In this document: piece after piece, positions 1 to 64,000 of the stretch
Numbering within the stretch: position 1 is the stretch's first letter
Layout: every line of letters begins with the position of its first letter
DNA from: a virus
Length of the DNA stretch: 64,000 bases
IMG/VR virus record: IMGVR_UViG_3300032236_000463
Location: 1 to 64,000 of that record
Strand: one strand, 5' to 3'
Notes under the pieces: model-generated
What the model was told of the DNA's origin: nothing
Database searches by the model: none
Seen by the model: the letters and a program-made list of their open reading frames with translations, nothing else
Made by a program: the position numbers and the translations under genes

Positions 1-849
1 ACAAATGCTTTGACTGCACAGCAGTTCAGCATCACAGTTTCGGAGCACGGCTACGCGCTTGCTGTTTCGGAACTATTGCTTAATGCTTCCTTCGATGATG
101 TTATGGCTTCGGCTTCACGTCTTCTAGGTCGCAACATGGCAATCTACCTAGACCAGATTTCTCGCGACACCCTTTACGGTGCGACTTCTGTAATCTACGG
201 TGAAGACCGCTCAGGTCTGTACTCATCAACTGCTAACGCAGCTGGTAACAACCTGTACGCATACGGTAACCTTCCTGCTGGTTCAGGTAATACCGCTCGT
301 CAGAACATGACTGGTAACTACTTCCTCTCAACCCGTACCGTTAAGGACGCAGTTGAGACCTTGGCTACCAAGAATATCCCAAGACTGGGCGAAACCTACG
401 TTGCATTCGTACACCCTCACCAGAGCCGTCGCCTACGCGATAACTCAGAGTTCATCGAAGTAACAAAGTACGCTGCTCCAGGTAACTTCATGCTTGGTGA
501 AATCGGTCGCTTGTACGACACCGTGTTCATTGAGACCACTCAGGTTCTCAAGGTTCCAGGTGGTGCTGGCGGTTCAGGTTACACTGGTGACGTTGCTGTA
601 AGCAATCCAGTTGTAGCTGCTGGTGGAGGTTACTCTACCCCTAACACCTTCACTGGTGGTGGTACCGCAGACCGTTACGGCGCTATCTTCATCGGCGACA
701 ATGCCTTTGGTCACGCTATCTCTCTTCCTGTAGAGTTGCGCGATGGTGGTATCCTAGACTTCGGACGTGAGCATGCACTTGCATGGTACTCAATCTTCGG
801 TCTTGGTCTAATCACCGACCAGGCAATCGTAGTTGCAGAAACCAACTAA
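1..849 (+). CDS. major capsid protein, 5'-truncated by window edge
   Basis: The C-terminal 282 residues of a capsid protein. The frame is open from base 1, so the in-frame TTG at position 10 is not a credible start and the gene begins outside the window. Segments such as TEASxxLG-like helices near the start, the central FVHPHQSRRLRD strand-turn, and the C-terminal GHAISLPVELRDGG region resemble the N4-gp56/HK97-fold major capsid family. A strong terminator lies 12 nt downstream, as expected for a very highly expressed gene. The codons are more C-ending than in the neighbours, which fits high expression. Capsid identity is an inference from family resemblance and gene position, and is fairly secure. 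Confidence 0.82.
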   Translation, partial: TNALTAQQFSITVSEHGYALAVSELLLNASFDDVMASASRLLGRNMAIYLDQISRDTLYGATSVIYGEDRSGLYSSTANAAGNNLYAYGNLPAGSGNTARQNMTGNYFLSTRTVKDAVETLATKNIPRLGETYVAFVHPHQSRRLRDNSEFIEVTKYAAPGNFMLGEIGRLYDTVFIETTQVLKVPGGAGGSGYTGDVAVSNPVVAAGGGYSTPNTFTGGGTADRYGAIFIGDNAFGHAISLPVELRDGGILDFGREHALAWYSIFGLGLITDQAIVVAETN

Positions 850-861
850 TTAAGACCCTCT

Positions 862-893
862 GAGAGGGGGCGCAAGCCCCCTCTCTACCTTTT
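862..893 (+). terminator. rho-independent terminator after capsid gene
   Basis: A perfect 10-bp stem (gagagggggc / gccccctctc) closed by a GCAA tetraloop, then TACCTTTT. It sits 12 nt past the capsid stop codon and would terminate or attenuate capsid transcripts. Confidence 0.88.
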
Positions 894-922
894 AACAGAT
901 ACTAACATTGGAGAAAATACTC

Positions 923-1291
923 ATGGCAACATCAAAGGCAAAGCCCACCGACGCAACGGGCAAGGTGCGCGAAAAGCTACTTCAGGAAAATGCTGAAGCA
1001 GTTCAGGAAAGCGCAAATCAAATGGCAATGGCTACAGCACAGAAGGCAGTAGCTTTAGAAACTGAAGTTATTGACGCTACTAAGCCTAATCGGGCTGAAG
1101 TTATTGTTGATGAGCCCACAATTGTCTCTGCTGCAGACGAAACAGTCACTATTCGTGTTGTTGAAGACATCGAAAGCATGACATTTGGCGCAGGCAATTT
1201 TTACTCTTTCAGAGCTGGTCAGAAGTACCAGGTAGAGCGCGATTTAGCACTACATCTTAAAGATAAAGGTTATCTAGCAAATACCATCTAG
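923..1291 (+). CDS. hypothetical protein downstream of capsid
   Basis: 122 residues, with the ATG at 923 chosen because GGAG at 910-913 lies 9 nt upstream (an in-frame TTG at 908 has no ribosome binding site). The N-terminal half is Ala/Glu/Lys-rich and probably helical or disordered. The C-terminal ~45 residues form a compact motif (FGAGNFYSFRAGQKYQV, then a DLALHLKDKGYL helix) of a kind often encoded next to phage capsid genes. It lies between two intrinsic terminators, so it is expressed as its own unit. A role in the head, such as decoration or connection, is inferred from position only. Confidence 0.6.
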   Translation: MATSKAKPTDATGKVREKLLQENAEAVQESANQMAMATAQKAVALETEVIDATKPNRAEVIVDEPTIVSAADETVTIRVVEDIESMTFGAGNFYSFRAGQKYQVERDLALHLKDKGYLANTI

Positions 1292-1307
1292 GTATATGTG
1301 TCGGAGG

Positions 1308-1337
1308 CAGCGGGCAGTAGCCCGCTGTTTCTGTTTT
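1308..1337 (+). terminator. rho-independent terminator
   Basis: An 8-bp stem (cagcgggc / gcccgctg) with AGTA loop, followed by TTTCTGTTTT. It closes the two-gene capsid unit. Confidence 0.82.
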
Positions 1338-1395
1338 AGCCTGATTTTTACTGAAAAATAGGGCATCATTTATAGAGCATACATAAGGAGTTTTT

Positions 1396-2451
1396 GTGGC
1401 AGTCTTTTCCGACCTCCTTTCAAGAGTTCGACTAGAACTTGGCGATAATGCCCAGCAATTTACCAAAACCCTTCTTGGCGATGGTACAACTAAAGATTTT
1501 TACATTGGCGTTAAGCCTGTACAAGCCTACGGTCTAATAGTTACCGTGAACGGCGTTAGTAAAACTAACCCTACTGATTTTACGCTTGAAGAATCAATAG
1601 GAATGATTCATTTTGTCACTGCGCCCGCTTCTGGGGCTGCAATTGTTGTGACAGGAACTCAATGGAGATATTTTACTGACACTGAGTTAACTACTTTTAT
1701 AAACACAGCCGTCACACAGCACACAACGAACCGTACAGACTCATATGGTAGTCAGGTTACTATTGCTAACATTCCCCCGATAGAAGAGTACCCAGTGGCT
1801 CTCCTAGCCGTTATAGAGGGACTGTGGGCTCTTGCTACAGATGCTGCGTTTGATATTAACATCTCTGCTCCTGATGGGGTGCAGATTCCGCGTAGCCAGC
1901 GCTTTCAACAATTATCTAATATTATTGGTCAACGCCAACAGCAATATAAAGACCTATGCTCTGCTCTTAATATTGGTCTATGGCGTATTGAAATGGGTGT
2001 TTTACGCCGAGTTTCGCGTACTACAAATAAACTTGTTCCTGTTTACATGGCTCAAGAGATTGATGATTCAACTATTCCAGAGCGCGTTTACATTGAAAAC
2101 AACCTAAAAGGTCGTACTCCGCTCCCAAGCAACGTGGGCGTATACGACATTGTTCTTACTCAGGGTGATGTATGGTCTGTGCCATTTGATTTCCCAATTG
2201 ACCTAACTGGGTACCTAGTAAAAGCTCAGGCTAGAACATACCCAGGCTCTCCAGTAGTCGCCGCTGAGATTACATGCACTATTACTGATGTAGCAAATGG
2301 TAAGGTTACTCTTTCCCTCACCCACGACCAGACCCTTAATCTACCGCTTAAGTGTTTCTGGGACCTACAGATTTACAAGGCTGACGAATCATTCAATGAG
2401 ACATATGTACGTGGTCTATTGTTTGCTAACCGTCAAGTTACGGTGGAATAA
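1396..2451 (+). CDS. virion protein with head-tail connector-like part and C-terminal Ig-like domain
   Basis: 351 residues with a GTG start at 1396, preceded by AAGGAG at 1384-1389. Residues 1-35 and about 90-210 are helical and contain a WRYFTDTEL segment, resembling small head-completion or connector proteins. Residues ~40-90 form a beta-rich insert (DGTTKDFYIGVKPV). The last ~90 residues (VWSVPFDFPIDLTGYLVKAQAR to the end) look like a phage BppU-type or Ig-like sandwich domain. The stop codon overlaps the start of the fibre gene (TAATG), so the two are translationally coupled. The specific role in neck or tail decoration is inferred. Confidence 0.55.
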   Translation: MAVFSDLLSRVRLELGDNAQQFTKTLLGDGTTKDFYIGVKPVQAYGLIVTVNGVSKTNPTDFTLEESIGMIHFVTAPASGAAIVVTGTQWRYFTDTELTTFINTAVTQHTTNRTDSYGSQVTIANIPPIEEYPVALLAVIEGLWALATDAAFDINISAPDGVQIPRSQRFQQLSNIIGQRQQQYKDLCSALNIGLWRIEMGVLRRVSRTTNKLVPVYMAQEIDDSTIPERVYIENNLKGRTPLPSNVGVYDIVLTQGDVWSVPFDFPIDLTGYLVKAQARTYPGSPVVAAEITCTITDVANGKVTLSLTHDQTLNLPLKCFWDLQIYKADESFNETYVRGLLFANRQVTVE

Positions 2452-5120
2452 TGGCAGTTAGTACTCAAGAAGTTATTGTTGTAAACCCTGCTTCTACTTC
2501 TGTAGTAGTTGTAAGTGGTACTGCTGTAGGTCCTCAAGGTGCTCAGGGTAGTACTGGCGCTACTGGTCCTACTGGCGCTACTGGTCCCGCCCCAACAATC
2601 TCTGCTACAGCGTCTACCCTGCCCGCAGGTTCTACAGCTACGGCTACAGTTAGTGGCTCTGCGTATGCCCCGCTAATATCTTTTGGTATACCTACTGGGG
2701 CTACTGGCTCTACTGGTAACACTGGAGCCACGGGTCCTGCTGGTCCTACTGGAGTTGTAACCGCCTCATCTCCTATTACTTATAATTCTGTAAGTCAAAG
2801 TGTGGGAATTAACCAGTCTCTTATTTCTATTGGTGCTACTCAAGTAACTGGTACCGCCGCTGTTCTTACTGGTGCTAATACTTTTACTGGTACAGTAACT
2901 GCCCCAACTATAACTGCTACTACAGTAAACGCTACAACTGTAAACGCCACTAACGCAGTAATTAGCGGAACTATTTCAGGAGCCCCAACCGTTATTCCCA
3001 GATATATTTATGGGTATGGTGGCGTTGGCACTGGAGCATATATTTCTGGTAACGTATCTGCTACATACCCCCTTGTTGCTTTTTCAGCAAGTACTACTCA
3101 AGTTCCTTTTTCTATTAGGCAAACTACTAGTCAAACGGCTAACCTTCAAGAGTGGTCTAATAATGCAGGAACTGCTTTAGCAAGTATTAGTGCGGTAGGT
3201 AACTTTACTGGACCTGCTGTAACTGCTACTACTGTTACCGCTACAACACTTACTGGTACTACCCATGTGGGAACCACCGCTACATTTACAGGGCAAGGTA
3301 CATTTAATACAGCCGTTGCCACTACGGTTAATGCAACAACAGTAAACGCTACAACTATAAATGCCACTACTATTGCGGCTACTAATATAACAGTTACTGC
3401 TTCTGCTACTGCTTCTACAGATGTAGTTAATAAGTCTTATGCAGACGTTATTTCTAACACTCCTATTACTTTAACTTCTTCTGGTATCACACTATCTACA
3501 ACATCAGTTAAACTTGGCGGAACACTTGGGCTTACTAATGCTGGGGTTACTAGTTTTAATACACTAACTAGTGATGTTGTGTTAACTGGCGGCACTAATA
3601 TCAGCTTGAATACTACTGGAAATACAATAACAATTAACGGTGCTAATACGGGCGTTACTGGATTTAATACTTTAACTGGTAGTGTTACTTTAACTACTGG
3701 TTCAGGCATTTCGTTATCTACTACTGTAAATACTATTACCGCCACTAATACTGGAGTATTATCTTTTGCTGGTGCTACAGGCGCAGTCACTGTTGCAACA
3801 AGTAACGGTGCTACAGTAACCACCACAGGTTCCCAGATTAATATTGGTCTTACTCAAGATATACAAACCTCCGCTAGCCCAACATTCAATGGTTTAACTG
3901 CTACTACTGTTACCGCTACAACTGTTAATGGTACTACTATTCAAATGGGCGGTGTGTCTGCTACATCTGCTGCTACTAATAACGCGTTAGTTATTCGTAA
4001 CTCTACTGCGGGCGCATCATTCAATACGGTAACTGCATCAACTGTAACTGCAACTTCTGTAACGGCTACAACTATTAGCGCTACATCTAGTGCTCTTGGA
4101 CTTGGTAGCGGTTCTGTTATTGGAACTCAAAAGTTCTGGGCTACTCAAACTGGTTCATCAACTATCTTACAAGCGGGTACATTTGGAAGTACTGGTATTA
4201 CTGCTACAGTAAGCCTTCCAGTAGCTACAGGTACACTATTATTAAATGATTTAAGTAACGCAGCAACTCCTACTAATAATTCTATTAGTTTAGGTTCTGG
4301 AACTATTACTGCGGCATCGGCTAGTATTACAGGAACAGCTACCACAGGGTCTATAGTTATAAGTGGCACTGGTAACCTTACATTTGGCACATCAGGCTCA
4401 GCAAGTGGTTCGGTTGTATTTGGAAATACAAGCGGAGTTCAGGTTTTAAGAACTGGTACTGGTATTGGAACACAGACCTTACCTTCAGGTGTTGGTACGT
4501 TATTAAATGATGCTTCGGCTCTCAATGGCTCAAACATTAGTAACGGAACAATTACCCCATCAAAACTAACTAGTAATGCTTTTGCACCAACTTTTTGGTA
4601 TTCACCAACATCAAGTTACACATCGGGAACACTATCGGCAAACGTGCCTGTTGACCCATTTGGTTTGACCAATGGTGTGACGGTTGCAAATAACAAGACC
4701 TACTTTGTTGATTATCTCTTGACTGGTTCTTTTGTTCACACGACTGCTACAACAATTGGTCTACGCATAACCATTGGTGGTAATGCTGCTGCTAACTTCA
4801 ATTTCATACAAGAACATTCAGGACTTATTGGTACAACCGCAGCTGGTAACTGGTTGAACACTAACTTCTTTGGTGCCTTCGTTAACACCACTACTAACAT
4901 GAGCCAGAATGGTGGAACAACTGCCGCTTCCAACACGAACCATGTCTTCCAAATAAGGTTCACTGGAATCTTGCGTACAGGTTCAACAGGTTCTTACTTC
5001 CAGCCAAAAATAGGTACAACGACTGTGAACGGTACAACTATGACAATTAACCGAGAAAGTTATGCATCTCTGACCGAACTGGGAGCAGACACAGTAACAT
5101 CGCTTGGAACGTGGTCGTAA
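2451..5120 (+). CDS. collagen-like tail fibre / adhesin
   Basis: 889 residues. Residues ~28-47 and ~78-100 hold Gly-X-Y collagen-like repeats (GPQGAQGSTGATGPTGATG, then GATGSTGNTGATGPAGPTG). The middle ~550 residues are almost entirely Ser/Thr/Val/Asn with recurring TATTVNATT-type units and SFNTLTG-type beta-strand repeats, as in trimeric beta-helical phage fibres. The last ~190 residues are less repetitive (aromatic-rich, FWYSPTSSYTSG onwards) and probably form a globular tip. It is coupled by TAATG to the genes on both sides. It is likely a trimeric fibre exposed on the virion. The location between capsid and tail genes could mean a head or neck fibre rather than a tail fibre. Confidence 0.72.
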   Translation: MAVSTQEVIVVNPASTSVVVVSGTAVGPQGAQGSTGATGPTGATGPAPTISATASTLPAGSTATATVSGSAYAPLISFGIPTGATGSTGNTGATGPAGPTGVVTASSPITYNSVSQSVGINQSLISIGATQVTGTAAVLTGANTFTGTVTAPTITATTVNATTVNATNAVISGTISGAPTVIPRYIYGYGGVGTGAYISGNVSATYPLVAFSASTTQVPFSIRQTTSQTANLQEWSNNAGTALASISAVGNFTGPAVTATTVTATTLTGTTHVGTTATFTGQGTFNTAVATTVNATTVNATTINATTIAATNITVTASATASTDVVNKSYADVISNTPITLTSSGITLSTTSVKLGGTLGLTNAGVTSFNTLTSDVVLTGGTNISLNTTGNTITINGANTGVTGFNTLTGSVTLTTGSGISLSTTVNTITATNTGVLSFAGATGAVTVATSNGATVTTTGSQINIGLTQDIQTSASPTFNGLTATTVTATTVNGTTIQMGGVSATSAATNNALVIRNSTAGASFNTVTASTVTATSVTATTISATSSALGLGSGSVIGTQKFWATQTGSSTILQAGTFGSTGITATVSLPVATGTLLLNDLSNAATPTNNSISLGSGTITAASASITGTATTGSIVISGTGNLTFGTSGSASGSVVFGNTSGVQVLRTGTGIGTQTLPSGVGTLLNDASALNGSNISNGTITPSKLTSNAFAPTFWYSPTSSYTSGTLSANVPVDPFGLTNGVTVANNKTYFVDYLLTGSFVHTTATTIGLRITIGGNAAANFNFIQEHSGLIGTTAAGNWLNTNFFGAFVNTTTNMSQNGGTTAASNTNHVFQIRFTGILRTGSTGSYFQPKIGTTTVNGTTMTINRESYASLTELGADTVTSLGTWS

Positions 5121-5218
5121 TGGCATGTAGAACAGGTTGTCCAACTCAGGACTGTGAAGACTACGCGGCTTGTTGTCGTGGAATTATGATTGACCGCACT
5201 AGTTTGCAGGTGAAGTAA
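5120..5218 (+). CDS. 32-residue cysteine-rich peptide
   Basis: A short ORF starting in the TAATG overlap with the fibre gene and ending in the TAATG overlap with the next gene. The tight coupling on both sides supports real translation. Five cysteines in 32 residues (positions 3, 7, 12, 18, 19), with C-x3-C-x4-C-x5-CC spacing, suggest a zinc-binding knuckle. Peptides of this general type (short, CRTGC start) occur in actinobacteriophage structural operons, from memory and not checked here. Function unknown. Confidence 0.62.
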   Translation: MACRTGCPTQDCEDYAACCRGIMIDRTSLQVK

Positions 5219-5784
5219 TGAGTAGACCTTATACCCCTGGTGGTCGTTTTTCTTCTGATTGGGAAACTGGGGAAATACATGATGCTATTACTAAAGACTT
5301 AACTAATCCAGTAGGTACTACTATTGACTGGTATGTTTGGAAACCACACAATAATGCTGATTCAACATCTACCCAAATTGACCCAATTTATGATGTTGGC
5401 TCTCTAACCTATGATGGTAGTGGTGGTCGTAAGTGGCTAGAGCCTGTTAAGATTCCTGTAATTAGGGCAGTGCTTGGTCAAGGCTCAACTAACATGGTTC
5501 AGCAGGGTTTCTACAACTCGGATAGGTTGCACCTAACTATTGACCATGATGTGCTTATTGACCTTATCCCAGAAATGCTATATAAATTAGACCCATTAAA
5601 CAGTGAGAATCCAGACCCTCTAAATAGAGACAGAATTGTTTGGAAAAGTCAAGTTTATCGCGCGCTTAAGAACAATTATGCTGGTATTATTAGTGAGAGA
5701 TATACTCTGCTTACTTTTGATTGTCAGCAGATTATGCCTGAAGAACTCGTTAATGACCCACAATTCCAGTATTACGCTGGCTAG
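5218..5784 (+). CDS. putative neck / head-completion protein
   Basis: 188 residues, mixed alpha/beta, no transmembrane segments. A predicted beta-barrel-like core (GTTIDWYVWKP, DRLHLTIDHDVLIDLIP) and a central RIVWKSQVYRAL segment would suit a head-tail stopper or adaptor. Position between capsid and tail sheath supports a connector role, but no family motif was recognised with certainty. It starts in a TAATG overlap and is followed by an AGGAGA ribosome binding site for the next gene. Confidence 0.5.
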   Translation: MSRPYTPGGRFSSDWETGEIHDAITKDLTNPVGTTIDWYVWKPHNNADSTSTQIDPIYDVGSLTYDGSGGRKWLEPVKIPVIRAVLGQGSTNMVQQGFYNSDRLHLTIDHDVLIDLIPEMLYKLDPLNSENPDPLNRDRIVWKSQVYRALKNNYAGIISERYTLLTFDCQQIMPEELVNDPQFQYYAG

Positions 5785-5791
5785 GAGAGAT

Positions 5792-6049
5792 ATGTGTAAG
5801 AAATGCGGCAAGGCAAAATGTGCCTGCAAGCCAGCCACCAAGTGCAATAAGTGCAATAAGTCACACTCAGGTGCATGCGATAAAAAGGCTGATAAGAAGC
5901 AAGATGCCAAAGCAATGAAGGGTATGTCCCCTGCTCAGAAGGCTAAGTTTGCTAAAGAAGATAAGAAAATGGACAAGAAGCCTATGTCTAAATCTGCTGA
6001 TATTAAGAAAGATGCTGCCTTGGCTAAAAAGGTTAAAGGTAAAAAGTAA
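5792..6049 (+). CDS. small Cys/Lys-rich protein with N-terminal zinc knuckle
   Basis: 85 residues from ATG 5792, chosen because AGGAGA sits 6-8 nt upstream; a longer in-frame extension would overlap the previous gene by over 150 nt. The first ~30 residues carry seven cysteines (CKKCGKAKCACK, CNKCNKS, GAC) compatible with one or two zinc sites. The remainder is almost entirely Lys, Ala, Asp and Met and is probably disordered and nucleic-acid binding. An intrinsic terminator follows. Function unknown; the basic tail would suit DNA binding in the capsid or neck. Confidence 0.6.
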   Translation: MCKKCGKAKCACKPATKCNKCNKSHSGACDKKADKKQDAKAMKGMSPAQKAKFAKEDKKMDKKPMSKSADIKKDAALAKKVKGKK

Positions 6050-6065
6050 AAACTAATATGATTTA

Positions 6066-6087
6066 AGCCCCCGAAAGGGGGCTTTTT
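6066..6087 (+). terminator. rho-independent terminator
   Basis: A 7-bp stem (agccccc / gggggct) with GAAA tetraloop and TTTTT tail, 17 nt after the previous stop. The remaining 86 nt up to the next gene contain only an imperfect palindrome (agttcc-actgca-ggaact, 6103-6120) and a ribosome binding site. Confidence 0.85.
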
Positions 6088-6173
6088 CATTTACTATTGT
6101 AGTAGTTCCACTGCAGGAACTAAGTCAAGAACCCTTGCTACCCAGTTGCTCTACTCCACCCAAGGAGATTTGC

Positions 6174-6302
6174 GTGTCCGAGAACAAAGTATCTCAGGCG
6201 GACTCTAATGAGTTCTATCGCGGTATTGTCTATGGCAATCCGCAGCCAAAGGGCGTATGGGTTGGAGTCTTGGCAGGCATACTGTGGCGCAGGGGTAAAT
6301 AG
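6174..6302 (+). CDS. 42-residue hypothetical protein
   Basis: GTG start at 6174 with AAGGAGA at 6162-6168. The stop TAG overlaps the GTG of the next gene. The C-terminal half (GVWVGVLAGILWRRGK) is a short hydrophobic stretch ending in basic residues and could be an amphipathic or membrane-tethering helix. Function unknown; position is in the neck-gene cluster. Confidence 0.5.
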   Translation: MSENKVSQADSNEFYRGIVYGNPQPKGVWVGVLAGILWRRGK

Positions 6303-6628
6303 TGACTTACTTTAGCGATTACATTGATGCAAAAAGAAAATATCTTAACGCAGCTTTTGTCAATATTGCCCTAGGTGCAAGTTGGTCTCCAGATATTGTT
6401 AGAAAGATTTCTGTAGAAATAAACGAAGGTGCTCCTGATTTACGCATACCTGCTGACATCAAAACTAAAGTAAATGATTTAGAATATGGTAAGCCTGGTC
6501 AACCAGCTACTTATGTTTTACGTAAATTTAAAGAAGTAGTAGATGACGTAGTATCAGAGGCAACTATAAACGCAGTCTACCACGCACTCTCTCCTAACAC
6601 TGCACCTAGCATAAGCAAGGTGGAATAA
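6302..6628 (+). CDS. hypothetical neck/tail protein
   Basis: 108 residues, GTG start overlapping the preceding TAG, stop overlapping the next ATG (TAATG). Mostly helical by composition, no cysteines, no membrane segment. Its place immediately before the tail-terminator candidate and the sheath gene suggests a head-completion role. No family recognised. Confidence 0.5.
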   Translation: MTYFSDYIDAKRKYLNAAFVNIALGASWSPDIVRKISVEINEGAPDLRIPADIKTKVNDLEYGKPGQPATYVLRKFKEVVDDVVSEATINAVYHALSPNTAPSISKVE

Positions 6629-7260
6629 TGACTTTTATTTTAGCTGAAGATGCTGCTCTTAAGGCTTACCTATCTGGATTAACAGTTTCGGATGAGAAAA
6701 GCAACCCACGCTCCGTAGGAGTATGGTTTGGCTACCCAGACGTTGAAATCCGTAGTCAGAGTTTTCCATTTATTACTATTGAACTAATGGACATTCGCCA
6801 GTCTATGGAACGTGCCCACTCTGGTTACTACTACGATTCCGATAGCCAGGGTACCAGTGCAAATAGCAGTTCTAGTTTGTACGGCTATGAGTACCCAGTG
6901 CCTTACGACCTGGTATATCAAGTAACATCATACTCTCGTCATCCTAGGCATGACAGAGCACTAGCTCTCCAGTTAATGAATAAGTTCCCAGGATTCCGTG
7001 GGTTCTTACCAGTTCCTAATGATTTAGGTACTAGTGTTTCTCAACGACATATGTTTTTGGGAGACTTCACAAAACTGGACCGCGCTGAAGGTGAGAACGG
7101 AAACAAGCGCCTTCTTCGCAATATCTACACAATAACTGTTGTAAGTGAGATGAGTAGTTCATCAGTTCTTACGGCAATAACACAGTCTGTTTCAATAAAT
7201 AACGATGGTGCAAAAGTCCCATGGACTACAACGATACCCGCAGACAAACAAGCTGTTTAA
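6628..7260 (+). CDS. putative tail terminator / neck protein
   Basis: 210 residues. The segment FPFITIELMDIRQSMERAHSG, followed by a YDLVYQVTSYSRHPRHDRALALQLMNKFPG helix-strand pair, resembles tail-completion or terminator proteins, which typically have a central PLVSYQVDVWS-like strand then a long helix. It lies 30 nt before the sheath gene, where myophages usually encode this function. Function is inferred from position plus weak resemblance. Confidence 0.52.
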   Translation: MTFILAEDAALKAYLSGLTVSDEKSNPRSVGVWFGYPDVEIRSQSFPFITIELMDIRQSMERAHSGYYYDSDSQGTSANSSSSLYGYEYPVPYDLVYQVTSYSRHPRHDRALALQLMNKFPGFRGFLPVPNDLGTSVSQRHMFLGDFTKLDRAEGENGNKRLLRNIYTITVVSEMSSSSVLTAITQSVSINNDGAKVPWTTTIPADKQAV

Positions 7261-7290
7261 TATTTATAACCTAACAATTAAGGAGAAATA

Positions 7291-9537
7291 ATGGCTCAGC
7301 CATATAATAAGCCTGGAGTGTACATCGAGGACTCGTTGTCACCAACTGTACCTGTAGTTAATACAGCCACACCATCAACTGCTGCTTTTATTGGGTATGC
7401 AGATAGAGGACCTACCACTCTTGTTGGTAACAATGTTGTTGCTGTTCCCACACTAGTTTCTAGCTGGTCTGATTTTATTAACACGTTTAGTTTTGGCAGC
7501 AACGTCAATACTTGGACTGGTATTCCACAAATCACGCTATTACCTACTGCTGGTAATTCTACTATTGCAATTTCTAACTCGACTACAAATGTTACAGTTA
7601 AAGACACTACTGGTCTATACGTGGGCTCAGTACTTACTCTTGTAGGTGCTGCTGGTGCAGCGCTATCAACAATTTCTCCAACAGTAGTCGCTGCTATCGT
7701 TGACTCAACAACTATTAAGCTTAATCAAGCGCCTGTGTCTACTGGTACTGCAACATCTATTACTGCGTCAAATAACAAAGACCTTAAGTATGCTGTTAAG
7801 ACATTCTTTGATAACGGCGGTAGCCAGGCATACATTGTTCGAGATGTTAGCCCAAGTGCTGTAAAAGCATCTACCACAATTAGAGATAGTAACCTTTCTA
7901 CATCTCTTAGTGGAAGCCTCAGTTTTGATGCTTCCGCCACTAATTTTGGAAATAAAGTAGTAACTATTACATCGGCATCCGCAGTATTTACTGCATTCTC
8001 TGCTGGTAATACTGCTTCCATCTCTGGTGTAACAGATTCTGATTACGTAGGTCTTAATGGTAAGACATGGGTTGTTTCTTCTGTATCTTCAGACAAGAAG
8101 ACATTATCTTTGTACTATTCACCAGCAGCGGCTGTTGCAACAAGCACGACTACTTACTCCTCAGGAAACCCAGTAGTATTAACTGGTGGCGGTCAAAGCC
8201 CTACCGATGCCCTAAAAATTAGTGCAAAAGACCATGGAGTATGGGGTAATAGTGTATGGGTAGGAATCACTCCAAATAGTACTCCAGGTTTCTTTGACCT
8301 TACTGTGTACTTCTCAAACTCTGTATCTACTTCTGATTCTCTAAAAGATGCAAACGTTGTGGAAAGATTCCTACAACTTAGCATGGACCCAGCAAATAGC
8401 CGATACTTCCTTAACCAAGTTAGTTCATTATGGATTGACGTAGCTGACCAAGGTTCTATTGGTAGCGGGGTTTACAGACTTCCTGCTTTCACGGGTACTT
8501 GGGGGAATACCTCTGACTCTAAGGCAGTTTCTGGAACAAACGGCTCATTCTCTTGGAATACTGGAGGGTTTACAAATACTCCAGTTGCTGTAAAGATTGG
8601 CGCTGTTACAAGCGCTGCATCACAATCATCTGCTACTGCTGGTTCAAGTGGTTCTACCGTTAGAGACAGAGCGGTACTAGTGCCCAGATTAGACTCAGTT
8701 ACTACACCTCTTATTATCAACTGGGCTAATAACTCTTACACCCTTGATATTAATCAGCTTATTAGTTATGCAAGTGGTCGTAAAGACTCATTTGTTGTCA
8801 TTGATGCTGAGTACTCAGCTACTCTAGACGATGTTCTTAGCACCAAGCAAGATATTGGTATTGCATCTTACACAGGTAACGTAGATTATGCTGCTGCATA
8901 TTACCCTAATATTGCTATTGCTGACCCAGCATCTACTACTGGAAACACAGTATTTGTAGCCCCAGGTGGAGCAGTAGCAGCGTTGTATACAGATACGGAC
9001 TCTAGAAGAGGCGTATTTAAAGCACCTGCTGGTGTTGACGCACGTATTAAGTCTGCTGTAAATGTTATCCCACTAAGCAATACTGACTTTACTAGTGTTA
9101 ATTCTTATAGCAGTAACCTAAATATTATTCGTTACGTTCCAGGTTCTGGCTTCTGTGTAATGGGTGCTAGAACACTTAGCACAGATTTCACTCTACGCTA
9201 TATCCCAACCCGCAGAACCATTAGTTACGTTGGTTCCGCGCTTAAGGACCTTACACAGTTTGCTGTGTTTGCTCCTAATAACCAAGCGCTATGGAATACA
9301 GTCAGCGGTGTTGTTAGTAAGTTCTTAACTGACTTCTGGCGTAATGGTGGTCTTGTTGGAAATACTGCTAGCCAAGCTTTCTACGTAAAGTGTGATAGCA
9401 GCAATAACACTCCAGGTTCAATTGGCTCTGGAGAACTTCACGTTGAAGTTGGTATTGCTACTCAGAAGCCAGCAGAGTTTGTAATTATCCGAATTGGTCA
9501 GCTTGATGGAAGCTCGACTGTAACCGCGTCTATTTAA
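7291..9537 (+). CDS. contractile tail sheath protein
   Basis: 748 residues with AAGGAG at 7280-7285. The N-terminus (YNKPGVYIEDSLSP, then TAAFIGYADRGP by residue ~38) is the classic sheath signature. The C-terminal ~200 residues have the conserved sheath core: a FTLRYIPTRRTISYVGSALKDLTQFAVF region, an FLTDFWRNGGLVG turn, and a C-terminal beta strand after VEVGIATQKPAEFV. About 350 central residues are Ser/Thr-rich and variable, as expected for surface-exposed insert domains. It polymerises around the tube and drives tail contraction. The identification is secure. Confidence 0.93.
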   Translation: MAQPYNKPGVYIEDSLSPTVPVVNTATPSTAAFIGYADRGPTTLVGNNVVAVPTLVSSWSDFINTFSFGSNVNTWTGIPQITLLPTAGNSTIAISNSTTNVTVKDTTGLYVGSVLTLVGAAGAALSTISPTVVAAIVDSTTIKLNQAPVSTGTATSITASNNKDLKYAVKTFFDNGGSQAYIVRDVSPSAVKASTTIRDSNLSTSLSGSLSFDASATNFGNKVVTITSASAVFTAFSAGNTASISGVTDSDYVGLNGKTWVVSSVSSDKKTLSLYYSPAAAVATSTTTYSSGNPVVLTGGGQSPTDALKISAKDHGVWGNSVWVGITPNSTPGFFDLTVYFSNSVSTSDSLKDANVVERFLQLSMDPANSRYFLNQVSSLWIDVADQGSIGSGVYRLPAFTGTWGNTSDSKAVSGTNGSFSWNTGGFTNTPVAVKIGAVTSAASQSSATAGSSGSTVRDRAVLVPRLDSVTTPLIINWANNSYTLDINQLISYASGRKDSFVVIDAEYSATLDDVLSTKQDIGIASYTGNVDYAAAYYPNIAIADPASTTGNTVFVAPGGAVAALYTDTDSRRGVFKAPAGVDARIKSAVNVIPLSNTDFTSVNSYSSNLNIIRYVPGSGFCVMGARTLSTDFTLRYIPTRRTISYVGSALKDLTQFAVFAPNNQALWNTVSGVVSKFLTDFWRNGGLVGNTASQAFYVKCDSSNNTPGSIGSGELHVEVGIATQKPAEFVIIRIGQLDGSSTVTASI

Positions 9538-9551
9538 GGAGACAATAAAAA

Positions 9552-10172
9552 ATGGCAATTAATACAATTGACGACAGAGGAAGTATTATCTCTGACCCGT
9601 TACGCGCGTTTAGATTTAAGGTTGACTTTATTCAGGCTAAGCCTTTTGATAGTAGAATTACTACTAATACAAAGGGTGGCTTTACTGGAGGCTTTACTTC
9701 TATTTCTGGTCTAGGTATTATTAATGACCCTATTGCTTATCGTGAAGGTGGCTACAACACCACATCACATAAGGTTCCAGGAATGACACGTTTTAATGAC
9801 ATTACTCTTTCAAGAGGTGTACTTTTTGGTAATGACCAAGCAATTACATGGATGCGCGGAATTTTTGCTGCCTCTGCTGGTGAAGGTCTTAACGTAGACA
9901 CACTACCAGGAAGTACAACAGCCCAGTTCCGTTGTGACGTAAAAATTGAAGTTATGGACCACCCTAACGCCGACTCTACTACAAACACACCAAGAATGGC
10001 GTTTTTGGTTAAGAATGCTTGGATTTCTGCGATTGGTTACTCCGACTTAGACGCAACTCAGAACACTCTTATGGTAGAAGGAATCACACTCGCGCACGAA
10101 GGTTTATCAGTTCTGTTTGTAAATGGTGATGGTAAAGCAAACGATAGTTACAACCCAGGAAATCAATTCTAA
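9552..10172 (+). CDS. tail tube protein (T4 gp19-like)
   Basis: 206 residues, starting 14 nt after the sheath stop with AAGGAGA at the junction. The N-terminal DPLRAFRFKVDFIQ strand, the GFTSISGLG turn, the YREGGYNTTSHKVPGMTRFNDITLSRG segment and a C-terminal long helix region are typical of the conserved T4 gp19-type tube family. It forms the inner tube through which DNA passes. The sheath-tube order matches myophages and contractile injection systems. Confidence 0.9.
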   Translation: MAINTIDDRGSIISDPLRAFRFKVDFIQAKPFDSRITTNTKGGFTGGFTSISGLGIINDPIAYREGGYNTTSHKVPGMTRFNDITLSRGVLFGNDQAITWMRGIFAASAGEGLNVDTLPGSTTAQFRCDVKIEVMDHPNADSTTNTPRMAFLVKNAWISAIGYSDLDATQNTLMVEGITLAHEGLSVLFVNGDGKANDSYNPGNQF

Positions 10173-10197
10173 TAACTAAAACAATAAGGAAAATAAT

Positions 10198-10992
10198 ATG
10201 GCTGAAATAACTAACCCAGATGTAGTAAATAGATTAGTAGAATCTATAGACACTAGTGAAGCTTCTAAAGAAGTTGAAACGTTACTACCTCCTAGTTCTG
10301 AAGTATACTTACCAGGCGGATTTATAGACTTTAATGGAGTTTTATATAAGTATGCTGAGGTTAAAGAATTAACTGGGGCTGATGAGGAAGCGCTTTCTAA
10401 AGCGGGTTCACTATACGGGGTGCTACAAACTGCTTTGTCTAGGGGTCTAGTAAATATAGGTGGGGAACCCGTAACTACTTCTGATTTTGACTCACTACTG
10501 GCTGGTGATAGAGATGCAATTTTACTAGGAATTAGACGAGTAACATTCGGTAATATTATTAAGCAACCATCTGCTTGCCAAAACTGTGGTACTGGAGATA
10601 TTTGGGAAATTGATATTGAGAATGATATTCCAGTATCAGAACTAGATAATCCAATTACTGACAGAGTTTTCTCTGTAAAGGTAAAAGCTGGAGAAGTTGA
10701 ACTTGGTCTACCAAATGGCATCACACAAAAGAAACTACTACAGGCAGAAAACAAGACACCTTCTGAACTTATAACAATCGCTCTAGCGGGATGTATAAAT
10801 TCTGTTGATGGTTCTGTTTCTATGGGTAGAACAACTGCCTTAGAGCTAGGTATTTCTGACCGTGAAACTCTAATCACAGAGCTGTACAGCAGAGCACCTG
10901 GTCCACGCCTTGGGGAGGTGTCAAAGGCTTGCAAGGCATGTGGGAAAGATACGTTTGTTCCACTAAGTCTTGCTGACTTATTTCGTTTTTAA
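10198..10992 (+). CDS. tail assembly chaperone / gp26-like protein (frame-0 product)
   Basis: 264 residues, SD AAGGA upstream. Two CxxC pairs (Cys127/Cys130 and Cys245/Cys248) suggest one zinc ribbon formed across the chain, as in the T4 gp26 baseplate-hub/chaperone family. It sits between the tube and tape-measure genes, where myophages encode the chaperone that coats the tape measure. It ends in TTT TAA at 10987-10992, and a second ORF in the +1 frame begins without a gap (next entry). A programmed frameshift giving a 309-residue fusion is likely. Chaperone role is inferred from position and the frameshift arrangement. Confidence 0.66.
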   Translation: MAEITNPDVVNRLVESIDTSEASKEVETLLPPSSEVYLPGGFIDFNGVLYKYAEVKELTGADEEALSKAGSLYGVLQTALSRGLVNIGGEPVTTSDFDSLLAGDRDAILLGIRRVTFGNIIKQPSACQNCGTGDIWEIDIENDIPVSELDNPITDRVFSVKVKAGEVELGLPNGITQKKLLQAENKTPSELITIALAGCINSVDGSVSMGRTTALELGISDRETLITELYSRAPGPRLGEVSKACKACGKDTFVPLSLADLFRF

Positions 10993-11128
10993 TGACGAAG
11001 ACTATGTAAATTTAATGGACCACTATGAAGTACTAATTCGACTATTTAATTGGTCTCTGGGCGATATACGCTCACTCTCGCATAGAGAAAGAATTAATTG
11101 GATTGAAAGGGCTACGAGGAACCTATAA
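10991..11128 (+). CDS. C-terminal extension of tail assembly chaperone made by +1 frameshift
   Basis: A 45-codon open segment in the +1 frame that abuts the frame-0 stop and ends in TAATG overlapping the next gene. The sequence at the junction is CGT TTT TAA T: a P-site UUU tRNA can slip +1 and re-pair perfectly with UUU while the stop codon UAA waits in the A site. The encoded peptide (NDEDYVNLMDHYEVLIRLF, then NWSLGDIRSLSHRERINWIERA) has an aromatic/acidic helix and an R-E-R-x-x-W helix reminiscent of gpGT-type chaperone C-termini. It could instead be translated independently from the internal ATG at 11015, giving 37 residues. Not an ordinary intergenic gap in either case. Confidence 0.62.
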   Translation, partial: NDEDYVNLMDHYEVLIRLFNWSLGDIRSLSHRERINWIERATRNL

Positions 11129-12624
11129 TGGCTGACCCAGGTGGTATTTTAGACTCTATTTTAGCCAAAGTTAATGCACTCACTGCTGCATTAAGTAGGC
11201 TAGGCACTAGTGCTGGTGGAGGAGGAAGTAGCTCTAGTCCAGTAACAACACCAGCCTCTGCATCTGCTGGTGGACCTATATCCGCAATGATGGCAGGAAG
11301 CGCACCAGATTACACTGACCCTGCTGTGCGTAATACTCGTAATGTACTAGCAAAAGGATTTCTTAAAACTGCTGGTCAAGGAGTAATTGCCGCTATGGGC
11401 TTGTTGCCCACTGCTGAAGAAGCGATGAATCTTGAGATGCTTGGCTCTCGCCAAATGTTTTATGGTGAATCGGGTATAAGTGGTCATAACTATTTAATTA
11501 ATGCTTATCAAAAACAAAGAGGCGTAAGTGCATTAGGCTCCCCAACTAGTGCTTTTGATTCCGTTCAAGCACAAAACTATGGTGCTGGAATGGGTCTTAT
11601 GCCAGGTCTTAGTAACTTTGGTGCTAATTCCAGCTTTGGTGGAATTATGGGTGGCGCTGCACTTGCCTCTAACTTATCTCCAGGTATTGGTATTACTGGT
11701 GGTATGGGTGCCATGGCTAGCCTTAACCAAGCTAGAAGAGTTAACTTGCTTAAAATGATTGGCGTTAACGTACGTGGCTCTAGCGGAAATATGAATGACC
11801 TGCCAGACATTATCCAACAGATTTATAACTTACTTAAAAATGCTGCAGGAAAAGTTACGCCTCAAATGATTGCAGTATCTGCAATGTCGGGTAATGCGTT
11901 AGATAGCATTCTTGACCAGTACTTTGGTGGTGATGAAAACTTAAGGGCAACCGTTATAGCAGGTCTTGTGCAAATGGCTAATAGCGGTGGTACTAACCTT
12001 TCAACATCTGGAACTAAAGCAGGTCTTATGAAGACTGGTGGAATGACAGATACTTTAGCAACTCTTGTTGGAACATACCCTAAGGAACTTGGGTTGCTAC
12101 AGTCTTACACCAATGCTACCAATGCTGGAACTAATGCAGTAAACAGGGATATAATTCCAGGGCTTTACGATTTAGTATCTAATGCACAAAGTACTCCTGG
12201 AATTGGAACTGCTATTAAGGGTGCTCAAGCAGCGCTTACTGGTTTTGAAGTATTTGGTGGTGTACGTGGCGGTGCTGGTAACATGCTCACTGATGCTCTA
12301 CTTAATTCATCTGGTAATTTCTCTGGTCTTAATAAGAGTAACGGTATGAATAAACTTATTGAAAAACTAGGTGGGGCTAAAAAAGCTGGTTTAATAGGAA
12401 AAATTGGTGGTGGAGTTGCTATTGGTGCGGCTCTTCTTGCTACTGGTGCAAACATAGACAGTATGCCAGGAACGTCTGATAACTCTGTTCCTACGGGCAG
12501 TGTTACGTCCTCACCTATTTTTACTGGAGCAATTACTGTAAATGTATCAGCGCCTCCAGGAACAGACCCATACTCTTTTGGCTCTGCAATAACTACTGCG
12601 ATGATATCGGCGGCTACAAAATGA
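11128..12624 (+). CDS. putative tape-measure / tail-length protein
   Basis: 498 residues. The N-terminus is a helix with heptad spacing (ILDSILAKVNALTAALSRL), then a Gly/Ser linker, then Gly/Ala/Met-rich, largely hydrophobic helical sequence including several stretches of about 20 apolar residues (for example LIGKIGGGVAIGAALLATG near residue 430). Position directly after the chaperone frameshift gene and before the baseplate genes is that of the tape measure. It is short for one; at about 1.5 angstrom per residue it would set a tail of roughly 75 nm. No peptidase or lysozyme domain was seen. Its stop codon overlaps the next start by 4 nt. Confidence 0.6.
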   Translation: MADPGGILDSILAKVNALTAALSRLGTSAGGGGSSSSPVTTPASASAGGPISAMMAGSAPDYTDPAVRNTRNVLAKGFLKTAGQGVIAAMGLLPTAEEAMNLEMLGSRQMFYGESGISGHNYLINAYQKQRGVSALGSPTSAFDSVQAQNYGAGMGLMPGLSNFGANSSFGGIMGGAALASNLSPGIGITGGMGAMASLNQARRVNLLKMIGVNVRGSSGNMNDLPDIIQQIYNLLKNAAGKVTPQMIAVSAMSGNALDSILDQYFGGDENLRATVIAGLVQMANSGGTNLSTSGTKAGLMKTGGMTDTLATLVGTYPKELGLLQSYTNATNAGTNAVNRDIIPGLYDLVSNAQSTPGIGTAIKGAQAALTGFEVFGGVRGGAGNMLTDALLNSSGNFSGLNKSNGMNKLIEKLGGAKKAGLIGKIGGGVAIGAALLATGANIDSMPGTSDNSVPTGSVTSSPIFTGAITVNVSAPPGTDPYSFGSAITTAMISAATK

Positions 12625-13673
12625 CATTTAAAACTACAGGCGCTGCTAGAACTGGTGGCGCAACTACAGGTACAAAAAGTAAAAGGATTACTGTAAAGGA
12701 TAAAGTTGTACCTACGCCTAGCCCAGGTCCTAAACCAACACCGCCTAAGAAAGACCCAAAAAGTAAAACGGATAAGGTAAAGCACAAGGTTAATACTCCT
12801 CCTGTTGCAAATCCTAATAAACCTATTGTTATACCAACTGGTATAGGTCTTAATGGGTACAGGTGGAACCTACCCCCTCATCAGTGGAGCCTACCAGTTG
12901 AGCCACATGATATGGATAGCCTTGTAGTAAACAGCGAAGCGTTTTCTCTAGGCTCTAAATCAAAGTACCGCCGCGGTCGCATTTATTGGTACTCTCGTGT
13001 AGATACTACTAAAGTAGATTACAATACGTACAACACTGGGGTTAAGTCTAAGAATGGTGAAGACCACTCTAAGGACCCACGTTATGGTTTTCAGTTCTTG
13101 TGGAACCCTAATGAAATTAACACATCAGTGTCTGTTAATATGGATATTACTCCCTCGTTTGCTGACCAGTTTGTTAATGTAGTTGGAGCGTTCCCAAGCG
13201 GTGAGTACTTAACATTTACTCTTAGACTTGATAGAACTAATGATTTTGCATGTATTAAGTCTACGTCGCATATCCCAAAAGCTTCTGGTGAAATAACTAC
13301 TTATGACAAACTAGCAAAAGAGTACACAGGTTATTACTCAGCAGCTTCTGCTTTTGATTACGGTTTTGGAGATGACGTAGTTGATAAGATTCAAGACCTT
13401 CAAAAATATGGAACCATTGCTGACCTTGAGTACCTATACAAAGCTATTAATGGTCCTGGTTGGACTAACCTCGCTACTGGTAAAAATAGTTCTGATATCG
13501 GTTTCTTAAGCCCTACTCTTTTAAAGATTGATATCGGTCCATTAAGTTATCTTGGATATGTAAATAATATAAGTATCAATCATATGGCGTTTTCAAAAGA
13601 TATGATTCCTATCCGAACTGATGTTGGTTTGCAGTTTAACCTTATGGCTACTGCAGGATTGTCGAGTAAGTAA
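12621..13673 (+). CDS. putative tail-tube initiator (CIS-tube-like) with Pro/Lys-rich N-terminus
   Basis: 350 residues, ATG inside the stop region of the previous gene. Residues 1-75 are Thr/Lys/Pro-rich and disordered. From ~residue 145, the segment YGFQFLWNPNEINTSVSVNMD resembles the FQYNPxxIxxS signature of CIS-tube/tube-initiator proteins, which in contractile injection systems are often fused to or followed by LysM. The next gene is indeed a stand-alone LysM protein. It would seat the first tube ring on the hub. The family assignment rests on one motif plus context. Confidence 0.5.
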   Translation: MTFKTTGAARTGGATTGTKSKRITVKDKVVPTPSPGPKPTPPKKDPKSKTDKVKHKVNTPPVANPNKPIVIPTGIGLNGYRWNLPPHQWSLPVEPHDMDSLVVNSEAFSLGSKSKYRRGRIYWYSRVDTTKVDYNTYNTGVKSKNGEDHSKDPRYGFQFLWNPNEINTSVSVNMDITPSFADQFVNVVGAFPSGEYLTFTLRLDRTNDFACIKSTSHIPKASGEITTYDKLAKEYTGYYSAASAFDYGFGDDVVDKIQDLQKYGTIADLEYLYKAINGPGWTNLATGKNSSDIGFLSPTLLKIDIGPLSYLGYVNNISINHMAFSKDMIPIRTDVGLQFNLMATAGLSSK

Positions 13674-13954
13674 TGCCTATTTATTCTGGTTCTCGTTACG
13701 AAGATTCAACAGTAGATTACTTTAATAAAAAAGAGTACCAATCTACAACCCCTATTGTGTTCTACTCACCTGACTCTTTAGCGTCTATTTCTTTCTTTAC
13801 GCACAGCTATATCCCTGGAGAAACTCTTTGGGGACTTGCTGATAGATACATGAAACGACCAGACCTATGGTGGGCTATTGTTGAGTACAACCCAGAGATT
13901 GTTGACTTTATAAATATTCCATCTGGAACAATGCTTAGGATACCTAGTGTTTAA
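13673..13954 (+). CDS. LysM-domain baseplate protein (gp53-like)
   Basis: 93 residues. The C-terminal ~50 residues are a LysM fold: YIPGETLWGLADRYMKRPDLWWAI, then EYNPEIVDFINIPSGTMLRIP. Such single LysM proteins next to the hub gene are the baseplate wedge/hub component related to T4 gp53 or the LysM part of tube initiators. TAATG coupling upstream and an 8-nt overlap with the next gene place it firmly in the baseplate operon. Confidence 0.8.
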   Translation: MPIYSGSRYEDSTVDYFNKKEYQSTTPIVFYSPDSLASISFFTHSYIPGETLWGLADRYMKRPDLWWAIVEYNPEIVDFINIPSGTMLRIPSV

Positions 13955-15278
13955 CTACGTATCTATTGAATTTCCTTTAGCTGAGAACCCACCTCAGCGG
14001 CTTTCCTATTTTTATTTAAATCTAAATAGGTATGCCCATGAGATGGCTGTTGTTAAATTCAGGGATTGGGATGTTAGGTACAATCATATTAGACCTGGTG
14101 AACCTGTAAAAGTTAACCTTAGAAGTTCTAATGGTGCTAGAGATTTTGTTGGTTACATTCATGATATTAAACCAGACATTAGCCCTGGTAAACAGTTTGT
14201 AGAAATATCATTAATTGGCGCATCATATAAACTAAAGCAAGCACGTCAAAGAGTGTTTAGCAATATGACTGCTTCAGATATTGTACGCCAGATTGCTGCG
14301 GAACATAACTTCTCTGCGTTTGTTACTGACCACCCACGTGTTTATCCACAGGTAGCACAGACTGGGCACACGGACCTTGAAGTTATTACCAGGCTTGCTA
14401 AGCAGTGCGGGTATACGTTTAGAATTAAAAATACGGCTATTTACTTTGAGCCACTAACTACTGCGTACACAGCTACACGTAATAATGCCCCTTCATTTGT
14501 TATGCGTGAGGCTAACGACCCAAAGGGTTCAACCTTGTATACATTTAAAATGATTCTTGGTGAAAGCGTTCAGTATGTAGACGCTTATAAATCTGCTGGT
14601 CAAGTAGGTGGTGTTGACCCAGTTACCAAAGAAGTAAATATTATAACTAATAAAATACGACCAGAGTCCATTAGAAACATATCAACCCCAGAGTTTTTCG
14701 ACAGTTTTGCTACGGAAACAGTAGCCCCTGGCTACAACCCAGCGGCGTATGAAGCATATGCTATTGACCAACGCAATCGTTTCCCGTACCGCGCAGAAGT
14801 AGAGGTTGTAGGTACTTCTGATATATATCCAGATAGTCCTGTGTACCTGTCTGGTATTGGAACTGATTACTCTGGATACTGGATTGTTATGTCTGTTAAT
14901 CATAGAGTTATTGAGACTCAGCCAAATATTCTTAGATACACAACCGTACTTCAGGTTGGAACTGACTCTATTGGTTCAGCAAATGTATGGAGTGACGGTC
15001 AAGTAATAGATGTTCCTGATGTTATTCAGATTAGAAGTATAATCCCAGGAGTTATAAACAAAGTAGCTAATGAAAACTCTGTTTTAACTGATGGAAACAC
15101 TGTATATAGTAATGAAGGTTTTGGTAGTACTAATAATAGACCACAACCAACTACTGGAAAAGTACCTTGGATATGGCAAGCTAGTGGAGATATCTCATCA
15201 GATAATAACAAGTATGTTTCTAAGTCTGATATTAACCAAGCTACTCTAGATAGATTGAGGGCTCAAGGTGTACGGTAA
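13947..15278 (+). CDS. baseplate hub protein, phage late-control gpD / T4 gp27-like
   Basis: 443 residues from GTG 13947, which overlaps the LysM gene by 8 nt. Beta-rich N-terminal domain (EMAVVKFRDWDV, then GEPVKVNLR and DFVGYIHDIKPDI), a helix-strand unit (MTASDIVRQIAAEHNF) and LEVITRLAKQCGYTFRIKN are characteristic of the gpD/VgrG-type hub that trimerises under the tube. The C-terminal ~90 residues (from ~VIQIRSIIPG) are a likely disordered linker to the spike, whose gene follows with an 11-nt overlap. Identification is fairly secure. Confidence 0.82.
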   Translation: MFNYVSIEFPLAENPPQRLSYFYLNLNRYAHEMAVVKFRDWDVRYNHIRPGEPVKVNLRSSNGARDFVGYIHDIKPDISPGKQFVEISLIGASYKLKQARQRVFSNMTASDIVRQIAAEHNFSAFVTDHPRVYPQVAQTGHTDLEVITRLAKQCGYTFRIKNTAIYFEPLTTAYTATRNNAPSFVMREANDPKGSTLYTFKMILGESVQYVDAYKSAGQVGGVDPVTKEVNIITNKIRPESIRNISTPEFFDSFATETVAPGYNPAAYEAYAIDQRNRFPYRAEVEVVGTSDIYPDSPVYLSGIGTDYSGYWIVMSVNHRVIETQPNILRYTTVLQVGTDSIGSANVWSDGQVIDVPDVIQIRSIIPGVINKVANENSVLTDGNTVYSNEGFGSTNNRPQPTTGKVPWIWQASGDISSDNNKYVSKSDINQATLDRLRAQGVR

Positions 15279-16047
15279 TTTAGAACACTGGGACAAGAGG
15301 TTCTACGGCATCTATCGTGGTGTTGTTGCTGATATTAATGACCCAGAAAATTTGGGAAGAATTAAATTACAGGTACCACAGATTTTAGGCTCCGCTGTAA
15401 CTAATTGGGCATTTCCTATTATTGGCGTTCCTGAAAACTCAAAGGTTCCTTATGGTTCTTTTGTTAGTACGTCTACTCAAACTATTTCTAGCACTACATC
15501 TAATTATATTATTGGACTGAATACTAAAGAAACTGCTTATGGAGTTAACTTAGTCAACCCAGCAACTACTCCAGTAGCACTTACGGGGGCAACAAGCAAA
15601 ATTGTTCCAGACAATACATCAGGCATTACCTTTGATTATCCAGGTGTATACAACATTCAGATTTCTGCTCAAATAGACTCAGATATTAGTGGTAACTCCT
15701 CAATGACTGTTGACCTTTGGATGCTACAAAATGGTAGTCCTGTAAGTGATTCTGTTGGGCAAATCATGGTGTCTGCCAAAAGCCAGCGCACTGTGGCTTC
15801 GTGGAATTATGTGCTACCTATTAGCACTGGAGATATTTTGCAATGGGCATGGAATATAAATAGTGCTACCACCACAAGGTTATTATACGCAGATGAACAA
15901 CCAGGTCCACCCTATCAACCTACTACCCCATCCTTTACAGTTTCTGCAAACTTACTCGGCGGGTTTCTCCCAACTCCTGGAGATGGTTGCTGGGTAATGT
16001 TTGAAGGCGGAGACCCTAATTTCCCACTATGGCTAGGAGCGTTCTAA
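15268..16047 (+). CDS. gp5-like spike OB-fold protein with inserted beta-sandwich domain
   Basis: 259 residues, GTG start overlapping the hub gene. Residues ~14-60 (GIYRGVVADINDPENLGRIKLQVP, NWAFPIIGVP) are the first half of a gp5/VgrG-type OB fold, and residues ~228-259 (GGFLPTPGDGCWVMFEGGDPNFPLWLG) are its last strands. Between them lies an insert of ~165 residues. Its core (YNIQISAQIDSD, TVDLWMLQNG, SWNYVLPISTGDILQWAW) looks like a C1q/TNF-type or other jelly-roll sandwich. No lysozyme domain is present. It forms the membrane-puncturing tip of the tail tube; the insert may bind cell-surface glycan. OB fold is clear, insert family is tentative. Confidence 0.75.
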   Translation: MYGNLEHWDKRFYGIYRGVVADINDPENLGRIKLQVPQILGSAVTNWAFPIIGVPENSKVPYGSFVSTSTQTISSTTSNYIIGLNTKETAYGVNLVNPATTPVALTGATSKIVPDNTSGITFDYPGVYNIQISAQIDSDISGNSSMTVDLWMLQNGSPVSDSVGQIMVSAKSQRTVASWNYVLPISTGDILQWAWNINSATTTRLLYADEQPGPPYQPTTPSFTVSANLLGGFLPTPGDGCWVMFEGGDPNFPLWLGAF

Positions 16048-16481
16048 TGGCTACATTTGGTATAAGTAATAATTTACCACTAACTACTACTGTTATTGAC
16101 CTTCCATTTGATATTAGTAGTAGCGGGCGGGTCGGCTATATCGCTGATACTGACCATAAAGTATGGAAAAATAAGGTACTTAGCTTATTATCCATAGATA
16201 TAAATGAGCGTATTTGGTACCATAGTTTTGGCGCAAATATAAATTCGTTACTATTTGAGGGAAATACTGAAGCCATTCTTTCGGCTAAAGCAGCAATATC
16301 TGAAGCATTTGTAATATGGGCACCAGAACTAACGCTTAAAGATATTGAAGCTTTTTACGATAGTACTCTGGCTACTGTATCCCTAAATATTATCTATCAA
16401 GTTCCAACTGGAGAGGTAGATTCTGTTAAAATAGTTAAGGAATCACTTACCCCAGCTGGAGAAATAATCGAGGTTCTATAA
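16047..16481 (+). CDS. baseplate wedge protein gp25-like
   Basis: 144 residues from ATG 16047, which overlaps the spike stop (TAATG); an upstream in-frame ATG at 16029 lies inside the spike gene and lacks a ribosome binding site. The segment NKVLSLLSIDINERIWYHSFGANINSLLFEG is the conserved gp25/GpW core that initiates sheath assembly. C-terminal strands (VSLNIIYQVPTGE) also fit. One-base overlaps on both sides indicate coupled translation. Confidence 0.86.
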   Translation: MATFGISNNLPLTTTVIDLPFDISSSGRVGYIADTDHKVWKNKVLSLLSIDINERIWYHSFGANINSLLFEGNTEAILSAKAAISEAFVIWAPELTLKDIEAFYDSTLATVSLNIIYQVPTGEVDSVKIVKESLTPAGEIIEVL

Positions 16482-17962
16482 TGGCTGACCCGCTATACGT
16501 CCCACAAGTGGACTACACGTCTAGAGACTACTCATCAATTAGAGATGATTTAATAGCTACCATTCCTAATTTTGCTCCACAATGGGTTTCTAGAGATGCG
16601 ACTGATTTTGGTATCGTTCTTGTTGAGTTATTTGCTTACATGGGTGACCTATTAAACTACTATATTGACCGCGCTGCTAACGAGTCATTTATTGATTCAT
16701 CTACCCAGCGAGAAACTGTTCTTAGACTTGCACAGCTATTAAACTATACACCAAGTGATGTCTCACCATCTACTGGTTCTGTTACTCTGACAAACTCGGC
16801 TACTTCTGCGGCTGTTGTAAAAGCTGGAACATTGTTTTCTACTACCGCAGATGGAACTAACACACAGATTACTTTTGAACTTAATAGCGATGTAACTATT
16901 TCTGCTGCTTCTGGGTCTACTTATGGTACTGCACCTGGCACAGTTACTCAAGGTGTTACTGTTTACAACGAGTTAGTAGGAACTTCAACTGGGGATGCAT
17001 ACCAAACTTTTCCACTTGCACACCCAGGCGTTTTAACCAATAGTACATTCTATGTATATGCTGGAAATATTCTTTACCAAAAAGTAGACCATCTCCTTGA
17101 CTACAATGCTGACGACCCAGTATTTTCAATATACACAGATGGAACTGGTATTACTAACATTCAGTTTGGTGATGGTGTTTCTGGACGAGTCCCTCCTAAT
17201 GGCACTGCTATAAACGTTACGTATCGATACACTGATACCCCTGGAAGTCTAGGAAACATTCTTCCAAATACTCTTACAGTAGTTATTAGTGATAAAAATA
17301 ACCAGCCTGTTAATGACATACAAGTAACAAACGCTGCGGCATTTAGTGGGGGAGCTGATTCTGAATCAACAGCCTCAGTTAGAGTTAACGCCCCGCTTGC
17401 ACTTAGGTCTTTAAACAGGGCAGTCACACTAAAGGACTACGCTCAATTAGCAGTTCATGTTAATGGTGTATCTAAAGCTATTGCAGCAGCAAGTGTTTAT
17501 ACACAGGTTACTGTTTTTATTGCAGCTGCTGGCGGATACGCCTCTGGTGATGACTTAAAGAATAGTGTATTTAATTACTTATCAACTAAGGTTCCACCAA
17601 ATACGAGTCTAGCAATTAAAGACTTTACCCCTGTTTACCCGTACCTTACAGTTACTGTGAACGTACTTCCACAGTACGAACCAACCATAGTCCAGGCACA
17701 AGTTACTGAGGCTCTATACACACTATTTAGTTATGACAATGTTGTTTTCAATGACATCATTACGCAGGGAGATATTTACTCTACTTGTAAAAGCATAGAT
17801 GGTGTTGCTTATGTAACTATTACAGGATATGAAAAGCAATACACAGTGTCTGCATCCCCTACACTTGTTGGGGGTGTAACAGACTTATCCTGTAATATTG
17901 ATGAGGTTCCTATTCTTGAATCTACATATATCAAGGTTACTACAGCAGGTGGCATTAGCTAA
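16481..17962 (+). CDS. baseplate J / T4 gp6-like wedge protein
   Basis: 493 residues. N-terminus (VDYTSRDYSSIRDDLIATIPNFAPQW, then DFGIVLVELFAYMGDLLNYYIDRAANESFI) is the typical baseplate-J start. The middle has the FGDGVSGRVPPNGTAINVTYRY beta region and the C-terminal part contains the LRSLNRAVTLKDYAQLAVHVNGVSKA helix-turn segment of the family. It forms the iris ring of the baseplate. Coupled by TAATG on both sides. Secure identification. Confidence 0.9.
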   Translation: MADPLYVPQVDYTSRDYSSIRDDLIATIPNFAPQWVSRDATDFGIVLVELFAYMGDLLNYYIDRAANESFIDSSTQRETVLRLAQLLNYTPSDVSPSTGSVTLTNSATSAAVVKAGTLFSTTADGTNTQITFELNSDVTISAASGSTYGTAPGTVTQGVTVYNELVGTSTGDAYQTFPLAHPGVLTNSTFYVYAGNILYQKVDHLLDYNADDPVFSIYTDGTGITNIQFGDGVSGRVPPNGTAINVTYRYTDTPGSLGNILPNTLTVVISDKNNQPVNDIQVTNAAAFSGGADSESTASVRVNAPLALRSLNRAVTLKDYAQLAVHVNGVSKAIAAASVYTQVTVFIAAAGGYASGDDLKNSVFNYLSTKVPPNTSLAIKDFTPVYPYLTVTVNVLPQYEPTIVQAQVTEALYTLFSYDNVVFNDIITQGDIYSTCKSIDGVAYVTITGYEKQYTVSASPTLVGGVTDLSCNIDEVPILESTYIKVTTAGGIS

Positions 17963-20900
17963 TGGCTGTACCCGCAATTATTTCTTCATCACTAAAGTCT
18001 ACTATTTCTGCACGCCCTAATAACTACGGGGTTACTCATGTTGGAATTAGTAGTGTACCTGATAATATCATTTGGTATAAGGCTAGACTTGTTAAGAAAT
18101 ACACTGGGTACCCTCAAAATATTTACGATGGTGAGACCGTATACGACCTTACTAATAAAAACTATGTAGTTAAAGTAGCTAGCGTTTATGGTGCAAACCC
18201 TATTGCTACATTTACTTACAGCGGTGGTGGAACAGTATCATATGATGACACTGTTGACTATAAGAATTTTTATAACGTACCAGCCACTGGTGGTTCTGGA
18301 AACGGCGCTACCTTCAATGTAATACGAACAGGAAAAGCTGCTGGTGGAACTGGCGCTGTTGTATCAGTATCTTTAAGCTGTGCTGGTGAAGGCTATACAG
18401 TAGGAAACGCGCTAACCTTGGCTGCTGCTAATATTGGTGGTGGAGCCGCTTCTGATATTACTGTTGTTGTTAGTTCACTAGGAGCATCTGCTGCTGCTGG
18501 AATTAAGACTATAACAACTAGCATATCTGGAACCTCTCCAACAACTGCTAAAAGTAATATCTCTGGAGTACCTGTAAACTCTTCTGTAGGAAAAAACCCG
18601 TCATTTAATGTATCTACTGGAGGTGCTGTAACCATCGCGTCTGGTGGTGCTAACTTCTCAGTTAATGACTATGTTACTATCCCAAGTTATTCTTTAGGTA
18701 CTACATCAGATACCTCTGAGCCTAATAGTTACGGCACCACAGCAAGATACCATATCTATGACACGTTTGGCAGCACTGCTACAACAACTAACCCAACTAC
18801 AACTGCGGCATCTAAAGTGCCATCTTCAGATAGAGTTTACTACTCTTTGTTTTTAAATTATAGTTTGACTACGGGTTCTCTTGTACCTTCAGATTACTAC
18901 TGGAATAAAGTGGCTGAAGGCTCATCTGTAATGGTAAAAGATGTAGGAACAGCAACTCTTCTCGCTAACCACTTACCTAAATACTATATATCGGGGAGCT
19001 ACAAAACTGTTATAAAAAACGGTAAGCCTGTAGTAGTTAATGATTTACTAGATTTTTTAAAGGTATTTGCATTTCAATTAGATATCTATAAGACTCAAGC
19101 AACTGATGTGTTCTATATGACAAACACCTTAAAAGCTGATGAGAAATTAATTAAAATGCTTCTTAAACAGTTTGGTGGGGACTACAGGGACGTAAATGAT
19201 GTCGCTCAGGCACGCGTACTTTTAAATAATATAGTTAGAATTTTTCAAACGTCTGGTTCTAAATCAGGTCTTAGTACACTAATTGAATCATACACTGGGT
19301 ATAACTCAACATTTACTCAGGGTAGAAATTACATGCACGAGTATAGCTCCTCGTCATTTGAAGATGGAACAGGGTTTTGGTACCCAACTACTGACCAAAC
19401 GGTTTATCCTAGTCTAGTATCCACTGGACCTATTGATGGTAATATTGCTGCATTTTCTGATGCTGCATATAGCGCTAGCCAAGGACTTGTAATGTCTGGT
19501 GGTTCTGGCTCTGGTACTACAATTACTGTTACAGATACTACTAACTTAAAGACTGGTGCAGCGGTATTTGTATACGGAGGAACAGGTGTTTTTAAACCTG
19601 GAACTGTTGTTACATCAGTGCTGTCTTCTACTACATTTAGAATTAATCAAGCACCAAGCACTGCGTTATCTAGCGCTTCCATTAGAGCATCTTATAATCT
19701 AGTAACGGGGATGGGTAAAGTATTAGCTGGTACAGGAGCAACTACAGCTAAACTTTACTTAGGTCCTAAAAAACTAAAAACAACAGCACTTGCTAGTTTT
19801 CCGACTAATACTATAACAATGAAGTCTGGAACAATTCCAGCAGTTAATGACTATGTACTGGGTACTGGTATTCCTTTTGGTACTCAAGTAATTGGTGTTA
19901 ATTCTAGTACATCTGTCATAACTCTATCTGCAAGCACTACTGCAAATATTTCTTCAGGAACTGAACTATGGTTTAGCCCTAACAACTCAGATAAAACTGG
20001 TGCTGCTACTGCTTGGTTACAGGTTGAGCAAAATAAACCTTACTCGTTTAGCCTGTACGCAAATCTTGCTGGAGCAACCGCTACACCTACTATTACTTTA
20101 TCTTTATATTGGTATGATATTCATGGGAATGCAATTAGTAATAACAGTGGTACAGCATTAAGTATTACATCGGGTAGTTCAACCTGGTTGCCAGCAAAGG
20201 TTTCAGCAGTAGCCCCACTTAATGCTTCATATGTTGAACCACAGATTTCTATAACTGGTATTAATGCTACTACAATCCCAATGTACATTGATGCTATTCA
20301 GTTTGAGCACGGGTTAGACACTGTACTTAGACAGTTATTAACAAGCACAACAGTACAGTTAGTTACATCAACATCTCATAACTTTAGTACTATTGACACT
20401 GGCAGCGTAACTAACTACGTATCTGTTTCTGGTTTGGGTGCTCCGTATGATGGTGGACCTTACGCTATATCATCTGTTCCAGCTGTTAACTCTATTGTGT
20501 ACACTATTCCAGCAACATCTACTGCAACTCAAGCATCCCCAGTGTCTGTAACAGGCGGTAAAGTAGTTTCTACTACATTCTTTGAAGACGTAAAGTTAAA
20601 TTATATTGACGTAGTTGCTGAAAGAATTAATTTAATTACTAACCCATCTTTTGAAATTCAGAGTGGTGCTCCAGGTCTTGTAACTGGTACACAGTTTTGG
20701 TATGCAACTAATGCGGCTATTACTAGTACTACTGCTCAATCCATATCTGGACCTAGAGCATTAAAAGTTACCGCAAGTTCTACTAGTAATATTACTATGA
20801 CAACTTACGCGGGTACCATTAGTGGTGGAGCTATAACTAGCACTAATACTGCATTTGTAGTAACTAGCCCTACAAGCACTCTACAAGAAGTTTATTATAC

Positions 20901-21327
20901 GTTCTCATTCTATACGTACGCTGCGACTACTGCTCGTACTGTTAATGCACAAATAAATTGGTCTACTGGTGATACAACTAATGGAACCGCAACTTCAAAT
21001 GTTGTTGGGTCTTGGACTAGGGTTTCCCTTACCGCTAAGGTTCCTAATGGAGCAACATCAGCCACGCTAAACATAACTATCGCATCTCCTGCATCCACAG
21101 AAGTTCATTATATTGATGACGTACTTTTTGAATCTGGATATACATTAAAGCCATATTTTGATGGTACTTTTGATGGCTATAATTATGCTGACAATACTGG
21201 GACTATTGACTCTATGTGGGAATATAATGGTATTCCAAATGCATGCAGAAGCCACTATTACATTAACCGTGTAGCAAATGCTGGAAGACTTAAATCAATA
21301 ATTACGGACGGTCTATATTATGCGTAA
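17962..21327 (+). CDS. large baseplate/tail protein with gpI-like region and carbohydrate-binding-like modules
   Basis: 1121 residues. Residues ~330-460 are helical (LLANHLPKYY, LLDFLKVFAFQLDIYKTQ, LIKMLLKQFGGDYRDV, ARVLLNNIVRIFQTSGS) and match the position and look of P2 gpI/T4 gp7-like wedge proteins that attach fibres. N-terminal and later parts are Gly/Ser/Thr-rich beta domains. Two regions, near residues 480-520 and from ~890 (NLITNPSFE start), have the NxxFE motif and lectin-like pattern of carbohydrate-binding domains. Residues ~790-870 contain a module also found in the next gene. It probably links the baseplate to receptor binding. Domain borders are approximate. Confidence 0.65.
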   Translation: MAVPAIISSSLKSTISARPNNYGVTHVGISSVPDNIIWYKARLVKKYTGYPQNIYDGETVYDLTNKNYVVKVASVYGANPIATFTYSGGGTVSYDDTVDYKNFYNVPATGGSGNGATFNVIRTGKAAGGTGAVVSVSLSCAGEGYTVGNALTLAAANIGGGAASDITVVVSSLGASAAAGIKTITTSISGTSPTTAKSNISGVPVNSSVGKNPSFNVSTGGAVTIASGGANFSVNDYVTIPSYSLGTTSDTSEPNSYGTTARYHIYDTFGSTATTTNPTTTAASKVPSSDRVYYSLFLNYSLTTGSLVPSDYYWNKVAEGSSVMVKDVGTATLLANHLPKYYISGSYKTVIKNGKPVVVNDLLDFLKVFAFQLDIYKTQATDVFYMTNTLKADEKLIKMLLKQFGGDYRDVNDVAQARVLLNNIVRIFQTSGSKSGLSTLIESYTGYNSTFTQGRNYMHEYSSSSFEDGTGFWYPTTDQTVYPSLVSTGPIDGNIAAFSDAAYSASQGLVMSGGSGSGTTITVTDTTNLKTGAAVFVYGGTGVFKPGTVVTSVLSSTTFRINQAPSTALSSASIRASYNLVTGMGKVLAGTGATTAKLYLGPKKLKTTALASFPTNTITMKSGTIPAVNDYVLGTGIPFGTQVIGVNSSTSVITLSASTTANISSGTELWFSPNNSDKTGAATAWLQVEQNKPYSFSLYANLAGATATPTITLSLYWYDIHGNAISNNSGTALSITSGSSTWLPAKVSAVAPLNASYVEPQISITGINATTIPMYIDAIQFEHGLDTVLRQLLTSTTVQLVTSTSHNFSTIDTGSVTNYVSVSGLGAPYDGGPYAISSVPAVNSIVYTIPATSTATQASPVSVTGGKVVSTTFFEDVKLNYIDVVAERINLITNPSFEIQSGAPGLVTGTQFWYATNAAITSTTAQSISGPRALKVTASSTSNITMTTYAGTISGGAITSTNTAFVVTSPTSTLQEVYYTFSFYTYAATTARTVNAQINWSTGDTTNGTATSNVVGSWTRVSLTAKVPNGATSATLNITIASPASTEVHYIDDVLFESGYTLKPYFDGTFDGYNYADNTGTIDSMWEYNGIPNACRSHYYINRVANAGRLKSIITDGLYYA

Positions 21328-24300
21328 CTCAGTAGAGGCAGCAACACTTGCTGCAGTTGTTACGTCTGTTTCTATTAGAAGTGACGGTAAAGCAGTCACC
21401 TATAATACTCAAGACCCACATAACTTTAAGCCTGGACAATCAGTTACTATTACTGGTCTTACCACAAATACTGCTGCAAATCTTTCTGGAGCATTAATCA
21501 GCAGCGTTACTGCTGCTGGTTTTACTGCGTACGTTCCAGATGTCATTAGCGCTACTACAGGTCAACTAGTTAGTACATCTATTGCTACAACAGCACCTAC
21601 TGTTGCTTCTACTACAACTGCGTGGGTTACTAACAGTTGGGCTAATCAGAATAAGATTCGTTATGGAACTCCTGCACCTGTTACTGCACTTCCTTACTTC
21701 CTAGATACGACACCATCATTAAGTCTATCTGCTGTTACTTATAACTCATCAGGTAATGGTGTAGTAACAATTAGTTGGTCCTCATTGGGTGCATCTAACC
21801 CAGTAGCAACATTTACACTTACGCAGTCTTCTGTATTTGGAACAGTTACGCTTACATCAGGCGCTACTACTTCTATTGGTTCCACTACTGTTTCTAACCT
21901 TGTTGCTAATAATCAGTATACATATGAGATTACAGCAAGTAACTCTGTTGGCTCCCGTGCTACATCTGCAGCAGTACGCATTGACCCAGCTATTGGTTCT
22001 ATGGGTGCTGTAACCGCTACAGCTAAAGCAAGTGTTGCTGGAACTATAACAATCAACTGGGTTGCGCCAAGTATTTCTGCCCCATCTATATCTAACTACT
22101 ATATACAAAGAGCAACATCTACAGATGGTATAACTTTTGGTGATTGGTCAGACCTAACTAGTGTATCTGGAACAACGCTTACGTATGATGATACAACTGC
22201 TACAACTAATAGCACGTATTATAAATACCAAGTACGTGCTTACAACGGAATTGTTTACACACCTTATAACCAAAGTGCACCTACTCTAGCAAACTTCTTG
22301 TCAACTCCTACTGCGCTACCTACTTATGTATCAACGTCATCGGTAAATATTTCAGTTACCTCCAGCTCGTTTGTAAGTAATCCTACAGTTACATCATGGA
22401 AGGTAGAGCGTTCACTTACTGGCTCTGGTAGTTGGTCTACATTAACAGCGTCTACTTCTACACTGCCATATGTTGACTCTTCAGTTTCTCAAAACGTAAC
22501 TTATTACTACAGAATTACTGCAAATAATGGTCAGATACTATCAACGTCTGCATCATCAACGGGTATTACTACTTACGCTGTTCCTAGTTCTCCATCTGGA
22601 GTCTACTCACTTGCGGGAGCATCTAGCGTTACTGTCTACTGGACAGCATCCACAGTTACTAATGCTGCAACCCCTGTAGTTAATTACGTAATTGAACGTT
22701 CAACTAATAACTCTACATGGACAACAGTTACAACTGCAGTAAGTGGTAATGCTACTTCGTATACGGATACATCTGTTAATAACAGTACATCATACTACTA
22801 TCGAGTCACTGCAGTTAATGGTATTGGCTCATCAACACCAAGCACAGGTGTTCAAGATTATTACATTGCTACAGTAACACCTACTGTTAGTGCAATAGCT
22901 AATACTGCTAATCAATTAAGTGTTACTTGGTCTGCTCCGTCTTCAAACCCAGCGCTAAGTTCTTACACGTTAGTTAGAGCAACTTCTACAGATAACGTAA
23001 CCTGGTCTTCTTGGTCAGCACCACTTTCATTATCATCACCTACTGCAACATCTTACACAGAGTCTGTAGCATTAACTTCTACATACTACAAGTACCAGTT
23101 GACAGCAAATAACGCTCAAGTATCAAGCACACCAGCAGTAAGCAACTCTATACAGCCTTACTACATTACGTCACCTATGACAACCCCTAATGTTACTAGA
23201 AATAATACGGATAAGAACCTAACTATATCTACAGTTAGTTACGTAAGTAACCCAGCAATTACAACTTGGACAATTGAGCGCTCATTAACTGGTTCTAGTG
23301 GGTGGTCTACAGTTGTAAGTACTAACGCTCTTCCAGTAGTTGATAGTTCAGTTGCTCTTAATACTACGTATTACTACAGACTTACTGGAGCAAGCGCGCA
23401 GTTAACATCTTCTCCTTCTAGCGCATCATACGCGGTAACTACTAACGCAGTACCTAATGCTCCTACTAACGTATCAGCAATCGCAACAGCGTCCAATACA
23501 GTTATTACTTGGACTGCTTCTACAGTTACAAATCCAAATACTCCAGTACTTAACTATGGCATTGACCGTTCAACTGACGGCTCTACTTGGACAACCATTA
23601 CAACTGGTATTGCTGGAGTTGCGTCTACTTACACAGATACAGTTGGAACAAGTAATAGTGTATACTACTACAGAGTTTACGCAACCAATATTATTGGAAC
23701 ATCATCTTACAGTACAAGTATACTACCGTACTACGCTAACTCAACAACACCAACTGCTGCTGGGACATCCGCTAAAGCTAATAGCATCACTATTACTTGG
23801 AGTGCCCCAACTTCTAACCCAGCAATTAGTAGTTACCTACTTGAACAATCATCTTCTACAGATAACTCAACGTGGGGCTCTTGGTCAACCTTGCCTACTA
23901 CATACACAGGTTTATCAATAAGCCACAGTGGTGGAGCTCCTGTACTTTACGATACAATTTCTGGATTTACTAGTACTGCTGGATTAAATGTTGGTCAAAA
24001 AGTTATACTATCTGGATTTTCAAATGACATATTTAATACCCCATATGAAACAACTATTACACAAGTTAATTCTACTAGTATACGTGTAACATCTAATGGG
24101 ACTAATGGTTCTGGAACTGGTGGTCAAATTTCAGTATCTGGTACATCTGCAATCACAGGTACAACATATATATCTCCATACCTTTCAAGTTCTACTTATT
24201 ACCGTTATAGACTTACTGTTAATAATGCACAGGTATCTAGTCCATCAGTAATTAGTAACTCAACTCAATCGTACTACTTAACTTCACCTATGAGTTACCC

Positions 24301-25948
24301 AGTACTAACCAATAGCTCTATATCAACAACTGCTATTAATATTGCTGCTCCTGTTTACATCAGTAACCCAGCAATTACAACCTGGACAGTTGAGCGTGGA
24401 ACAACTAATGGTCTTTGGACAAGCACAACTACTACTGCAACCTTACCAATAACTGATACAACAGTATCTGCTGGAACCACGTACTACTACAAACTTACTG
24501 GTACAAACGGTCAGTTAACATCATCCTCAGTATCAGGAACAGCAATTACTACGTACGCTGTACCTACTGCTCCATCTGGATTTACAGTTAACGCATCAGC
24601 ATACAATACTGTATACCTAAACTGGACTGCATCTACCACTAACAACGCTGCAAACCCCGTTATTGATTACAAGATTGAACGTGCTACAGATAGTGGGTTT
24701 ACTACAAACCTTGTTACAGTATCGAGCACGGTTACTGGAGTTTCGTACACAGATGTTACTACGTCTCAACTAACAACATACTACTACCGAGTCTCTGCTA
24801 GAAATGGTTTAGGGTACTCTTCAGCATCTGCAACAGCAAGTGGTACAACCCCAGTACAACCTATTTACACGACCATTACTGCGTCAGCAACAACTGCTAC
24901 GTATCCTTCATTAGTAACTATTTCTGGTACAGTATCCCCAGTTCCTACTGGTGGCTCAGTAGGTGTAGCTTGGACATCATCTTCACCTACATCCACGTCA
25001 GTTAACACAACTACTGGTGCCTGGTCTATTCCTAATATTGGATTCCCTGGAACTAACAACGGATTCCAAGCAACTTACACTGGATACAATGCATACCAAA
25101 CATCATCAACAAATGGAAGTTATGTACTAAACCAGGGACAACCAGTAATAACTCAAAACCTAGTAGATGGTTCTAATGTTTCATCTTACATATTTAATGT
25201 AGGAAGTACAATGTACTACAAGGCATCACTGGCTCTACCTACAACAAACACACCTCTGTCTGGTGAAACAATTAGATTCGAAGCCTATAATTCAACGTCA
25301 GCAACTTGGGAATCTATTGGAAGTGCTACTACAGATGTCAACGGAGCAGTTCAAATTCCTTGGACACCTACAACAGTTGTGTACACGTATATTCGTGGTG
25401 TATATGATGGCTCAGTATACTACCAAGCATACACATCTAACTCGTATTCAATAACTATTCGTAATAAATACACGGCAACATATAGTTCAGGTGGTTCTGG
25501 AAGTGTTGGAACATTAACACTATCTTCTGGTCAAGAGTTAGCCTCTACATTTGTAGTGCCTATTGTTAATGGTGCAGTAAATTATACAGTTGATTCTATG
25601 ACACTAAGTATCGCTGGAAGTAGTTCATCGGTTACTGTTAAACCTTCTATCTGGACTAATGATACTATTGGTTCTGTTTTGTATCAAGGTGGCTCAAGTT
25701 CAGTTGCAAGTTCAGCATCTCCAGTAGTTAAAACATTTACTGGAGTTAACCTTCCTGTTACAGCAGGAAGCACGTACTACGTTGGTTTATGGAGGAGTAC
25801 AGCTTCTATGCTTTATTCATACGGAGCAGTAGCTAACTCAACCACTGTTTATGACGATAGTGCTTCAACTGCGGGTGTTCTTAACCATGATAGAACATCA
25901 ACTGGTAGAGGCATCAACTACACCGTTACGTACTCGTACTACAAGTAA
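21320..25948 (+). CDS. giant fibronectin type III-repeat adhesin / fibre
   Basis: 1542 residues, ATG overlapping the previous stop by 8 nt. Residues ~5-95 form a domain (DPHNFKPGQSVTITGL) related to FCCH-like phage modules. From ~135 to ~1190 there are about ten FN3-like domains with the W..S/AP, E/RS, YY(Y/K)(R/Y) pattern. Nine of these form three A-B-C super-units. These are followed by a proline-rich Ig-like domain (TVSPVPTGGSV), another Ig-like domain (GETIRFEAYN), and a terminal jelly-roll-like region ending TYSYYK. No enzymatic domain was seen. It is a likely long receptor-binding fibre; FN3 arrays are common in phage structural proteins of Gram-positive hosts. Confidence 0.78.
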   Translation: MRNSVEAATLAAVVTSVSIRSDGKAVTYNTQDPHNFKPGQSVTITGLTTNTAANLSGALISSVTAAGFTAYVPDVISATTGQLVSTSIATTAPTVASTTTAWVTNSWANQNKIRYGTPAPVTALPYFLDTTPSLSLSAVTYNSSGNGVVTISWSSLGASNPVATFTLTQSSVFGTVTLTSGATTSIGSTTVSNLVANNQYTYEITASNSVGSRATSAAVRIDPAIGSMGAVTATAKASVAGTITINWVAPSISAPSISNYYIQRATSTDGITFGDWSDLTSVSGTTLTYDDTTATTNSTYYKYQVRAYNGIVYTPYNQSAPTLANFLSTPTALPTYVSTSSVNISVTSSSFVSNPTVTSWKVERSLTGSGSWSTLTASTSTLPYVDSSVSQNVTYYYRITANNGQILSTSASSTGITTYAVPSSPSGVYSLAGASSVTVYWTASTVTNAATPVVNYVIERSTNNSTWTTVTTAVSGNATSYTDTSVNNSTSYYYRVTAVNGIGSSTPSTGVQDYYIATVTPTVSAIANTANQLSVTWSAPSSNPALSSYTLVRATSTDNVTWSSWSAPLSLSSPTATSYTESVALTSTYYKYQLTANNAQVSSTPAVSNSIQPYYITSPMTTPNVTRNNTDKNLTISTVSYVSNPAITTWTIERSLTGSSGWSTVVSTNALPVVDSSVALNTTYYYRLTGASAQLTSSPSSASYAVTTNAVPNAPTNVSAIATASNTVITWTASTVTNPNTPVLNYGIDRSTDGSTWTTITTGIAGVASTYTDTVGTSNSVYYYRVYATNIIGTSSYSTSILPYYANSTTPTAAGTSAKANSITITWSAPTSNPAISSYLLEQSSSTDNSTWGSWSTLPTTYTGLSISHSGGAPVLYDTISGFTSTAGLNVGQKVILSGFSNDIFNTPYETTITQVNSTSIRVTSNGTNGSGTGGQISVSGTSAITGTTYISPYLSSSTYYRYRLTVNNAQVSSPSVISNSTQSYYLTSPMSYPVLTNSSISTTAINIAAPVYISNPAITTWTVERGTTNGLWTSTTTTATLPITDTTVSAGTTYYYKLTGTNGQLTSSSVSGTAITTYAVPTAPSGFTVNASAYNTVYLNWTASTTNNAANPVIDYKIERATDSGFTTNLVTVSSTVTGVSYTDVTTSQLTTYYYRVSARNGLGYSSASATASGTTPVQPIYTTITASATTATYPSLVTISGTVSPVPTGGSVGVAWTSSSPTSTSVNTTTGAWSIPNIGFPGTNNGFQATYTGYNAYQTSSTNGSYVLNQGQPVITQNLVDGSNVSSYIFNVGSTMYYKASLALPTTNTPLSGETIRFEAYNSTSATWESIGSATTDVNGAVQIPWTPTTVVYTYIRGVYDGSVYYQAYTSNSYSITIRNKYTATYSSGGSGSVGTLTLSSGQELASTFVVPIVNGAVNYTVDSMTLSIAGSSSSVTVKPSIWTNDTIGSVLYQGGSSSVASSASPVVKTFTGVNLPVTAGSTYYVGLWRSTASMLYSYGAVANSTTVYDDSASTAGVLNHDRTSTGRGINYTVTYSYYK
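21999..24850 (+). repeat. in-gene super-repeat of three FN3 domains, 870-bp period
   Basis: Within the FN3 gene the domains recur in the order A-B-C three times. The conserved Trp codons give the period: A at 22058, 22928 and 23798 (870 and 870 bp apart); B at 22397, 23267 and 24383 (870 and 1116); C at 22640, 23510 and 24623 (870 and 1113). The third unit is longer because about 243 bp of extra in-frame sequence interrupts its A domain. The repeats are diverged at the DNA level, so the array is old or codon-scrambled. Confidence 0.85.
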
Positions 25949-25963
25949 AATCTACATACCGAT

Positions 25964-25991
25964 TTGACGACTAAAAATCTTGATGTAGTAT
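25964..25991 (+). promoter_or_regulatory. candidate promoter at start of replication block
   Basis: TTGACG (25964-25969), 16-nt spacer, TAGTAT (25986-25991), in the 71-nt gap between the fibre gene and the next ORF, followed by a strong AAGGAG site. It marks the start of a new transcription unit after the late genes. Sequence match only. Confidence 0.5.
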
Positions 25992-26019
25992 AAGTCTCCT
26001 AACCGTCTAAGGAGACAAC

Positions 26020-26562
26020 ATGTACGAAAATATCGTAGTGATTGGCAATGGTAAGACGAGCAGGGAAAACGTAGAAGCCCTGATTGACGACTATATTTAT
26101 GCCAACAAAGAAGTAGTATTCCACCTAATCTCATCGGATAAACAGTCTGAGGGACAGGTATGGGCTAAGCAATACTTAACAGATAAAAAGATAACTGTTG
26201 AAGTTGGAACCTCGCTTAAAGTATATGAAAATGCAGCGTTCTTTATCCTATGGGATGATGAAGATGATGAGTCTGTAAACGCTCTAGCGAACGCTAAAGA
26301 ACAGGGTATACCTGCGTTTGACCTCACAAACGGTCTAGTCGAGATAAGCCCATCAGAAACTATAGAAAAGATTGAGCGTCCTCGACCACACGTTGCGGAA
26401 ATCATCGATAAGGTTGTCAAAGATAATAATAAATTATTTGAGAAACTTTCTGACTCAGATGAGGAAGCTGAAGACGATGTGTATGAAGACCCATTATATG
26501 AAGGAATACGCATCATTGCTAGTATCTTTGCTGAAGAGTTTGCAAAGGTACTCAAAAAGTGA
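26020..26562 (+). CDS. hypothetical Rossmann-like protein, possible SLOG-type fold
   Basis: 180 residues, AAGGAGA ribosome binding site. Residues 1-120 alternate strands and helices: an N-terminal IVVIGNGKTSRENVEALIDDYI glycine-rich loop, EVVFHLISSDK, then AAFFILWDDEDDESVNALANAKEQGIPAFDLTNG. This pattern resembles nucleotide-binding SLOG/DprA-like folds. The C-terminal ~60 residues are acidic then helical. First gene of the replication block. The fold is inferred from pattern only and the function is unknown. Confidence 0.5.
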   Translation: MYENIVVIGNGKTSRENVEALIDDYIYANKEVVFHLISSDKQSEGQVWAKQYLTDKKITVEVGTSLKVYENAAFFILWDDEDDESVNALANAKEQGIPAFDLTNGLVEISPSETIEKIERPRPHVAEIIDKVVKDNNKLFEKLSDSDEEAEDDVYEDPLYEGIRIIASIFAEEFAKVLKK

Positions 26563-27461
26563 TTTCAGCGGAAGCTACAGGCGTTTTGAGCGTCTGTGTG
26601 TACGAGGATGTACCCCCAACCTCTCCTGCCCTTGTACGCCGTTTTAGAGGCATTAAGAGGCAAGGTGAGGACTACTTCAAACGAGTACTAAAAGAACTCC
26701 GAGAGATAGGGTTTATTGCCACAGATATCAGTAAGATTGGTGGCAGGTTTCAGACCGAAAGTTGGGTAACATCTGAGGGTATTGACTACTTACAAGAGCG
26801 GGGTTTTCCCCCTCCCGTAAAGTCCATCACAGGAGAGGGATTTTCCACCCCCCTGTTACAGCAGAGTGAGCTAACTAGTACTAGTTATATAAGTAGCTTA
26901 ATTAGTAAGGAATACACGGGGGGACCCCGTGAAGAAGTTTTCGAGAAAGTAGAATTGGAGGTAGCGGATATGTCATGGGGTGGACTCTTTGAGACCAACG
27001 TCTCTAGCGACAAGTTAGAAGAACGGGCTCAGGCACAGAAGTTTAAGAAAGCCGAATACGATGCGGCTAAAGAAGAAGCACGAACAGAGAAGTTAATCAA
27101 GCGGCAGGATATTCATCCATCACAATGGACGTGTAGCGATGTTGCCTATGAGTTTGGTTCTCGTATCCAAGCCAAGTGGCATATCAAACCCTGGTCAGTT
27201 AGAGGTAGCCGATTTAGTCAGGCTCTGGGTACGTTTAGGAAACAACACGATACCAACGGTGAGATTGAATTAATCCTTCTAGATATGTTTTTTTCTACAG
27301 TCGATTTGGACAAATACGACAACGGCGAAATACTATGGAAGATGTTTATTAAGCGTTCTCCAGATTACCTAACTCAGGCTAGGGGAATGGTTCGTACCGA
27401 AGAACAGTTAGAGGATGCAAAGGCATCTGCTAAGAAGTCACAGGAGTGGTTGTATGAGTAA
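26559..27461 (+). CDS. winged-helix replication-associated protein
   Basis: 300 residues, GTG start overlapping the previous stop by 4 nt. Residues ~1-85 look like a winged helix (RRFRGIKRQGEDYFKRVLKELREIGFIATDI, then a basic beta wing with SEGIDYLQERGF). The middle is a charged linker and the C-terminal ~120 residues are a helical domain with conserved-looking DVAYEFGSRIQAKW and FRKQHD segments. The linked genes are a DnaC-like loader, a helicase and a primase, so an origin-binding or DnaD/O-like primosome role is reasonable. Not proven from sequence. Confidence 0.58.
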   Translation: MISAEATGVLSVCVYEDVPPTSPALVRRFRGIKRQGEDYFKRVLKELREIGFIATDISKIGGRFQTESWVTSEGIDYLQERGFPPPVKSITGEGFSTPLLQQSELTSTSYISSLISKEYTGGPREEVFEKVELEVADMSWGGLFETNVSSDKLEERAQAQKFKKAEYDAAKEEARTEKLIKRQDIHPSQWTCSDVAYEFGSRIQAKWHIKPWSVRGSRFSQALGTFRKQHDTNGEIELILLDMFFSTVDLDKYDNGEILWKMFIKRSPDYLTQARGMVRTEEQLEDAKASAKKSQEWLYE

Positions 27462-27597
27462 CATGAAAGATGAAGCGCTACGTATTGCTGAAGAGCAAGA
27501 GCGCGATAGTCAAATGCGCGCGGCTGGTCTTACCAGAGAAACTATGGATAAGATAAACGCTTATATACGTAACGCCCAGGAGAAGAAGAATGATTAA
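27454..27597 (+). CDS. 47-residue hypothetical protein
   Basis: ATG at 27454, overlapping the preceding gene by 8 nt, with AGGAG about 9 nt upstream. It is a single charged helix-rich peptide (DEALRIAEEQERDSQMRAAGL, DKINAYIRNAQEKK). It overlaps the helicase-loader start by 8 nt. Function unknown; it may be a small primosome accessory. Confidence 0.55.
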   Translation: MSNMKDEALRIAEEQERDSQMRAAGLTRETMDKINAYIRNAQEKKND

Positions 27598-28279
27598 GAC
27601 AGATGAACTTCCTGTACGCAGGCGTTCTTGGGTACAGGTTGCTGGAGTTCCTAAAGCACGTATGGGCTGGGAACTATCAGACTGCAAAGAAATAACCAAA
27701 GGCGATATGTCACTTGCTAAAGCTTGGATTGATAAAGTGCGTGATGGTTCTGTGATTCGTGCCGAAGGAAAGAAAACCTGCGGTAAAGGTTTACTTCTTG
27801 TAGGTGAACCAGGTCATGGTAAAACTACGTTTGCTTTATCCATTATTCAAGAGATGGTTAGGACGTTTCCATTAGATGCTTTTTCAGTAGATACAAATAA
27901 AGCGCTCGTGACTCCATGTTACTTTGCCACATTTAATGATATCATTGACTTAAAAGGTGCTCTAATGGGTGAACATACCGATGAGCAGGAACGTCTGTTC
28001 TTAGGTATGCACGGTGAGTGCAAAGATGATGCTTATAACATACGCGTCTTAGTGATTGATGACGTGGGTAAAGAGCATACATCTGGTACAGGGTGGCAGC
28101 GTTCTATGCTACACCATCTACTACGCACTAGGTTTAATAACGGTTTACCAACTATTATTACTACAAACCTTGCAGTAGACGCTTGGGATGCAGCATATGG
28201 TAACGCCACTGAAAGTTTCATACGTGAGGCTTTTGCAATTATTGAACTACAATCTACCAATGGAGACTTGCGACGATGA
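27590..28279 (+). CDS. DnaC-like AAA+ helicase loader
   Basis: 229 residues. Walker A GEPGHGKTT (residues 72-80), Walker B VLVIDDVG (153-160), then a RSMLHHLLRTRFNNGLPTIITTN sensor-1 region and a C-terminal ESFIREAF arginine-finger-like helix, which is the DnaC/IstB arrangement. It loads the replicative helicase encoded 0.7 kb downstream onto DNA. AGGAGAAGA precedes the ATG. Identification as an AAA+ loader is secure. Confidence 0.88.
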   Translation: MIKTDELPVRRRSWVQVAGVPKARMGWELSDCKEITKGDMSLAKAWIDKVRDGSVIRAEGKKTCGKGLLLVGEPGHGKTTFALSIIQEMVRTFPLDAFSVDTNKALVTPCYFATFNDIIDLKGALMGEHTDEQERLFLGMHGECKDDAYNIRVLVIDDVGKEHTSGTGWQRSMLHHLLRTRFNNGLPTIITTNLAVDAWDAAYGNATESFIREAFAIIELQSTNGDLRR

Positions 28280-28290
28280 TGGAGGGTACA

Positions 28291-28587
28291 ATGAAAGACA
28301 CACGTGTAGTACAGATGTTCCTTAGCCAATCTATGGAGCCAGGTCCTGGAATCTACGAAGTAAGCACTACAAAGGATAAAGAATTTATTTGTACGTGCCC
28401 AGGGTTCAATGGTAGAAGTACTTGTAAACATGTAAAGTTTGTAAAAGCTCGTGTTGATAGTAACAAGGGAACTTACCCATTAGAGATATCAACTCGCTGT
28501 ACCCCAGAGGATGCTGATAAAGCACAGGAGTCAGCAGAGGCTTTTCGTAACTTTATTATTAAGTACGGAAAAATAGAGGTCTGTTAA
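28291..28587 (+). CDS. SWIM zinc-finger protein
   Basis: 98 residues from ATG 28291, chosen because GGAGG at 28281-28285 is correctly spaced; two earlier in-frame ATGs (28276, 28279) overlap the loader stop. The SWIM signature C-x-C-x8-C-x-H is present (FICTCPGFNGRSTCKHVKFV). SWIM domains bind zinc and mediate DNA or protein contacts in recombination and ATPase complexes. Its place between helicase loader and helicase suggests a replication accessory role. Confidence 0.75.
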   Translation: MKDTRVVQMFLSQSMEPGPGIYEVSTTKDKEFICTCPGFNGRSTCKHVKFVKARVDSNKGTYPLEISTRCTPEDADKAQESAEAFRNFIIKYGKIEVC

Positions 28588-28589
28588 AA

Positions 28590-28985
28590 ATGTACAAAGG
28601 GGATATTAGTAACAACGCACCAAAACGTGTGTTAGTTGCTGAGGAACTTGTGTTTGTAAAAAAGCAGCACATAGAGAAGAAGTTTAAGTTCTTCCCAGTT
28701 GTTAAGACAGAGCACCAGTATGACAAATTTATGCTTAATAAGTTATACCAGTTTACTACTAACCGAATGGTTACTTTAGAACTGGTATCTTTTGAGCACG
28801 ATTATGCTGAACTAGAAATCATGTACAACGAATTAGATAGGGCTGGGCTAAACCCATTCCGAGGATTCGCATACTATAAATCACCACAGAAGTTAGTGGC
28901 AGACCTGCCATACAGACCAGAAGTAATCGGAGTACTTGACCCAGAGAACCAATTGATGTATGGTCACTGGGGCATAGACCTTTAA
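28590..28985 (+). CDS. hypothetical protein in primosome operon
   Basis: 131 residues, mixed alpha/beta, no cysteines and no membrane segment. Recognisable stretches are a VTLELVSFEHDYAELEI strand-helix and a C-terminal LDPENQLMYGHWGIDL tail. It lies between the SWIM gene and the DnaB-like helicase with 2- and 8-nt gaps, so it is cotranscribed with the replication genes. No family recognised. Confidence 0.55.
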   Translation: MYKGDISNNAPKRVLVAEELVFVKKQHIEKKFKFFPVVKTEHQYDKFMLNKLYQFTTNRMVTLELVSFEHDYAELEIMYNELDRAGLNPFRGFAYYKSPQKLVADLPYRPEVIGVLDPENQLMYGHWGIDL

Positions 28986-28993
28986 GGAATAAT

Positions 28994-30223
28994 ATGAATT
29001 ACGAAACAGAATTAATTAATCGGGCTATACAAGACCAAGATTTAACACCAATGTTTGAACGCGGTGTTCAAGATGATTGGTTTACCAATGCGTTAGAGCA
29101 AAGGATTTGGCAGTTCTTATGTGAGCATAACTCTAAGTACGGGCAGTTGCCTAGTATGGATGTGCTTACTGATAACTTCCCTACCTATACTTTCCGACCT
29201 GTAACAGACAATCCATTTTTCTTAATTGACCAGATTGTCGAATCAAAGAAAAAAGCTGTAGTGCATGACTTCATGCGTACTGCCATTGAAGATATTGAAC
29301 AGCGCAAGGACTACAGTGCCGCAGTTGAAAGTATCCAAGTAGGTCTCAGCGCGTTACAGGGTAACGGTCTTTCTGGTTCATCAGACCTAGACCTAACTAA
29401 AGATGCAGAGAAGCGCTGGGAAGAATACCTTGAGCGCAAGAGCTTGCCTAATGGTCTACGTGGTATCCCTACAGGATTTGCTACTATTGATGCGGCAACT
29501 AGTGGGCTACAAAAAGGTCAGTTGATTGTTGTAGTTGCTCCACCTAAAACAGGTAAGTCAACTCTTGCTATGCAAATTGCTAACAACGTCCATCTTTCTG
29601 GATACTCTCCAGTATTCCAGTCTTTTGAGATGTTGAACTCTGAACAGGCTACTCGATACGACTCTATGCGTGCCCGAGTATCTCACCATAGACTAGCAAC
29701 AGGAACACTTACACCAGAAGAAGAGACGCGATACCAAGCAAAGTTGAAGAGCATATCTAAAATGGATACTAGGTTCTGGCTTACCGAGTCGTCTAACGCG
29801 TTAACTGTAAGTGGCATTTCTAATAAGATTCAGTCACTAAGACCAGATGTACTGTTTCTAGACGGTGTATACCTTATGAAGGACGAGCAGTCTGGTGAGG
29901 CTAATACCCCGCTTGCTCTAACTAATATTACCCGTTCATTGAAGCGTCTTGCTCAAACTGCTGAAATTCCTATTGTGGTTTCTACGCAGGCTCTGAAGTG
30001 GAAGATGAACAAGGGTCAGGTAACTGCGGACTCTGTTGGTTATTCCTCATCTTTCTTGCAGGATGCTGACGTGTTGTTTGGTCTACAACGTGAGGACGAG
30101 AACGTAGATGATATGCGTATCCTTAAGGTCCTTGCCAGCCGTAACTGTGGACCTATGGAAGTATCTATGGTATGGGATTGGAACACTGGTGACTTCCGAG
30201 AGATTAGTGGAGATGATTACTAA
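28994..30223 (+). CDS. replicative DNA helicase, DnaB-like
   Basis: 409 residues. An N-terminal helical primase-interaction domain (1-120), then GIPTGFATIDAATSGLQKGQLIVV leading into Walker A PPKTGKST (183-190), Walker B region DVLFLDGVYLM (~285) and a Gln sensor in IPIVVSTQALK. This is the RecA-fold core of DnaB helicases. It unwinds the fork in the 5'-3' direction with the loader and primase encoded beside it. It is slightly shorter than bacterial DnaB, as usual for phage. The stop overlaps the primase start. Confidence 0.9.
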   Translation: MNYETELINRAIQDQDLTPMFERGVQDDWFTNALEQRIWQFLCEHNSKYGQLPSMDVLTDNFPTYTFRPVTDNPFFLIDQIVESKKKAVVHDFMRTAIEDIEQRKDYSAAVESIQVGLSALQGNGLSGSSDLDLTKDAEKRWEEYLERKSLPNGLRGIPTGFATIDAATSGLQKGQLIVVVAPPKTGKSTLAMQIANNVHLSGYSPVFQSFEMLNSEQATRYDSMRARVSHHRLATGTLTPEEETRYQAKLKSISKMDTRFWLTESSNALTVSGISNKIQSLRPDVLFLDGVYLMKDEQSGEANTPLALTNITRSLKRLAQTAEIPIVVSTQALKWKMNKGQVTADSVGYSSSFLQDADVLFGLQREDENVDDMRILKVLASRNCGPMEVSMVWDWNTGDFREISGDDY

Positions 30224-31170
30224 TGAAGGTTGAGGAGATGGAAGGCGTACTTGACCGTTTAGGTGTTGAGTACGTTGGCTCACGAGGAGATGAGATTCAA
30301 GGTTACTGCCCAGGACATGAAGCTCGCACAGGTAAGGTGGACCGCAATCCTTCTTGGTATATCAATTCTGAAACAGGTGCACATATTTGTTTCTCCTGCC
30401 AGTTCAAAGGAAGCCTGCAGTCTCTAGTCAGTTACCTAAATGGTTTTGAAACTTTAGACGAAGCCAAAGAGTGGATAAACGTAGGAGGAGAACTTAGCGA
30501 AGCGCTTGAGCGTGCTCTTACTAAAAAGAAAGAAGTGTTTGAGGAACTGGTATATGTATCAGAAGCAACTCTTGCTGCTTTCGTAGAGCCTCCGTCTCAC
30601 GCACTACGCTCACGTGGTCTAACCCAGGATGCAGCGTACCTGCATGAAATTCTGTGGGATAGTTTACGAGACAACTGGATTATTCCAATACGAGACCCAG
30701 AGAGTAAGAAGTTAATGGGGTGGCAGGAAAAAGGTTTTGTAGGCAGATACTTCAGAAACCAGCCACAGGGTATGCAAAAGAGCCTATCTTTATTTGGGTA
30801 TGACAAGTACACAGGTGGGGATATGATTTTGGTTGAGTCTCCTTTAGATGTAGTTCGACTGGAGTCTGTAGGTATATCTGGTGGTGTCGCTAGTTTTGGT
30901 ACATCTGTATCAGAGGAACAGATTAAACTATTAAAGTCTGCAGATAGAGTCATAATTGCAATGGACAATGACCAACCTGGTCAATACGCATCCTCTCAGG
31001 TACTAATTAACTTGTTAGATATAGAGAAAGACGCATGGTTCTTTAACTACGGAGAGTCAGATGTAAAGGATGTTGGAGCCATGAGTAGACAAGAAATATT
31101 AAATGGTATAGACTCGGCAGTGCACTCTATCCGCTACTCATTATGGGGACAGAGCGTAAGCTCTAACTAA
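30223..31170 (+). CDS. DNA primase, DnaG-like (CHC2 + Toprim)
   Basis: 315 residues. N-terminal zinc ribbon C29-x2-H32 ... C56-x2-C59 matches the CHC2-type primase zinc motif. Toprim core: Glu205 in MILVESPLDVVRLESVG and the D-x-D of IIAMDNDQPGQ (Asp248/Asp250). There is no helicase domain, consistent with a separate DnaB. It makes RNA primers for lagging-strand synthesis. TAATG coupling to the helicase gene. Secure. Confidence 0.9.
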   Translation: MKVEEMEGVLDRLGVEYVGSRGDEIQGYCPGHEARTGKVDRNPSWYINSETGAHICFSCQFKGSLQSLVSYLNGFETLDEAKEWINVGGELSEALERALTKKKEVFEELVYVSEATLAAFVEPPSHALRSRGLTQDAAYLHEILWDSLRDNWIIPIRDPESKKLMGWQEKGFVGRYFRNQPQGMQKSLSLFGYDKYTGGDMILVESPLDVVRLESVGISGGVASFGTSVSEEQIKLLKSADRVIIAMDNDQPGQYASSQVLINLLDIEKDAWFFNYGESDVKDVGAMSRQEILNGIDSAVHSIRYSLWGQSVSSN

Positions 31171-31188
31171 AATCTATTAGGAGATAAA

Positions 31189-31599
31189 ATGGCATTGCCA
31201 ATTAAGAATGGACACATTGGAACACCTTACGGTAAACCAGGTGCTATCTGGATGGCAGGACACCACCAAGGAGTAGACTTCCCTACCCCTGTTGGCACAC
31301 CTGTACTTGCAGCAGCAGATGGAACTGTGATTGGAGTCGGTCAGTGCTGGGGACCTAACTTCGGTAACCACCAGGTCATCGTTAAGCACGTAGTTGAAAA
31401 GCGAGCCTTCTACACTATCTACGCACACTGCTCTTCTGACTTTGTAAAGGTCGGAGAAGAAGTAAAGAAGGGTCAGAAGATTGCCCTTTCTGGTGCTGAG
31501 GGTCACGTTACTGGACCGCACTTACATTTCGAAGCACATACTGTATCGCACTGGGATACTAAGACTGACGTTAACCCGCAGCCTTTGCTAGACGCATAG
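31189..31599 (+). CDS. M23-family (LytM) peptidase, endolysin candidate
   Basis: 136 residues, AGGAGA upstream. Full M23 signature: H26-x3-D30 (HHQGVDF), the His80 of TIYAHCSS, and H-x-H in GPHLHFE (His111/His113). The protein is a bare catalytic domain with no signal peptide and no recognisable cell-wall-binding domain, so it would need a holin or other route to reach peptidoglycan. It is embedded between primase and a SNF2 helicase, away from the other lytic gene. It would cleave peptide cross-links in the host wall. Confidence 0.85.
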   Translation: MALPIKNGHIGTPYGKPGAIWMAGHHQGVDFPTPVGTPVLAAADGTVIGVGQCWGPNFGNHQVIVKHVVEKRAFYTIYAHCSSDFVKVGEEVKKGQKIALSGAEGHVTGPHLHFEAHTVSHWDTKTDVNPQPLLDA

Positions 31600-31600
31600 T

Positions 31601-33187
31601 ATGTTCACAGGTACGCTATTCCCGTACCAAGTCGAAGCCGTGGAGCGTATGTGCGAGCAACAAAAAATGCTCGTAGCATACGACCTCGGTCTCGGCAAAA
31701 CTGTTCTAACCATAGCCGCGTTAGAACGGTTAATGGATGAGGGGAAAATAAAAGAACCAGGGCTTATCGTTTGCCTGTCCAGTTTAAAATACCAGTGGGC
31801 TAATTCTATTGATAAGTTTACTGACAATACATCAGTCCCACTAGTCATTGACGGAACCCCCAAGCAACGTCAGGCTCAATATGCTCAGGCTATGGACTGG
31901 CATAATACTCAAGTTGATTACGTCATTATGAACTACGAACAAATAGTTAATGACTGGGAGTATGTAAAGAAACTTCCACGCGGATTTGTTGTACTAGACG
32001 AAGCGACCGCTATTAAATCTTTTAGGTCTAAACGCTCAAAGCAAGTAAAGAAGCTATCTGATTCACCATTTAAGTTTGCTCTAACTGGTACTCCAATTGA
32101 AAATGGCAAGCCAGAAGAGTTGTACTCAATCATGCAGTTTGTAGATAAGGAGGTGCTAGGGCGCTTTGACATTTTTGACTCAGCATTTATTGTCCGTAAT
32201 ACTTGGGGCGGTGTTGATAGGTATAGAAATTTACCTACGCTACATACAAAAATGAAAGAGGCTTCCGTAAGGAAGTCACAGAAAGACCCAGATGTAGCAC
32301 CCTACTTACCAGAGTCTATTCATAAAGACCCACTGCTCGTATACTTAGACCGAAAGTCAGCAAAACTATACAAGAAAATAGCTAACGACCTGATACAGGA
32401 CCTAGATGCTGCTCAGGACCTATTTGGCAAATCTTTTAATCTGTTATCTCATTACGGCTATGCGTCTAGCAATGGCGGACAAGCAGATGAGGTACGTGGG
32501 GCAATCATGTCTAAGGTTGGTTGCCTTAAAATGCTATGCTCCCACCCAGACCTGGTAAAGATTAGCGCAAATAAATTTAAGAATATGACTGGCGATGGTT
32601 CATCTTACGCTTACGAACTTCTAGATGGGGGACACCTAGATGGTGTAAACTCTGCTAATAAGTTTGATACTTTAATTGAATATGTAAAAGACTTCTTGTC
32701 ACAACGAGAAGATAACAAAGTCGTTATCTTTGCTACGTATGTAGATATGGTTGACCTAATACAGAAAGCATTAGGTGAGGATATAGCCAAAACATATACT
32801 GGCAGACTAGATGCAAAGACTAAAGAGGAGAATAAAATTGCTTTCAACACTGATTCATCGGTACGGGTTTTGGTCAGTAGCGATGCTGGTGGTTATGGTG
32901 TGGACCTTCCTGCCGCTAATCTGCTGGTTAATTATGATTTACCTTGGTCGTCAGGTCTTGCGGTACAAAGAAATGGACGAATCAAACGAGCCTCCAGTAC
33001 CTGGGAAACAATTGTAATTCAAGATATATTGGTAGCCAATTCTATTGAAGAGCGCCAACATGCTTCACTACAGCAAAAAAGTTCTGTGGCTAGTGCGGTT
33101 ATTGATGGTGAAGGTATAGATGATAAAGGTGGGGTTGAACTAAATCTCGGTACTTTACGTCAGTTCATACTATCTTCTTCAGTTTAA
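31601..33187 (+). CDS. SNF2-family DNA helicase/translocase
   Basis: 528 residues. Motif I DLGLGKT (28-34), motif II DEAT (133-136), motif III ALTGTPIENG, motif IV KVVIFATYVDM, motif V/VI LVSSDAGGYGVDLPAANLLVNYDLPW and QRNGRIKRA. This is a complete SF2/SNF2 core without extra domains. In phages such proteins remodel protein-DNA complexes or help recombination and replication initiation. The M23 gene ends 1 nt before this ATG, so the two are cotranscribed. Confidence 0.88.
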   Translation: MFTGTLFPYQVEAVERMCEQQKMLVAYDLGLGKTVLTIAALERLMDEGKIKEPGLIVCLSSLKYQWANSIDKFTDNTSVPLVIDGTPKQRQAQYAQAMDWHNTQVDYVIMNYEQIVNDWEYVKKLPRGFVVLDEATAIKSFRSKRSKQVKKLSDSPFKFALTGTPIENGKPEELYSIMQFVDKEVLGRFDIFDSAFIVRNTWGGVDRYRNLPTLHTKMKEASVRKSQKDPDVAPYLPESIHKDPLLVYLDRKSAKLYKKIANDLIQDLDAAQDLFGKSFNLLSHYGYASSNGGQADEVRGAIMSKVGCLKMLCSHPDLVKISANKFKNMTGDGSSYAYELLDGGHLDGVNSANKFDTLIEYVKDFLSQREDNKVVIFATYVDMVDLIQKALGEDIAKTYTGRLDAKTKEENKIAFNTDSSVRVLVSSDAGGYGVDLPAANLLVNYDLPWSSGLAVQRNGRIKRASSTWETIVIQDILVANSIEERQHASLQQKSSVASAVIDGEGIDDKGGVELNLGTLRQFILSSSV

Positions 33188-33229
33188 GTCAGGTTGAACT
33201 CTCCCTAATTATTTGATAGGGTGGAGTTA

Positions 33230-33688
33230 ATGTTAGACAAAACCAAACGTCTGACCACCGCTATAGCGCTTCTTACTAGCTTGCTAGTATCGCTACCTAT
33301 AGCCCAGGGTCAGGCTAACGCTAATGCGAAACAGACGAAATGCAGGACGCAAACCGCGTCAAGAACGTACGCTCGTGTACCGTATGCTTCTCCAGAATAT
33401 AATAAACGGTTAGCCCAAACAATCATGGTGGCTAAATACGACTGGTGTGGTGGTCAATATACTTGTCTACACACTCTATGGACTAATGAGAGTGGCTGGC
33501 AGGTTACCGCACATAACCCATCGTCAGGTGCTCACGGAATACCACAGGCACTACCAGGAACTAAAATGGGTACGGGTTGGAAATCTAATCCTTCCGTTCA
33601 AGTTAGATGGGGTCTAAAGTATATTAAAATAAGGTACGGAACACCGTGCCAGGCTCTCCAATTTTGGAATAGCCACAACTGGTATTAG
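33230..33688 (+). CDS. secreted lysozyme-like (transglycosylase-fold) protein
   Basis: 152 residues from ATG 33230, preceded by GGTGGAG; a GTG at 33221 overlaps that site. Residues 1-31 are a Sec signal peptide: KTKR, a hydrophobic core (AIALLTSLLVSLPIA), then an AQGQANA cleavage region. The mature part has Glu87 in TLWTNESGWQVTAHN and AHGIPQALPGTKM, the pattern of actinobacterial aggregation-promoting-factor/lysozyme-like domains. It would cut glycan strands from outside the membrane. Two tRNAs follow immediately. Good identification of fold; role in lysis versus entry is unclear. Confidence 0.8.
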   Translation: MLDKTKRLTTAIALLTSLLVSLPIAQGQANANAKQTKCRTQTASRTYARVPYASPEYNKRLAQTIMVAKYDWCGGQYTCLHTLWTNESGWQVTAHNPSSGAHGIPQALPGTKMGTGWKSNPSVQVRWGLKYIKIRYGTPCQALQFWNSHNWY

Positions 33689-33701
33689 AATAGGAATACC
33701 A

Positions 33702-33776
33702 TCCCGCTTAGCTCAACGGCAGAGCAGCCGACTGTTAATCGGCAGGTTATTGGTTCGAATCCACTAGCGGGAGCCA
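33702..33776 (+). tRNA. tRNA-Asn (anticodon GTT), CCA encoded
   Basis: Acceptor stem tcccgct/agcggga, D stem gctc..gagc, anticodon stem gccga/tcggc with loop CTGTTAA (GTT at 33734-33736), T loop TTCGAAT, discriminator G and an encoded CCA at 33774-33776. The T stem has one mismatch. Probably functional. Confidence 0.9.
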
Positions 33777-33777
33777 A

Positions 33778-33850
33778 GCCCCCTTAGCTCAGGGGATAGA
33801 GCAGCAGGTTTCTACCCTGCGTGTCGCTGGTTCGAATCCAGCAGGGGGTA
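33778..33850 (+). tRNA. tRNA-Arg (anticodon TCT)
   Basis: Acceptor gccccct/agggggt (first pair G-U), anticodon stem gcagg/cctgc with loop TTTCTAC (TCT at 33811-33813), T arm gctgg-TTCGAAT-ccagc. No encoded CCA. It reads AGA codons, which are common in this phage. It is one base from the tRNA-Asn, so both come from one transcript. Confidence 0.9.
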
Positions 33851-33854
33851 CGAT

Positions 33855-33882
33855 TTGCGCGTTGCTAATTGTGTGCTATGCT
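33855..33882 (+). promoter_or_regulatory. candidate promoter after the tRNAs
   Basis: TTGCGC (33855-33860), 16-nt spacer, extended -10 TGC-TATGCT (TATGCT at 33877-33882), about 25 nt before the ribosome binding site of the DUF732-like gene. The -35 match is weak and the -10 is moderate. Confidence 0.35.
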
Positions 33883-33913
33883 GTACCTACACCCTATAAC
33901 AATAAGGAAAAAT

Positions 33914-34345
33914 ATGAATAAGACTGTAAAACAAATCAGTATGGTACTCGTAGGCTTTGTTATCGTAGTATTTCTCGTTGGAAATTTAAGTTCAGATAGC
34001 AAATCATCCAGCGCACCAGATACTGCAGTAACTACTGCTCCTCCAGTGGATACCTATGTACCACCTACTCCTAAAGAGCAGTTCCTATCTGATGTTAACT
34101 CACTTAATGACCCAATCATTGCCCAAACATCTGACTCTGAATTATGGTCTCTTGCTACCAATACTTGTAATGCTCTAGACCAAGGTAACTCAGTAACTGA
34201 TTTGATTAATTACTTGGCTAATAGCGGTGCTATGACTAACGATAACGCAAAGTCAATTGGTGAAGTAATTGGTGCTTCCGTTAAAGATGTTTGCCCATCC
34301 CACTTATCAGAACTACAGGATTATATTAACCAATACGGTTCATAA
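33914..34345 (+). CDS. membrane-anchored DUF732-like protein
   Basis: 143 residues from ATG 33914 (AAGGAA upstream). One N-terminal membrane helix (ISMVLVGFVIVVFLVGNL, residues ~8-25), a Ser/Pro/Thr linker, then a ~75-residue helical domain with two cysteines (NTCNALDQG and KDVCPSHL) and an FLSDVNSL start. The spacing matches DUF732, a secreted or anchored domain known mainly from Actinobacteria. Topology is N-in, C-out. The function of the family is unknown; in a phage it might alter the host surface or exclude superinfection (inference). Confidence 0.62.
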   Translation: MNKTVKQISMVLVGFVIVVFLVGNLSSDSKSSSAPDTAVTTAPPVDTYVPPTPKEQFLSDVNSLNDPIIAQTSDSELWSLATNTCNALDQGNSVTDLINYLANSGAMTNDNAKSIGEVIGASVKDVCPSHLSELQDYINQYGS

Positions 34346-34350
34346 TCGGG

Positions 34351-34356
34351 TATAAT
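34351..34356 (+). promoter_or_regulatory. -10 box of a leaderless promoter
   Basis: A perfect TATAAT ends 7 nt before the ATG at 34364, so transcription should begin at or next to the start codon. No Shine-Dalgarno sequence precedes the ATG. The -35 region is weak. Confidence 0.6.
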
Positions 34357-34363
34357 TACACCT

Positions 34364-34522
34364 ATGCCCAATGCACCGAAAACACCAACTCGTACTATCA
34401 GAGTCGATGATGAACTATGGCGGACTGTCCAAGCGAAAGCCGCGTCAGAGGGAATCACTGTAACCAGTATCATAATTGATGCTCTTCTAGCCTATTTGAC
34501 ACCCAAGGTTGACACCGAATAG
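34364..34522 (+). CDS. ribbon-helix-helix (CopG-like) DNA-binding protein
   Basis: 52 residues. TRTIRVDDELWRTVQAKAASEGITVTSIIIDALLAYL is a textbook ribbon-helix-helix: a beta strand (TIRV), helix A, a Gly-containing turn, and helix B. Such proteins dimerise and repress promoters. It is expressed from a leaderless promoter, and the strong promoter for the next operon lies inside its 3' end, so it could regulate that promoter. The fold is clear and the target is inferred. Confidence 0.75.
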   Translation: MPNAPKTPTRTIRVDDELWRTVQAKAASEGITVTSIIIDALLAYLTPKVDTE

Positions 34523-34537
34523 ATTAGTGTGTAGCAT
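34509..34537 (+). promoter_or_regulatory. strong sigma70-type promoter
   Basis: Consensus TTGACA (34509-34514), exact 17-nt spacer, TAGCAT (34532-34537). A predicted start near 34544 gives a ~20-nt leader containing AAGGGGG before ATG 34564. It drives the DNA-metabolism operon. Confidence 0.68.
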
Positions 34538-34563
34538 CACTGCTATACATTAAGGGGGTCCAA

Positions 34564-34965
34564 ATGGACATCGAAGAACTAAAAGATTTGGTTCAACAGA
34601 ACTCAATCTTAAAGGGTCGTCTAGACGAACTAACATCACTACAATCGCAGGTCAAGAAATCCTTGAACTCGGCTGTAAATGAATTAGGTGAAGCAGATGA
34701 CAAAGGTCACATCGTTGTTGAAATTAATGACGAGGTGTCAGGTATCAATAAGGTAATGCGTCAACGAAGAGTATCTAAGTCATTAGACATTCACGTTGCC
34801 GAAGAACTTCTCGCAGAGCGTGGACTTCAAGATAAATGTATCAAGATGGTTCCAGTGCTCGATGAGGATGAAATCATGTCTGCTTACTACGAAGGCTTGA
34901 TTACCGAACAGGACATTGACACAATGTTCCCTGCTAAGGTAACATGGGCGTTAGTGATGAAGTAA
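34564..34965 (+). CDS. hypothetical coiled-coil protein
   Basis: 133 residues, first gene after a consensus promoter. Residues 1-45 have heptad spacing typical of a coiled coil (EELKDLVQQNSILKGRLDEL, TSLQSQVKKSLNSAVNEL). The C-terminal half is a small alpha/beta domain ending VTWALVMK. The stop codon overlaps the next ATG. Function unknown; being first behind the promoter of the replication operon suggests an early or middle role. Confidence 0.55.
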   Translation: MDIEELKDLVQQNSILKGRLDELTSLQSQVKKSLNSAVNELGEADDKGHIVVEINDEVSGINKVMRQRRVSKSLDIHVAEELLAERGLQDKCIKMVPVLDEDEIMSAYYEGLITEQDIDTMFPAKVTWALVMK

Positions 34966-35429
34966 TGAAAGATTTTATAGAAGACGCGTTCTCTGCGCTT
35001 GACGAGTTCTACCCAGGTAGTAAGCGCAAGCGTAAAGAGAAGGCTGCACCTAAAGAAGTAGCAGAGATAAAGAGTTGGGACGCACGTCCCTATTTCAAGA
35101 CTATGCCTAACGGTCAAGATATGGAACTCTTTACACTCGGCGCTTTGGCAGATGCACTAGGTCGTCCTATAATAACTGTTAGGCATTGGATTAAGGTAGG
35201 ACATCTACCTACATCCCCTTATCGGCTTCCAACAAAGCCGAATAAAAATGGAGACCCACACCAGGGTCGCCGACTTTATAGTCGGGCTCAAATTGAGGCT
35301 GCTATAAAGATTTTTGATGAGGCTGGACTTTTACACGAAGGTCGTGTAGAGTGGTCTTATCACCAGCAAGTCACAAAAGATATTGCTGAGGCGTGGGATA
35401 AACTCCGCGTAGAAGAAACTACCAACTAG
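34965..35429 (+). CDS. MerR-like / excisionase-like helix-turn-helix protein
   Basis: 154 residues from ATG 34965 (TAATG overlap preferred over an in-frame ATG at 34944). After a charged N-terminal tail, the core MELFTLGALADALGRPIITVRHWIKVGHLPTSPYRLP, then a basic wing and RRLYSRAQIEAAIKIF, is a winged MerR/HTH_17 DNA-binding domain. There is no effector domain. It could be a transcription regulator or a DNA-architecture protein for recombination. Fold is clear, target unknown. Confidence 0.72.
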   Translation: MKDFIEDAFSALDEFYPGSKRKRKEKAAPKEVAEIKSWDARPYFKTMPNGQDMELFTLGALADALGRPIITVRHWIKVGHLPTSPYRLPTKPNKNGDPHQGRRLYSRAQIEAAIKIFDEAGLLHEGRVEWSYHQQVTKDIAEAWDKLRVEETTN

Positions 35430-35451
35430 TGAAAATAAGGAAATAGAAACC

Positions 35452-36114
35452 ATGGCAATTAACCGCCCCGAATTCAAGACCCCAGATATCGAAGTTGCTT
35501 TTGAAGATGACTTTGATGTAAACGCTCGTCCAGAGCAGAGCACCAGCAATGCTGTTGGTTCTGGTTGGGATGCTGCAGAAGCACTAACCACACCTGCGGG
35601 TAACTACCCTGTAGATTTCAAGCACAGTGAAGAGATTCAGGTAGTCAAGTTCATTGACCCTGATGGTCCTTTTGCTACCTACAAGCAACACTTCCTAAAT
35701 GGCAAGCCAGGTAAGAAGTCATACGTATGCTTGGGTGACAACTGCCCACTCTGCACCGTGCTAAACCACCGTGCTGAAGAGAAGCGTGGATTCACGATTA
35801 TTAACTTCAGTGTTAGCCCAGCGCAACGTCAGATTCTTACTGCGACTCCACGTCTATTTAAGCAACTGCATCAAGCGCATTTCTCCCCACAGGGACCCCT
35901 AAATAAAAACTTCTGGGCTCTAAGTAAGTCAGGTGAACGTCAGACAACTGTCTACCACTTGAATGCAATTAAGGCACGTGACCTTGATGAAGACTGGAAC
36001 ATCAGCGCAACTGCAGCAGAAGCTGCTATCGGTGAGTTCGAGCCATACACACGTTCAGTTATTAAGGAAAATTCCTATGCTGAACTCGTAGAGATTGCCA
36101 ACAGCCTTCTCTAA
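35452..36114 (+). CDS. putative single-stranded DNA-binding protein with zinc motif
   Basis: 220 residues. A beta-rich core interrupted by a zinc-type cluster (Cys93, Cys98, Cys101, then His106: VCLGDNCPLCTVLNHR), an arrangement seen in gp32-like phage SSBs. Aromatic strands (GFTIINFSV, FWALSKSG) would stack with bases. The gene ends at a strong hairpin terminator and lies just before the DNA polymerase. SSB assignment is inferred from the zinc insertion and context. Confidence 0.6.
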   Translation: MAINRPEFKTPDIEVAFEDDFDVNARPEQSTSNAVGSGWDAAEALTTPAGNYPVDFKHSEEIQVVKFIDPDGPFATYKQHFLNGKPGKKSYVCLGDNCPLCTVLNHRAEEKRGFTIINFSVSPAQRQILTATPRLFKQLHQAHFSPQGPLNKNFWALSKSGERQTTVYHLNAIKARDLDEDWNISATAAEAAIGEFEPYTRSVIKENSYAELVEIANSLL

Positions 36115-36127
36115 TACCACACAGACT

Positions 36128-36166
36128 GCCCACCTAGTAGGTTTCCCCTTCCTGCTAGGTGGGCTT
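36128..36166 (+). terminator. large terminator hairpin
   Basis: A 14-bp stem with one G-T pair (gcccacctagtagg / cctgctaggtgggc) and a 9-nt loop, followed by only TTTA. Stem stability is high, but the weak U-tract may leave partial read-through to the polymerase gene. Confidence 0.65.
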
Positions 36167-36178
36167 TAGGGGATTTAT

Positions 36179-38158
36179 ATGAATATTATTACTACCATTG
36201 ACCAATTAAATGAAATGGTCGAACATTATTTAACTCAAGATGCTTTTGCATTTGACGTAGAAACCGTTGGTGATAACCGCGGGCTTACTCCAATAAATGA
36301 AGTGCTGTGGATTACCTTTGCTACGCATGGTCGTTGCGATGTAATTCCAATGGGTCATCCCAATGGTGACTTTATTGAAGATATCTTTCCGCTAACTGAG
36401 GCTGGAGAGAAGCGAGTTGCTGCAGGTCTTACTCCACGTGCTAGTGACTACTCAAAAGATAAGAAAAAAGCAGACAAGATTTTTAGCACTCCTCCAGCAC
36501 AGTTGTACCCAGGTGAAGTGTTTAGTGCACTACGACCATTAATGTTTAACATGGACATACTTACTGTAGGTCATAACTTAGTATTTGATTTAACGTCTGT
36601 TGCTAAGTACTTTGATGGTGATATTCCATCTGCTCCATACTTCGATACGATGATTGGTTCATTCATTATCGATAATAAGAACAAGAATAAGTGCGGTCTC
36701 GATGATTGTCTCAAGCGTGAGTTTGGTTATGAGATGGTCAAGGGCGTTGGTAAAGAAGTAGAGAAGTATTCATTTGATGTAGTAGCAAAATATGCTTACC
36801 TAGATGCTAAGTACACATTTTTGCTGTGGAAAAACCTAGCACCTCGTATTGAGGAAGATAATCTAAAGGTAATTATGGACCTAGAGATGAAAGTTCTAGG
36901 GGTCTTGTGCGACATCAAACTAACTGGTTCACCTATTGACGTAGAAGAATTAGATAGGCTAGATGCTCAGTTACGGTTGGATATCGAAACAGCTCGAGCT
37001 GATATCTTTAGAATTGCACAGAAGCCTTTCAATATTAATTCTAATAAAGAAAAGCAGTTCATACTTTACGGACCAAAGTCCGAAGGTGGTCGTGGGCTTA
37101 AACCTAAATTACTAACTACTGCTGGTCAGAAGAAGTCTGATGAAGGTAAAGAGATTACCTATGAAGACTACTCTGTAGCCGCTGATGCCCTAGAGCATTA
37201 CCGAAATGTAGACCCACTAGTAGAAGCCCTACTGACATACGCAGACCTTAATAAATTAAGTACTACATACGTAGTTCCCTACAAAGGTGGGGAAGTAGTT
37301 CGTACCACAGGAGGTAAAGAGAGACGTGAACAAAAAGATAGCCTGCTTATTAGTGGGCGCATCCATTGTGACTTCGTACAACATGGGGCAGAAACAGGGC
37401 GGTTCTCCAGCCGTAACCCAAATCTCCAAAACGTACCTGCCCCACATACACCACATGGAAAAGCAATTAGAAACCTCTTTTACGCACCAGAAGGATACAA
37501 GCTTGTGGTTGCAGACTATTCGCAAATTGAGCCAAGGATTATTGCGTCTATGTCAGAAGACCCGATTATGATGGATAACTACCTTAACGGTAGGGATATC
37601 TATACAACTGTTGGTGAGACTATGGGAGTAGATAGGCGCGCTGGTAAGACATTGGTTCTTGCTATGGCTTATGGTGTTGGTCCTAATAAGATTGCTGCAG
37701 ATATAGGCTGTAGTGTTACCGAGGCTCGTACGTTGCTTGATGACTTCTCTGAGAAGTTCTCCTCAGTTAGTTCTTACCGAGCAAGGGTGCTGGGAGCAAC
37801 TAAAAAGAAAACACCTAACTACGTTGCTACTATTCTAGGTCGCCGTAGGTACCTTCCAGAGATTACATCAAAGGACCAGTTCACACGAGCACAGGCAGAA
37901 CGTCAGGCATTTAATACTCGTATTCAAGGCTCAGCCGCGGATATTATTAAACTTGCTATGGTTCGAGCACATGAGAATCTTCCAACTGGGGCTAAATTAA
38001 TCCTTACAGTACATGACGAGTTGGTAACTTTGACTCCAGATGATAAGGTAGATGAAACAGTGGATGTAATTAGAGAGGCTATGGAGGGTATAGACTTGTT
38101 AAGCATACCTTTGGTAGCAGATATTAAAGTAGTACAACGATGGGGTGAAGCCAAGTGA
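36179..38158 (+). CDS. family A DNA polymerase with 3'-5' exonuclease
   Basis: 659 residues. Exonuclease motifs: ExoI DVE (Asp26/Glu28), ExoII in VGHNLVFDLTSVAKY, ExoIII in YAYLDAKYTFLL. Polymerase motif A VVADYSQIEPRI (Asp446), motif B RRAGKTLVLAMAYGVGP, motif C TVHDEL (Asp613/Glu614). There is no 5'-3' exonuclease domain. Length and layout match phage PolA-type replicative polymerases. Together with helicase, primase and SSB it forms the phage replisome. Secure. Confidence 0.95.
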   Translation: MNIITTIDQLNEMVEHYLTQDAFAFDVETVGDNRGLTPINEVLWITFATHGRCDVIPMGHPNGDFIEDIFPLTEAGEKRVAAGLTPRASDYSKDKKKADKIFSTPPAQLYPGEVFSALRPLMFNMDILTVGHNLVFDLTSVAKYFDGDIPSAPYFDTMIGSFIIDNKNKNKCGLDDCLKREFGYEMVKGVGKEVEKYSFDVVAKYAYLDAKYTFLLWKNLAPRIEEDNLKVIMDLEMKVLGVLCDIKLTGSPIDVEELDRLDAQLRLDIETARADIFRIAQKPFNINSNKEKQFILYGPKSEGGRGLKPKLLTTAGQKKSDEGKEITYEDYSVAADALEHYRNVDPLVEALLTYADLNKLSTTYVVPYKGGEVVRTTGGKERREQKDSLLISGRIHCDFVQHGAETGRFSSRNPNLQNVPAPHTPHGKAIRNLFYAPEGYKLVVADYSQIEPRIIASMSEDPIMMDNYLNGRDIYTTVGETMGVDRRAGKTLVLAMAYGVGPNKIAADIGCSVTEARTLLDDFSEKFSSVSSYRARVLGATKKKTPNYVATILGRRRYLPEITSKDQFTRAQAERQAFNTRIQGSAADIIKLAMVRAHENLPTGAKLILTVHDELVTLTPDDKVDETVDVIREAMEGIDLLSIPLVADIKVVQRWGEAK

Positions 38159-38625
38159 ATTGGAAGTTTTGGAAAAATAAAGAGAACAATGAACTTAATA
38201 GTATTGTGGTTGATTCAGAAGTACTACCACTAAGTACTTTGTTTCGTTGGTTCTGCTATGACACAGGTGTCACCAATACTAATGAGTTTGCGGAAGCCTT
38301 TGGGTTAAACCCTATTAGCCAAGAGGGTGAGGACATGGAGCTTGACGAGTCTGCAGACAGGCTAGAGAAGGTAATCCCATATCTATCATTCTTAAATGTT
38401 ATGTCAGATATCAATGCTATGATTCTGGTAAAGACAATGGCTGATGTGCTTCTTAAAAAAGGTCTTGTAGATGAAAATGCTTTAAAGGAGTCTCAGGAAG
38501 ACCTACTAGATGTATATACAACCATAACTCTTGGTGCTCTTGTTGGTAGTTTCTCTTCTGCACTAGCATTAGGTATAGTAGTTAATCCAGGAAGTTTTAC
38601 ATCGGAGGTTGATGATGAGTTCTAA
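38155..38625 (+). CDS. hypothetical acidic protein with hydrophobic C-terminal helix
   Basis: 156 residues, GTG start overlapping the polymerase stop by 4 nt. The N-terminus is Trp/Lys/Asn-rich (NWKFWKNKENN). Residues ~115-145 form an apolar helix (ITLGALVGSFSSALALGIVV) that could insert into a membrane, or pack in a helical bundle. No family recognised. It overlaps the next gene by 11 nt. Confidence 0.52.
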   Translation: MNWKFWKNKENNELNSIVVDSEVLPLSTLFRWFCYDTGVTNTNEFAEAFGLNPISQEGEDMELDESADRLEKVIPYLSFLNVMSDINAMILVKTMADVLLKKGLVDENALKESQEDLLDVYTTITLGALVGSFSSALALGIVVNPGSFTSEVDDEF

Positions 38626-38989
38626 TAATTGGTGGGCAAGCAAGATGGGTACCACAACCCCAGTACCGTCACGACCAGAACCAATTCCTACATCTCCTGT
38701 ACCTACACCATATAACCCTACCCCACAGGTGCCCCAGGAAGCCCCCAGAATGCCTCAGAGCGCCGTAAATGCCTCTAGGTGTCCTGGATGTGGTAGTGGA
38801 AACTACGGCTCTACAGACCCTTCTGCAAAGGCTCGTTGTTATGACTGTGGGTACCCAGTTGTACAGTCAGGTAGTGGTATGGGTAAGGGAATCTCTGGCG
38901 GACAGGGTTCTGGACCCGCTCAACCAGCACGTCAAATTAATACTGCAAATAACTTTAACCCTCAAACTATTATCGGAAAGATTGAATAA
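38615..38989 (+). CDS. Pro-rich zinc-ribbon protein
   Basis: 124 residues from ATG 38615, which CGGAGG at 38603-38608 serves better than the ATG at 38612. The first ~50 residues are Pro/Thr-rich and disordered; the middle holds a zinc ribbon (RCPGCGSGNYG ... RCYDCGYPV), and the tail is Gly/Gln/Asn-rich. It is coupled by TAATG to recA. The disordered-plus-ribbon build resembles several proteins in the 46-51 kb cluster. Function unknown. Confidence 0.58.
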   Translation: MSSNNWWASKMGTTTPVPSRPEPIPTSPVPTPYNPTPQVPQEAPRMPQSAVNASRCPGCGSGNYGSTDPSAKARCYDCGYPVVQSGSGMGKGISGGQGSGPAQPARQINTANNFNPQTIIGKIE

Positions 38990-40041
38990 TGAATGGTGAA
39001 CTACTAAAGGTAATCGCAAAACTAAATAAGAAGTTTGGCGTGGATACTATTGTTCGTGGAGAGGATATCAGGGACGATACTATTGGTCGTATGACTACTG
39101 GTTCACTAGCACTAGATGTAATCCTAGGTGGTGGGTTTCCTACCAACCAGTGGCATGAGATTGTAGGCGAAGCTTCAAATGGTAAGACTGCTGTGGCACT
39201 AAAAACTGTAGCAGCAAACCAACAACGCGACCCAGAGTTCATAACTGTGTGGGTTGCTGCGGAGCAGTGGGTTCCTTCGTATGCAGAGATGTGTGGAGTG
39301 GACCTTTCGCGGGTTTATGTGATTTCTACCAATATTATGGAAGAAGCATACGAAGCAGTAATTGAATTGGTAGGCACTAAAGAGGTTGACTGTGTTGTTA
39401 TTGACTCGTTACCCGCGCTAGTGCCTATGGCTGAGGACGAGAAGAATATGGATGAGGCTACTGTTGGTCGTGGTGCCTTGCTTACTGGGAAGTTTTTTCG
39501 CAAGGTTGGCAAAGCATCCAAGCGGTCCCTTACAGAATCTGAGCGTCCTTTCATAGGCATTGTTATCAATCAGTACCGCATGAAGATTGGTGTCATGTAT
39601 GGTGACCCACGTACTACTCCAGGAGGGGAGGCTAAGAACTATGCATTCTTTACTAGAATTGAAGTTAAAAGAGATGATTGGTTAGAGGTAGGGACTGGTC
39701 AAGAGAAGAAGCGTGTTGGGCAGACAATTAAAATTCGTACCTTAAAGAACAAGTCAGCCCCACCTTCACAAGTAGCATACCTAGACTTCTATTTTGATAA
39801 CGGAAATTGTTTTGCAGGTGATTATGATTTCGCTAAAGAAATTGTCGCACTCGGCATTATTAATAAAGTAATTACCAGAGCAGGTGCCTATTACAGTTAC
39901 AAAGAACAAAAATGGCAAGGCGCTGAGTCTGTAGTAAATGCTATCCGAGAAGATATTGACCTTAAGGATGCATTAGATAAAGATGTTCGTGACGCTGTTC
40001 GTGCAGCCTCTAAGTATGTTCAGGAAACTAATGAAGTCTGA
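38989..40041 (+). CDS. RecA-like recombinase
   Basis: 350 residues. TTGSLALDVILGGGFPTNQWHEIVG leading into Walker A GEASNGKT (60-67), Walker B DCVVIDSLPALVP (Asp139), and an L2-like INQYRMKIGVMYGDPRTTPGGEA region are RecA hallmarks. It performs strand exchange in phage recombination-dependent replication and repair. It lies beside two nuclease genes, as expected. Secure at family level. Confidence 0.88.
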   Translation: MNGELLKVIAKLNKKFGVDTIVRGEDIRDDTIGRMTTGSLALDVILGGGFPTNQWHEIVGEASNGKTAVALKTVAANQQRDPEFITVWVAAEQWVPSYAEMCGVDLSRVYVISTNIMEEAYEAVIELVGTKEVDCVVIDSLPALVPMAEDEKNMDEATVGRGALLTGKFFRKVGKASKRSLTESERPFIGIVINQYRMKIGVMYGDPRTTPGGEAKNYAFFTRIEVKRDDWLEVGTGQEKKRVGQTIKIRTLKNKSAPPSQVAYLDFYFDNGNCFAGDYDFAKEIVALGIINKVITRAGAYYSYKEQKWQGAESVVNAIREDIDLKDALDKDVRDAVRAASKYVQETNEV

Positions 40042-40363
40042 GGGTCAGAAGCAGTCTAAGAAGCACGAGAATAGGCTGGCTAAGGTAGTTGGTGGAGGAA
40101 CAGTTGCTGCCTCTGGAGCCTTCTGGAGCCGTAAAGGTGACGTTAGGTCTAGCGACTTACTTATTGAGCATAAGTGGACAGGAAAGAAACAGGTAACCGT
40201 TAAGTCTGATGTTCTTGAAAAGATTGTTAAGGAAGCAATCCTTGATGGTCGTATGCCTGTTTTAGGGTTCCATCTAAATAACGAAAATTATATAATGCTA
40301 GATGAAAATGATTTTCTAGAGATGCGTCAGAAGATTCAGGAGTGCAGGTGCGCGACCCATTAG
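40031..40363 (+). CDS. Hjc-like PD-(D/E)xK nuclease, Holliday-junction resolvase candidate
   Basis: 110 residues from ATG 40031, inside the end of recA; upstream in-frame Mets lie deeper in recA. The catalytic pattern is Glu13 in the basic N-terminal helix, KGDV (Asp37) and IEHK (Glu46/Lys48), as in archaeal Hjc and small phage resolvases: GGGTVAASGAFWSRKGDV then LLIEHKWTGKK. It would resolve or trim recombination intermediates made by the adjacent RecA. Overlaps the WhiB gene by 16 nt. Confidence 0.72.
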   Translation: MKSEGQKQSKKHENRLAKVVGGGTVAASGAFWSRKGDVRSSDLLIEHKWTGKKQVTVKSDVLEKIVKEAILDGRMPVLGFHLNNENYIMLDENDFLEMRQKIQECRCATH

Positions 40364-40659
40364 ACATAGAAAGCTGGCGTGCAGACGCTAAGTGTATGGG
40401 CATGGATACAGAACTATGGTATCCTCCTAGAGACAAAGATAAGTATAAGCCTATTGCAGAAGTATCAAAAGGTGTATGCTTTGGACGAGATGGTAAACCT
40501 GAGTGCCCAGTACGACTTGAGTGCTTACTATACGCAGAAAGTATAAATGAAGTGTATGGTATCTGGGGTGGTCTATCTCACAGAGAAAGAAACGCTTTAC
40601 GAAGAAAAGCAGAGCGTAACAATAAAACGTTAGAACAATGGGTCACAGAAAATCAATAA
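40348..40659 (+). CDS. WhiB-family transcription regulator
   Basis: 103 residues. GTG at 40348 is chosen because AGGAG at 40338-40342 is 5 nt upstream; another GTG at 40342 is possible. Hallmarks: N-terminal WRADAKCMGMDTELWYPP, four cysteines (16, 44, 53, 59) for the Fe-S cluster, the YGIWGGLSHRERNALRR turn and basic C-terminus. The usual C-x2-C is here C-x8-C. WhiB proteins bind sigma factor and are restricted to Actinobacteria and their phages, so this is strong host evidence. It probably redirects host RNA polymerase. Confidence 0.9.
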   Translation: MRDPLDIESWRADAKCMGMDTELWYPPRDKDKYKPIAEVSKGVCFGRDGKPECPVRLECLLYAESINEVYGIWGGLSHRERNALRRKAERNNKTLEQWVTENQ

Positions 40660-40668
40660 GGAGAACTA

Positions 40669-40971
40669 ATGAGTGACAAAGAATATACACCGTTTAAGTG
40701 TCCAGACTGTAAGGTTTGGTGGAGAGGTGAGACTCACAAGTGCGAACCTCCTAGAGTAGCTGTTACAGTAAAGCCTGGCGTTACAGTCGAGGATACAGGC
40801 GGAGGTTTTGTTATTAAACCTACTCCGTATACTCCTTACGTCAAACCTGCAAAATGTAAAATTTGTAATGTTCCATTAGAGAACGCAAAAGCTATGTTTT
40901 GCTTTAAACATAAAAACAAGAAATGGGATAAGGGGCATGGACATGGTTACAACGAAAAAACCCCATGGTAA
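40669..40971 (+). CDS. small zinc-finger protein
   Basis: 100 residues, AGGAG upstream. N-terminal FKCPDCKVWWRGETHKC and C-terminal KCKICNVPLENAKAMFCFKHK each hold a CxxC plus later Cys/His, giving two likely zinc sites joined by a Pro/Val linker. The C-terminus is His/Lys/Gly-rich. It overlaps the Cas4-like gene. Function unknown; possibly nucleic-acid binding. Confidence 0.6.
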   Translation: MSDKEYTPFKCPDCKVWWRGETHKCEPPRVAVTVKPGVTVEDTGGGFVIKPTPYTPYVKPAKCKICNVPLENAKAMFCFKHKNKKWDKGHGHGYNEKTPW

Positions 40972-41818
40972 TCTTAAGAAATTGGTAGACGCAGGTAAGA
41001 TAGAAACTCGCGTAGTAGGTACGGTAGAGCGTTACCTATTGTCTAGACCAGCAGATACATCACGTGCTACTAATGTGATTCACCCATCTGCTATGGTCAA
41101 GTCTGACTGGTGCCACCGAGCAGAGTACTACACTCTGCAAGGTGCAACACCTGCCCCATCGAAGTACAAGGCTTCAATGAAGCAACTACTTACCTTTGAA
41201 GAGGGTCACCGTATCCACTCCCGTTGGCAAAACTGGTTTGGTGACATGGGTAAATTACACGGTAAATGGTCTTGCAATGATTGCAGGTCTTCTTTCTGGG
41301 ATACAAGCCCAGAGGTTCCATGTACATCTTGTGGTAGTTCTTTAGGGTTTTCATACAAAGAAGTTCCTGTTTATAGCAAAGAGCACGGTATTTCTGGTCA
41401 TGCTGACGGTTGGTTAAAAGGCTTTGGTGATGACCTGCTACTTGAGATTAAGTCTGTAGGCGAGGGTACTATTCGTTGGGAAGACCCACACTTCTTACGT
41501 GAGCATGGCAATGATTTTAAGAAAGCTTGGGCTGCATTACGCCAACCTTTTACAGTTCATATTGCTCAGGCACAGGTGTACATGAAACTCCTTGAGATTA
41601 TGGACCCAGTAAATCATCCTAAAGAAGCAATCTTTATCTACGAGTCTAAGGTAGACCAGTTAGTAAAAGAGTTTGTGGTTCCTAAGAGCGACTTTGGTAT
41701 TGCCAATTTGTTTGAGGACGCAAAGAACATTATGATTGCCATAGAAAAAAAAGAACCACCAAGGTGTAATGTAAATCCTGGTAGTTCCTGCTACAAGTGC
41801 GAGGTTTATAATGATTAA
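40943..41818 (+). CDS. Cas4/RecB-like PD-(D/E)xK exonuclease with Fe-S and zinc motifs
   Basis: 291 residues from ATG 40943 (AAGGGG 7 nt upstream; ATG 40937 is too close). Nuclease motifs: GHADGWL (Asp155), LLLEIKS (Glu168, Lys170) and QAQVY (Gln209, Tyr213). Cys57 plus a C-terminal triplet (Cys275, 283, 286) match the four-cysteine Fe-S arrangement of Cas4/AddB. A separate zinc ribbon (WSCNDC ... PCTSC, residues ~111-130) is inserted before the catalytic core. No CRISPR array or other cas gene is present, so a phage recombination exonuclease is the likely role. Confidence 0.82.
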   Translation: MVTTKKPHGNLKKLVDAGKIETRVVGTVERYLLSRPADTSRATNVIHPSAMVKSDWCHRAEYYTLQGATPAPSKYKASMKQLLTFEEGHRIHSRWQNWFGDMGKLHGKWSCNDCRSSFWDTSPEVPCTSCGSSLGFSYKEVPVYSKEHGISGHADGWLKGFGDDLLLEIKSVGEGTIRWEDPHFLREHGNDFKKAWAALRQPFTVHIAQAQVYMKLLEIMDPVNHPKEAIFIYESKVDQLVKEFVVPKSDFGIANLFEDAKNIMIAIEKKEPPRCNVNPGSSCYKCEVYND

Positions 41819-42299
41819 GATGAATGTTGGAGTAAGCGGTGGTCTTACATTGAGCACCCTACATACTCAGGGATTTGAAATCGAGCAAGAGTTTCATGGA
41901 ATCATCCCACAGATGCCTAATGACATTACAGATTTAGATGACTTAGGTGTTATGCGTTTATGGCAGGAGTACATTGCTTACTCAGAGTTCATTTTGGCAC
42001 AGGTTACTGTTGCTGAAATGGATGAGCAAGCGGCTAAGAAAAAGCTAGACTTAATTGAAGCTCGCTACAGTGCTAAGCATACTCAGCCAAAGATGACTGT
42101 ATCTGCTATTAAGGCTTTGGTAATGGCTGAGGAAGAAGTCATTGATGCTGACTATGATTATGCTGTGGCGCATAACTACCGTAAGGGTATGGATATGATG
42201 TACACCAATGTAACTGGTCAGTGTAACTTTATTAGCCGTGAATTAACACGCCGTACATCAGGTAGTTTTAGCAGTCGTGCAGGTAAGTTTACGACCTGA
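41811..42299 (+). CDS. hypothetical helical protein
   Basis: 162 residues, ATG overlapping the Cas4-like stop by 8 nt. Mostly helical (DDLGVMRLWQEYIAYSEFILAQ, AIKALVMAEEEVIDADYDYAVAHNYRKGMDMMY) with an Arg/Ser-rich C-terminus. Size and pattern resemble phage recombination-accessory or exonuclease-partner proteins, but no family could be named. Ends in a TGATG overlap with a 24-residue ORF. Confidence 0.52.
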   Translation: MIKMNVGVSGGLTLSTLHTQGFEIEQEFHGIIPQMPNDITDLDDLGVMRLWQEYIAYSEFILAQVTVAEMDEQAAKKKLDLIEARYSAKHTQPKMTVSAIKALVMAEEEVIDADYDYAVAHNYRKGMDMMYTNVTGQCNFISRELTRRTSGSFSSRAGKFTT

Positions 42300-42373
42300 T
42301 GTGTGATGTTAGTATTGATATGGAAAAGCTAAAGGAAGCTTTGGCTAAAAAACAATTGGATAACGAGAAGTAA
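42299..42373 (+). CDS. 24-residue micro-ORF
   Basis: It begins in a TGATG overlap with the previous gene and ends in a TAATG overlap with the next. The only support is this exact coupling and a sensible helix (MEKLKEALAKKQLDNEK). It may act mainly as a translational coupler. Confidence 0.42.
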   Translation: MCDVSIDMEKLKEALAKKQLDNEK

Positions 42374-42594
42374 TGCCTAAGAAATTAACGCGTGAAGAGT
42401 TACTAACTCAATACGGTCCTCAAAAGCGTAAGCGTAAGGAGCAACTTCCTACTTACCTAGAGGTACAAACCCGTCATCTAGAGCGTCACGCAGAGGAAAA
42501 CGGAAACTGCATTATGTGTGTAGAGACTGTAGATGGGGTTGAACAACCGCAGAAGTATCCTTGTGCATCTTTAAAGAGAGTAGGATTAGGATGA
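42373..42594 (+). CDS. 73-residue basic protein
   Basis: N-terminus Lys/Arg-rich (REELLTQYGPQKRKRKEQL), C-terminal half has two or three Cys (NCIMC, YPC) and could hold one zinc. ATGA overlap with the next ORF. No family recognised. Confidence 0.5.
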   Translation: MPKKLTREELLTQYGPQKRKRKEQLPTYLEVQTRHLERHAEENGNCIMCVETVDGVEQPQKYPCASLKRVGLG

Positions 42595-42656
42595 ACAAAG
42601 TAATTTTTATCAGTTTATTGTTATTATGGATAGGACAAGCTAGGAGAGGCGCATGA
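42591..42656 (+). CDS. 21-residue membrane micro-ORF
   Basis: ATG overlaps the previous stop (ATGA) and its stop overlaps the next ATG (ATGA). The peptide is one hydrophobic stretch (VIFISLLLLWIG) followed by basic residues, the look of a very small membrane peptide. Real translation is likely because of the coupling; the role is unknown. Confidence 0.42.
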   Translation: MNKVIFISLLLLWIGQARRGA

Positions 42657-42784
42657 ACATCACTGAGATTCTATTAGGATTCTTTTTAGTATCAACAGCC
42701 AGTGTGATGTTGTTGAGCACCGTGGTAATGCTTAGTTTAATGTGGGAAGACCTGAAAGATGTCAAGAGCAGGAAAAAGAAATGA
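42653..42784 (+). CDS. 43-residue single-pass membrane protein
   Basis: ATGA overlaps at both ends. One transmembrane helix (ILLGFFLVSTASVMLLSTVVML, ~residues 6-27) followed by a charged, basic tail (KDVKSRKKK), so N-out/C-in by the positive-inside rule. Together with the 21-residue ORF it forms a two-gene membrane pair. A holin-like or antiholin-like function is possible but nothing in the sequence proves it. Confidence 0.5.
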   Translation: MNITEILLGFFLVSTASVMLLSTVVMLSLMWEDLKDVKSRKKK

Positions 42785-42954
42785 TTAAAAAACACCCATA
42801 CCGCACAGCGGTAAAGCACATTCGTGAATTACACCACGCAGAAAAACTTGGTACACACGCTCCAATTACATGTGCAGTGTGCCATATTCCATATCCATGC
42901 AAGACCATCCAGTTAATTGATGATGACCTGTATGAAGATGGCGATAATGCTTAA
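42781..42954 (+). CDS. 57-residue His/Cys protein
   Basis: ATG 42781 in an ATGA overlap (an upstream in-frame start would overlap the membrane ORF). His-rich helix (HIRELHHAEKLGTHAP) then CAVCHIPYPC, a probable zinc site, and an acidic tail. It overlaps the next gene. Function unknown. Confidence 0.52.
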   Translation: MIKKHPYRTAVKHIRELHHAEKLGTHAPITCAVCHIPYPCKTIQLIDDDLYEDGDNA

Positions 42955-43234
42955 AGAGTCTGACTGGAAACTTGATGAGTGTGCCCTCCAGTCTTACTTA
43001 GATGAAACTTTAATCCGAGACTTTGTATTTGTTAGCAGAGACTTAATCCACGAGACTGAGTGCGAGAGTAAGTGTAGCTGCCTGCCTAAAGCTTTTACTA
43101 AGTTGGCGGGGTTTTTATGGAAATGCTACAGCAACGGAGTTCTTCCAGAACACATTACAGACGCAGTGGTTAAGTTGATGGATAAAAAACGTGGACAACT
43201 AACCGAAACATTAGCAGGGAAACTAGATGCCTAA
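42938..43234 (+). CDS. hypothetical Cys-containing protein
   Basis: 98 residues from ATG 42938 (ATG 42947 is equally possible; neither has a clear Shine-Dalgarno). Contains ETECESKCSCLPKAF, a compact cysteine cluster, between helices. Overlaps the RuvC-like gene by 8 nt. Function unknown. Confidence 0.5.
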   Translation: MAIMLKESDWKLDECALQSYLDETLIRDFVFVSRDLIHETECESKCSCLPKAFTKLAGFLWKCYSNGVLPEHITDAVVKLMDKKRGQLTETLAGKLDA

Positions 43235-43775
43235 GCCAAAAATTTGGGGGAACCCAAATCTCAAAGGAGCAGTAGCCATAGGCATTGACCAGTCTTATTC
43301 TGGTTTTGCCTTAACTGCTATTGACGATAAAGATAACTACTACACAGAGGTCTGGAAACTAGAAGGTAATGGTGTAGAGCGATTGGTATACGCCGAGTCT
43401 CTTATTTATGATTTTTCATCCAAGTTTAACGTCAAAGCAATTGCTATGGAAGGTTACGCTTTTGGTAGTCAAATGGCTAACATGTTGGGGGAACTGGGTG
43501 GAACCGTAAAGCTTGCTTTATTTCAATACTTTAATAAGCCAGAGTGTGCGTACCCACTTGTAGTACCGCCTACTAGTCTTAAGAAATATATCACAGGTAA
43601 AGGTACTGGGGTCAAGAAGAATCAGGTACTCCTTGCTGTATACAAGAAGTGGGACGTAGAGTTCACAGATGATAACGCCGCTGATTCGTATGGTCTAGCC
43701 CGCCTTGTACGAAACAAGCACGACTTTGAGTACGAAAAAGAAGTATACGATAAATTGACTTCGCCAGGAAAATAA
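43227..43775 (+). CDS. RuvC-like Holliday-junction resolvase
   Basis: 182 residues. RNase H-fold acidic residues: Asp21 in AIGIDQSYSGFALT, Glu75 in AIAMEGYAFG, and the acidic pair plus Asp153 in FTDDNAADSYGLARL. This is the RuvC pattern, and KKYITGKGTGVKK provides the basic DNA-binding segment. A second resolvase candidate (Hjc-like) is encoded 3 kb upstream. It would cut four-way or branched DNA before packaging. Confidence 0.85.
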   Translation: MPKPKIWGNPNLKGAVAIGIDQSYSGFALTAIDDKDNYYTEVWKLEGNGVERLVYAESLIYDFSSKFNVKAIAMEGYAFGSQMANMLGELGGTVKLALFQYFNKPECAYPLVVPPTSLKKYITGKGTGVKKNQVLLAVYKKWDVEFTDDNAADSYGLARLVRNKHDFEYEKEVYDKLTSPGK

Positions 43776-43836
43776 GGGATTTTTACCTCATAATTGATAT
43801 AGAAGTAAAATACTCTACTACTATACGAGGTATAAA

Positions 43837-44115
43837 ATGTCTGAAACACCAGATGAGCAAGTACTTAAAGTAAGTGCTGGCTCTAATCCACAGTCTGTGG
43901 CATCCGCTATTGCCCACAGTATTTATGAGAACCATACCTGTAAAATCCGTGCCGTAGGCGCTGGAGCAGTCAATCAGGCTGTAAAAGCTATTGCTATTGC
44001 GCGTGGTTATACAGCCCCAAGAGGTCTAGACCTCAAGTGTATCCCTGGTTTTGCAAGTATCGAAAGCCATGATGGTCAGATTTCGGCTATTGTTTTCACA
44101 ATTGTCTCTGATTAA
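43837..44115 (+). CDS. SpoVS-family protein (Alba-like fold)
   Basis: 92 residues. LKVSAGSNPQSVASAIAHSIYEN, then KIRAVGAGAVNQAVKAIAIARGYTAPRGLDLKCIPGFASI, matches the small, highly conserved SpoVS family, whose fold resembles Alba nucleic-acid-binding proteins. In bacteria SpoVS affects sporulation and division. CGAGG precedes the ATG, and a possible promoter (TTGATA 43794, TACTAT 43819, long 19-nt spacer) lies upstream. Its role in the phage is unknown, perhaps regulation or nucleoid binding. Confidence 0.85.
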   Translation: MSETPDEQVLKVSAGSNPQSVASAIAHSIYENHTCKIRAVGAGAVNQAVKAIAIARGYTAPRGLDLKCIPGFASIESHDGQISAIVFTIVSD

Positions 44116-44132
44116 ACACTGACTATTTAGTT

Positions 44133-44164
44133 TTTAAGCCTTAAACTTTAATAAGGAATTCCTT
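44133..44164 (+). promoter_or_regulatory. two adjacent palindromes, possible operators
   Basis: TTTAAG-C-CTTAAA (44133-44145) and AAGGAATTCCTT (44153-44164) are perfect short palindromes 7 nt apart in the 69-nt gap before the next gene. A weak TTGTCT/TATTTA promoter (44102, 44124) lies just upstream. The spacing would suit a repressor dimer pair; no function is shown. Confidence 0.35.
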
Positions 44165-44184
44165 TCAACCCTAAAGAGGTAGAC

Positions 44185-44511
44185 ATGGCAAAAAACATTG
44201 CCCCACTTCCAGCGTCTGGTTCAGCTCCTGCTGCCTCAGGTGCAGTAAACAACGTATCTGGTGCACCGTCCCCGCATACCATTGTTGTTGCTCGTAAAGC
44301 AGCCCAGGCTGCTGACCCAGCACTACAGCCACTTGGTAAGCATCCATACGCACCACGAGAAGTAAGCGGTGCTTCATATGGTACTCAGGTAGGATTTGAA
44401 GCAGCTCAGGCTCCAGAAGCAGGTCTTACCCAGGCTAATGGTCGCTTGATGCAGAGCGCAATTAATCGCTCGGCTCCTAACTTCCGTGCAGGTACTGCAG
44501 AAAGTTATTAA
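44185..44511 (+). CDS. Ala/Pro-rich hypothetical protein
   Basis: 108 residues, low-complexity Ala, Pro, Ser and Gly, no charged clusters and probably disordered (PLPASGSAPAASGAVNNVSG). AAAGAGG upstream, terminator 45 nt downstream, so it is a single-gene unit. Composition resembles the 46-51 kb cluster. Function unknown, possibly virion-associated. Confidence 0.55.
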   Translation: MAKNIAPLPASGSAPAASGAVNNVSGAPSPHTIVVARKAAQAADPALQPLGKHPYAPREVSGASYGTQVGFEAAQAPEAGLTQANGRLMQSAINRSAPNFRAGTAESY

Positions 44512-44555
44512 CACTATGCTTGATTAACAGGCATAAACAGACATAAAAGCACATC

Positions 44556-44582
44556 ACCCCGCCAAACTACTGGCGGGGTTTT
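44556..44582 (+). terminator. rho-independent terminator
   Basis: A 9-bp stem (accccgcca / tggcggggt) with AACTAC loop and TTTT tail, between the Ala/Pro-rich gene and the next unit. Confidence 0.85.
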
Positions 44583-44650
44583 GTCATTTGTGGACTAAAT
44601 GTGGCATAGTATGTGTTACTCTATTTATAGTCAAGGAATAGGAATACAAA

Positions 44651-44905
44651 ATGATACTTGATATCTTAGAAGAACACATCAAGACCGCGAATAGTAAGTG
44701 CGTGGTTGGAAAATGGTTAAGCCTTCTAACTATTGAAGAACAAGATAAATTCAAAGAATTAATTGCCCAAGAAAAAATCAATGCGTCCGACCTGTTTAGA
44801 AGATTAGACATCAGACACATGGAAGAAGTAAGTAAACATCTGCCATTTAAATTAACTGCTTTCAAAGCACATACAAGAGGATATTGCACATGCCCACAAC
44901 AATAA
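44651..44905 (+). CDS. 84-residue hypothetical protein
   Basis: Helical protein (LEEHIKTANSKCVVGKWLSLLTIEEQDKFKELI) with a C-terminal H-x-R-G-Y-C-x-C motif. It overlaps the phosphoesterase start by 16 nt. The general build (WLxxLxxEExxxF ... HxxGxCxC) recurs in actinophages from memory, unverified. Function unknown. Confidence 0.52.
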   Translation: MILDILEEHIKTANSKCVVGKWLSLLTIEEQDKFKELIAQEKINASDLFRRLDIRHMEEVSKHLPFKLTAFKAHTRGYCTCPQQ

Positions 44906-45903
44906 GTGTTTTAGACATTCTCGCTGAAGCTTTAATCGAGCCAGCGATTGACACATCTACAGTGTTAAAGCCTGCAGTCGCAGCAACAATGCCTAAGACA
45001 ACAAAAACAAAAGTATCAAAGAAGAAGACCGATTGGAAACTAGCAGTAGTTCTTCCTGATACACAGATTGGATACCGCCGTTATGAAGACGGTACCCTAG
45101 ACCCATTCCACGATGTTCATGCTATCAACGTGGCTATGCAGATTCTTTCTGCTATGGAACAAGAATACGGGGTAGACAAGGTAATCAATCTAGGTGACAC
45201 TATTGACCTACCTATGTTCGGCAAGTACGCACAAGAGCCGACATTTGAAAACACAGTAAACGAATCGTTACAGGCTGGTCACGATTACATCGCTACCCAG
45301 CGCGCCCTAGCCCCCACTGCAGAGATTGTATACATTGACGGTAACCATGATTGCCGTGCTAATAAATATGTAGGCTTGCAGGCTCGTAGTATGTCTACTA
45401 TTAAACAGGTGGGAAATGAATTACCTGTTATTAGTATCCCATTCCTATTGAACATGGATAGCATCGGTAATGTGACTCACGTCTCAGGATACCCAGCAGA
45501 CAAGTACTATCTAAACCCACGTCTTGTAGCCCGCCACGGCACATCGGCAAAGGCAAGTGGTTCTACTGCTAACATGCATATTAACTCTAACCACCACGAG
45601 TCAGTTATTTATGGTCACTCACATCGTATGGAGTTGCTATACAAGACCCACGATACAAGCGGTGGCGCAATCCAGAATGGTGCTTATAGCCCAGGATGTC
45701 TATGCCGTATTGATGGCGCAGTTCCTTCATACAAGGGCGGGGTTATGACTAATCTTCACCCAGTAAAGCAGTATGAAAACTGGCAACAGGGTGCTGGTAT
45801 CGTGTGGTATAAGGACAACGGAGACTTTACAATCGAAAACGTCCATATTATGGATGGTTGGGGAGTTTACGCAGGTAATGAGTTTAGGTCATCAATTAAG
45901 TAA
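44890..45903 (+). CDS. calcineurin-like metallophosphoesterase
   Basis: 337 residues from ATG 44890 (AGAGG upstream). Metal motifs in order: LPDTQIG (Asp57; Gln where His is usual), NLGDTID (Asp103), DGNHDCR (151-154), ARHG, and IYGHSHR. The N-terminal ~45 residues are a Thr/Lys linker. It hydrolyses phosphodiesters or phosphoanhydrides; in phages such enzymes act on nucleic acid ends, nucleotides or tRNA. Substrate cannot be told. The following gene starts a different type of region. Confidence 0.82.
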   Translation: MPTTISVLDILAEALIEPAIDTSTVLKPAVAATMPKTTKTKVSKKKTDWKLAVVLPDTQIGYRRYEDGTLDPFHDVHAINVAMQILSAMEQEYGVDKVINLGDTIDLPMFGKYAQEPTFENTVNESLQAGHDYIATQRALAPTAEIVYIDGNHDCRANKYVGLQARSMSTIKQVGNELPVISIPFLLNMDSIGNVTHVSGYPADKYYLNPRLVARHGTSAKASGSTANMHINSNHHESVIYGHSHRMELLYKTHDTSGGAIQNGAYSPGCLCRIDGAVPSYKGGVMTNLHPVKQYENWQQGAGIVWYKDNGDFTIENVHIMDGWGVYAGNEFRSSIK

Positions 45904-45911
45904 AAATGCTC

Positions 45912-45917
45912 TAAAAT
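45912..45917 (+). promoter_or_regulatory. -10 box of a leaderless promoter
   Basis: TAAAAT ends 6 nt before ATG 45924, with no Shine-Dalgarno in the 20-nt gap after the previous gene. Weak -35. Likely a leaderless start of the disordered-protein operon. Confidence 0.45.
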
Positions 45918-45923
45918 TAAGTT

Positions 45924-46463
45924 ATGCCTAGTAGTCATCAGAACGTCCAAAATCTTGGCGCAAATGGGATGTACGGCACTAAAACTGTGTACGGCGGTGG
46001 TGGTGTTCCAGTTGCACGCTCTGACCTTGACTTTCTGCGCCTTGGCGTTGGTAGAGTACCTTCTGCTGAGTACCCTGATGGTTATCTAGGAACTATCCGT
46101 TCACGTCGCGATGACCGAGGTAGACCTTCTAGCGTTTCGGACACTGTTCTTAATAGCATGAAGCAACGCCTCGGTCAACGCGGTTACCAACGTGGAGTTC
46201 ACCGAGGTGAACGGATTGACCCTAGCGATTACTACTACCCAGCAGAGTTATCTGCTGAACGTGGTATCAAAAGACAAAAGCGTGCAAAGTATAACGGTAA
46301 TGTTTATATGTCTACACGTTATGTAGAAAACCAAAAACTAGTACCTGCCCCTCACCTTCCTAACGATGGTAAAGCGGGTCCAAATGTGCGTAGCGATTCC
46401 CCTTACGCAATTAATGAAAAACGTGTTAGCCAACTATCTAACATGAGACCAAGTTGGAGATAA
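45924..46463 (+). CDS. Arg/Gly-rich hypothetical protein, first gene of low-complexity cluster
   Basis: 179 residues rich in Arg, Gly, Tyr and Pro, with RSRRDDRGRPSS, RGYQRGVHRGERIDPSDYYYPAE and RGIKRQKRAKYNG. No cysteines, no membrane segment. The basic, disordered composition suggests nucleic-acid or capsid binding. Leaderless-type start. Cotranscribed with eleven further genes of similar character. No family recognised. Confidence 0.55.
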   Translation: MPSSHQNVQNLGANGMYGTKTVYGGGGVPVARSDLDFLRLGVGRVPSAEYPDGYLGTIRSRRDDRGRPSSVSDTVLNSMKQRLGQRGYQRGVHRGERIDPSDYYYPAELSAERGIKRQKRAKYNGNVYMSTRYVENQKLVPAPHLPNDGKAGPNVRSDSPYAINEKRVSQLSNMRPSWR

Positions 46464-46466
46464 CTA

Positions 46467-46784
46467 ATGGCAATTAACTCTACAGGTCCAATGCCTGTAA
46501 CCAATAGAGAACCACATCATAATTACCCAGACCCACCAATTAGACCTATGCCCACTTCACCACCAGCTATGCCTAAATTCCCAGGCAAGAGCCCAGATAC
46601 TGGGCATACTACAAAACCAGTTACTACAAAAGACCAACCAGGTAAGTACATAGGTGTTACTAATACACCATCTAAAAATCCAATGCCGAAGACTCCACCA
46701 GATAAATCTTCACATATTGGTAGAAAACCCTCAGCCCCAATCTCACACGTAGATAATACGTGGAATTACAGAAACCAGGAGTAG
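46467..46784 (+). CDS. Pro-rich disordered protein with MPKFPGK motif
   Basis: 105 residues, over a quarter proline by eye, plus Thr, Asn, Lys. Contains PAMPKFPGKSPDTGHT, nearly repeated in the gene at 49573. Follows the previous gene after 3 nt with GGAG as ribosome binding site. No folded domain seen. Function unknown. Confidence 0.52.
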   Translation: MAINSTGPMPVTNREPHHNYPDPPIRPMPTSPPAMPKFPGKSPDTGHTTKPVTTKDQPGKYIGVTNTPSKNPMPKTPPDKSSHIGRKPSAPISHVDNTWNYRNQE

Positions 46785-46790
46785 AAAACA

Positions 46791-47405
46791 ATGACCACAC
46801 TACCGCAAGTTCCAAACCCACCACTACCAAACTTACCAAAGCCACCAAGTGGTCCTAAACATCCTTATACTATTAGCGACTGGGGCATGCCCCAAGGACC
46901 TACCCCACCTCAAACCTACCACACTCCTGGTCACCCAAATGATAGAGGTGGCTCACGCGCTTATCAGGGTGGTGGGATTTTTACACACTTAACAGATAAG
47001 CATGCAGAGCACGTTACCCCTCCAGCCGTAGGTGGTGGATGGTCATTTGGTCGTATTGCACATGACATCGGTAGTGGGTTACAAAAGGTAGGCTCCGCAT
47101 TATTTGGAGGTAACACACCAGACCCATCTCAGCCTCATGGAGACGGGATTAGTCCAGATGGTCTTTGGATGAACTCAACTACAATGCCTGGCAAAAAATC
47201 ACTTGTTAATCCTCCTAAACAAGGTTTAGAACCATCAAACTTTGTTCGTCAGGCAAATGAGCATGATAATATTATGAAAAATGCTAGAGAAATGTCTGCA
47301 GAAGAACCTGATAAATATCATGGTGGCGATGGTCTTGCAAAAGCAATTGACATTCAAAAGAAAAAATCACTCTACAATCAGCGTAATCAAGATTACAATC
47401 CTTAA
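46791..47405 (+). CDS. Pro/Gly-rich disordered protein
   Basis: 204 residues. N-terminal half Pro-rich (LPQVPNPPLPNLPKPPSGPKHPY), then a short possibly amphipathic stretch (SFGRIAHDIGSGLQKVGSALFGG), which resembles a membrane-active or minor-capsid helix, and a charged C-terminus. No family recognised. Part of the cluster. Confidence 0.52.
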   Translation: MTTLPQVPNPPLPNLPKPPSGPKHPYTISDWGMPQGPTPPQTYHTPGHPNDRGGSRAYQGGGIFTHLTDKHAEHVTPPAVGGGWSFGRIAHDIGSGLQKVGSALFGGNTPDPSQPHGDGISPDGLWMNSTTMPGKKSLVNPPKQGLEPSNFVRQANEHDNIMKNAREMSAEEPDKYHGGDGLAKAIDIQKKKSLYNQRNQDYNP

Positions 47406-47409
47406 GATT

Positions 47410-47694
47410 ATGACACTTAAAAAGGATTACAATAAAGCAAAGCGTAAAAGGTTAAACGCGTTTGCTCATGGCATGTCAAAAAATCCTGCTGTTCTTGCTG
47501 CTGAGGCTATTCCAGGTAATGGAAGTAGGGTAAAGATACACGAAGCGGTTTACTCACATAGTGACCCATCGTGCTCCTATTGCGTAGAAGATAAGATTTG
47601 GCGTGCAGGTGCACCTGGTAGAACGGCTTTGGCTATTGGTGCCGCAAGCGACGTGATTAAGTCTAAAGTTAAGTCTAAAATAAAGGGTAAGTAA
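47410..47694 (+). CDS. basic hypothetical protein with C-x2-C motif
   Basis: 94 residues from ATG 47410; a longer in-frame extension would run 129 nt into the previous gene. Lys/Arg-rich N-terminus (KKDYNKAKRKRL), central SDPSCSYC, an Ala/Ile helix and a KSKVKSKIKGK tail. Ends in TAATG coupling. Possibly a DNA-binding virion component (inference). Confidence 0.52.
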   Translation: MTLKKDYNKAKRKRLNAFAHGMSKNPAVLAAEAIPGNGSRVKIHEAVYSHSDPSCSYCVEDKIWRAGAPGRTALAIGAASDVIKSKVKSKIKGK

Positions 47695-48041
47695 TGCCTA
47701 ATATGCAGAATGGAGTTTACTCCAATCGTCCGTGGATTGCGCCGCCAGAAGCGGCGTACCCTCCACAGGCGTACATTGGTCCATTCTCTAGTAACCAAGA
47801 GCAGAATCTATCGCAGGCTCTAGCCTCTATGACCATGACCAGTGAAGAACTACAACAGTACGTTCGTCCTAACCTACCCCAGGTTAATCTATTTCCAGAC
47901 CGTTTTGGGTATGTAAAGACAGCGTATGGCATTAAAGATATGATTGATTTAGGTACTCGCGTTACAGAACGTGTTGATACTCCAAACCCTGCTGCTCAAG
48001 CAGAATCATCTTCTAGAAACACGTTAGGATACGGTGTCTAA
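47694..48041 (+). CDS. hypothetical protein
   Basis: 115 residues, Pro/Ala/Gln-rich, with one probable helix-strand unit in the middle (NLSQALASMTMTSEELQQYVRPNLPQVNLF). The next gene starts on the base after its stop. No family recognised. Confidence 0.5.
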   Translation: MPNMQNGVYSNRPWIAPPEAAYPPQAYIGPFSSNQEQNLSQALASMTMTSEELQQYVRPNLPQVNLFPDRFGYVKTAYGIKDMIDLGTRVTERVDTPNPAAQAESSSRNTLGYGV

Positions 48042-48821
48042 ATGGACGAAGAAGAATTAACTAATAACCCCGCAACAGGCACTTCAATTAGCCCAATTAC
48101 TTATAACTCTTGGGGAACACCAGAAGGCGGAAGTCCAAGCAACTCAGGCGGTGGACGTGGATTTTTTGGTAGTATTGGAAATGCCGTTGGAGACTTTGTT
48201 GGCACTATGATGGGTGAAGCTCCTGGTGAGTCTTTACAGGGTGGTAAAACATCTAAATGGGGCAATTCTTCGGTAACAGCAACCAAAGACTACCCAAATG
48301 TTCCAAAAACTATATCTCTTCCTCCTGTTACTATGACAAAGACAACTGGTGGTTTTCAACCTGTTGAAGGTGCTGGGTTTGATTCACGTACTATTACTAC
48401 TACTAGCACACACGCAATTAATGACCATGATAGTCGTATGACTCAGCGTCAAGAAGGTGCGGCTATAGATAAGGGTAATAAACACTACATGAAAGATGAT
48501 ACAAAAACTACTACTTCAACTTTCAATGTTCCTAGTGTTCTTGACCAAATTAGAAACAATAAATTTGTCTCAATGCCTGAGTGGGCACGAAATGGTACAG
48601 CATTTCAGACACGTCAAGGGCATTTGTTTCCTTTTTCCCATATTCATATGCCTAATACTACTAGCACGGTTACAACATCACCTAGTGGAAATCAAGTTTT
48701 AGGAACTGTTCGTAAAGCCCCTACAGCAAAGCCGTCTGTTAGTAACCCAGGTGCTGGGTATAAACTTGTTAGTTCACAGTTCCCAACTGCTGCTCAGCAA
48801 AGACAACATAAAGGTAAGTAA
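48042..48821 (+). CDS. Gly/Ser/Thr-rich hypothetical protein
   Basis: 259 residues, low complexity. A GRGFFGSIGNAVGDFVGTMMGEAPG stretch near residue 40 is glycine-rich and amphipathic, reminiscent of the short helix in the gene at 46791. The rest is Thr/Ser-rich with few hydrophobic runs and a C-terminal AAQQRQHKGK. No enzyme motif seen. Unknown function. Confidence 0.52.
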   Translation: MDEEELTNNPATGTSISPITYNSWGTPEGGSPSNSGGGRGFFGSIGNAVGDFVGTMMGEAPGESLQGGKTSKWGNSSVTATKDYPNVPKTISLPPVTMTKTTGGFQPVEGAGFDSRTITTTSTHAINDHDSRMTQRQEGAAIDKGNKHYMKDDTKTTTSTFNVPSVLDQIRNNKFVSMPEWARNGTAFQTRQGHLFPFSHIHMPNTTSTVTTSPSGNQVLGTVRKAPTAKPSVSNPGAGYKLVSSQFPTAAQQRQHKGK

Positions 48822-48823
48822 TT

Positions 48824-49063
48824 GTGGTAAATGACCCAGGATTAATGACTGATAGCACAGGCTCAGGTATGGCTGGTGCTACAGATGTTTCTTTTGGTAC
48901 ACAACAAATTCTTAAAGAAACGTACTATAATGGTAGTAAGCCTTGTTTAGAATGTGGTTTGTTAATTCAGCCACAGGACGTATTACAGGGCAGAGAATTA
49001 TGCCCGAAGTGCCAAAATCGTAAAGGTGCTTCCTTAGTTAAGAATAGGATGGTAGCGGAATGA
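48824..49063 (+). CDS. zinc-ribbon protein
   Basis: 79 residues, GTG start. The C-terminal half has CLECGLLIQ ... LCPKCQNR, a standard zinc ribbon. N-terminal part is Gly/Ser/Thr-rich. Four-base overlap (ATGA) with the next gene. Nucleic-acid binding is plausible. Confidence 0.58.
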   Translation: MVNDPGLMTDSTGSGMAGATDVSFGTQQILKETYYNGSKPCLECGLLIQPQDVLQGRELCPKCQNRKGASLVKNRMVAE

Positions 49064-49266
49064 CCGTACCTTATCGTCGTTCACCCAATGCAGATATGCA
49101 AGAGGGAGCCACTGACGGAAAATATCGTAAGCGCCGTCCAAATACTACAGTAGCCCGCGGAATGGGTGACCAGATTGTTCAGGCTAACCGCGCTGACCTA
49201 CATCCTTACATGAACTATGGTTTTATCAACTCTGAAGAACCAAGCAAGGTAAATCCAGGTAAGTAA
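49060..49266 (+). CDS. 68-residue basic protein
   Basis: Arg/Asn/Pro-rich N-terminus (VPYRRSPNADMQE, GKYRKRRPNTTVARGMGDQ) and KVNPGK C-terminus. ATGA overlap with the zinc-ribbon gene. No family recognised. Confidence 0.5.
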   Translation: MTVPYRRSPNADMQEGATDGKYRKRRPNTTVARGMGDQIVQANRADLHPYMNYGFINSEEPSKVNPGK

Positions 49267-49267
49267 T

Positions 49268-49570
49268 ATGCAAACACCTAGAGACCGAGCACGTGAAGCA
49301 AGTCGTCAAGCACGTTTACAAGATACTAAGCGTGAACTAGCAAACTTAATGGATGATAACAACCGACGTGGAGACTCTGGTGAACAAGTAACTGGTCGGA
49401 CTTTAACTCCAGATGTGGCTAGAAAAAATAAAGATTTACTTCCTCATGCGAGAAAAGCCGCTATTGCAAAACGAAAGACGGACCGCGAGTCAACAGGTAA
49501 ATATCCACTCGGACTTTACCATGGTATCACCTTAAAAGGTGAAAACAAAAGACCACTTAAGGATATTTAA
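49268..49570 (+). CDS. Arg/Lys-rich helical protein
   Basis: 100 residues, very basic (PRDRAREASRQARLQDTKREL and LLPHARKAAIAKRKTDRES). Likely helical and nucleic-acid binding. It starts 1 nt after the previous stop. Function unknown. Confidence 0.5.
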   Translation: MQTPRDRAREASRQARLQDTKRELANLMDDNNRRGDSGEQVTGRTLTPDVARKNKDLLPHARKAAIAKRKTDRESTGKYPLGLYHGITLKGENKRPLKDI

Positions 49571-49572
49571 TC

Positions 49573-50007
49573 ATGGCATTTGACCCAACTAACAGATTTA
49601 ATAAGACTACTACCGTTAAGCCTGGTAAGCCTTCTGGTGAACAGCCAGGCTCAGGTTATACATGGGGTGGTGGGCGTACTGATACTAATACGTTTGCATC
49701 TCCAGATGTTAGTAAGCAAACTAATAGAACCCCACATCTACCAGGCAATCCTTGGCACGGAATTTTTAGACCAACTGGACCAGTTGGTGGTGGGTCTATG
49801 CCTAAATTCCCAGGAAAGACCCCAGATAATGGACCAGGTGCCAAAGGTAACAAAACATATTCTAATACTGGAACTACCCCACCATCTGGTAGCCCTAGTG
49901 GTATTAGTACTACTAAGACAAGTACTAATCCAGTTGGAGGACCAGGACCTATGGGAACCAAAACTTCAAATACATCATCATCACCAATTAAGTCACGAAT
50001 CAAATAG
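49573..50007 (+). CDS. Pro/Gly/Thr-rich disordered protein, paralogue-like to 46467 gene
   Basis: 144 residues of Pro, Gly, Thr, Ser, Lys, fully low-complexity. SMPKFPGKTPDNGPGAKG mirrors the MPKFPGKSPDTG motif of the gene at 46467, suggesting duplication of a short interaction motif. AAGGA ribosome binding site inside the previous gene's end. No domain seen. Confidence 0.52.
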   Translation: MAFDPTNRFNKTTTVKPGKPSGEQPGSGYTWGGGRTDTNTFASPDVSKQTNRTPHLPGNPWHGIFRPTGPVGGGSMPKFPGKTPDNGPGAKGNKTYSNTGTTPPSGSPSGISTTKTSTNPVGGPGPMGTKTSNTSSSPIKSRIK

Positions 50008-50016
50008 GAGAATAAC

Positions 50017-50700
50017 ATGGCTGCAAAGAAAGAACCAACAAAAAAGGCTGCTGCTAAAAAAGCAACTGCTAAAAAAGCAACTAAAGTAACGCGTTTAGAT
50101 AACAAGACTGCTACTAAACAAGAGCGTGCTATTGCTAAGAAGTCTGATGCCGCATCTCGTAAAAAGGCTACTGCTGAACGAGTTAGTAGAGTTAAGGGCG
50201 TTGGCAACCGTAGAGCCACTGCTGGAGAAGCTGCTCAAGGTTCCGCTGTAGAATCAGAAATTGCTAGACTTAACGAAGCACGAAAAGCAGAAATCAAAGC
50301 AGCAGACGCAAAGTTATCTGGTGGAGCAATTCCTACTAGCAGATTTAGAAGGACTGGTTTAGATGATGATACTGCAGTAAATGCTGTTTCAGAATCTACT
50401 AAAAGTCATATAAGAAAAAGTGCTAAAAGACAAAAAAAAGATGGACCCCCTACCGCTAGTATTGAAACCTTAAAAGAACGTGAACACATGGCTGAGTATA
50501 GAGACCATGTAAAACGAGGTCGTGCTGATAAAGCATCAGCTGCAAAAACAGCCTACTTCACACATGTCACTACCCACGGTGCAAGCATTGACGATGCAGA
50601 CGCTATGCAGCCTTGTGCAACACAAGGATGCGGTGGTGAAGCGCATAAGGAACTAGATGATGATATTTGCCCATCTTGTGCTGCTGCAGGAAAAGTGTAA
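50017..50700 (+). CDS. histone-H1-like Lys/Ala-rich protein with C-terminal zinc ribbon
   Basis: 227 residues, AGGAG upstream. Residues ~1-25 are KKAAAKKATAKKATK-type repeats like H1/Hc1 tails; the middle is Ala/Arg/Lys-rich helix. Residues ~190-227 are PCATQGCGGEAHKELDDDICPSCAAAG, a zinc ribbon. The composition predicts tight DNA binding. TAATG coupling to the next gene. It could compact or protect phage DNA, which is an inference from composition. Confidence 0.58.
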   Translation: MAAKKEPTKKAAAKKATAKKATKVTRLDNKTATKQERAIAKKSDAASRKKATAERVSRVKGVGNRRATAGEAAQGSAVESEIARLNEARKAEIKAADAKLSGGAIPTSRFRRTGLDDDTAVNAVSESTKSHIRKSAKRQKKDGPPTASIETLKEREHMAEYRDHVKRGRADKASAAKTAYFTHVTTHGASIDDADAMQPCATQGCGGEAHKELDDDICPSCAAAGKV

Positions 50701-51173
50701 TGGTTGCTCAAGAGGGGCAACAGTTTGAGGGTCGTGCAGAAGGACCTCCAGCGGGTCATAAACTATACAGTGTATTTCACGACCACGAAATTAAATCTGG
50801 TGGTAAATGTACTACAGGATGTGCTGCTAGAGGTGTAACTGCTAGTAATAATCGTTTATTGCAGGCACAATCAGAAGCACAAGATGCTGGTACTCACGAA
50901 ATTCGCATGGGTTACACACACCCTAAAACTGGTAAAAAACTACCTCTTTATTCTTTTGGACCTAGGTCTGGTCTTGAAAAAGTGAAAACTGCGGTTGGTA
51001 TAAATCCCCTTGGTGCTGACGCAGGTCCTAGCATAGAGCAGGCAACAGCAGGTGTGCGCCTCACTAAAAGAGGAAAACCTTGGGTAGGTAGAGGTCACCA
51101 CTCTTCTCCTAACAGAGGTGGACGTAATAAAAAAAGCGGAGAAACTGCAGTTAACCGCAAGAAAAAAGATTAA
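50700..51173 (+). CDS. basic hypothetical protein
   Basis: 157 residues from ATG 50700 in a TAATG overlap (an upstream in-frame start lies in the previous gene). Contains HDHEIKSGGKCTTGCAARG and a Gly/Arg/Lys-rich tail. Last gene of the low-complexity cluster; a leaderless promoter for the next unit follows. No family recognised. Confidence 0.52.
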   Translation: MVAQEGQQFEGRAEGPPAGHKLYSVFHDHEIKSGGKCTTGCAARGVTASNNRLLQAQSEAQDAGTHEIRMGYTHPKTGKKLPLYSFGPRSGLEKVKTAVGINPLGADAGPSIEQATAGVRLTKRGKPWVGRGHHSSPNRGGRNKKSGETAVNRKKKD

Positions 51174-51182
51174 TTTAACAAT

Positions 51183-51211
51183 TTGTAAAAACAATATAGA
51201 AATGGTACACT
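51183..51211 (+). promoter_or_regulatory. leaderless promoter
   Basis: TTGTAA (51183-51188), exact 17-nt spacer, TG-extended TACACT (51206-51211), then 6 nt to ATG 51218. No Shine-Dalgarno precedes the gene. The best example of the three leaderless-type starts seen. Confidence 0.62.
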
Positions 51212-51217
51212 TTACAC

Positions 51218-51766
51218 ATGGATTTTAGCGGAGCAATAGACCTTAAAAAAGCGGACTTAGACCCGAACGAACCTATGATTCGTTTATTAGTATGTCGGGA
51301 CTGTAAAACAATCGAGGAACTGCCAGACTTTGATGGCGACCCAAGAGATGATGTTTTATTAAATATCTCAGTACAAAAACACCAGCGACCAATTGAGCAT
51401 ATTGGTCTGTTATTTAAGTTTCCTGTTAAATATTGGGTAGTTCCTAAGGTACAGGAAGAGATTATCAAGCAGATTCGTGGCGGTTCTGAGGGTCTAGATG
51501 CATTCCAGAAGAACTTCTATGCTACCAAGATGACCTTTGCTGAGGACGCTATGACCTGCTATGCGGACCATAACCGACCTAAAGGTCAGTGTGCTGACTA
51601 CAAGTCAGATAAAAAGATTCTAAAGCCAGATACAGCCTCGGAGCGTAAGGACGCAGGTTTAGATAAACCTGGTACTACTGGTCCAAAGGTGTATTTATGC
51701 GACTTTTGCCCAGTAAAGTCGTTTAATATGGCGAAATTCAACGAGGAAAAAGGTCTGTACAAGTAG
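51218..51766 (+). CDS. hypothetical Cys-containing protein
   Basis: 182 residues expressed from a leaderless promoter. Alpha/beta N-terminal half (PMIRLLVCRDCKTIEELPDF, HIGLLFKFPVKYWVVPKVQEEII) and a C-terminal half with MTCYADHNRPKGQCADY and YLCDFCPVKSF, giving three Cys pairs and one likely zinc site. A widespread type of actinophage unknown from memory, not verified. Function unknown. Confidence 0.58.
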   Translation: MDFSGAIDLKKADLDPNEPMIRLLVCRDCKTIEELPDFDGDPRDDVLLNISVQKHQRPIEHIGLLFKFPVKYWVVPKVQEEIIKQIRGGSEGLDAFQKNFYATKMTFAEDAMTCYADHNRPKGQCADYKSDKKILKPDTASERKDAGLDKPGTTGPKVYLCDFCPVKSFNMAKFNEEKGLYK

Positions 51767-51806
51767 TACACTAGATATAGGGAATCTACTCTAAAGGTGT
51801 ACTTCT

Positions 51807-52007
51807 ATGTATTTTGAGATGAACTGCTCGTGCAGTGCTGCTATCAATCTAGAACTAGGTAAGGACAGAGAAGACGCTGCTTGGTTATTAGCCAATCGGT
51901 TTGTTAATGCACACGCAGTCTGCGGATTTGTATCACCGTTGAATGAAGAACTACCGATGTCTACAAAGAAGTATGATATTAAACTTAAGAAGGATAAAGA
52001 GTCATAA
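51807..52007 (+). CDS. 66-residue hypothetical protein
   Basis: AAAGGTG ribosome binding site. Short N-terminal NCSCSAAINLELG and an alpha/beta middle ending in a Lys-rich tail (KYDIKLKKDKES). One-base overlap with the next gene. Function unknown. Confidence 0.52.
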   Translation: MYFEMNCSCSAAINLELGKDREDAAWLLANRFVNAHAVCGFVSPLNEELPMSTKKYDIKLKKDKES

Positions 52008-52936
52008 TGAATTACTACGAGGTTTTGCGTACCTCTGCTGAGCCCGTAGAAATCAATCCAAGCGAGACTTCTTACTTCAGCAAACCAGAATCTAAGTTAG
52101 ACCCAAGATTATTTATAGATAAATCATTAGTGCCATCCGTGCGTGATGGTGTTTTAGTATTACTATTTAATCATCTTAAATTAGGATACAACGAACCAGA
52201 GGCGTGGGCAGTCGCATGGTTAGCAGGTTCTGGTATTTCGTATAGTTGGAACGCACAAAGACAACCAGCAGACCTAGACTGTTTAGTTGGAATTAATTAT
52301 GAACAGTTCCGTAGGTCAAACCAAGAATATAAAGGTTGGTCCGACAAAGAAATTGCTGCAGAAATTAATCAAGGTTTTAAGAACGAGTTACATCCTCGCA
52401 GCGAATCTTTTATGGGTAACTTTGAATTAACCTTTTATGTAAATGTGCAGAGTGATATTACTAAATTAAAGCCATACGCAGCATACTCAGTAACTGATGA
52501 CCACTGGGTTGTAGACCCAACCGAAGAATACACAGAGATAAATCCTGAATGGGAAAAAGTAGTACAAAATGACGAGTCATCCGCTAAACAAATAATTAAA
52601 AGGTATGGAACAGCCCTCAGCGGTGTTCGTACAGCTACAAATCCAGCTGCGCGTGTTAATTACGAAACTGCATTAAAACATTCTGTTGACCAAGGTGCCG
52701 CTTTGTTTGATTCTATTCACGAAGCGCGTGGAGCAGCCTTTAGCGAGGGCGGTACTGGTTACTCAGACTTTAATAACTACCGTTGGCAAGCAGGAAAGCG
52801 TGTGGGAACAATTCCCGCACTAAAAAAGTTAAAAGAAGTACAGAAAAACGCAAAATCAATTTTTGCTACAGAGACTTATGGTGTAGAATTACCTGATGTA
52901 GAAACTCTTATTAGGAGAGCATCACAACACCATTAA
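52007..52936 (+). CDS. putative nucleotidyltransferase-fold protein
   Basis: 309 residues. Around residues 70-95, WLAGSGISYSWN followed by PADLDCLVGINY gives a GS(x8-12)D-x-D pattern like the nucleotidyltransferase superfamily active site, and a later LTFYVNVQSD strand could carry the third acid. The C-terminal half is helical with a AGKRVGTIPALKKLKEVQK segment. It might be a nucleotide-transferring enzyme acting on RNA, nucleotides or protein. The fold is inferred from the motif alone. Confidence 0.5.
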   Translation: MNYYEVLRTSAEPVEINPSETSYFSKPESKLDPRLFIDKSLVPSVRDGVLVLLFNHLKLGYNEPEAWAVAWLAGSGISYSWNAQRQPADLDCLVGINYEQFRRSNQEYKGWSDKEIAAEINQGFKNELHPRSESFMGNFELTFYVNVQSDITKLKPYAAYSVTDDHWVVDPTEEYTEINPEWEKVVQNDESSAKQIIKRYGTALSGVRTATNPAARVNYETALKHSVDQGAALFDSIHEARGAAFSEGGTGYSDFNNYRWQAGKRVGTIPALKKLKEVQKNAKSIFATETYGVELPDVETLIRRASQHH

Positions 52937-52976
52937 TCTATGATAGGTTAGACCCAAATACTATATGGAGTGATAT

Positions 52977-53693
52977 ATGAAACAGAAAGATACCGTTGCC
53001 ATTGCATGGGCACATACGCATGAAATTGATACAGAGTTTGCCCTCAGTATTATGCAGATTATCCGTGAAAAAAATAAGCGTGTAGGGTCCTTCTACTGTG
53101 TAGAGGGCACAGGGTTACTGGCTAAGAGCCGTAATATCATGGTAAAGCACTTCCTAGATAACACCACAGATGACTGGTTATTAATGATGGATGCAGATGA
53201 GCGTATCTCAGTACCTACGTTTGATTTATTATGTTCCACAGCAGACCAACTTGAACGACCAGTAGTTGCAGGTTTATACTTTGCCGCAATTTGGGAAGGT
53301 CTTAACCTACGACCAGTACCTCTAATCTTTAATCAAGATGAGAGCGGGGCGATTAATCCAATTGATAATTACCCTAAAGATGAAATTATTCCTATTATTG
53401 CAGCAGGTACGGGGTGTCTACTAATGCACCGTTCAGCACTACAGAAGATTCGCGATACCCATGACGAGAATAACCAAGACTGGTGCTGGTTCCAAGACGG
53501 ACCTATTGGCGGTAATAAGTGGTTGTCAGAAGACCTATCGTTCTGTGCTAAGTTACAACAGCACGGTATTCCTATGGTAGCCCACACAGGAGCAGTCCTT
53601 CAGCACCATAAACGACTATGGATAGATGCCCCACACCACGAAGCCTGGTTGCAAAATAACGAGGCTGGTTCTGGATTAGGACAACTACAATAA
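52977..53693 (+). CDS. GT-A-type glycosyltransferase
   Basis: 238 residues. N-terminal strand VAIAWAHTHEID, GTGLLAKSRNIMVKHFL, and the D-x-D metal site in DDWLLMMDADERIS (72-74); later HRSALQKI, then WLSEDLSFCAKLQQHGIPM, the canonical acceptor-side ED of GT-2-like enzymes. It transfers sugars, possibly to phage DNA, virion protein or the host surface. A separate zinc-ribbon ORF and HAD-like gene follow with overlaps. Confidence 0.78.
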   Translation: MKQKDTVAIAWAHTHEIDTEFALSIMQIIREKNKRVGSFYCVEGTGLLAKSRNIMVKHFLDNTTDDWLLMMDADERISVPTFDLLCSTADQLERPVVAGLYFAAIWEGLNLRPVPLIFNQDESGAINPIDNYPKDEIIPIIAAGTGCLLMHRSALQKIRDTHDENNQDWCWFQDGPIGGNKWLSEDLSFCAKLQQHGIPMVAHTGAVLQHHKRLWIDAPHHEAWLQNNEAGSGLGQLQ

Positions 53694-53815
53694 TGGCATC
53701 ACATGACTCAGATGAAGATGAAGTATGGATGATTTGTAATGGGTGTAATTCATTAGCCTCCACAGTTACCATCACCCCAGGTGAAGGCCGTAGGTGTGCA
53801 GCGTGTCGGTCCTAA
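53693..53815 (+). CDS. 40-residue zinc-ribbon peptide
   Basis: Starts in a TAATG overlap with the glycosyltransferase and overlaps the next gene. ICNGCNSLAS ... RCAACRS is a two-CxxC zinc ribbon with an acidic N-terminus (SDEDE). Too short for standard gene calls but well supported by coupling and composition. Confidence 0.6.
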   Translation: MASHDSDEDEVWMICNGCNSLASTVTITPGEGRRCAACRS

Positions 53816-54267
53816 TATTTGTTGATGGTATTATCCGTAAAGAAAGAGACCAGTCTGTAATCGTTGACGGTGTGAACCTATACCGTTCCCTAAATGAGAC
53901 CAATAGAGTACTTCTATTAGCCAAAGATAGGGAGCGTACAGATATTTGGTTAAAAACTAATAATATGGCTAAAAAACTAGATGATATTATTGGGTACGTA
54001 GATAACCCTATCGATGACGCAAGGTATCTAACCGTAGAGTCACTAAGAAGTAAGGGTAAAATTGATTTTGTTGTTACAGACGATACAGAACTAGCCCTAC
54101 GTTTCTTAGAAGTAAGTATTCCTGTTCTAATGTTCTTGAACCCTAAGTACACCAGACCAGAGTTTAGACCAGATGCCCGTGAGGGTGTAAAGAGTTGGTC
54201 AAAAATCACTGAAGAGTTGGACAAACAACAAGGGTTATATCTAGAGGACCCACGAACGGAGAACTAA
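53803..54267 (+). CDS. HAD-like protein, probably degenerate
   Basis: 154 residues from GTG 53803 (GTG 53794 is an alternative). VLIFVDGIIRKE at the N-terminus resembles HAD motif I but lacks the usual D-x-D; NRVLLLAKDRERTDIWL matches the motif II region; IDFVVTDDTELALRFLEVSIPVLMFLNP matches the motif IV/C-terminal strand. It may therefore bind phosphate compounds without full phosphatase activity. TAATG to the next gene. Confidence 0.48.
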   Translation: MSVLIFVDGIIRKERDQSVIVDGVNLYRSLNETNRVLLLAKDRERTDIWLKTNNMAKKLDDIIGYVDNPIDDARYLTVESLRSKGKIDFVVTDDTELALRFLEVSIPVLMFLNPKYTRPEFRPDAREGVKSWSKITEELDKQQGLYLEDPRTEN

Positions 54268-55760
54268 TGCGCCTTATTTACTTAGGGGCGGACGTACCTA
54301 GTAATAGGGTAATCTTGGAAACAATGGGCATCCAAAACGTTGGTGTGTCATTTTGGAGATTAAAACAGCGTGGACTTCCTAAAAATAAAGAGTATTTATT
54401 AAGTAATTATTTTAGTCCTTTTATGAATATCCACGTCCATCCAGGCATACCTGAGAAGACCGTACTCAGTCCGTTAGACCTAGAAGAGTTTATATCTGAT
54501 TACGAGCATTTCCTTGCAATGAATATGGAAAGAATTACTTCTTTTATGGAGGTAGACCATAATATAGTCCCAGAAAGTATGCTAGAGCTTCAGAGAGAGG
54601 CTGCCTGGTCAGAGGAAGAGAAGTTCTGGGCGGTAGTTCGTAAGGATGATACTTACGGAGACCTCGTAGACCTAGCACAAAATTATGATAATATTGCAAT
54701 TCCTTATGATGTAATTGAGTCTGATACGTCTATGGCAGCGAAGGTACGGTCAATCAAGACCCAGTATGGTGCACAGTTCCATGCCCTAGCGTGTGCTAAG
54801 CCTGATAACTTACGCCAAGTTCCAGTAGAATCCGCAAGTACCATGTCATGGCTAAGCCCTATGATGCGCGGAGAAACAATCGTATGGGACGGCAATAAGT
54901 TAGTTCGATACCCTAAAAAGATGAAAGACCAAGCAAGACCAAGATACAAGGCTGTCTATGAGAAAGCAGGCTTAGATTTTGATAAAATTATAGATGATGA
55001 CCCCGTTGAGGTTGCTAAACTAGCCCTCTGGTCATATGACCAATTTGAGGAGCGTTTTAACATGGTTAATAATCCATACTTGTCCGCAGAAGAACCATTT
55101 GATGATGAGGAGTTATATGATAACACCCCTGAAATGCATGAGTCAAAAAGTGCGGAAACTACCCCCGTTGTATATGACAAGAGGGGGTCCGACATGCGGA
55201 AACTTGAGGTGCGAAATCCACAAGAAATGACCACCTTGCCCGTGTTCGGAGCGGAGATTAAGACAGTTGTCGAGAAGGATGCGGATGGCAGAGATGTCAT
55301 TAAAGATATCACAGTCCTACGTTCTAATCAGAACAGTTTGAGGATGTGCAACACCTGTTTTGTAGCCTCTAATTGCCCTGCTTTTAAGAAGGATAATACC
55401 TGTGCGTTCAGTCTACCAGTAGAGGTAAAGACCAAAGAACAACTATCTGCACTGCTTACTTCTATTATTGAAATGCAGGGTCAAAGGATAGCATTTGCAA
55501 GGTTTTCCGAGGAATTAAACGGCGGATATCCTGACCCAAATACCAGTCAGGAAGTCGATAGATTATTCAAGTTAATCAAGACGATGAAGGATTTGGAAGA
55601 TAACTCATCATACGTTAAGATGACTGTTGAAGCAAAAAATGGAAGCGGAGTTTTGTCACAGATTTTTGGTGAGAGGGCTAGCACACTTAACGAATTACCT
55701 AACAACGGATTTGACGAAAGCCAGACCACGCGTATAATTCAAGATGCCATTGAAGGCTAA
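54267..55760 (+). CDS. large hypothetical protein with C-terminal cysteine cluster
   Basis: 497 residues. Residues ~1-250 alternate strands and helices in a possible TIM-barrel order, with HPGIPEKT and a SASTMSWLSPMMRG loop; this is loosely like tRNA-guanine-transglycosylase/DpdA relatives but no catalytic residues could be fixed. Residues ~255-320 are acidic and disordered. From ~370, RMCNTCFVASNCPAFKKDNTC gives four cysteines for zinc or Fe-S, followed by helices. Located between a HAD-like gene and the ribonucleotide reductase. Function unknown. Confidence 0.45.
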   Translation: MRLIYLGADVPSNRVILETMGIQNVGVSFWRLKQRGLPKNKEYLLSNYFSPFMNIHVHPGIPEKTVLSPLDLEEFISDYEHFLAMNMERITSFMEVDHNIVPESMLELQREAAWSEEEKFWAVVRKDDTYGDLVDLAQNYDNIAIPYDVIESDTSMAAKVRSIKTQYGAQFHALACAKPDNLRQVPVESASTMSWLSPMMRGETIVWDGNKLVRYPKKMKDQARPRYKAVYEKAGLDFDKIIDDDPVEVAKLALWSYDQFEERFNMVNNPYLSAEEPFDDEELYDNTPEMHESKSAETTPVVYDKRGSDMRKLEVRNPQEMTTLPVFGAEIKTVVEKDADGRDVIKDITVLRSNQNSLRMCNTCFVASNCPAFKKDNTCAFSLPVEVKTKEQLSALLTSIIEMQGQRIAFARFSEELNGGYPDPNTSQEVDRLFKLIKTMKDLEDNSSYVKMTVEAKNGSGVLSQIFGERASTLNELPNNGFDESQTTRIIQDAIEG

Positions 55761-55777
55761 CTGTTATCATATAACAG
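55761..55777 (+). other. short hairpin before ribonucleotide reductase gene
   Basis: A perfect 7-bp inverted repeat (ctgttat / ataacag, 3-nt loop) right after the preceding stop. The 75-nt gap to the next gene has nothing else but AAGGAA as ribosome binding site; it is too short for a cobalamin riboswitch. Confidence 0.45.
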
Positions 55778-55835
55778 ACCTACGCAAGACCGTGGAACAC
55801 CACATTATCTATAAACAACTATATAAGGAATAAAT

Positions 55836-57854
55836 ATGCTATCTTTTAAATTAACTGACGAGTTCGTGTCTACCTACGAAGCCAAGAAAGTACCTTGGGG
55901 ATACCGAGATGCTGGTGGTAATTCTGTGGGTGAGGTTACCTTTTTGCGTACCTACTCTCGTATTAAAGAGGATGGCACTAAAGAGACTTGGGCAGATGTA
56001 TGCCGTCGTGTAATTGAGGGTATGTACTCAATCCAGAAAGACCACTGTAAGAAGAGCCGTCTACCATGGAATGAGAATAAAGCACAAGCGTCCGCCAAAG
56101 AAGGCTATGACCGCCTATTCAATCTAAAGTGGACACCACCTGGTCGTGGTTTATGGGTTATGGGTACACCTTTGGTTAATGAGCAACTAAACTCCGCAGC
56201 CTTGCAGAACTGTTCCTTTGTATCCACAGAGTCAATGACCAAGCACAATCCTGCCAAGCCATTTGCGTTCCTAATGGAAGCATCAATGCTTGGTGTAGGC
56301 GTGGGCTTTGATGATAAAGGCGCGGACAAAGATTTTACTATCTATGAACCGACAGAACCAGAACAGGTAATGGTTATCCCAGATAGCCGTGAAGGTTGGG
56401 TAGATTCTGTTACTGCCCTAATCAACTCATACCTACGCCCTGAACAGCACATCTTAACATTTGATTACAGTCAAGTGAGACCAGCAGGGACTCCCATTAA
56501 GACCTTTGGTGGAACAGCCGCTGGTCATGAACCGTTGGAAGCCTTGCATAACCATATCCGCCGTATCTTTGGTGGTCGTGCTGGTCAGGCTTTGACCCGC
56601 GTAGATATTGCTGATATCGGTAACCTTATCGGTGTTTGTGTTGTATCAGGTAACGTACGCCGTAGTGCTGAGTTATTAATGGGACGATTAGATGATGACA
56701 ACTTCTTGAACCTAAAGAATCAAGAGCGATTCCCAGAGCGCAACTCCTACGACTCCAAAGCACCAGGTTGGGGCTGGATGAGTAACAACTCTGTTGGTAT
56801 TTCTGTGGGCGATGACCTGTCAGGAATCATTGATGGTATTGCACTTAATGGTGAGCCTGGTGTTATTTGGATGGATGTTACTCGTAAGTATGGTCGCTTA
56901 ATTGACCAGCCAAACAATAAAGACTGGAGAGCCGCTGGTTACAACCCGTGCGCGGAACAGAGTCTAGAATCCTTTGAGTGCTGTACATTAGTAGAAACGT
57001 ATTTGAATCGCCATGATGATTTGAATGATTACCTTCGTACGCTGAAGTTTGCTTATCTTTACGCCAAGACTGTGACCCTACTTCCTACCCACTGGGAAGA
57101 AACAAATGCGATTATGCAAAGAAATAGAAGAATTGGTACATCTATGTCTGGTGTAGCGAACTTTGCGGACCGCAAGGGTCTACCTGCGCTGCGAGATTGG
57201 ATGGATGCAGGATACGATTTGGTAATCAAATATGATAGATTATACTCAGAATGGTTAGGTATTCGTGAATCAATTAAAACTACGACAGTCAAGCCGTCAG
57301 GAACGGTCTCTATCCTCGCTGGTGAATCTCCTGGTGTTCATTGGACTCCTGGGGGTAAGTATTTCCTTCGTGCTATTCGATTTAGTAATGATGACCCTAT
57401 GCTACCTCTCTTCACTTACGCAGGATACAAAGTGGAACCTGCTAGTGAGTCTCCTAAAACTACGAGCGTGGTGTTCTTCCCAGTAGAATCAGATGCTTCT
57501 CGCTCAGAGAAAGATGTATCTATTTATGAAAAGGTCGCTCTAGCGGCTATGGCACAGCGACATTGGTCTGACAACTCGGTGTCTGTTACGGTATCATTTA
57601 ATAAAGATACGGAAAAGAAAGATGTTGGCACAGTGCTTCACTTATTTGATGGGCAACTCAAAACCGTTTCCTTCTTGCCTATGGGAAACGAGACTTACCC
57701 ACAAATGCCGTACACGCAAATAACTGCTGATGAGTATGAAAAATATAAATATGAACTGCTACCCATTGACTTTACTGATGTCTATGCAGGTATGGCAGCC
57801 GATGCCATTGGTGAAAAGTATTGCTCTACGGACTTCTGTGAAATACCAAAATAA
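55836..57854 (+). CDS. class II (adenosylcobalamin-dependent) ribonucleoside-triphosphate reductase
   Basis: 672 residues. Cys126 (LQNCSFVST) and Cys383 (FECCTLVET) are placed as the redox pair, Cys372 with Glu374 in NPCAEQ as the thiyl-radical site (11 residues before Cys383, the same spacing as in the Lactobacillus enzyme), and a C-terminal Cys663/Cys668 pair regenerates the site. It lacks class I metal-site partners and no NrdB is nearby, supporting a monomeric B12-dependent enzyme. It reduces NTPs to dNTPs for phage DNA synthesis and needs host or phage-supported cobalamin. AAGGAA upstream, terminator downstream. Confidence 0.92.
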   Translation: MLSFKLTDEFVSTYEAKKVPWGYRDAGGNSVGEVTFLRTYSRIKEDGTKETWADVCRRVIEGMYSIQKDHCKKSRLPWNENKAQASAKEGYDRLFNLKWTPPGRGLWVMGTPLVNEQLNSAALQNCSFVSTESMTKHNPAKPFAFLMEASMLGVGVGFDDKGADKDFTIYEPTEPEQVMVIPDSREGWVDSVTALINSYLRPEQHILTFDYSQVRPAGTPIKTFGGTAAGHEPLEALHNHIRRIFGGRAGQALTRVDIADIGNLIGVCVVSGNVRRSAELLMGRLDDDNFLNLKNQERFPERNSYDSKAPGWGWMSNNSVGISVGDDLSGIIDGIALNGEPGVIWMDVTRKYGRLIDQPNNKDWRAAGYNPCAEQSLESFECCTLVETYLNRHDDLNDYLRTLKFAYLYAKTVTLLPTHWEETNAIMQRNRRIGTSMSGVANFADRKGLPALRDWMDAGYDLVIKYDRLYSEWLGIRESIKTTTVKPSGTVSILAGESPGVHWTPGGKYFLRAIRFSNDDPMLPLFTYAGYKVEPASESPKTTSVVFFPVESDASRSEKDVSIYEKVALAAMAQRHWSDNSVSVTVSFNKDTEKKDVGTVLHLFDGQLKTVSFLPMGNETYPQMPYTQITADEYEKYKYELLPIDFTDVYAGMAADAIGEKYCSTDFCEIPK

Positions 57855-57867
57855 TATATAAATAAGA

Positions 57868-57898
57868 AAGCCCCCAGCCAATCGGCTGGGGGCTTTTT
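57868..57898. terminator. bidirectional terminator between convergent arms
   Basis: A 12-bp perfect stem (aagcccccagcc / ggctgggggctt) with AATC loop, TTTTT after it on the + strand and an A-run (giving U's) before it. It serves both the rightward reductase gene and the leftward genes that end 6 nt further on. Confidence 0.9.
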
Positions 57899-57903
57899 CT
57901 ATA

Positions 57904-58089
57904 TTAGAACTTAATAACTATCTCGTCACCAGTTTTATTATGTGGAAACACATCAAAGACAATCACATTTTTTACGCAGTCTACTTGCTCAACAGCATTA
58001 ATGATATCGTCCTCGTTCCAAGACACTAGGCTGGTATCGCTATCATACCCGTCCTCAACTGTCAGAACTAAAAGTACTCTCTTCTTCAT
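57904..58089 (-). CDS. 61-residue hypothetical protein
   Basis: Last gene of the leftward arm. Small alpha/beta protein (KRVLLVLTVEDGYD, DDIINAVEQVDCVKNVIVFDVFP), ferredoxin-like by strand order. Its start is preceded by a long (GA)n purine tract (58090-58109) acting as ribosome binding site, which overlaps the end of the neighbouring gene. Function unknown. Confidence 0.52.
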   Translation of the reverse strand: MKKRVLLVLTVEDGYDSDTSLVSWNEDDIINAVEQVDCVKNVIVFDVFPHNKTGDEIVIKF

Positions 58090-58288
58090 CTCTCTCTATC
58101 TCTCTCTCTTTTACATTATTATGCGAACGTAGTTTTTTATTTGCCTTACCAATGCTAACCAACTGATTACACAATGGGCAAGGAGTCTTAATTGAATTGG
58201 TTCGTGGGTCAATCCACTGAAGGCTATCATCTTGCGTAGCGTCCATACCAGAACCAAAACATGGGTTAGTAATATGTTTATTTGCCAT
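58055..58288 (-). CDS. zinc-site hypothetical protein
   Basis: 77 residues. NPCFGSG and TPCPLCNQLV supply three cysteines; the C-terminal ~20 residues (KEREIERDEEE) are encoded by the GA-rich tract that is also the ribosome binding site of the next gene, giving a 35-nt overlap. TAATG-type coupling upstream with the XRE gene. Function unknown. Confidence 0.5.
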   Translation of the reverse strand: MANKHITNPCFGSGMDATQDDSLQWIDPRTNSIKTPCPLCNQLVSIGKANKKLRSHNNVKEREIERDEEESTFSSDS

Positions 58289-58524
58289 TAAATTAACTCT
58301 CTCACTTTCATATTATTTCCAATTTCTAATAATAAATCTGGTATTGATAAGTTTAGGCTAGAGCAAATACTCTCTAACATATCTGATGAGACCTCTTTAA
58401 CACCCCGCTCAACTTCGCTTAGGTATCCTAGTGAGATAGGTATCTCGCTAGATAACTGCCTAATACTCTTACCTTGTGATTCGCGCTTATCCCTAATTAC
58501 AGCACCTAGTTCTAATCTATACAA
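58288..58524 (-). CDS. XRE-family (Cro/C1-type) helix-turn-helix regulator
   Basis: 78 residues. LGAVIRDKRESQGKSIRQLSSEIPISLGYLSEVERGVKEVSSDMLESICSSLNLSI is a complete HTH_3 domain with nothing else. It probably autoregulates or controls the leftward early genes. There is no accompanying integrase or second divergent repressor, so a lysogeny switch is not indicated. Confidence 0.82.
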   Translation of the reverse strand: MYRLELGAVIRDKRESQGKSIRQLSSEIPISLGYLSEVERGVKEVSSDMLESICSSLNLSIPDLLLEIGNNMKVRELI

Positions 58525-58876
58525 GTTTATCTAGACCACCTGCACTTGAATCCCAGTTACCGTCTATTACCATTAATGCAATTAAAGCATAGTTTGCTAA
58601 ATCTACGAAAGAATCCCGCAGCGACTCATTTTCAGGAGTAACTCCTGTATCTAATAGGTTATTAATACGAGAGACCTTATCAAATATACGGACGCGCAGA
58701 CCATTTAACGGACCCCCTGGTGCGTTACTTATATTTTTAGGACCATAATCGTTTTGTTTCTTTATTAACATATTGGTGCACTCGTCCCCAACTTTCCACA
58801 CAGCATTTATGAACGAACGTGGTACGTTTGGCAACTCTACAAACGGCAAGTCTTTTATGCTTCTCTCTCTATTCAT
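58517..58876 (-). CDS. DUF1599-like (nucleotide-modification-associated / MazG-like) protein
   Basis: 119 residues from ATG 58876, chosen because of the GA-rich site at 58880-58886; ATG 58888 lies in the previous gene. LIKKQNDYGPKNI, GLRVRIFDKVSRINNLL, then ESLRDSFVDLANYALIALMV match the DUF1599 pattern, related to MazG-type helical nucleotide hydrolases. A role in nucleotide-pool cleaning is an inference from family resemblance. Overlaps the XRE gene by 8 nt. Confidence 0.7.
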   Translation of the reverse strand: MNRERSIKDLPFVELPNVPRSFINAVWKVGDECTNMLIKKQNDYGPKNISNAPGGPLNGLRVRIFDKVSRINNLLDTGVTPENESLRDSFVDLANYALIALMVIDGNWDSSAGGLDKLV

Positions 58877-58884
58877 TATCTCTC

Positions 58885-59064
58885 TCACAATCGGTTTTCA
58901 TTTACTAGTCTTACTACAACATGGCAAGGGTCGTTACCGTTTTCCCAATCAGCAACTTCTTCTTCGTTATCGTATGGTGAACCATCGTGGGTTACGCAAT
59001 ATGGCATGGATATCCAGCCATTTTCTACCCCAACTGTGAGCCACTCTGATACATCTTTATTCAT
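58885..59064 (-). CDS. 59-residue hypothetical protein
   Basis: ATG at 59064. SEWLTVGVENGWIS, then PYCVTHDGSPYDNEEEVADWENGNDPCHVVVRLV: a small acidic alpha/beta protein with two cysteines, of a type that appears repeatedly in actinophages from memory (unverified). Function unknown. Confidence 0.58.
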   Translation of the reverse strand: MNKDVSEWLTVGVENGWISMPYCVTHDGSPYDNEEEVADWENGNDPCHVVVRLVNENRL

Positions 59065-59102
59065 TACTTTTAACCGCCTTCGGGCTTAACCAACACAAAC
59101 TA

Positions 59103-59543
59103 TTATTCATTATCGTCCCCCAACCATACATAAGGCAAATCGTCTGGGACATCTCCAAATACAGGAATATAAAAAATAGGGTTCTTTCTAATTAGATTAC
59201 TTTGGTGCGATAGGTGCAAATGCTCGTTGCCTATGAAACTTGGTAAAGTGAACTCGTCTGGACAAGTATCTAAATAGTCATAAGTACGGTCAATAAACTC
59301 TGGTAGCAGGGTATCTTTGTACCCTCTATCTCTCCACTCCTTGCAAATGATTACCCCATATTGCGCCAGAGAGCCCCTGTGACCGCGCCACATCTTAGTC
59401 GCTGGGTGATTAGTCCACCCCTTGCTCAATCCGTCTAGAGCATTTAATATCTGTTTAGTTTCTACTCTCTGCTTACCTAAACGCTTGTAATCAAGCGCGT
59501 AGGCAGAGTGAGCAAAGTCTGGATAAGGTAAAAAGGTTTGCAT
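59103..59543 (-). CDS. putative pyrimidine-dimer DNA glycosylase-like protein (MSMEG_6728-type)
   Basis: 146 residues, CAGGAG upstream. MQTFLPYPDFAHSAYALDYKRLGKQRVETKQILNAL and NHPATKMWRGHRGSLAQYGVIICKEWRDRG are very characteristic of the MSMEG_6728 family, related to T4 endonuclease V, with the N-terminal region carrying the catalytic amine. It would excise UV-damaged bases. It is one of few enzymes in the small-gene arm. Confidence 0.8.
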   Translation of the reverse strand: MQTFLPYPDFAHSAYALDYKRLGKQRVETKQILNALDGLSKGWTNHPATKMWRGHRGSLAQYGVIICKEWRDRGYKDTLLPEFIDRTYDYLDTCPDEFTLPSFIGNEHLHLSHQSNLIRKNPIFYIPVFGDVPDDLPYVWLGDDNE

Positions 59544-59547
59544 AGTT

Positions 59548-59706
59548 TTACTCCTGTACTTCTGCCATTACAACAATGTAGGTTTCAATATCTACGTTGT
59601 TACCGTTCAACTCAAACGCATAGTCCTCTGCCTTGCTCTCATCAAGAAACAAGGCTGGTACACCGTCCGTACCCTCTTCATCATTAACTACTGCCCAAAT
59701 ATACAT
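59548..59706 (-). CDS. 52-residue hypothetical protein
   Basis: ATG at 59706, served by the (GA)n tract 59713-59722 that lies within the last codons of the upstream gene. Small alpha/beta protein (MYIWAVVNDEEG, ETYIVVMAEVQE). Function unknown. Confidence 0.52.
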   Translation of the reverse strand: MYIWAVVNDEEGTDGVPALFLDESKAEDYAFELNGNNVDIETYIVVMAEVQE

Positions 59707-59707
59707 A

Positions 59708-59938
59708 TTAGTTCTCTCTCTCTTTAATAATAAAATTACCTTTGTTAATACTATCTAAATAGACAGCAAGCACATCTTCTACTAAGCGCGAGCCTTCTTG
59801 GTCTGACCACCCATTAAACTCTAGGTAGTCTGCTGGGTCATATGTATTACCATTATTGAACACCGCGCTCTGGGTATCAATATCTAATTTCCATAGGTCT
59901 GTATCTGTATCGTATTTAACTACAAAGTGATGTTGCAT
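59708..59938 (-). CDS. 76-residue acidic hypothetical protein
   Basis: ATG 59938 preferred (GGAGAAA upstream; overlap TAATG with previous gene); an ORF start at 59968 lies in the neighbour. Asp-rich (KYDTDTDLWKLDID, YDPADYLEFNGW) followed by a helix and a KEREN end. Function unknown. Confidence 0.52.
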   Translation of the reverse strand: MQHHFVVKYDTDTDLWKLDIDTQSAVFNNGNTYDPADYLEFNGWSDQEGSRLVEDVLAVYLDSINKGNFIIKEREN

Positions 59939-60108
59939 TATTTTTTCTCCCATACTATTGTTTCCCAAATATTATTGGTAATCTCATTATCATCTAATTC
60001 ATCACGACCCCAGTCCTTAGTTAATTCTAAGGCTTCTGCATCGCTACTTGCTTCTACTTCTACTTCCCAAACGGTAGTCTGGGTAAGTTCTAATATGTAT
60101 TTTGGCAT
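59938..60108 (-). CDS. 56-residue acidic protein
   Basis: TAATG couplings on both sides and a (GA)n-type ribosome binding site at 60119-60127. YILELTQTTVWEVEVEASSDAEALELTKDWGRDELDDNEI is a beta-alpha unit of the kind seen in small phage proteins. Function unknown. Confidence 0.55.
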   Translation of the reverse strand: MPKYILELTQTTVWEVEVEASSDAEALELTKDWGRDELDDNEITNNIWETIVWEKK

Positions 60109-60203
60109 TATTTATTATCTCTCTCTTGGCAGGTTTTGCAAGGTTGGTTTAGGTCTGGAGTCTCTGCTTTGTAGCAGACACCGCATATATAACTCATACT
60201 CAT
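60108..60203 (-). CDS. 31-residue zinc-ribbon peptide
   Basis: YICGVCYKAE ... PCKTCQERD: two CxxC knuckles in a 31-residue peptide, TAATG overlaps at both ends. A second ATG (60197) two codons in is an alternative. Supported by coupling and by the zinc pattern. Confidence 0.55.
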   Translation of the reverse strand: MSMSYICGVCYKAETPDLNQPCKTCQERDNK

Positions 60204-60451
60204 TATAGTTCTTTTACTATTTCTCTCTCGTAATTGTGCGCGACCCACTCTACCGCGCGCTCGCCTTGACTTTCAGGCTCGTACCCTGTGTATTCATCAA
60301 CACAGCAGGAAAATAGACAGCACTCCACACAGTACGCTTCATTGTCCTGCATAGAGTTCTGGCAAGCGTACTCTGCCATACTGTTGTCACACATACAGCA
60401 GGTAGTATTCAATAGTTCCTGTTCTGTGTAATCCTTTAGGTGCTTAATCAT
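60203..60451 (-). CDS. cysteine-rich hypothetical protein
   Basis: 82 residues from ATG 60451 (AAGGAGAG upstream; the longer ORF start overlaps the neighbour). TTCCMCDNSMAEYACQ, then YCVECCLFSCCVDEY carry nine or so cysteines, pointing to multiple zinc sites, with an acidic-aromatic C-terminus. Function unknown. Confidence 0.58.
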   Translation of the reverse strand: MIKHLKDYTEQELLNTTCCMCDNSMAEYACQNSMQDNEAYCVECCLFSCCVDEYTGYEPESQGERAVEWVAHNYEREIVKEL

Positions 60452-60554
60452 TTGGGTGCTCTCCTTGTTTGCAATCAGTACATAGATAAGTATCAATGTC
60501 TTTTGTATCCTCAATGCAGTCGCAAAGACAACTACAAGTTACTATTATTTCCAT
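60444..60554 (-). CDS. 36-residue cysteine-rich peptide
   Basis: VTCSCLCDCIEDTKDIDTYLCTDCKQGE: four cysteines then CxxC. TAATG coupling upstream and an 8-nt overlap downstream whose sequence contains the next gene's AAGGAG site. Likely zinc-binding. Function unknown. Confidence 0.55.
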   Translation of the reverse strand: MEIIVTCSCLCDCIEDTKDIDTYLCTDCKQGEHPND

Positions 60555-60688
60555 TAGTTCTCTAGTTCCCCTTCTTCTTCATCAAAGATATTGCGTACTT
60601 CACAGATACCTTGTTTTTCTAAATTAGATAATTGTTTTAGTACTTCTTCTAAATGTTCTGCTTCTACATCTAAACTAATTACATACAT
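60554..60688 (-). CDS. 44-residue acidic helical peptide
   Basis: Short alpha/beta peptide (YVISLDVEAEHLEEVLKQLSNLEKQG, then EVRNIFDEEEGELEN), one-base TAATG overlap with the next gene. The beta-alpha-beta order suggests half of a ferredoxin-like fold. Function unknown. Confidence 0.52.
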   Translation of the reverse strand: MYVISLDVEAEHLEEVLKQLSNLEKQGICEVRNIFDEEEGELEN

Positions 60689-60689
60689 A

Positions 60690-60845
60690 TTAATTTACCT
60701 CTACGCTTTCATCATAAAGTTCTATGTCATTATCCTGCCACTCAATAACTCCCGTTCGTGGATTGTCATTCCACTTACGCATGGCTTCCTCTGGCGTTTC
60801 CGCCGTAACTAAATAACTAATTATTTGGGTTACCTCGTATTGCAT
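60690..60845 (-). CDS. 51-residue hypothetical protein
   Basis: YEVTQIISYLVTAETPEEAMRKWNDNPRTGVIEWQDNDIELYDE is the same strand-helix-strand build as the gene at 59938-60108, so the two may be distant paralogues. TAATG overlap upstream. Function unknown. Confidence 0.52.
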   Translation of the reverse strand: MQYEVTQIISYLVTAETPEEAMRKWNDNPRTGVIEWQDNDIELYDESVEVN

Positions 60846-61192
60846 TATTTACTCCTATTGTTAATTATTTTAATATTCTTTTCTGCAAGAGATACTCTGC
60901 TCTCGCAGTCGTTTAGGTAGGTGTGGTTGATACTGTTACGGTATCTAATGCTTCCCTTGTCATACTGGTTGTCTAGCCACTTGATTAGGGTAGGCAAATA
61001 ACTAGCCACAACGAACACCTTAGGCTTTTCTGCGCTCTCCACGTTCCATACAACATAGCGTGCGTCACCGTCATACAAATCGGTTACTTCCCCTTTGTAG
61101 TTTGTTCGCTTAAAATGGTGCTTACGTTCTGTTATTACATATCCTGTTTTATGAATAGCAATATCAATATCAATATCAGGTTTGGTTTTCAT
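60845..61192 (-). CDS. 115-residue basic hypothetical protein
   Basis: Beta-rich N-terminal part (DIAIHKTGYVITERKHHFKR, RYVVWNVESAEKPKVFVVASYLPTLIKWL) and a helical C-terminus. TAATG coupling on both sides. Function unknown. Confidence 0.52.
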   Translation of the reverse strand: MKTKPDIDIDIAIHKTGYVITERKHHFKRTNYKGEVTDLYDGDARYVVWNVESAEKPKVFVVASYLPTLIKWLDNQYDKGSIRYRNSINHTYLNDCESRVSLAEKNIKIINNRSK

Positions 61193-61338
61193 TAGGCGTA
61201 GCCCTCGCTTTCATCATCTGAGTAATCATCAGTATCAACATATAACGGTATAATTTCTTGTTCGTTATCAGAGACTTCGTACGAACCGTCCAACACAAAC
61301 TGTTCATCGGAAGTGAATCCAATCTTTTTCTTAGCCAA
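61192..61338 (-). CDS. 48-residue acidic peptide
   Basis: TTG start at 61338 (AGGTG upstream) overlapping the previous stop by 8 nt, TAATG overlap downstream. Basic N-terminus (AKKKIGF) and very acidic C-terminus (DTDDYSDDESEGYA). The rare start codon makes this call less sure, though the frame is open and coupled. Confidence 0.45.
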   Translation of the reverse strand: MAKKKIGFTSDEQFVLDGSYEVSDNEQEIIPLYVDTDDYSDDESEGYA

Positions 61339-61588
61339 CTTGTTCACCTGTTTCATCTACTAGTAGTACATACTTGTCTGGCAAGTCATTGATATCATCA
61401 ACACACTTGTTGTAAATATATTCCATAATTAATTCTTTGTCAATCTCGTCAGGCAAATAGCCCGCGTCAAATAAATCCTCTAGCACAATTCGTACATCAT
61501 AAGTAACAGCCTTCATAGCAGTCACACGTTCTGGTAATTCCTCCATTAACATATCTAACTCCAAACTAATTTCTTTCATTGTTCCCAT
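61331..61588 (-). CDS. 85-residue acidic helical protein
   Basis: ATG 61588 with AAGGA 10 nt upstream. Leu/Glu-rich helices (EISLELDMLMEELPERVTAMKAV, DVRIVLEDLFDAGYLPDEIDKELIMEYI). First gene after an intergenic inverted repeat; it likely starts the run of very small genes. Function unknown. Confidence 0.52.
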   Translation of the reverse strand: MGTMKEISLELDMLMEELPERVTAMKAVTYDVRIVLEDLFDAGYLPDEIDKELIMEYIYNKCVDDINDLPDKYVLLVDETGEQVG

Positions 61589-61618
61589 AATAATATAATC
61601 CTTAATTGTATAGAGTGA

Positions 61619-61661
61619 CGGTACGGATAGTCAGAAAGGAAGGAAAGACCTATCCGTACCG
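61619..61661. promoter_or_regulatory. 12-bp-arm inverted repeat between VWA gene and small-gene run
   Basis: Perfect 12-nt arms (cggtacggatag / ctatccgtaccg) around a 19-nt loop, in the 82-nt gap between the two leftward units. No U-tract follows in the leftward direction, so an ordinary terminator is unlikely; a protein operator or an RNA processing/attenuation hairpin is possible. Confidence 0.55.
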
Positions 61662-61670
61662 CCACGTTTG

Positions 61671-63650
61671 TTACCTGTTGGATAGTGAGCGTACCACGTC
61701 ACGCGCTACGTTCACAATATCCTTAGGACGATTAATCAAAGTAATTGCATGGCAGTTATGTAGCCACCGTTGCATTGACTTCTTTAATTCATCTTTGTCT
61801 AATCTATTAGACTGGTATCCATTAGTAATATAAACTAGATTACTAATAGTACCTTTAATAGAATTGATATTAGTAATTGTTTTATTACACTCGTCCTCGT
61901 TGTACCACTCGCCGTCAGTTACAACGAACAACAGTTTAGTTTTGCGTTTTGTAGCCTTGAATATACTTTCTGCTTCACGCAAGCCCTCAATAGGATTAGT
62001 AGAACCACCTGCACCAACGAATCTAAACTCCTGACCGTTTGCCTTTTCATCGGCAGAGTACAGCAACTTAGTTTCATCATCGAATACATAGACTGTTACT
62101 TTAGCATCAATAGTTTCTAATGCTTTCTTGATAGTCCAAGCAGAGCGACAAGCATCTGGCATCTGACCGTCCATACTGCCAGAGTTATCTATTAGAATAA
62201 CTGCTTCAATATCAAACGCTTCGTTACCATTGTCCCAACGGTCAAATAATCTATTAAGATTATTAATATCCATGTTCATAGTCCGTTGAATATTTAACTT
62301 GCCACTAGGTAGTTCTCTATGCCAAGCAGGGTCATTATCAATCTGTAACTTAATTAACTCATTACCAAACGCACGCGCGTTAGCGCGCTCGTCACCTGAT
62401 AAATTGTGGCTCTTGTAGGAAGTCTTGCCTACGTTGTTGAACCTAGTATCTGACTGCTTGATAGCCTGACGCACTTGTCGCACATCTTGTTTAGCCTGTG
62501 CAGATTTCATCACATTATCAATCGCTTCGTTAATCATATTGACTAAGTGTTCATCTAATGGATTAGCCTGTGTCTCGTTATCAGACTTGGCATTACCACC
62601 TGTACCACTACTACCAGCATTGTTAGTAGAGTTACCGTTAGACTTATCAGTACTGTTATCACCTGACTGTTCTACTAACTGCTCTTGCTCGCCGTCCTTA
62701 CCCTGTGCGTTCTCAGACGTTTTAGTCTGCGACTTAACACTCTCGGTACGACCATTTTTCATAGGCTTACGTTCACCGCAAGTACCGTTTGGGACGTGTA
62801 TATCATCAATGCCACCGTCACTACCGTTGCCATTGTTGTAACCGTTATCATCGTCACGCTTTAGATTAAGCAGGTCTGCAAACTGTTCGACCAGTTCGAC
62901 AGCGCGCTTACCGTCTGACTTAGTGCTAAGGATAAGGAATCGGTACTCGCTAACAATATCTGATATCTGATTAGCCAAAGTAGCACCAAACTTATTAATA
63001 AACTTGTCTGCTAGTGTCTGACGAATATCAATAGGCAAGTACTTACGACCAGTCATTAATGGAAACAGGGTAGGTAGTACTTTGTCATTCGCATTACTAA
63101 GTATATAAGTAAGAGCACTAGACGTTAGCGATATTGTAGTGCTAGGGAACCGTTCGACCATTAGAGTTTCAATCCGTTGGTCCTCTAGGATATTCCAAGC
63201 CTTAACTAATCCCTTTTCCATTAATTGCTTAACTACTTCGCTACCTGCGCGTGGAGTCCACAGTAGGTGAGCGACCTCATGATAGTTAATACCGTTAAGA
63301 CTAATAATAGTTTTATCATCAATGTCTTTTAGTACTCTATCATTAAGATAGATATTAGTTCCGTCACTCCAAGCAGGGTTATCATTACCTTTTTCAAGCG
63401 CACCGAACGTAGCAATACGCACAGATACTTTAGAGTTAGTAAGAATACTATCGGCAGTCTGATATACACCAGCAATAGCATCAAACCTTTGCGCGCGCTT
63501 TTGTTTGTTTTGGGATATTTCGCGTGACAGTTCATCACGTTGTTCCCACGACATATCGTTACTAAACTCTGGGTGCTGATGTAACTCCCAATAGTTTGCA
63601 GACAAATCCCTAAGAGCATTGGGACGTACTTTAGATGTTCTACGAGCCAT
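61671..63650 (-). CDS. VWA-domain protein with HExxH motif, MoxR partner (CobT-like)
   Basis: 659 residues, AAAGGA upstream. N-terminal helical region, HEVAH (124-128) with a downstream LEDQRIE acidic segment (~155-161) that could complete a zinc site, a charged Asn/Gly/Ser/Gln-rich linker (~265-365), and a C-terminal VWA domain with MIDAS DNSGS (488-492) plus the TDGEWY acid. This matches CobT-like/VWA proteins that work with MoxR-type AAA+ ATPases; the adjacent gene encodes one. The pair probably remodels or inserts metal into a target. Secure as VWA + HExxH, function open. Confidence 0.82.
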   Translation of the reverse strand: MARRTSKVRPNALRDLSANYWELHQHPEFSNDMSWEQRDELSREISQNKQKRAQRFDAIAGVYQTADSILTNSKVSVRIATFGALEKGNDNPAWSDGTNIYLNDRVLKDIDDKTIISLNGINYHEVAHLLWTPRAGSEVVKQLMEKGLVKAWNILEDQRIETLMVERFPSTTISLTSSALTYILSNANDKVLPTLFPLMTGRKYLPIDIRQTLADKFINKFGATLANQISDIVSEYRFLILSTKSDGKRAVELVEQFADLLNLKRDDDNGYNNGNGSDGGIDDIHVPNGTCGERKPMKNGRTESVKSQTKTSENAQGKDGEQEQLVEQSGDNSTDKSNGNSTNNAGSSGTGGNAKSDNETQANPLDEHLVNMINEAIDNVMKSAQAKQDVRQVRQAIKQSDTRFNNVGKTSYKSHNLSGDERANARAFGNELIKLQIDNDPAWHRELPSGKLNIQRTMNMDINNLNRLFDRWDNGNEAFDIEAVILIDNSGSMDGQMPDACRSAWTIKKALETIDAKVTVYVFDDETKLLYSADEKANGQEFRFVGAGGSTNPIEGLREAESIFKATKRKTKLLFVVTDGEWYNEDECNKTITNINSIKGTISNLVYITNGYQSNRLDKDELKKSMQRWLHNCHAITLINRPKDIVNVARDVVRSLSNR

Positions 63651-63655
63651 TGTAA

Positions 63656-64000
63656 TTATCCTTTCACTAATTGTTCGATGTTAGCCTTGTAAGTATCCAC
63701 TACTAACTGGATAGGTGCTTGTTCCGCCATTGGGAAAGTATTGACGTATGAGTACATCGCGTAATCAATACCTAAGTTATTAATGTTTTTCTGGAACGCT
63801 ACCAGTGAGCGAGTAGAGATAGGTGTACTAATCTCGTCCTGCTCGAAACGGTCACGCAACTGCCCAGCCATTTCTCTAATAGCCTTGTTAGGGATTAGTT
63901 CCTTTTCGATATCCGCATCGTATGGGAAGTACAACTGGTGAGCGAAACGGTCACTAAATGCTTCGTTAAGTTCACGAGTACCACGATAGGTAGGGTTCAT
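63656..64000 (-). CDS. MoxR-like AAA+ ATPase, N-terminus outside window
   Basis: The last 114 codons of a leftward gene whose 5' part is beyond base 64000; the ATG at the window edge is in fact internal. NPTYRGTRELNEAFSDRFAHQLYFPYDADIEKELI is the sensor-1/arginine-finger region of MoxR/NorQ/CobS-type ATPases. It is cotranscribed with the VWA gene 5 nt downstream. Walker motifs should lie upstream of the window. Confidence 0.78.
   Translation of the reverse strand: MNPTYRGTRELNEAFSDRFAHQLYFPYDADIEKELIPNKAIREMAGQLRDRFEQDEISTPISTRSLVAFQKNINNLGIDYAMYSYVNTFPMAEQAPIQLVVDTYKANIEQLVKG

Follow-up and report, generated by a model that had tools for sequence, protein, structure and literature searches.

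We found that two adjacent genes of a probable actinobacteriophage, encoding a MoxR-type AAA+ ATPase and a 659-residue VWA/HExxH protein, form a real and well conserved pair that is a member of an already published viral family, and our analysis suggests that the pair serves as a metallopeptidase or chaperone powered by ATP, and not as a vitamin-B12 enzyme. Its best explanation, in which we have about even confidence, would be an ATP-driven MoxR-VWA remodelling machine with a built-in metallohydrolase domain, and not a cobaltochelatase. The pair lies at the end of the window analysed here, i.e. 64,000 nucleotides of viral DNA (positions 1 to 64,000 of IMG/VR record IMGVR_UViG_3300032236_000463). 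Published accounts of such pairs name them differently. In one (PMC8651126) the viral pair is named CobST and is proposed to hijack host CobN for cobalamin, with 'peptidase' called a mistaken annotation; in the other (PMC7824862) the MoxR-vWA pair of the group 2.2 jumbo phages, which has an N-terminal metallopeptidase domain, is proposed to serve virion assembly and processing. Within the part of the literature that was covered we found no reconciliation of the two names, and the tests described here favour MoxR-vWA/metallopeptidase over CobST.

Annotations often treat viral 'cobS/cobT' genes as auxiliary metabolic genes for B12. Should the viral proteins retain a catalytic-type HExxH that is missing from cellular CobT, and be found where there is no CobN, such labels would probably be in error across a large, abundant family; a pair of core cyanophage genes whose use is unknown would then turn into an AAA+ metallopeptidase open to test, and CobT would gain a possible origin. 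The interpretation given in a first-pass annotation of the window was supported in part; it missed the published viral family, the HExxH-less CobT relative and the nearby class II ribonucleotide reductase (RNR).

Layout of the pair

The VWA/HExxH gene (phage CobT-like, 'peptidase' family) is an ORF with an ATG start at 61671..63650 on the minus strand. The first-pass annotation had given the coordinates of this 659-residue protein correctly, together with its HEVAH motif and MIDAS VWA domain. The protein comprises an HExxH domain (residues ~50-262), a polar linker (263-366), a helical middle (367-440) and a VWA domain (~480-659). The HEVAH motif (residues 124-128; 63267..63281, minus strand) lies within a predicted helix spanning residues 112-131, and the sequence NILEDQRIE (residues 153-161; 63168..63194, minus strand) falls in a second predicted helix at 149-167. 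The MIDAS DxSxS motif (DNSGS, residues 488-492; 62175..62189, minus strand) is accompanied by D579 of the VWA domain, which is matched by Pfam VWA_2 over residues 484-581 (E 2.1e-6, over the cut-off). Our model of the full-length protein was of moderate quality (pLDDT 74, pTM 0.54; the structure-prediction alignments were built from window and IMG/VR proteins only), and in it the best structural match of the VWA domain was NorD of the NorQD complex. The linker had been described as long and acidic/polar; its 104 residues include 56 N/Q/S/T/G, 18 D/E and 11 K/R, and stretches of it are modelled at pLDDT <50, so that it is predicted to be disordered and polar, rather than strongly acidic.

The C-terminal 114 residues of the ATPase are encoded inside the window (63656..64000, minus strand). 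The part beyond position 64,000, where the first-pass annotation had placed the check for Walker motifs, is supplied by the parent viral contig of 66,836 bases; reading past the window edge gave a whole gene at 63656-65014 (minus strand), with a GTG start and encoding 452 aa, that shares the strand of the VWA gene and lies upstream of it with a gap of 5 bp. Walker A is intact (GHAGSGKT), and Walker B reads VLLLNE, i.e. the catalytic Glu is kept and Asp is replaced by Asn (NE vs the usual DE); apart from this Asp, no loss of Walker residues was seen. The same Asn is found in the Gordonia and Brevibacterium phages and in 14 close environmental relatives. The protein matches Pfam AAA_5 (79 bits) and AAA_3 (30.9 bits), both over the cut-off, as well as phrog_249 (165 bits), and its profile matches NorQ, CbbQ and CobS at 1e-34 to 1e-38. 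By these matches and its Walker A, the ATPase has a MoxR/CbbQ/NorQ-type AAA+ core.

The pair and its motifs are conserved

A search of viral contigs with the single protein alone returned one relative only. IMG/VR profile searches yielded 36 loci at first and then 144, of which 80 were kept. By tblastn, the VWA protein was detected in 16 records of Gordonia and Brevibacterium phages and the ATPase in 405, mostly of cyanophages; altogether ~130 viral relatives were examined. A genome scan for cellular representatives of the close clade turned up a single small contig, from a Propionibacterium MAG.

In the first set, each of the 50 loci with room for the ATPase gene carries it beside the VWA gene and in the same orientation (upstream in 17, downstream in 33), and so do all 80 scored of the 81 close-set loci; the gene order of the pair is inverted between clades. 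Because adjacency is kept even though the gene order can be reversed, this is strong evidence that the ATPase and the VWA/HExxH protein are a working pair, as the first-pass annotation had proposed.

Across 13 diverse proteins (25% mean column identity) the invariant positions are the start Met, H124, E125, H128, D488, S490, S492 and D579, i.e. HExxH and the D/S/S/D of the MIDAS are the only catalytic-type invariants. The HExxH site is invariant in 34/34 aligned N-domains and is present in 81/81 further loci (the 80 kept viral loci and one genome contig), so that the non-conservation which the first-pass annotation had named as a danger to its reading was not seen. Among these 81 loci, 21 carry HEI, HEV or HEM, which a HEL search pattern could not select. 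The stretch E156-E161 is near invariant, an invariance that is partly by construction since the motif served as a search pattern. At the level of sequence, HExxH and MIDAS are very strongly constrained, beyond what chance would give.

The HExxH motif has been lost in one Acinetobacter phage-plasmid that keeps the pair: in the CobT-like protein of the Acinetobacter baumannii plasmid pM164-3.1 (3888-5810) it is replaced by QEVAK, which would make this a second, separate disappearance of the motif, inside the viral/phage-plasmid group. Since this member keeps the pair, ATPase-VWA function can exist without HExxH. In the Pseudoalteromonas phage vB_Psh_XG4 (3285-5527) HExxH and VWA are found as two separate ORFs beside a CobS-like fragment, and the two domains may therefore act in trans. 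CobS-like ATPases with no adjacent CobT-like partner were seen in one Acinetobacter, one Staphylococcus and one Mycobacterium phage.

Between syntenic contigs the pair is ~31-38% identical, compared with 75-78% for the RNR and ~50% for other neighbours. The pair, its motifs excepted, therefore evolves much faster than its neighbours, which hints at a variable host-side partner.

The N-terminal domain has a likely metal site

When modelled alone, the N-domain gave a confident structure (pLDDT 92, pTM 0.89) in which a small beta-hairpin is followed by the long HExxH helix and then by a helix with N..ED.RIE. This order of hairpin, HExxH helix and acidic helix is what a gluzincin would show. The feature of zincin type is thus an HExxH helix with E156, D157 and E161 in the next conserved helix, and these three residues are candidates for the third metal ligand. 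However, a fold search of the PDB with the N-domain gave no significant match (the zincin BepA appeared only at E 2.9), the PDB sequence search gave nothing significant, and none of the zincin Pfam models matched the N-domain convincingly. The order of secondary structure in the model is zincin-like and the motif is near invariant, and a metal site is therefore likely, but given the lack of a significant PDB fold match we do not call the domain a firm zincin. The possible intact metallo-site of the first-pass annotation is thus backed by the motif and by the modelled order, and not by the fold search.

Proposed mechanism

In the explanation that we prefer, the ATPase would form an AAA+ ring, as its relatives NorQ, CbbQ and CobS lead one to expect, and the VWA domain would dock on this ring and/or grip an acidic side chain of the substrate via the MIDAS metal, by analogy with NorD, CbbO and midasin. 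The flexible linker would present the N-terminal HExxH domain, which would bind a divalent metal and would most likely cut, or less likely metallate, the protein remodelled by the ring. During infection the pair would serve DNA replication and the nucleotide programme. Counting against this explanation are the lack of a significant fold match for the N-domain, the QEVAK member and the Asn in Walker B.

Genomic context and a possible link to ribonucleotide reductase

In most of the carriers inspected, replication or nucleotide genes lie near the pair (gp46/47-gp45/44; primase/DnaB/PolA; dnaE; ThyX/MazG/DnaE; RNR), and this context points to an early role rather more than to one in virion maturation. 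In the window, an adenosylcobalamin-dependent (class II) RNR is encoded at 55836..57854 on the plus strand, convergent with the pair and 3.8 kb from it; the earlier statement that no target gene is adjacent holds in the strict sense only. The class II RNR was present in 8/8 close contigs first tested, and lies within 8 kb, at 75% identity, in 61/69 clade loci having 7.5 kb of downstream sequence, making it the best-kept functional neighbour of the pair in its own clade. A pyrimidine-dimer DNA glycosylase family protein (PF03013; 59103..59543, minus strand) is also a frequent neighbour in the clade. Directly upstream of the RNR, a 497-aa protein (54267-55760, plus strand) matches phrog_887 (queuine tRNA-ribosyltransferase) and is possibly a 7-deazaguanine DNA-modification enzyme.

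WhiB is an actinobacterial hallmark. A WhiB transcription factor is encoded at 40342..40659 (plus strand), and relatives have, on our reading of their sequence, a WhiB-like neighbour cluster; the freshwater phage DSL-LC01 carries both an RNR and a pair. The WhiB genes, the Gordonia and Brevibacterium kin and DSL-LC01 point to a probable actinobacterial host.

We considered whether the class II RNR and the pair invariably co-occur, and rejected this. There was no RNR match in the Gordonia and Brevibacterium carriers, and an organism tally of phage records gave a class II RNR in 686 for Mycobacterium and 299 for Streptomyces, compared with the ATPase in 17 for Mycobacterium. RNR large subunits with a full PF02867 match are present in the cyanophages and the E. 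coli phage-plasmids; in a scan of the cyanophage subunits the class II RNR_Alpha domain was absent. A general B12-RNR purpose for the pair is therefore unlikely, while a lineage-specific link between the pair and the class II RNR is possible.

The same neighbour bears on an alternative that we consider improbable, if worth weighing, i.e. that the pair is a NorQD/CbbQO-like chaperone which inserts a metal into, or activates, the RNR or another replication enzyme, the HExxH holding the metal rather than cleaving. NorQD and CbbQ are the closest solved relatives, and among the neighbours in the clade that might serve as a substrate, the RNR is the best kept. However, some carriers are without any phage RNR, and HExxH with an intact Glu is a hydrolase signature, whereas a pure metal carrier needs no such Glu.

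The cobaltochelatase reading

Less probable still is that the pair replaces host CobS/CobT, uses host CobN and so raises cobalamin for the class II RNR, as proposed for the viral family (PMC8651126). It can draw on the homology to CobS/CobT and on the proximity of the RNR in the clade, including the close contigs first tested. Against this, the CobN family was not found in 31 carrier records (the parent contig and 30 others). Plasmid records matching the CobT-like query number 227 for Escherichia and 336 for Klebsiella, yet no member of the CobN family is present in the E. coli control genome. The E. coli plasmid that we inspected has capsid, portal, terminase and tape-measure genes, and is therefore a phage-plasmid; its pair is intact. 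It is hard to see a chelatase role without CobN in this phage-plasmid, an argument that bears on the E. coli case and not on other hosts. The carriers with no RNR match, the cyanophage subunits without RNR_Alpha and the rarity of the ATPase among phages with a class II RNR also count against this reading, as does the presence of HExxH in the viral proteins but not in cellular CobT.

Least probable is a virion assembly chaperone with a processing peptidase, as for the group 2.2 jumbo phages (PMC7824862), which has a precedent in an archaeal virus tail that needs a MoxR-vWA pair (cited in PMC7824862 and PMC7911831) but does not suit inspected carriers in which the pair lies mostly beside replication/nucleotide, not structural, genes.

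Relationship to cellular CobT

The 659-aa protein scores 12.1 bits against the CobT model TIGR01651 (cut-off 759) and 15.5 bits against CobT_C (cut-off 21). We compared it with seven cellular CobT-type proteins, from Rhizobium, Sinorhizobium, Sphingomonas, Cereibacter, Pandoraea and Methylobacterium together with a CobT-like protein of Caballeronia. HExxH is absent from all seven although the N-terminal domain is homologous; at this site the alignment, its out-of-frame Methylobacterium row set aside, has SMALR, AFALR, AALQH or similar. Compared directly, profile to profile, the phage N-domain and the cellular CobT N-domains matched only weakly, along NILEDQRIE (probability 10%), and the claim of homology therefore rests on phage-plasmid intermediates. 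These are proteins of E. coli and Klebsiella phage-plasmids that carry HEVAH/HEVGH and reach 97 and 81 bits on PF06213, the family of the CobT N-terminus, in a match that covers their HExxH-bearing stretch.

In a quick, unrooted tree without an outgroup and with SH-aLRT support only, the cellular CobTs formed a single group next to ICP2 and the phage-plasmids, and two changes were needed to account for the absence of HExxH (cellular CobT and the Acinetobacter phage-plasmid). Loss of HExxH in CobT would be the simpler reading, its direction depending on a tree with no outgroup. We propose only tentatively, and would not be surprised to be wrong, that the viral pair represents a family of AAA+-coupled metallopeptidases, that CobT arose from such a protein by loss of the active site (a retired peptidase), and that the viral 'CobT' label is thus backwards. 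Apart from this question of origin, the cobalamin label does not fit the viral proteins tested here, which HExxH separates from cellular CobT.

Comparison with known systems

NorQ-NorD and CbbQ-CbbO resemble the phage pair in combining a MoxR AAA+ ATPase with a VWA partner, NorD being the best structural match to the VWA domain; the comparison covers the ATPase and the VWA domain. Cellular CobS-CobT shares a CobS-type ATPase, a MIDAS VWA and, via the phage-plasmid intermediates (PF06213, 97 bits), a homologous N-domain. However, cellular CobT has SMALR/AFALR-type residues instead of HExxH, and the 659-aa protein falls far below the cut-off of the CobT model.

The group 2.2 jumbo phages (PMC7824862) are similar in that an AAA+ ATPase adjoins a vWA protein whose N-terminus carries a fused domain of metallopeptidase type, a likeness drawn from their description; here, in contrast, the pair is on a 67-kb contig of a probable actinobacteriophage and in a replication/nucleotide context rather than one of assembly. 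The viral 'CobS/CobT' of cyanophages, haloarchaeal viruses and ICP2 (PMC8651126; phrog_249, phrog_459, phrog_5298) is a homologous pair, at ~15-18% identity to the phage pair here, and its label implies a cobaltochelatase, which our tests do not support. The CobT-like proteins of P-HM1, S-H38, S-SKS1, Hardycor1 and ICP2 keep both HExxH and MIDAS, as does the 659-aa protein.
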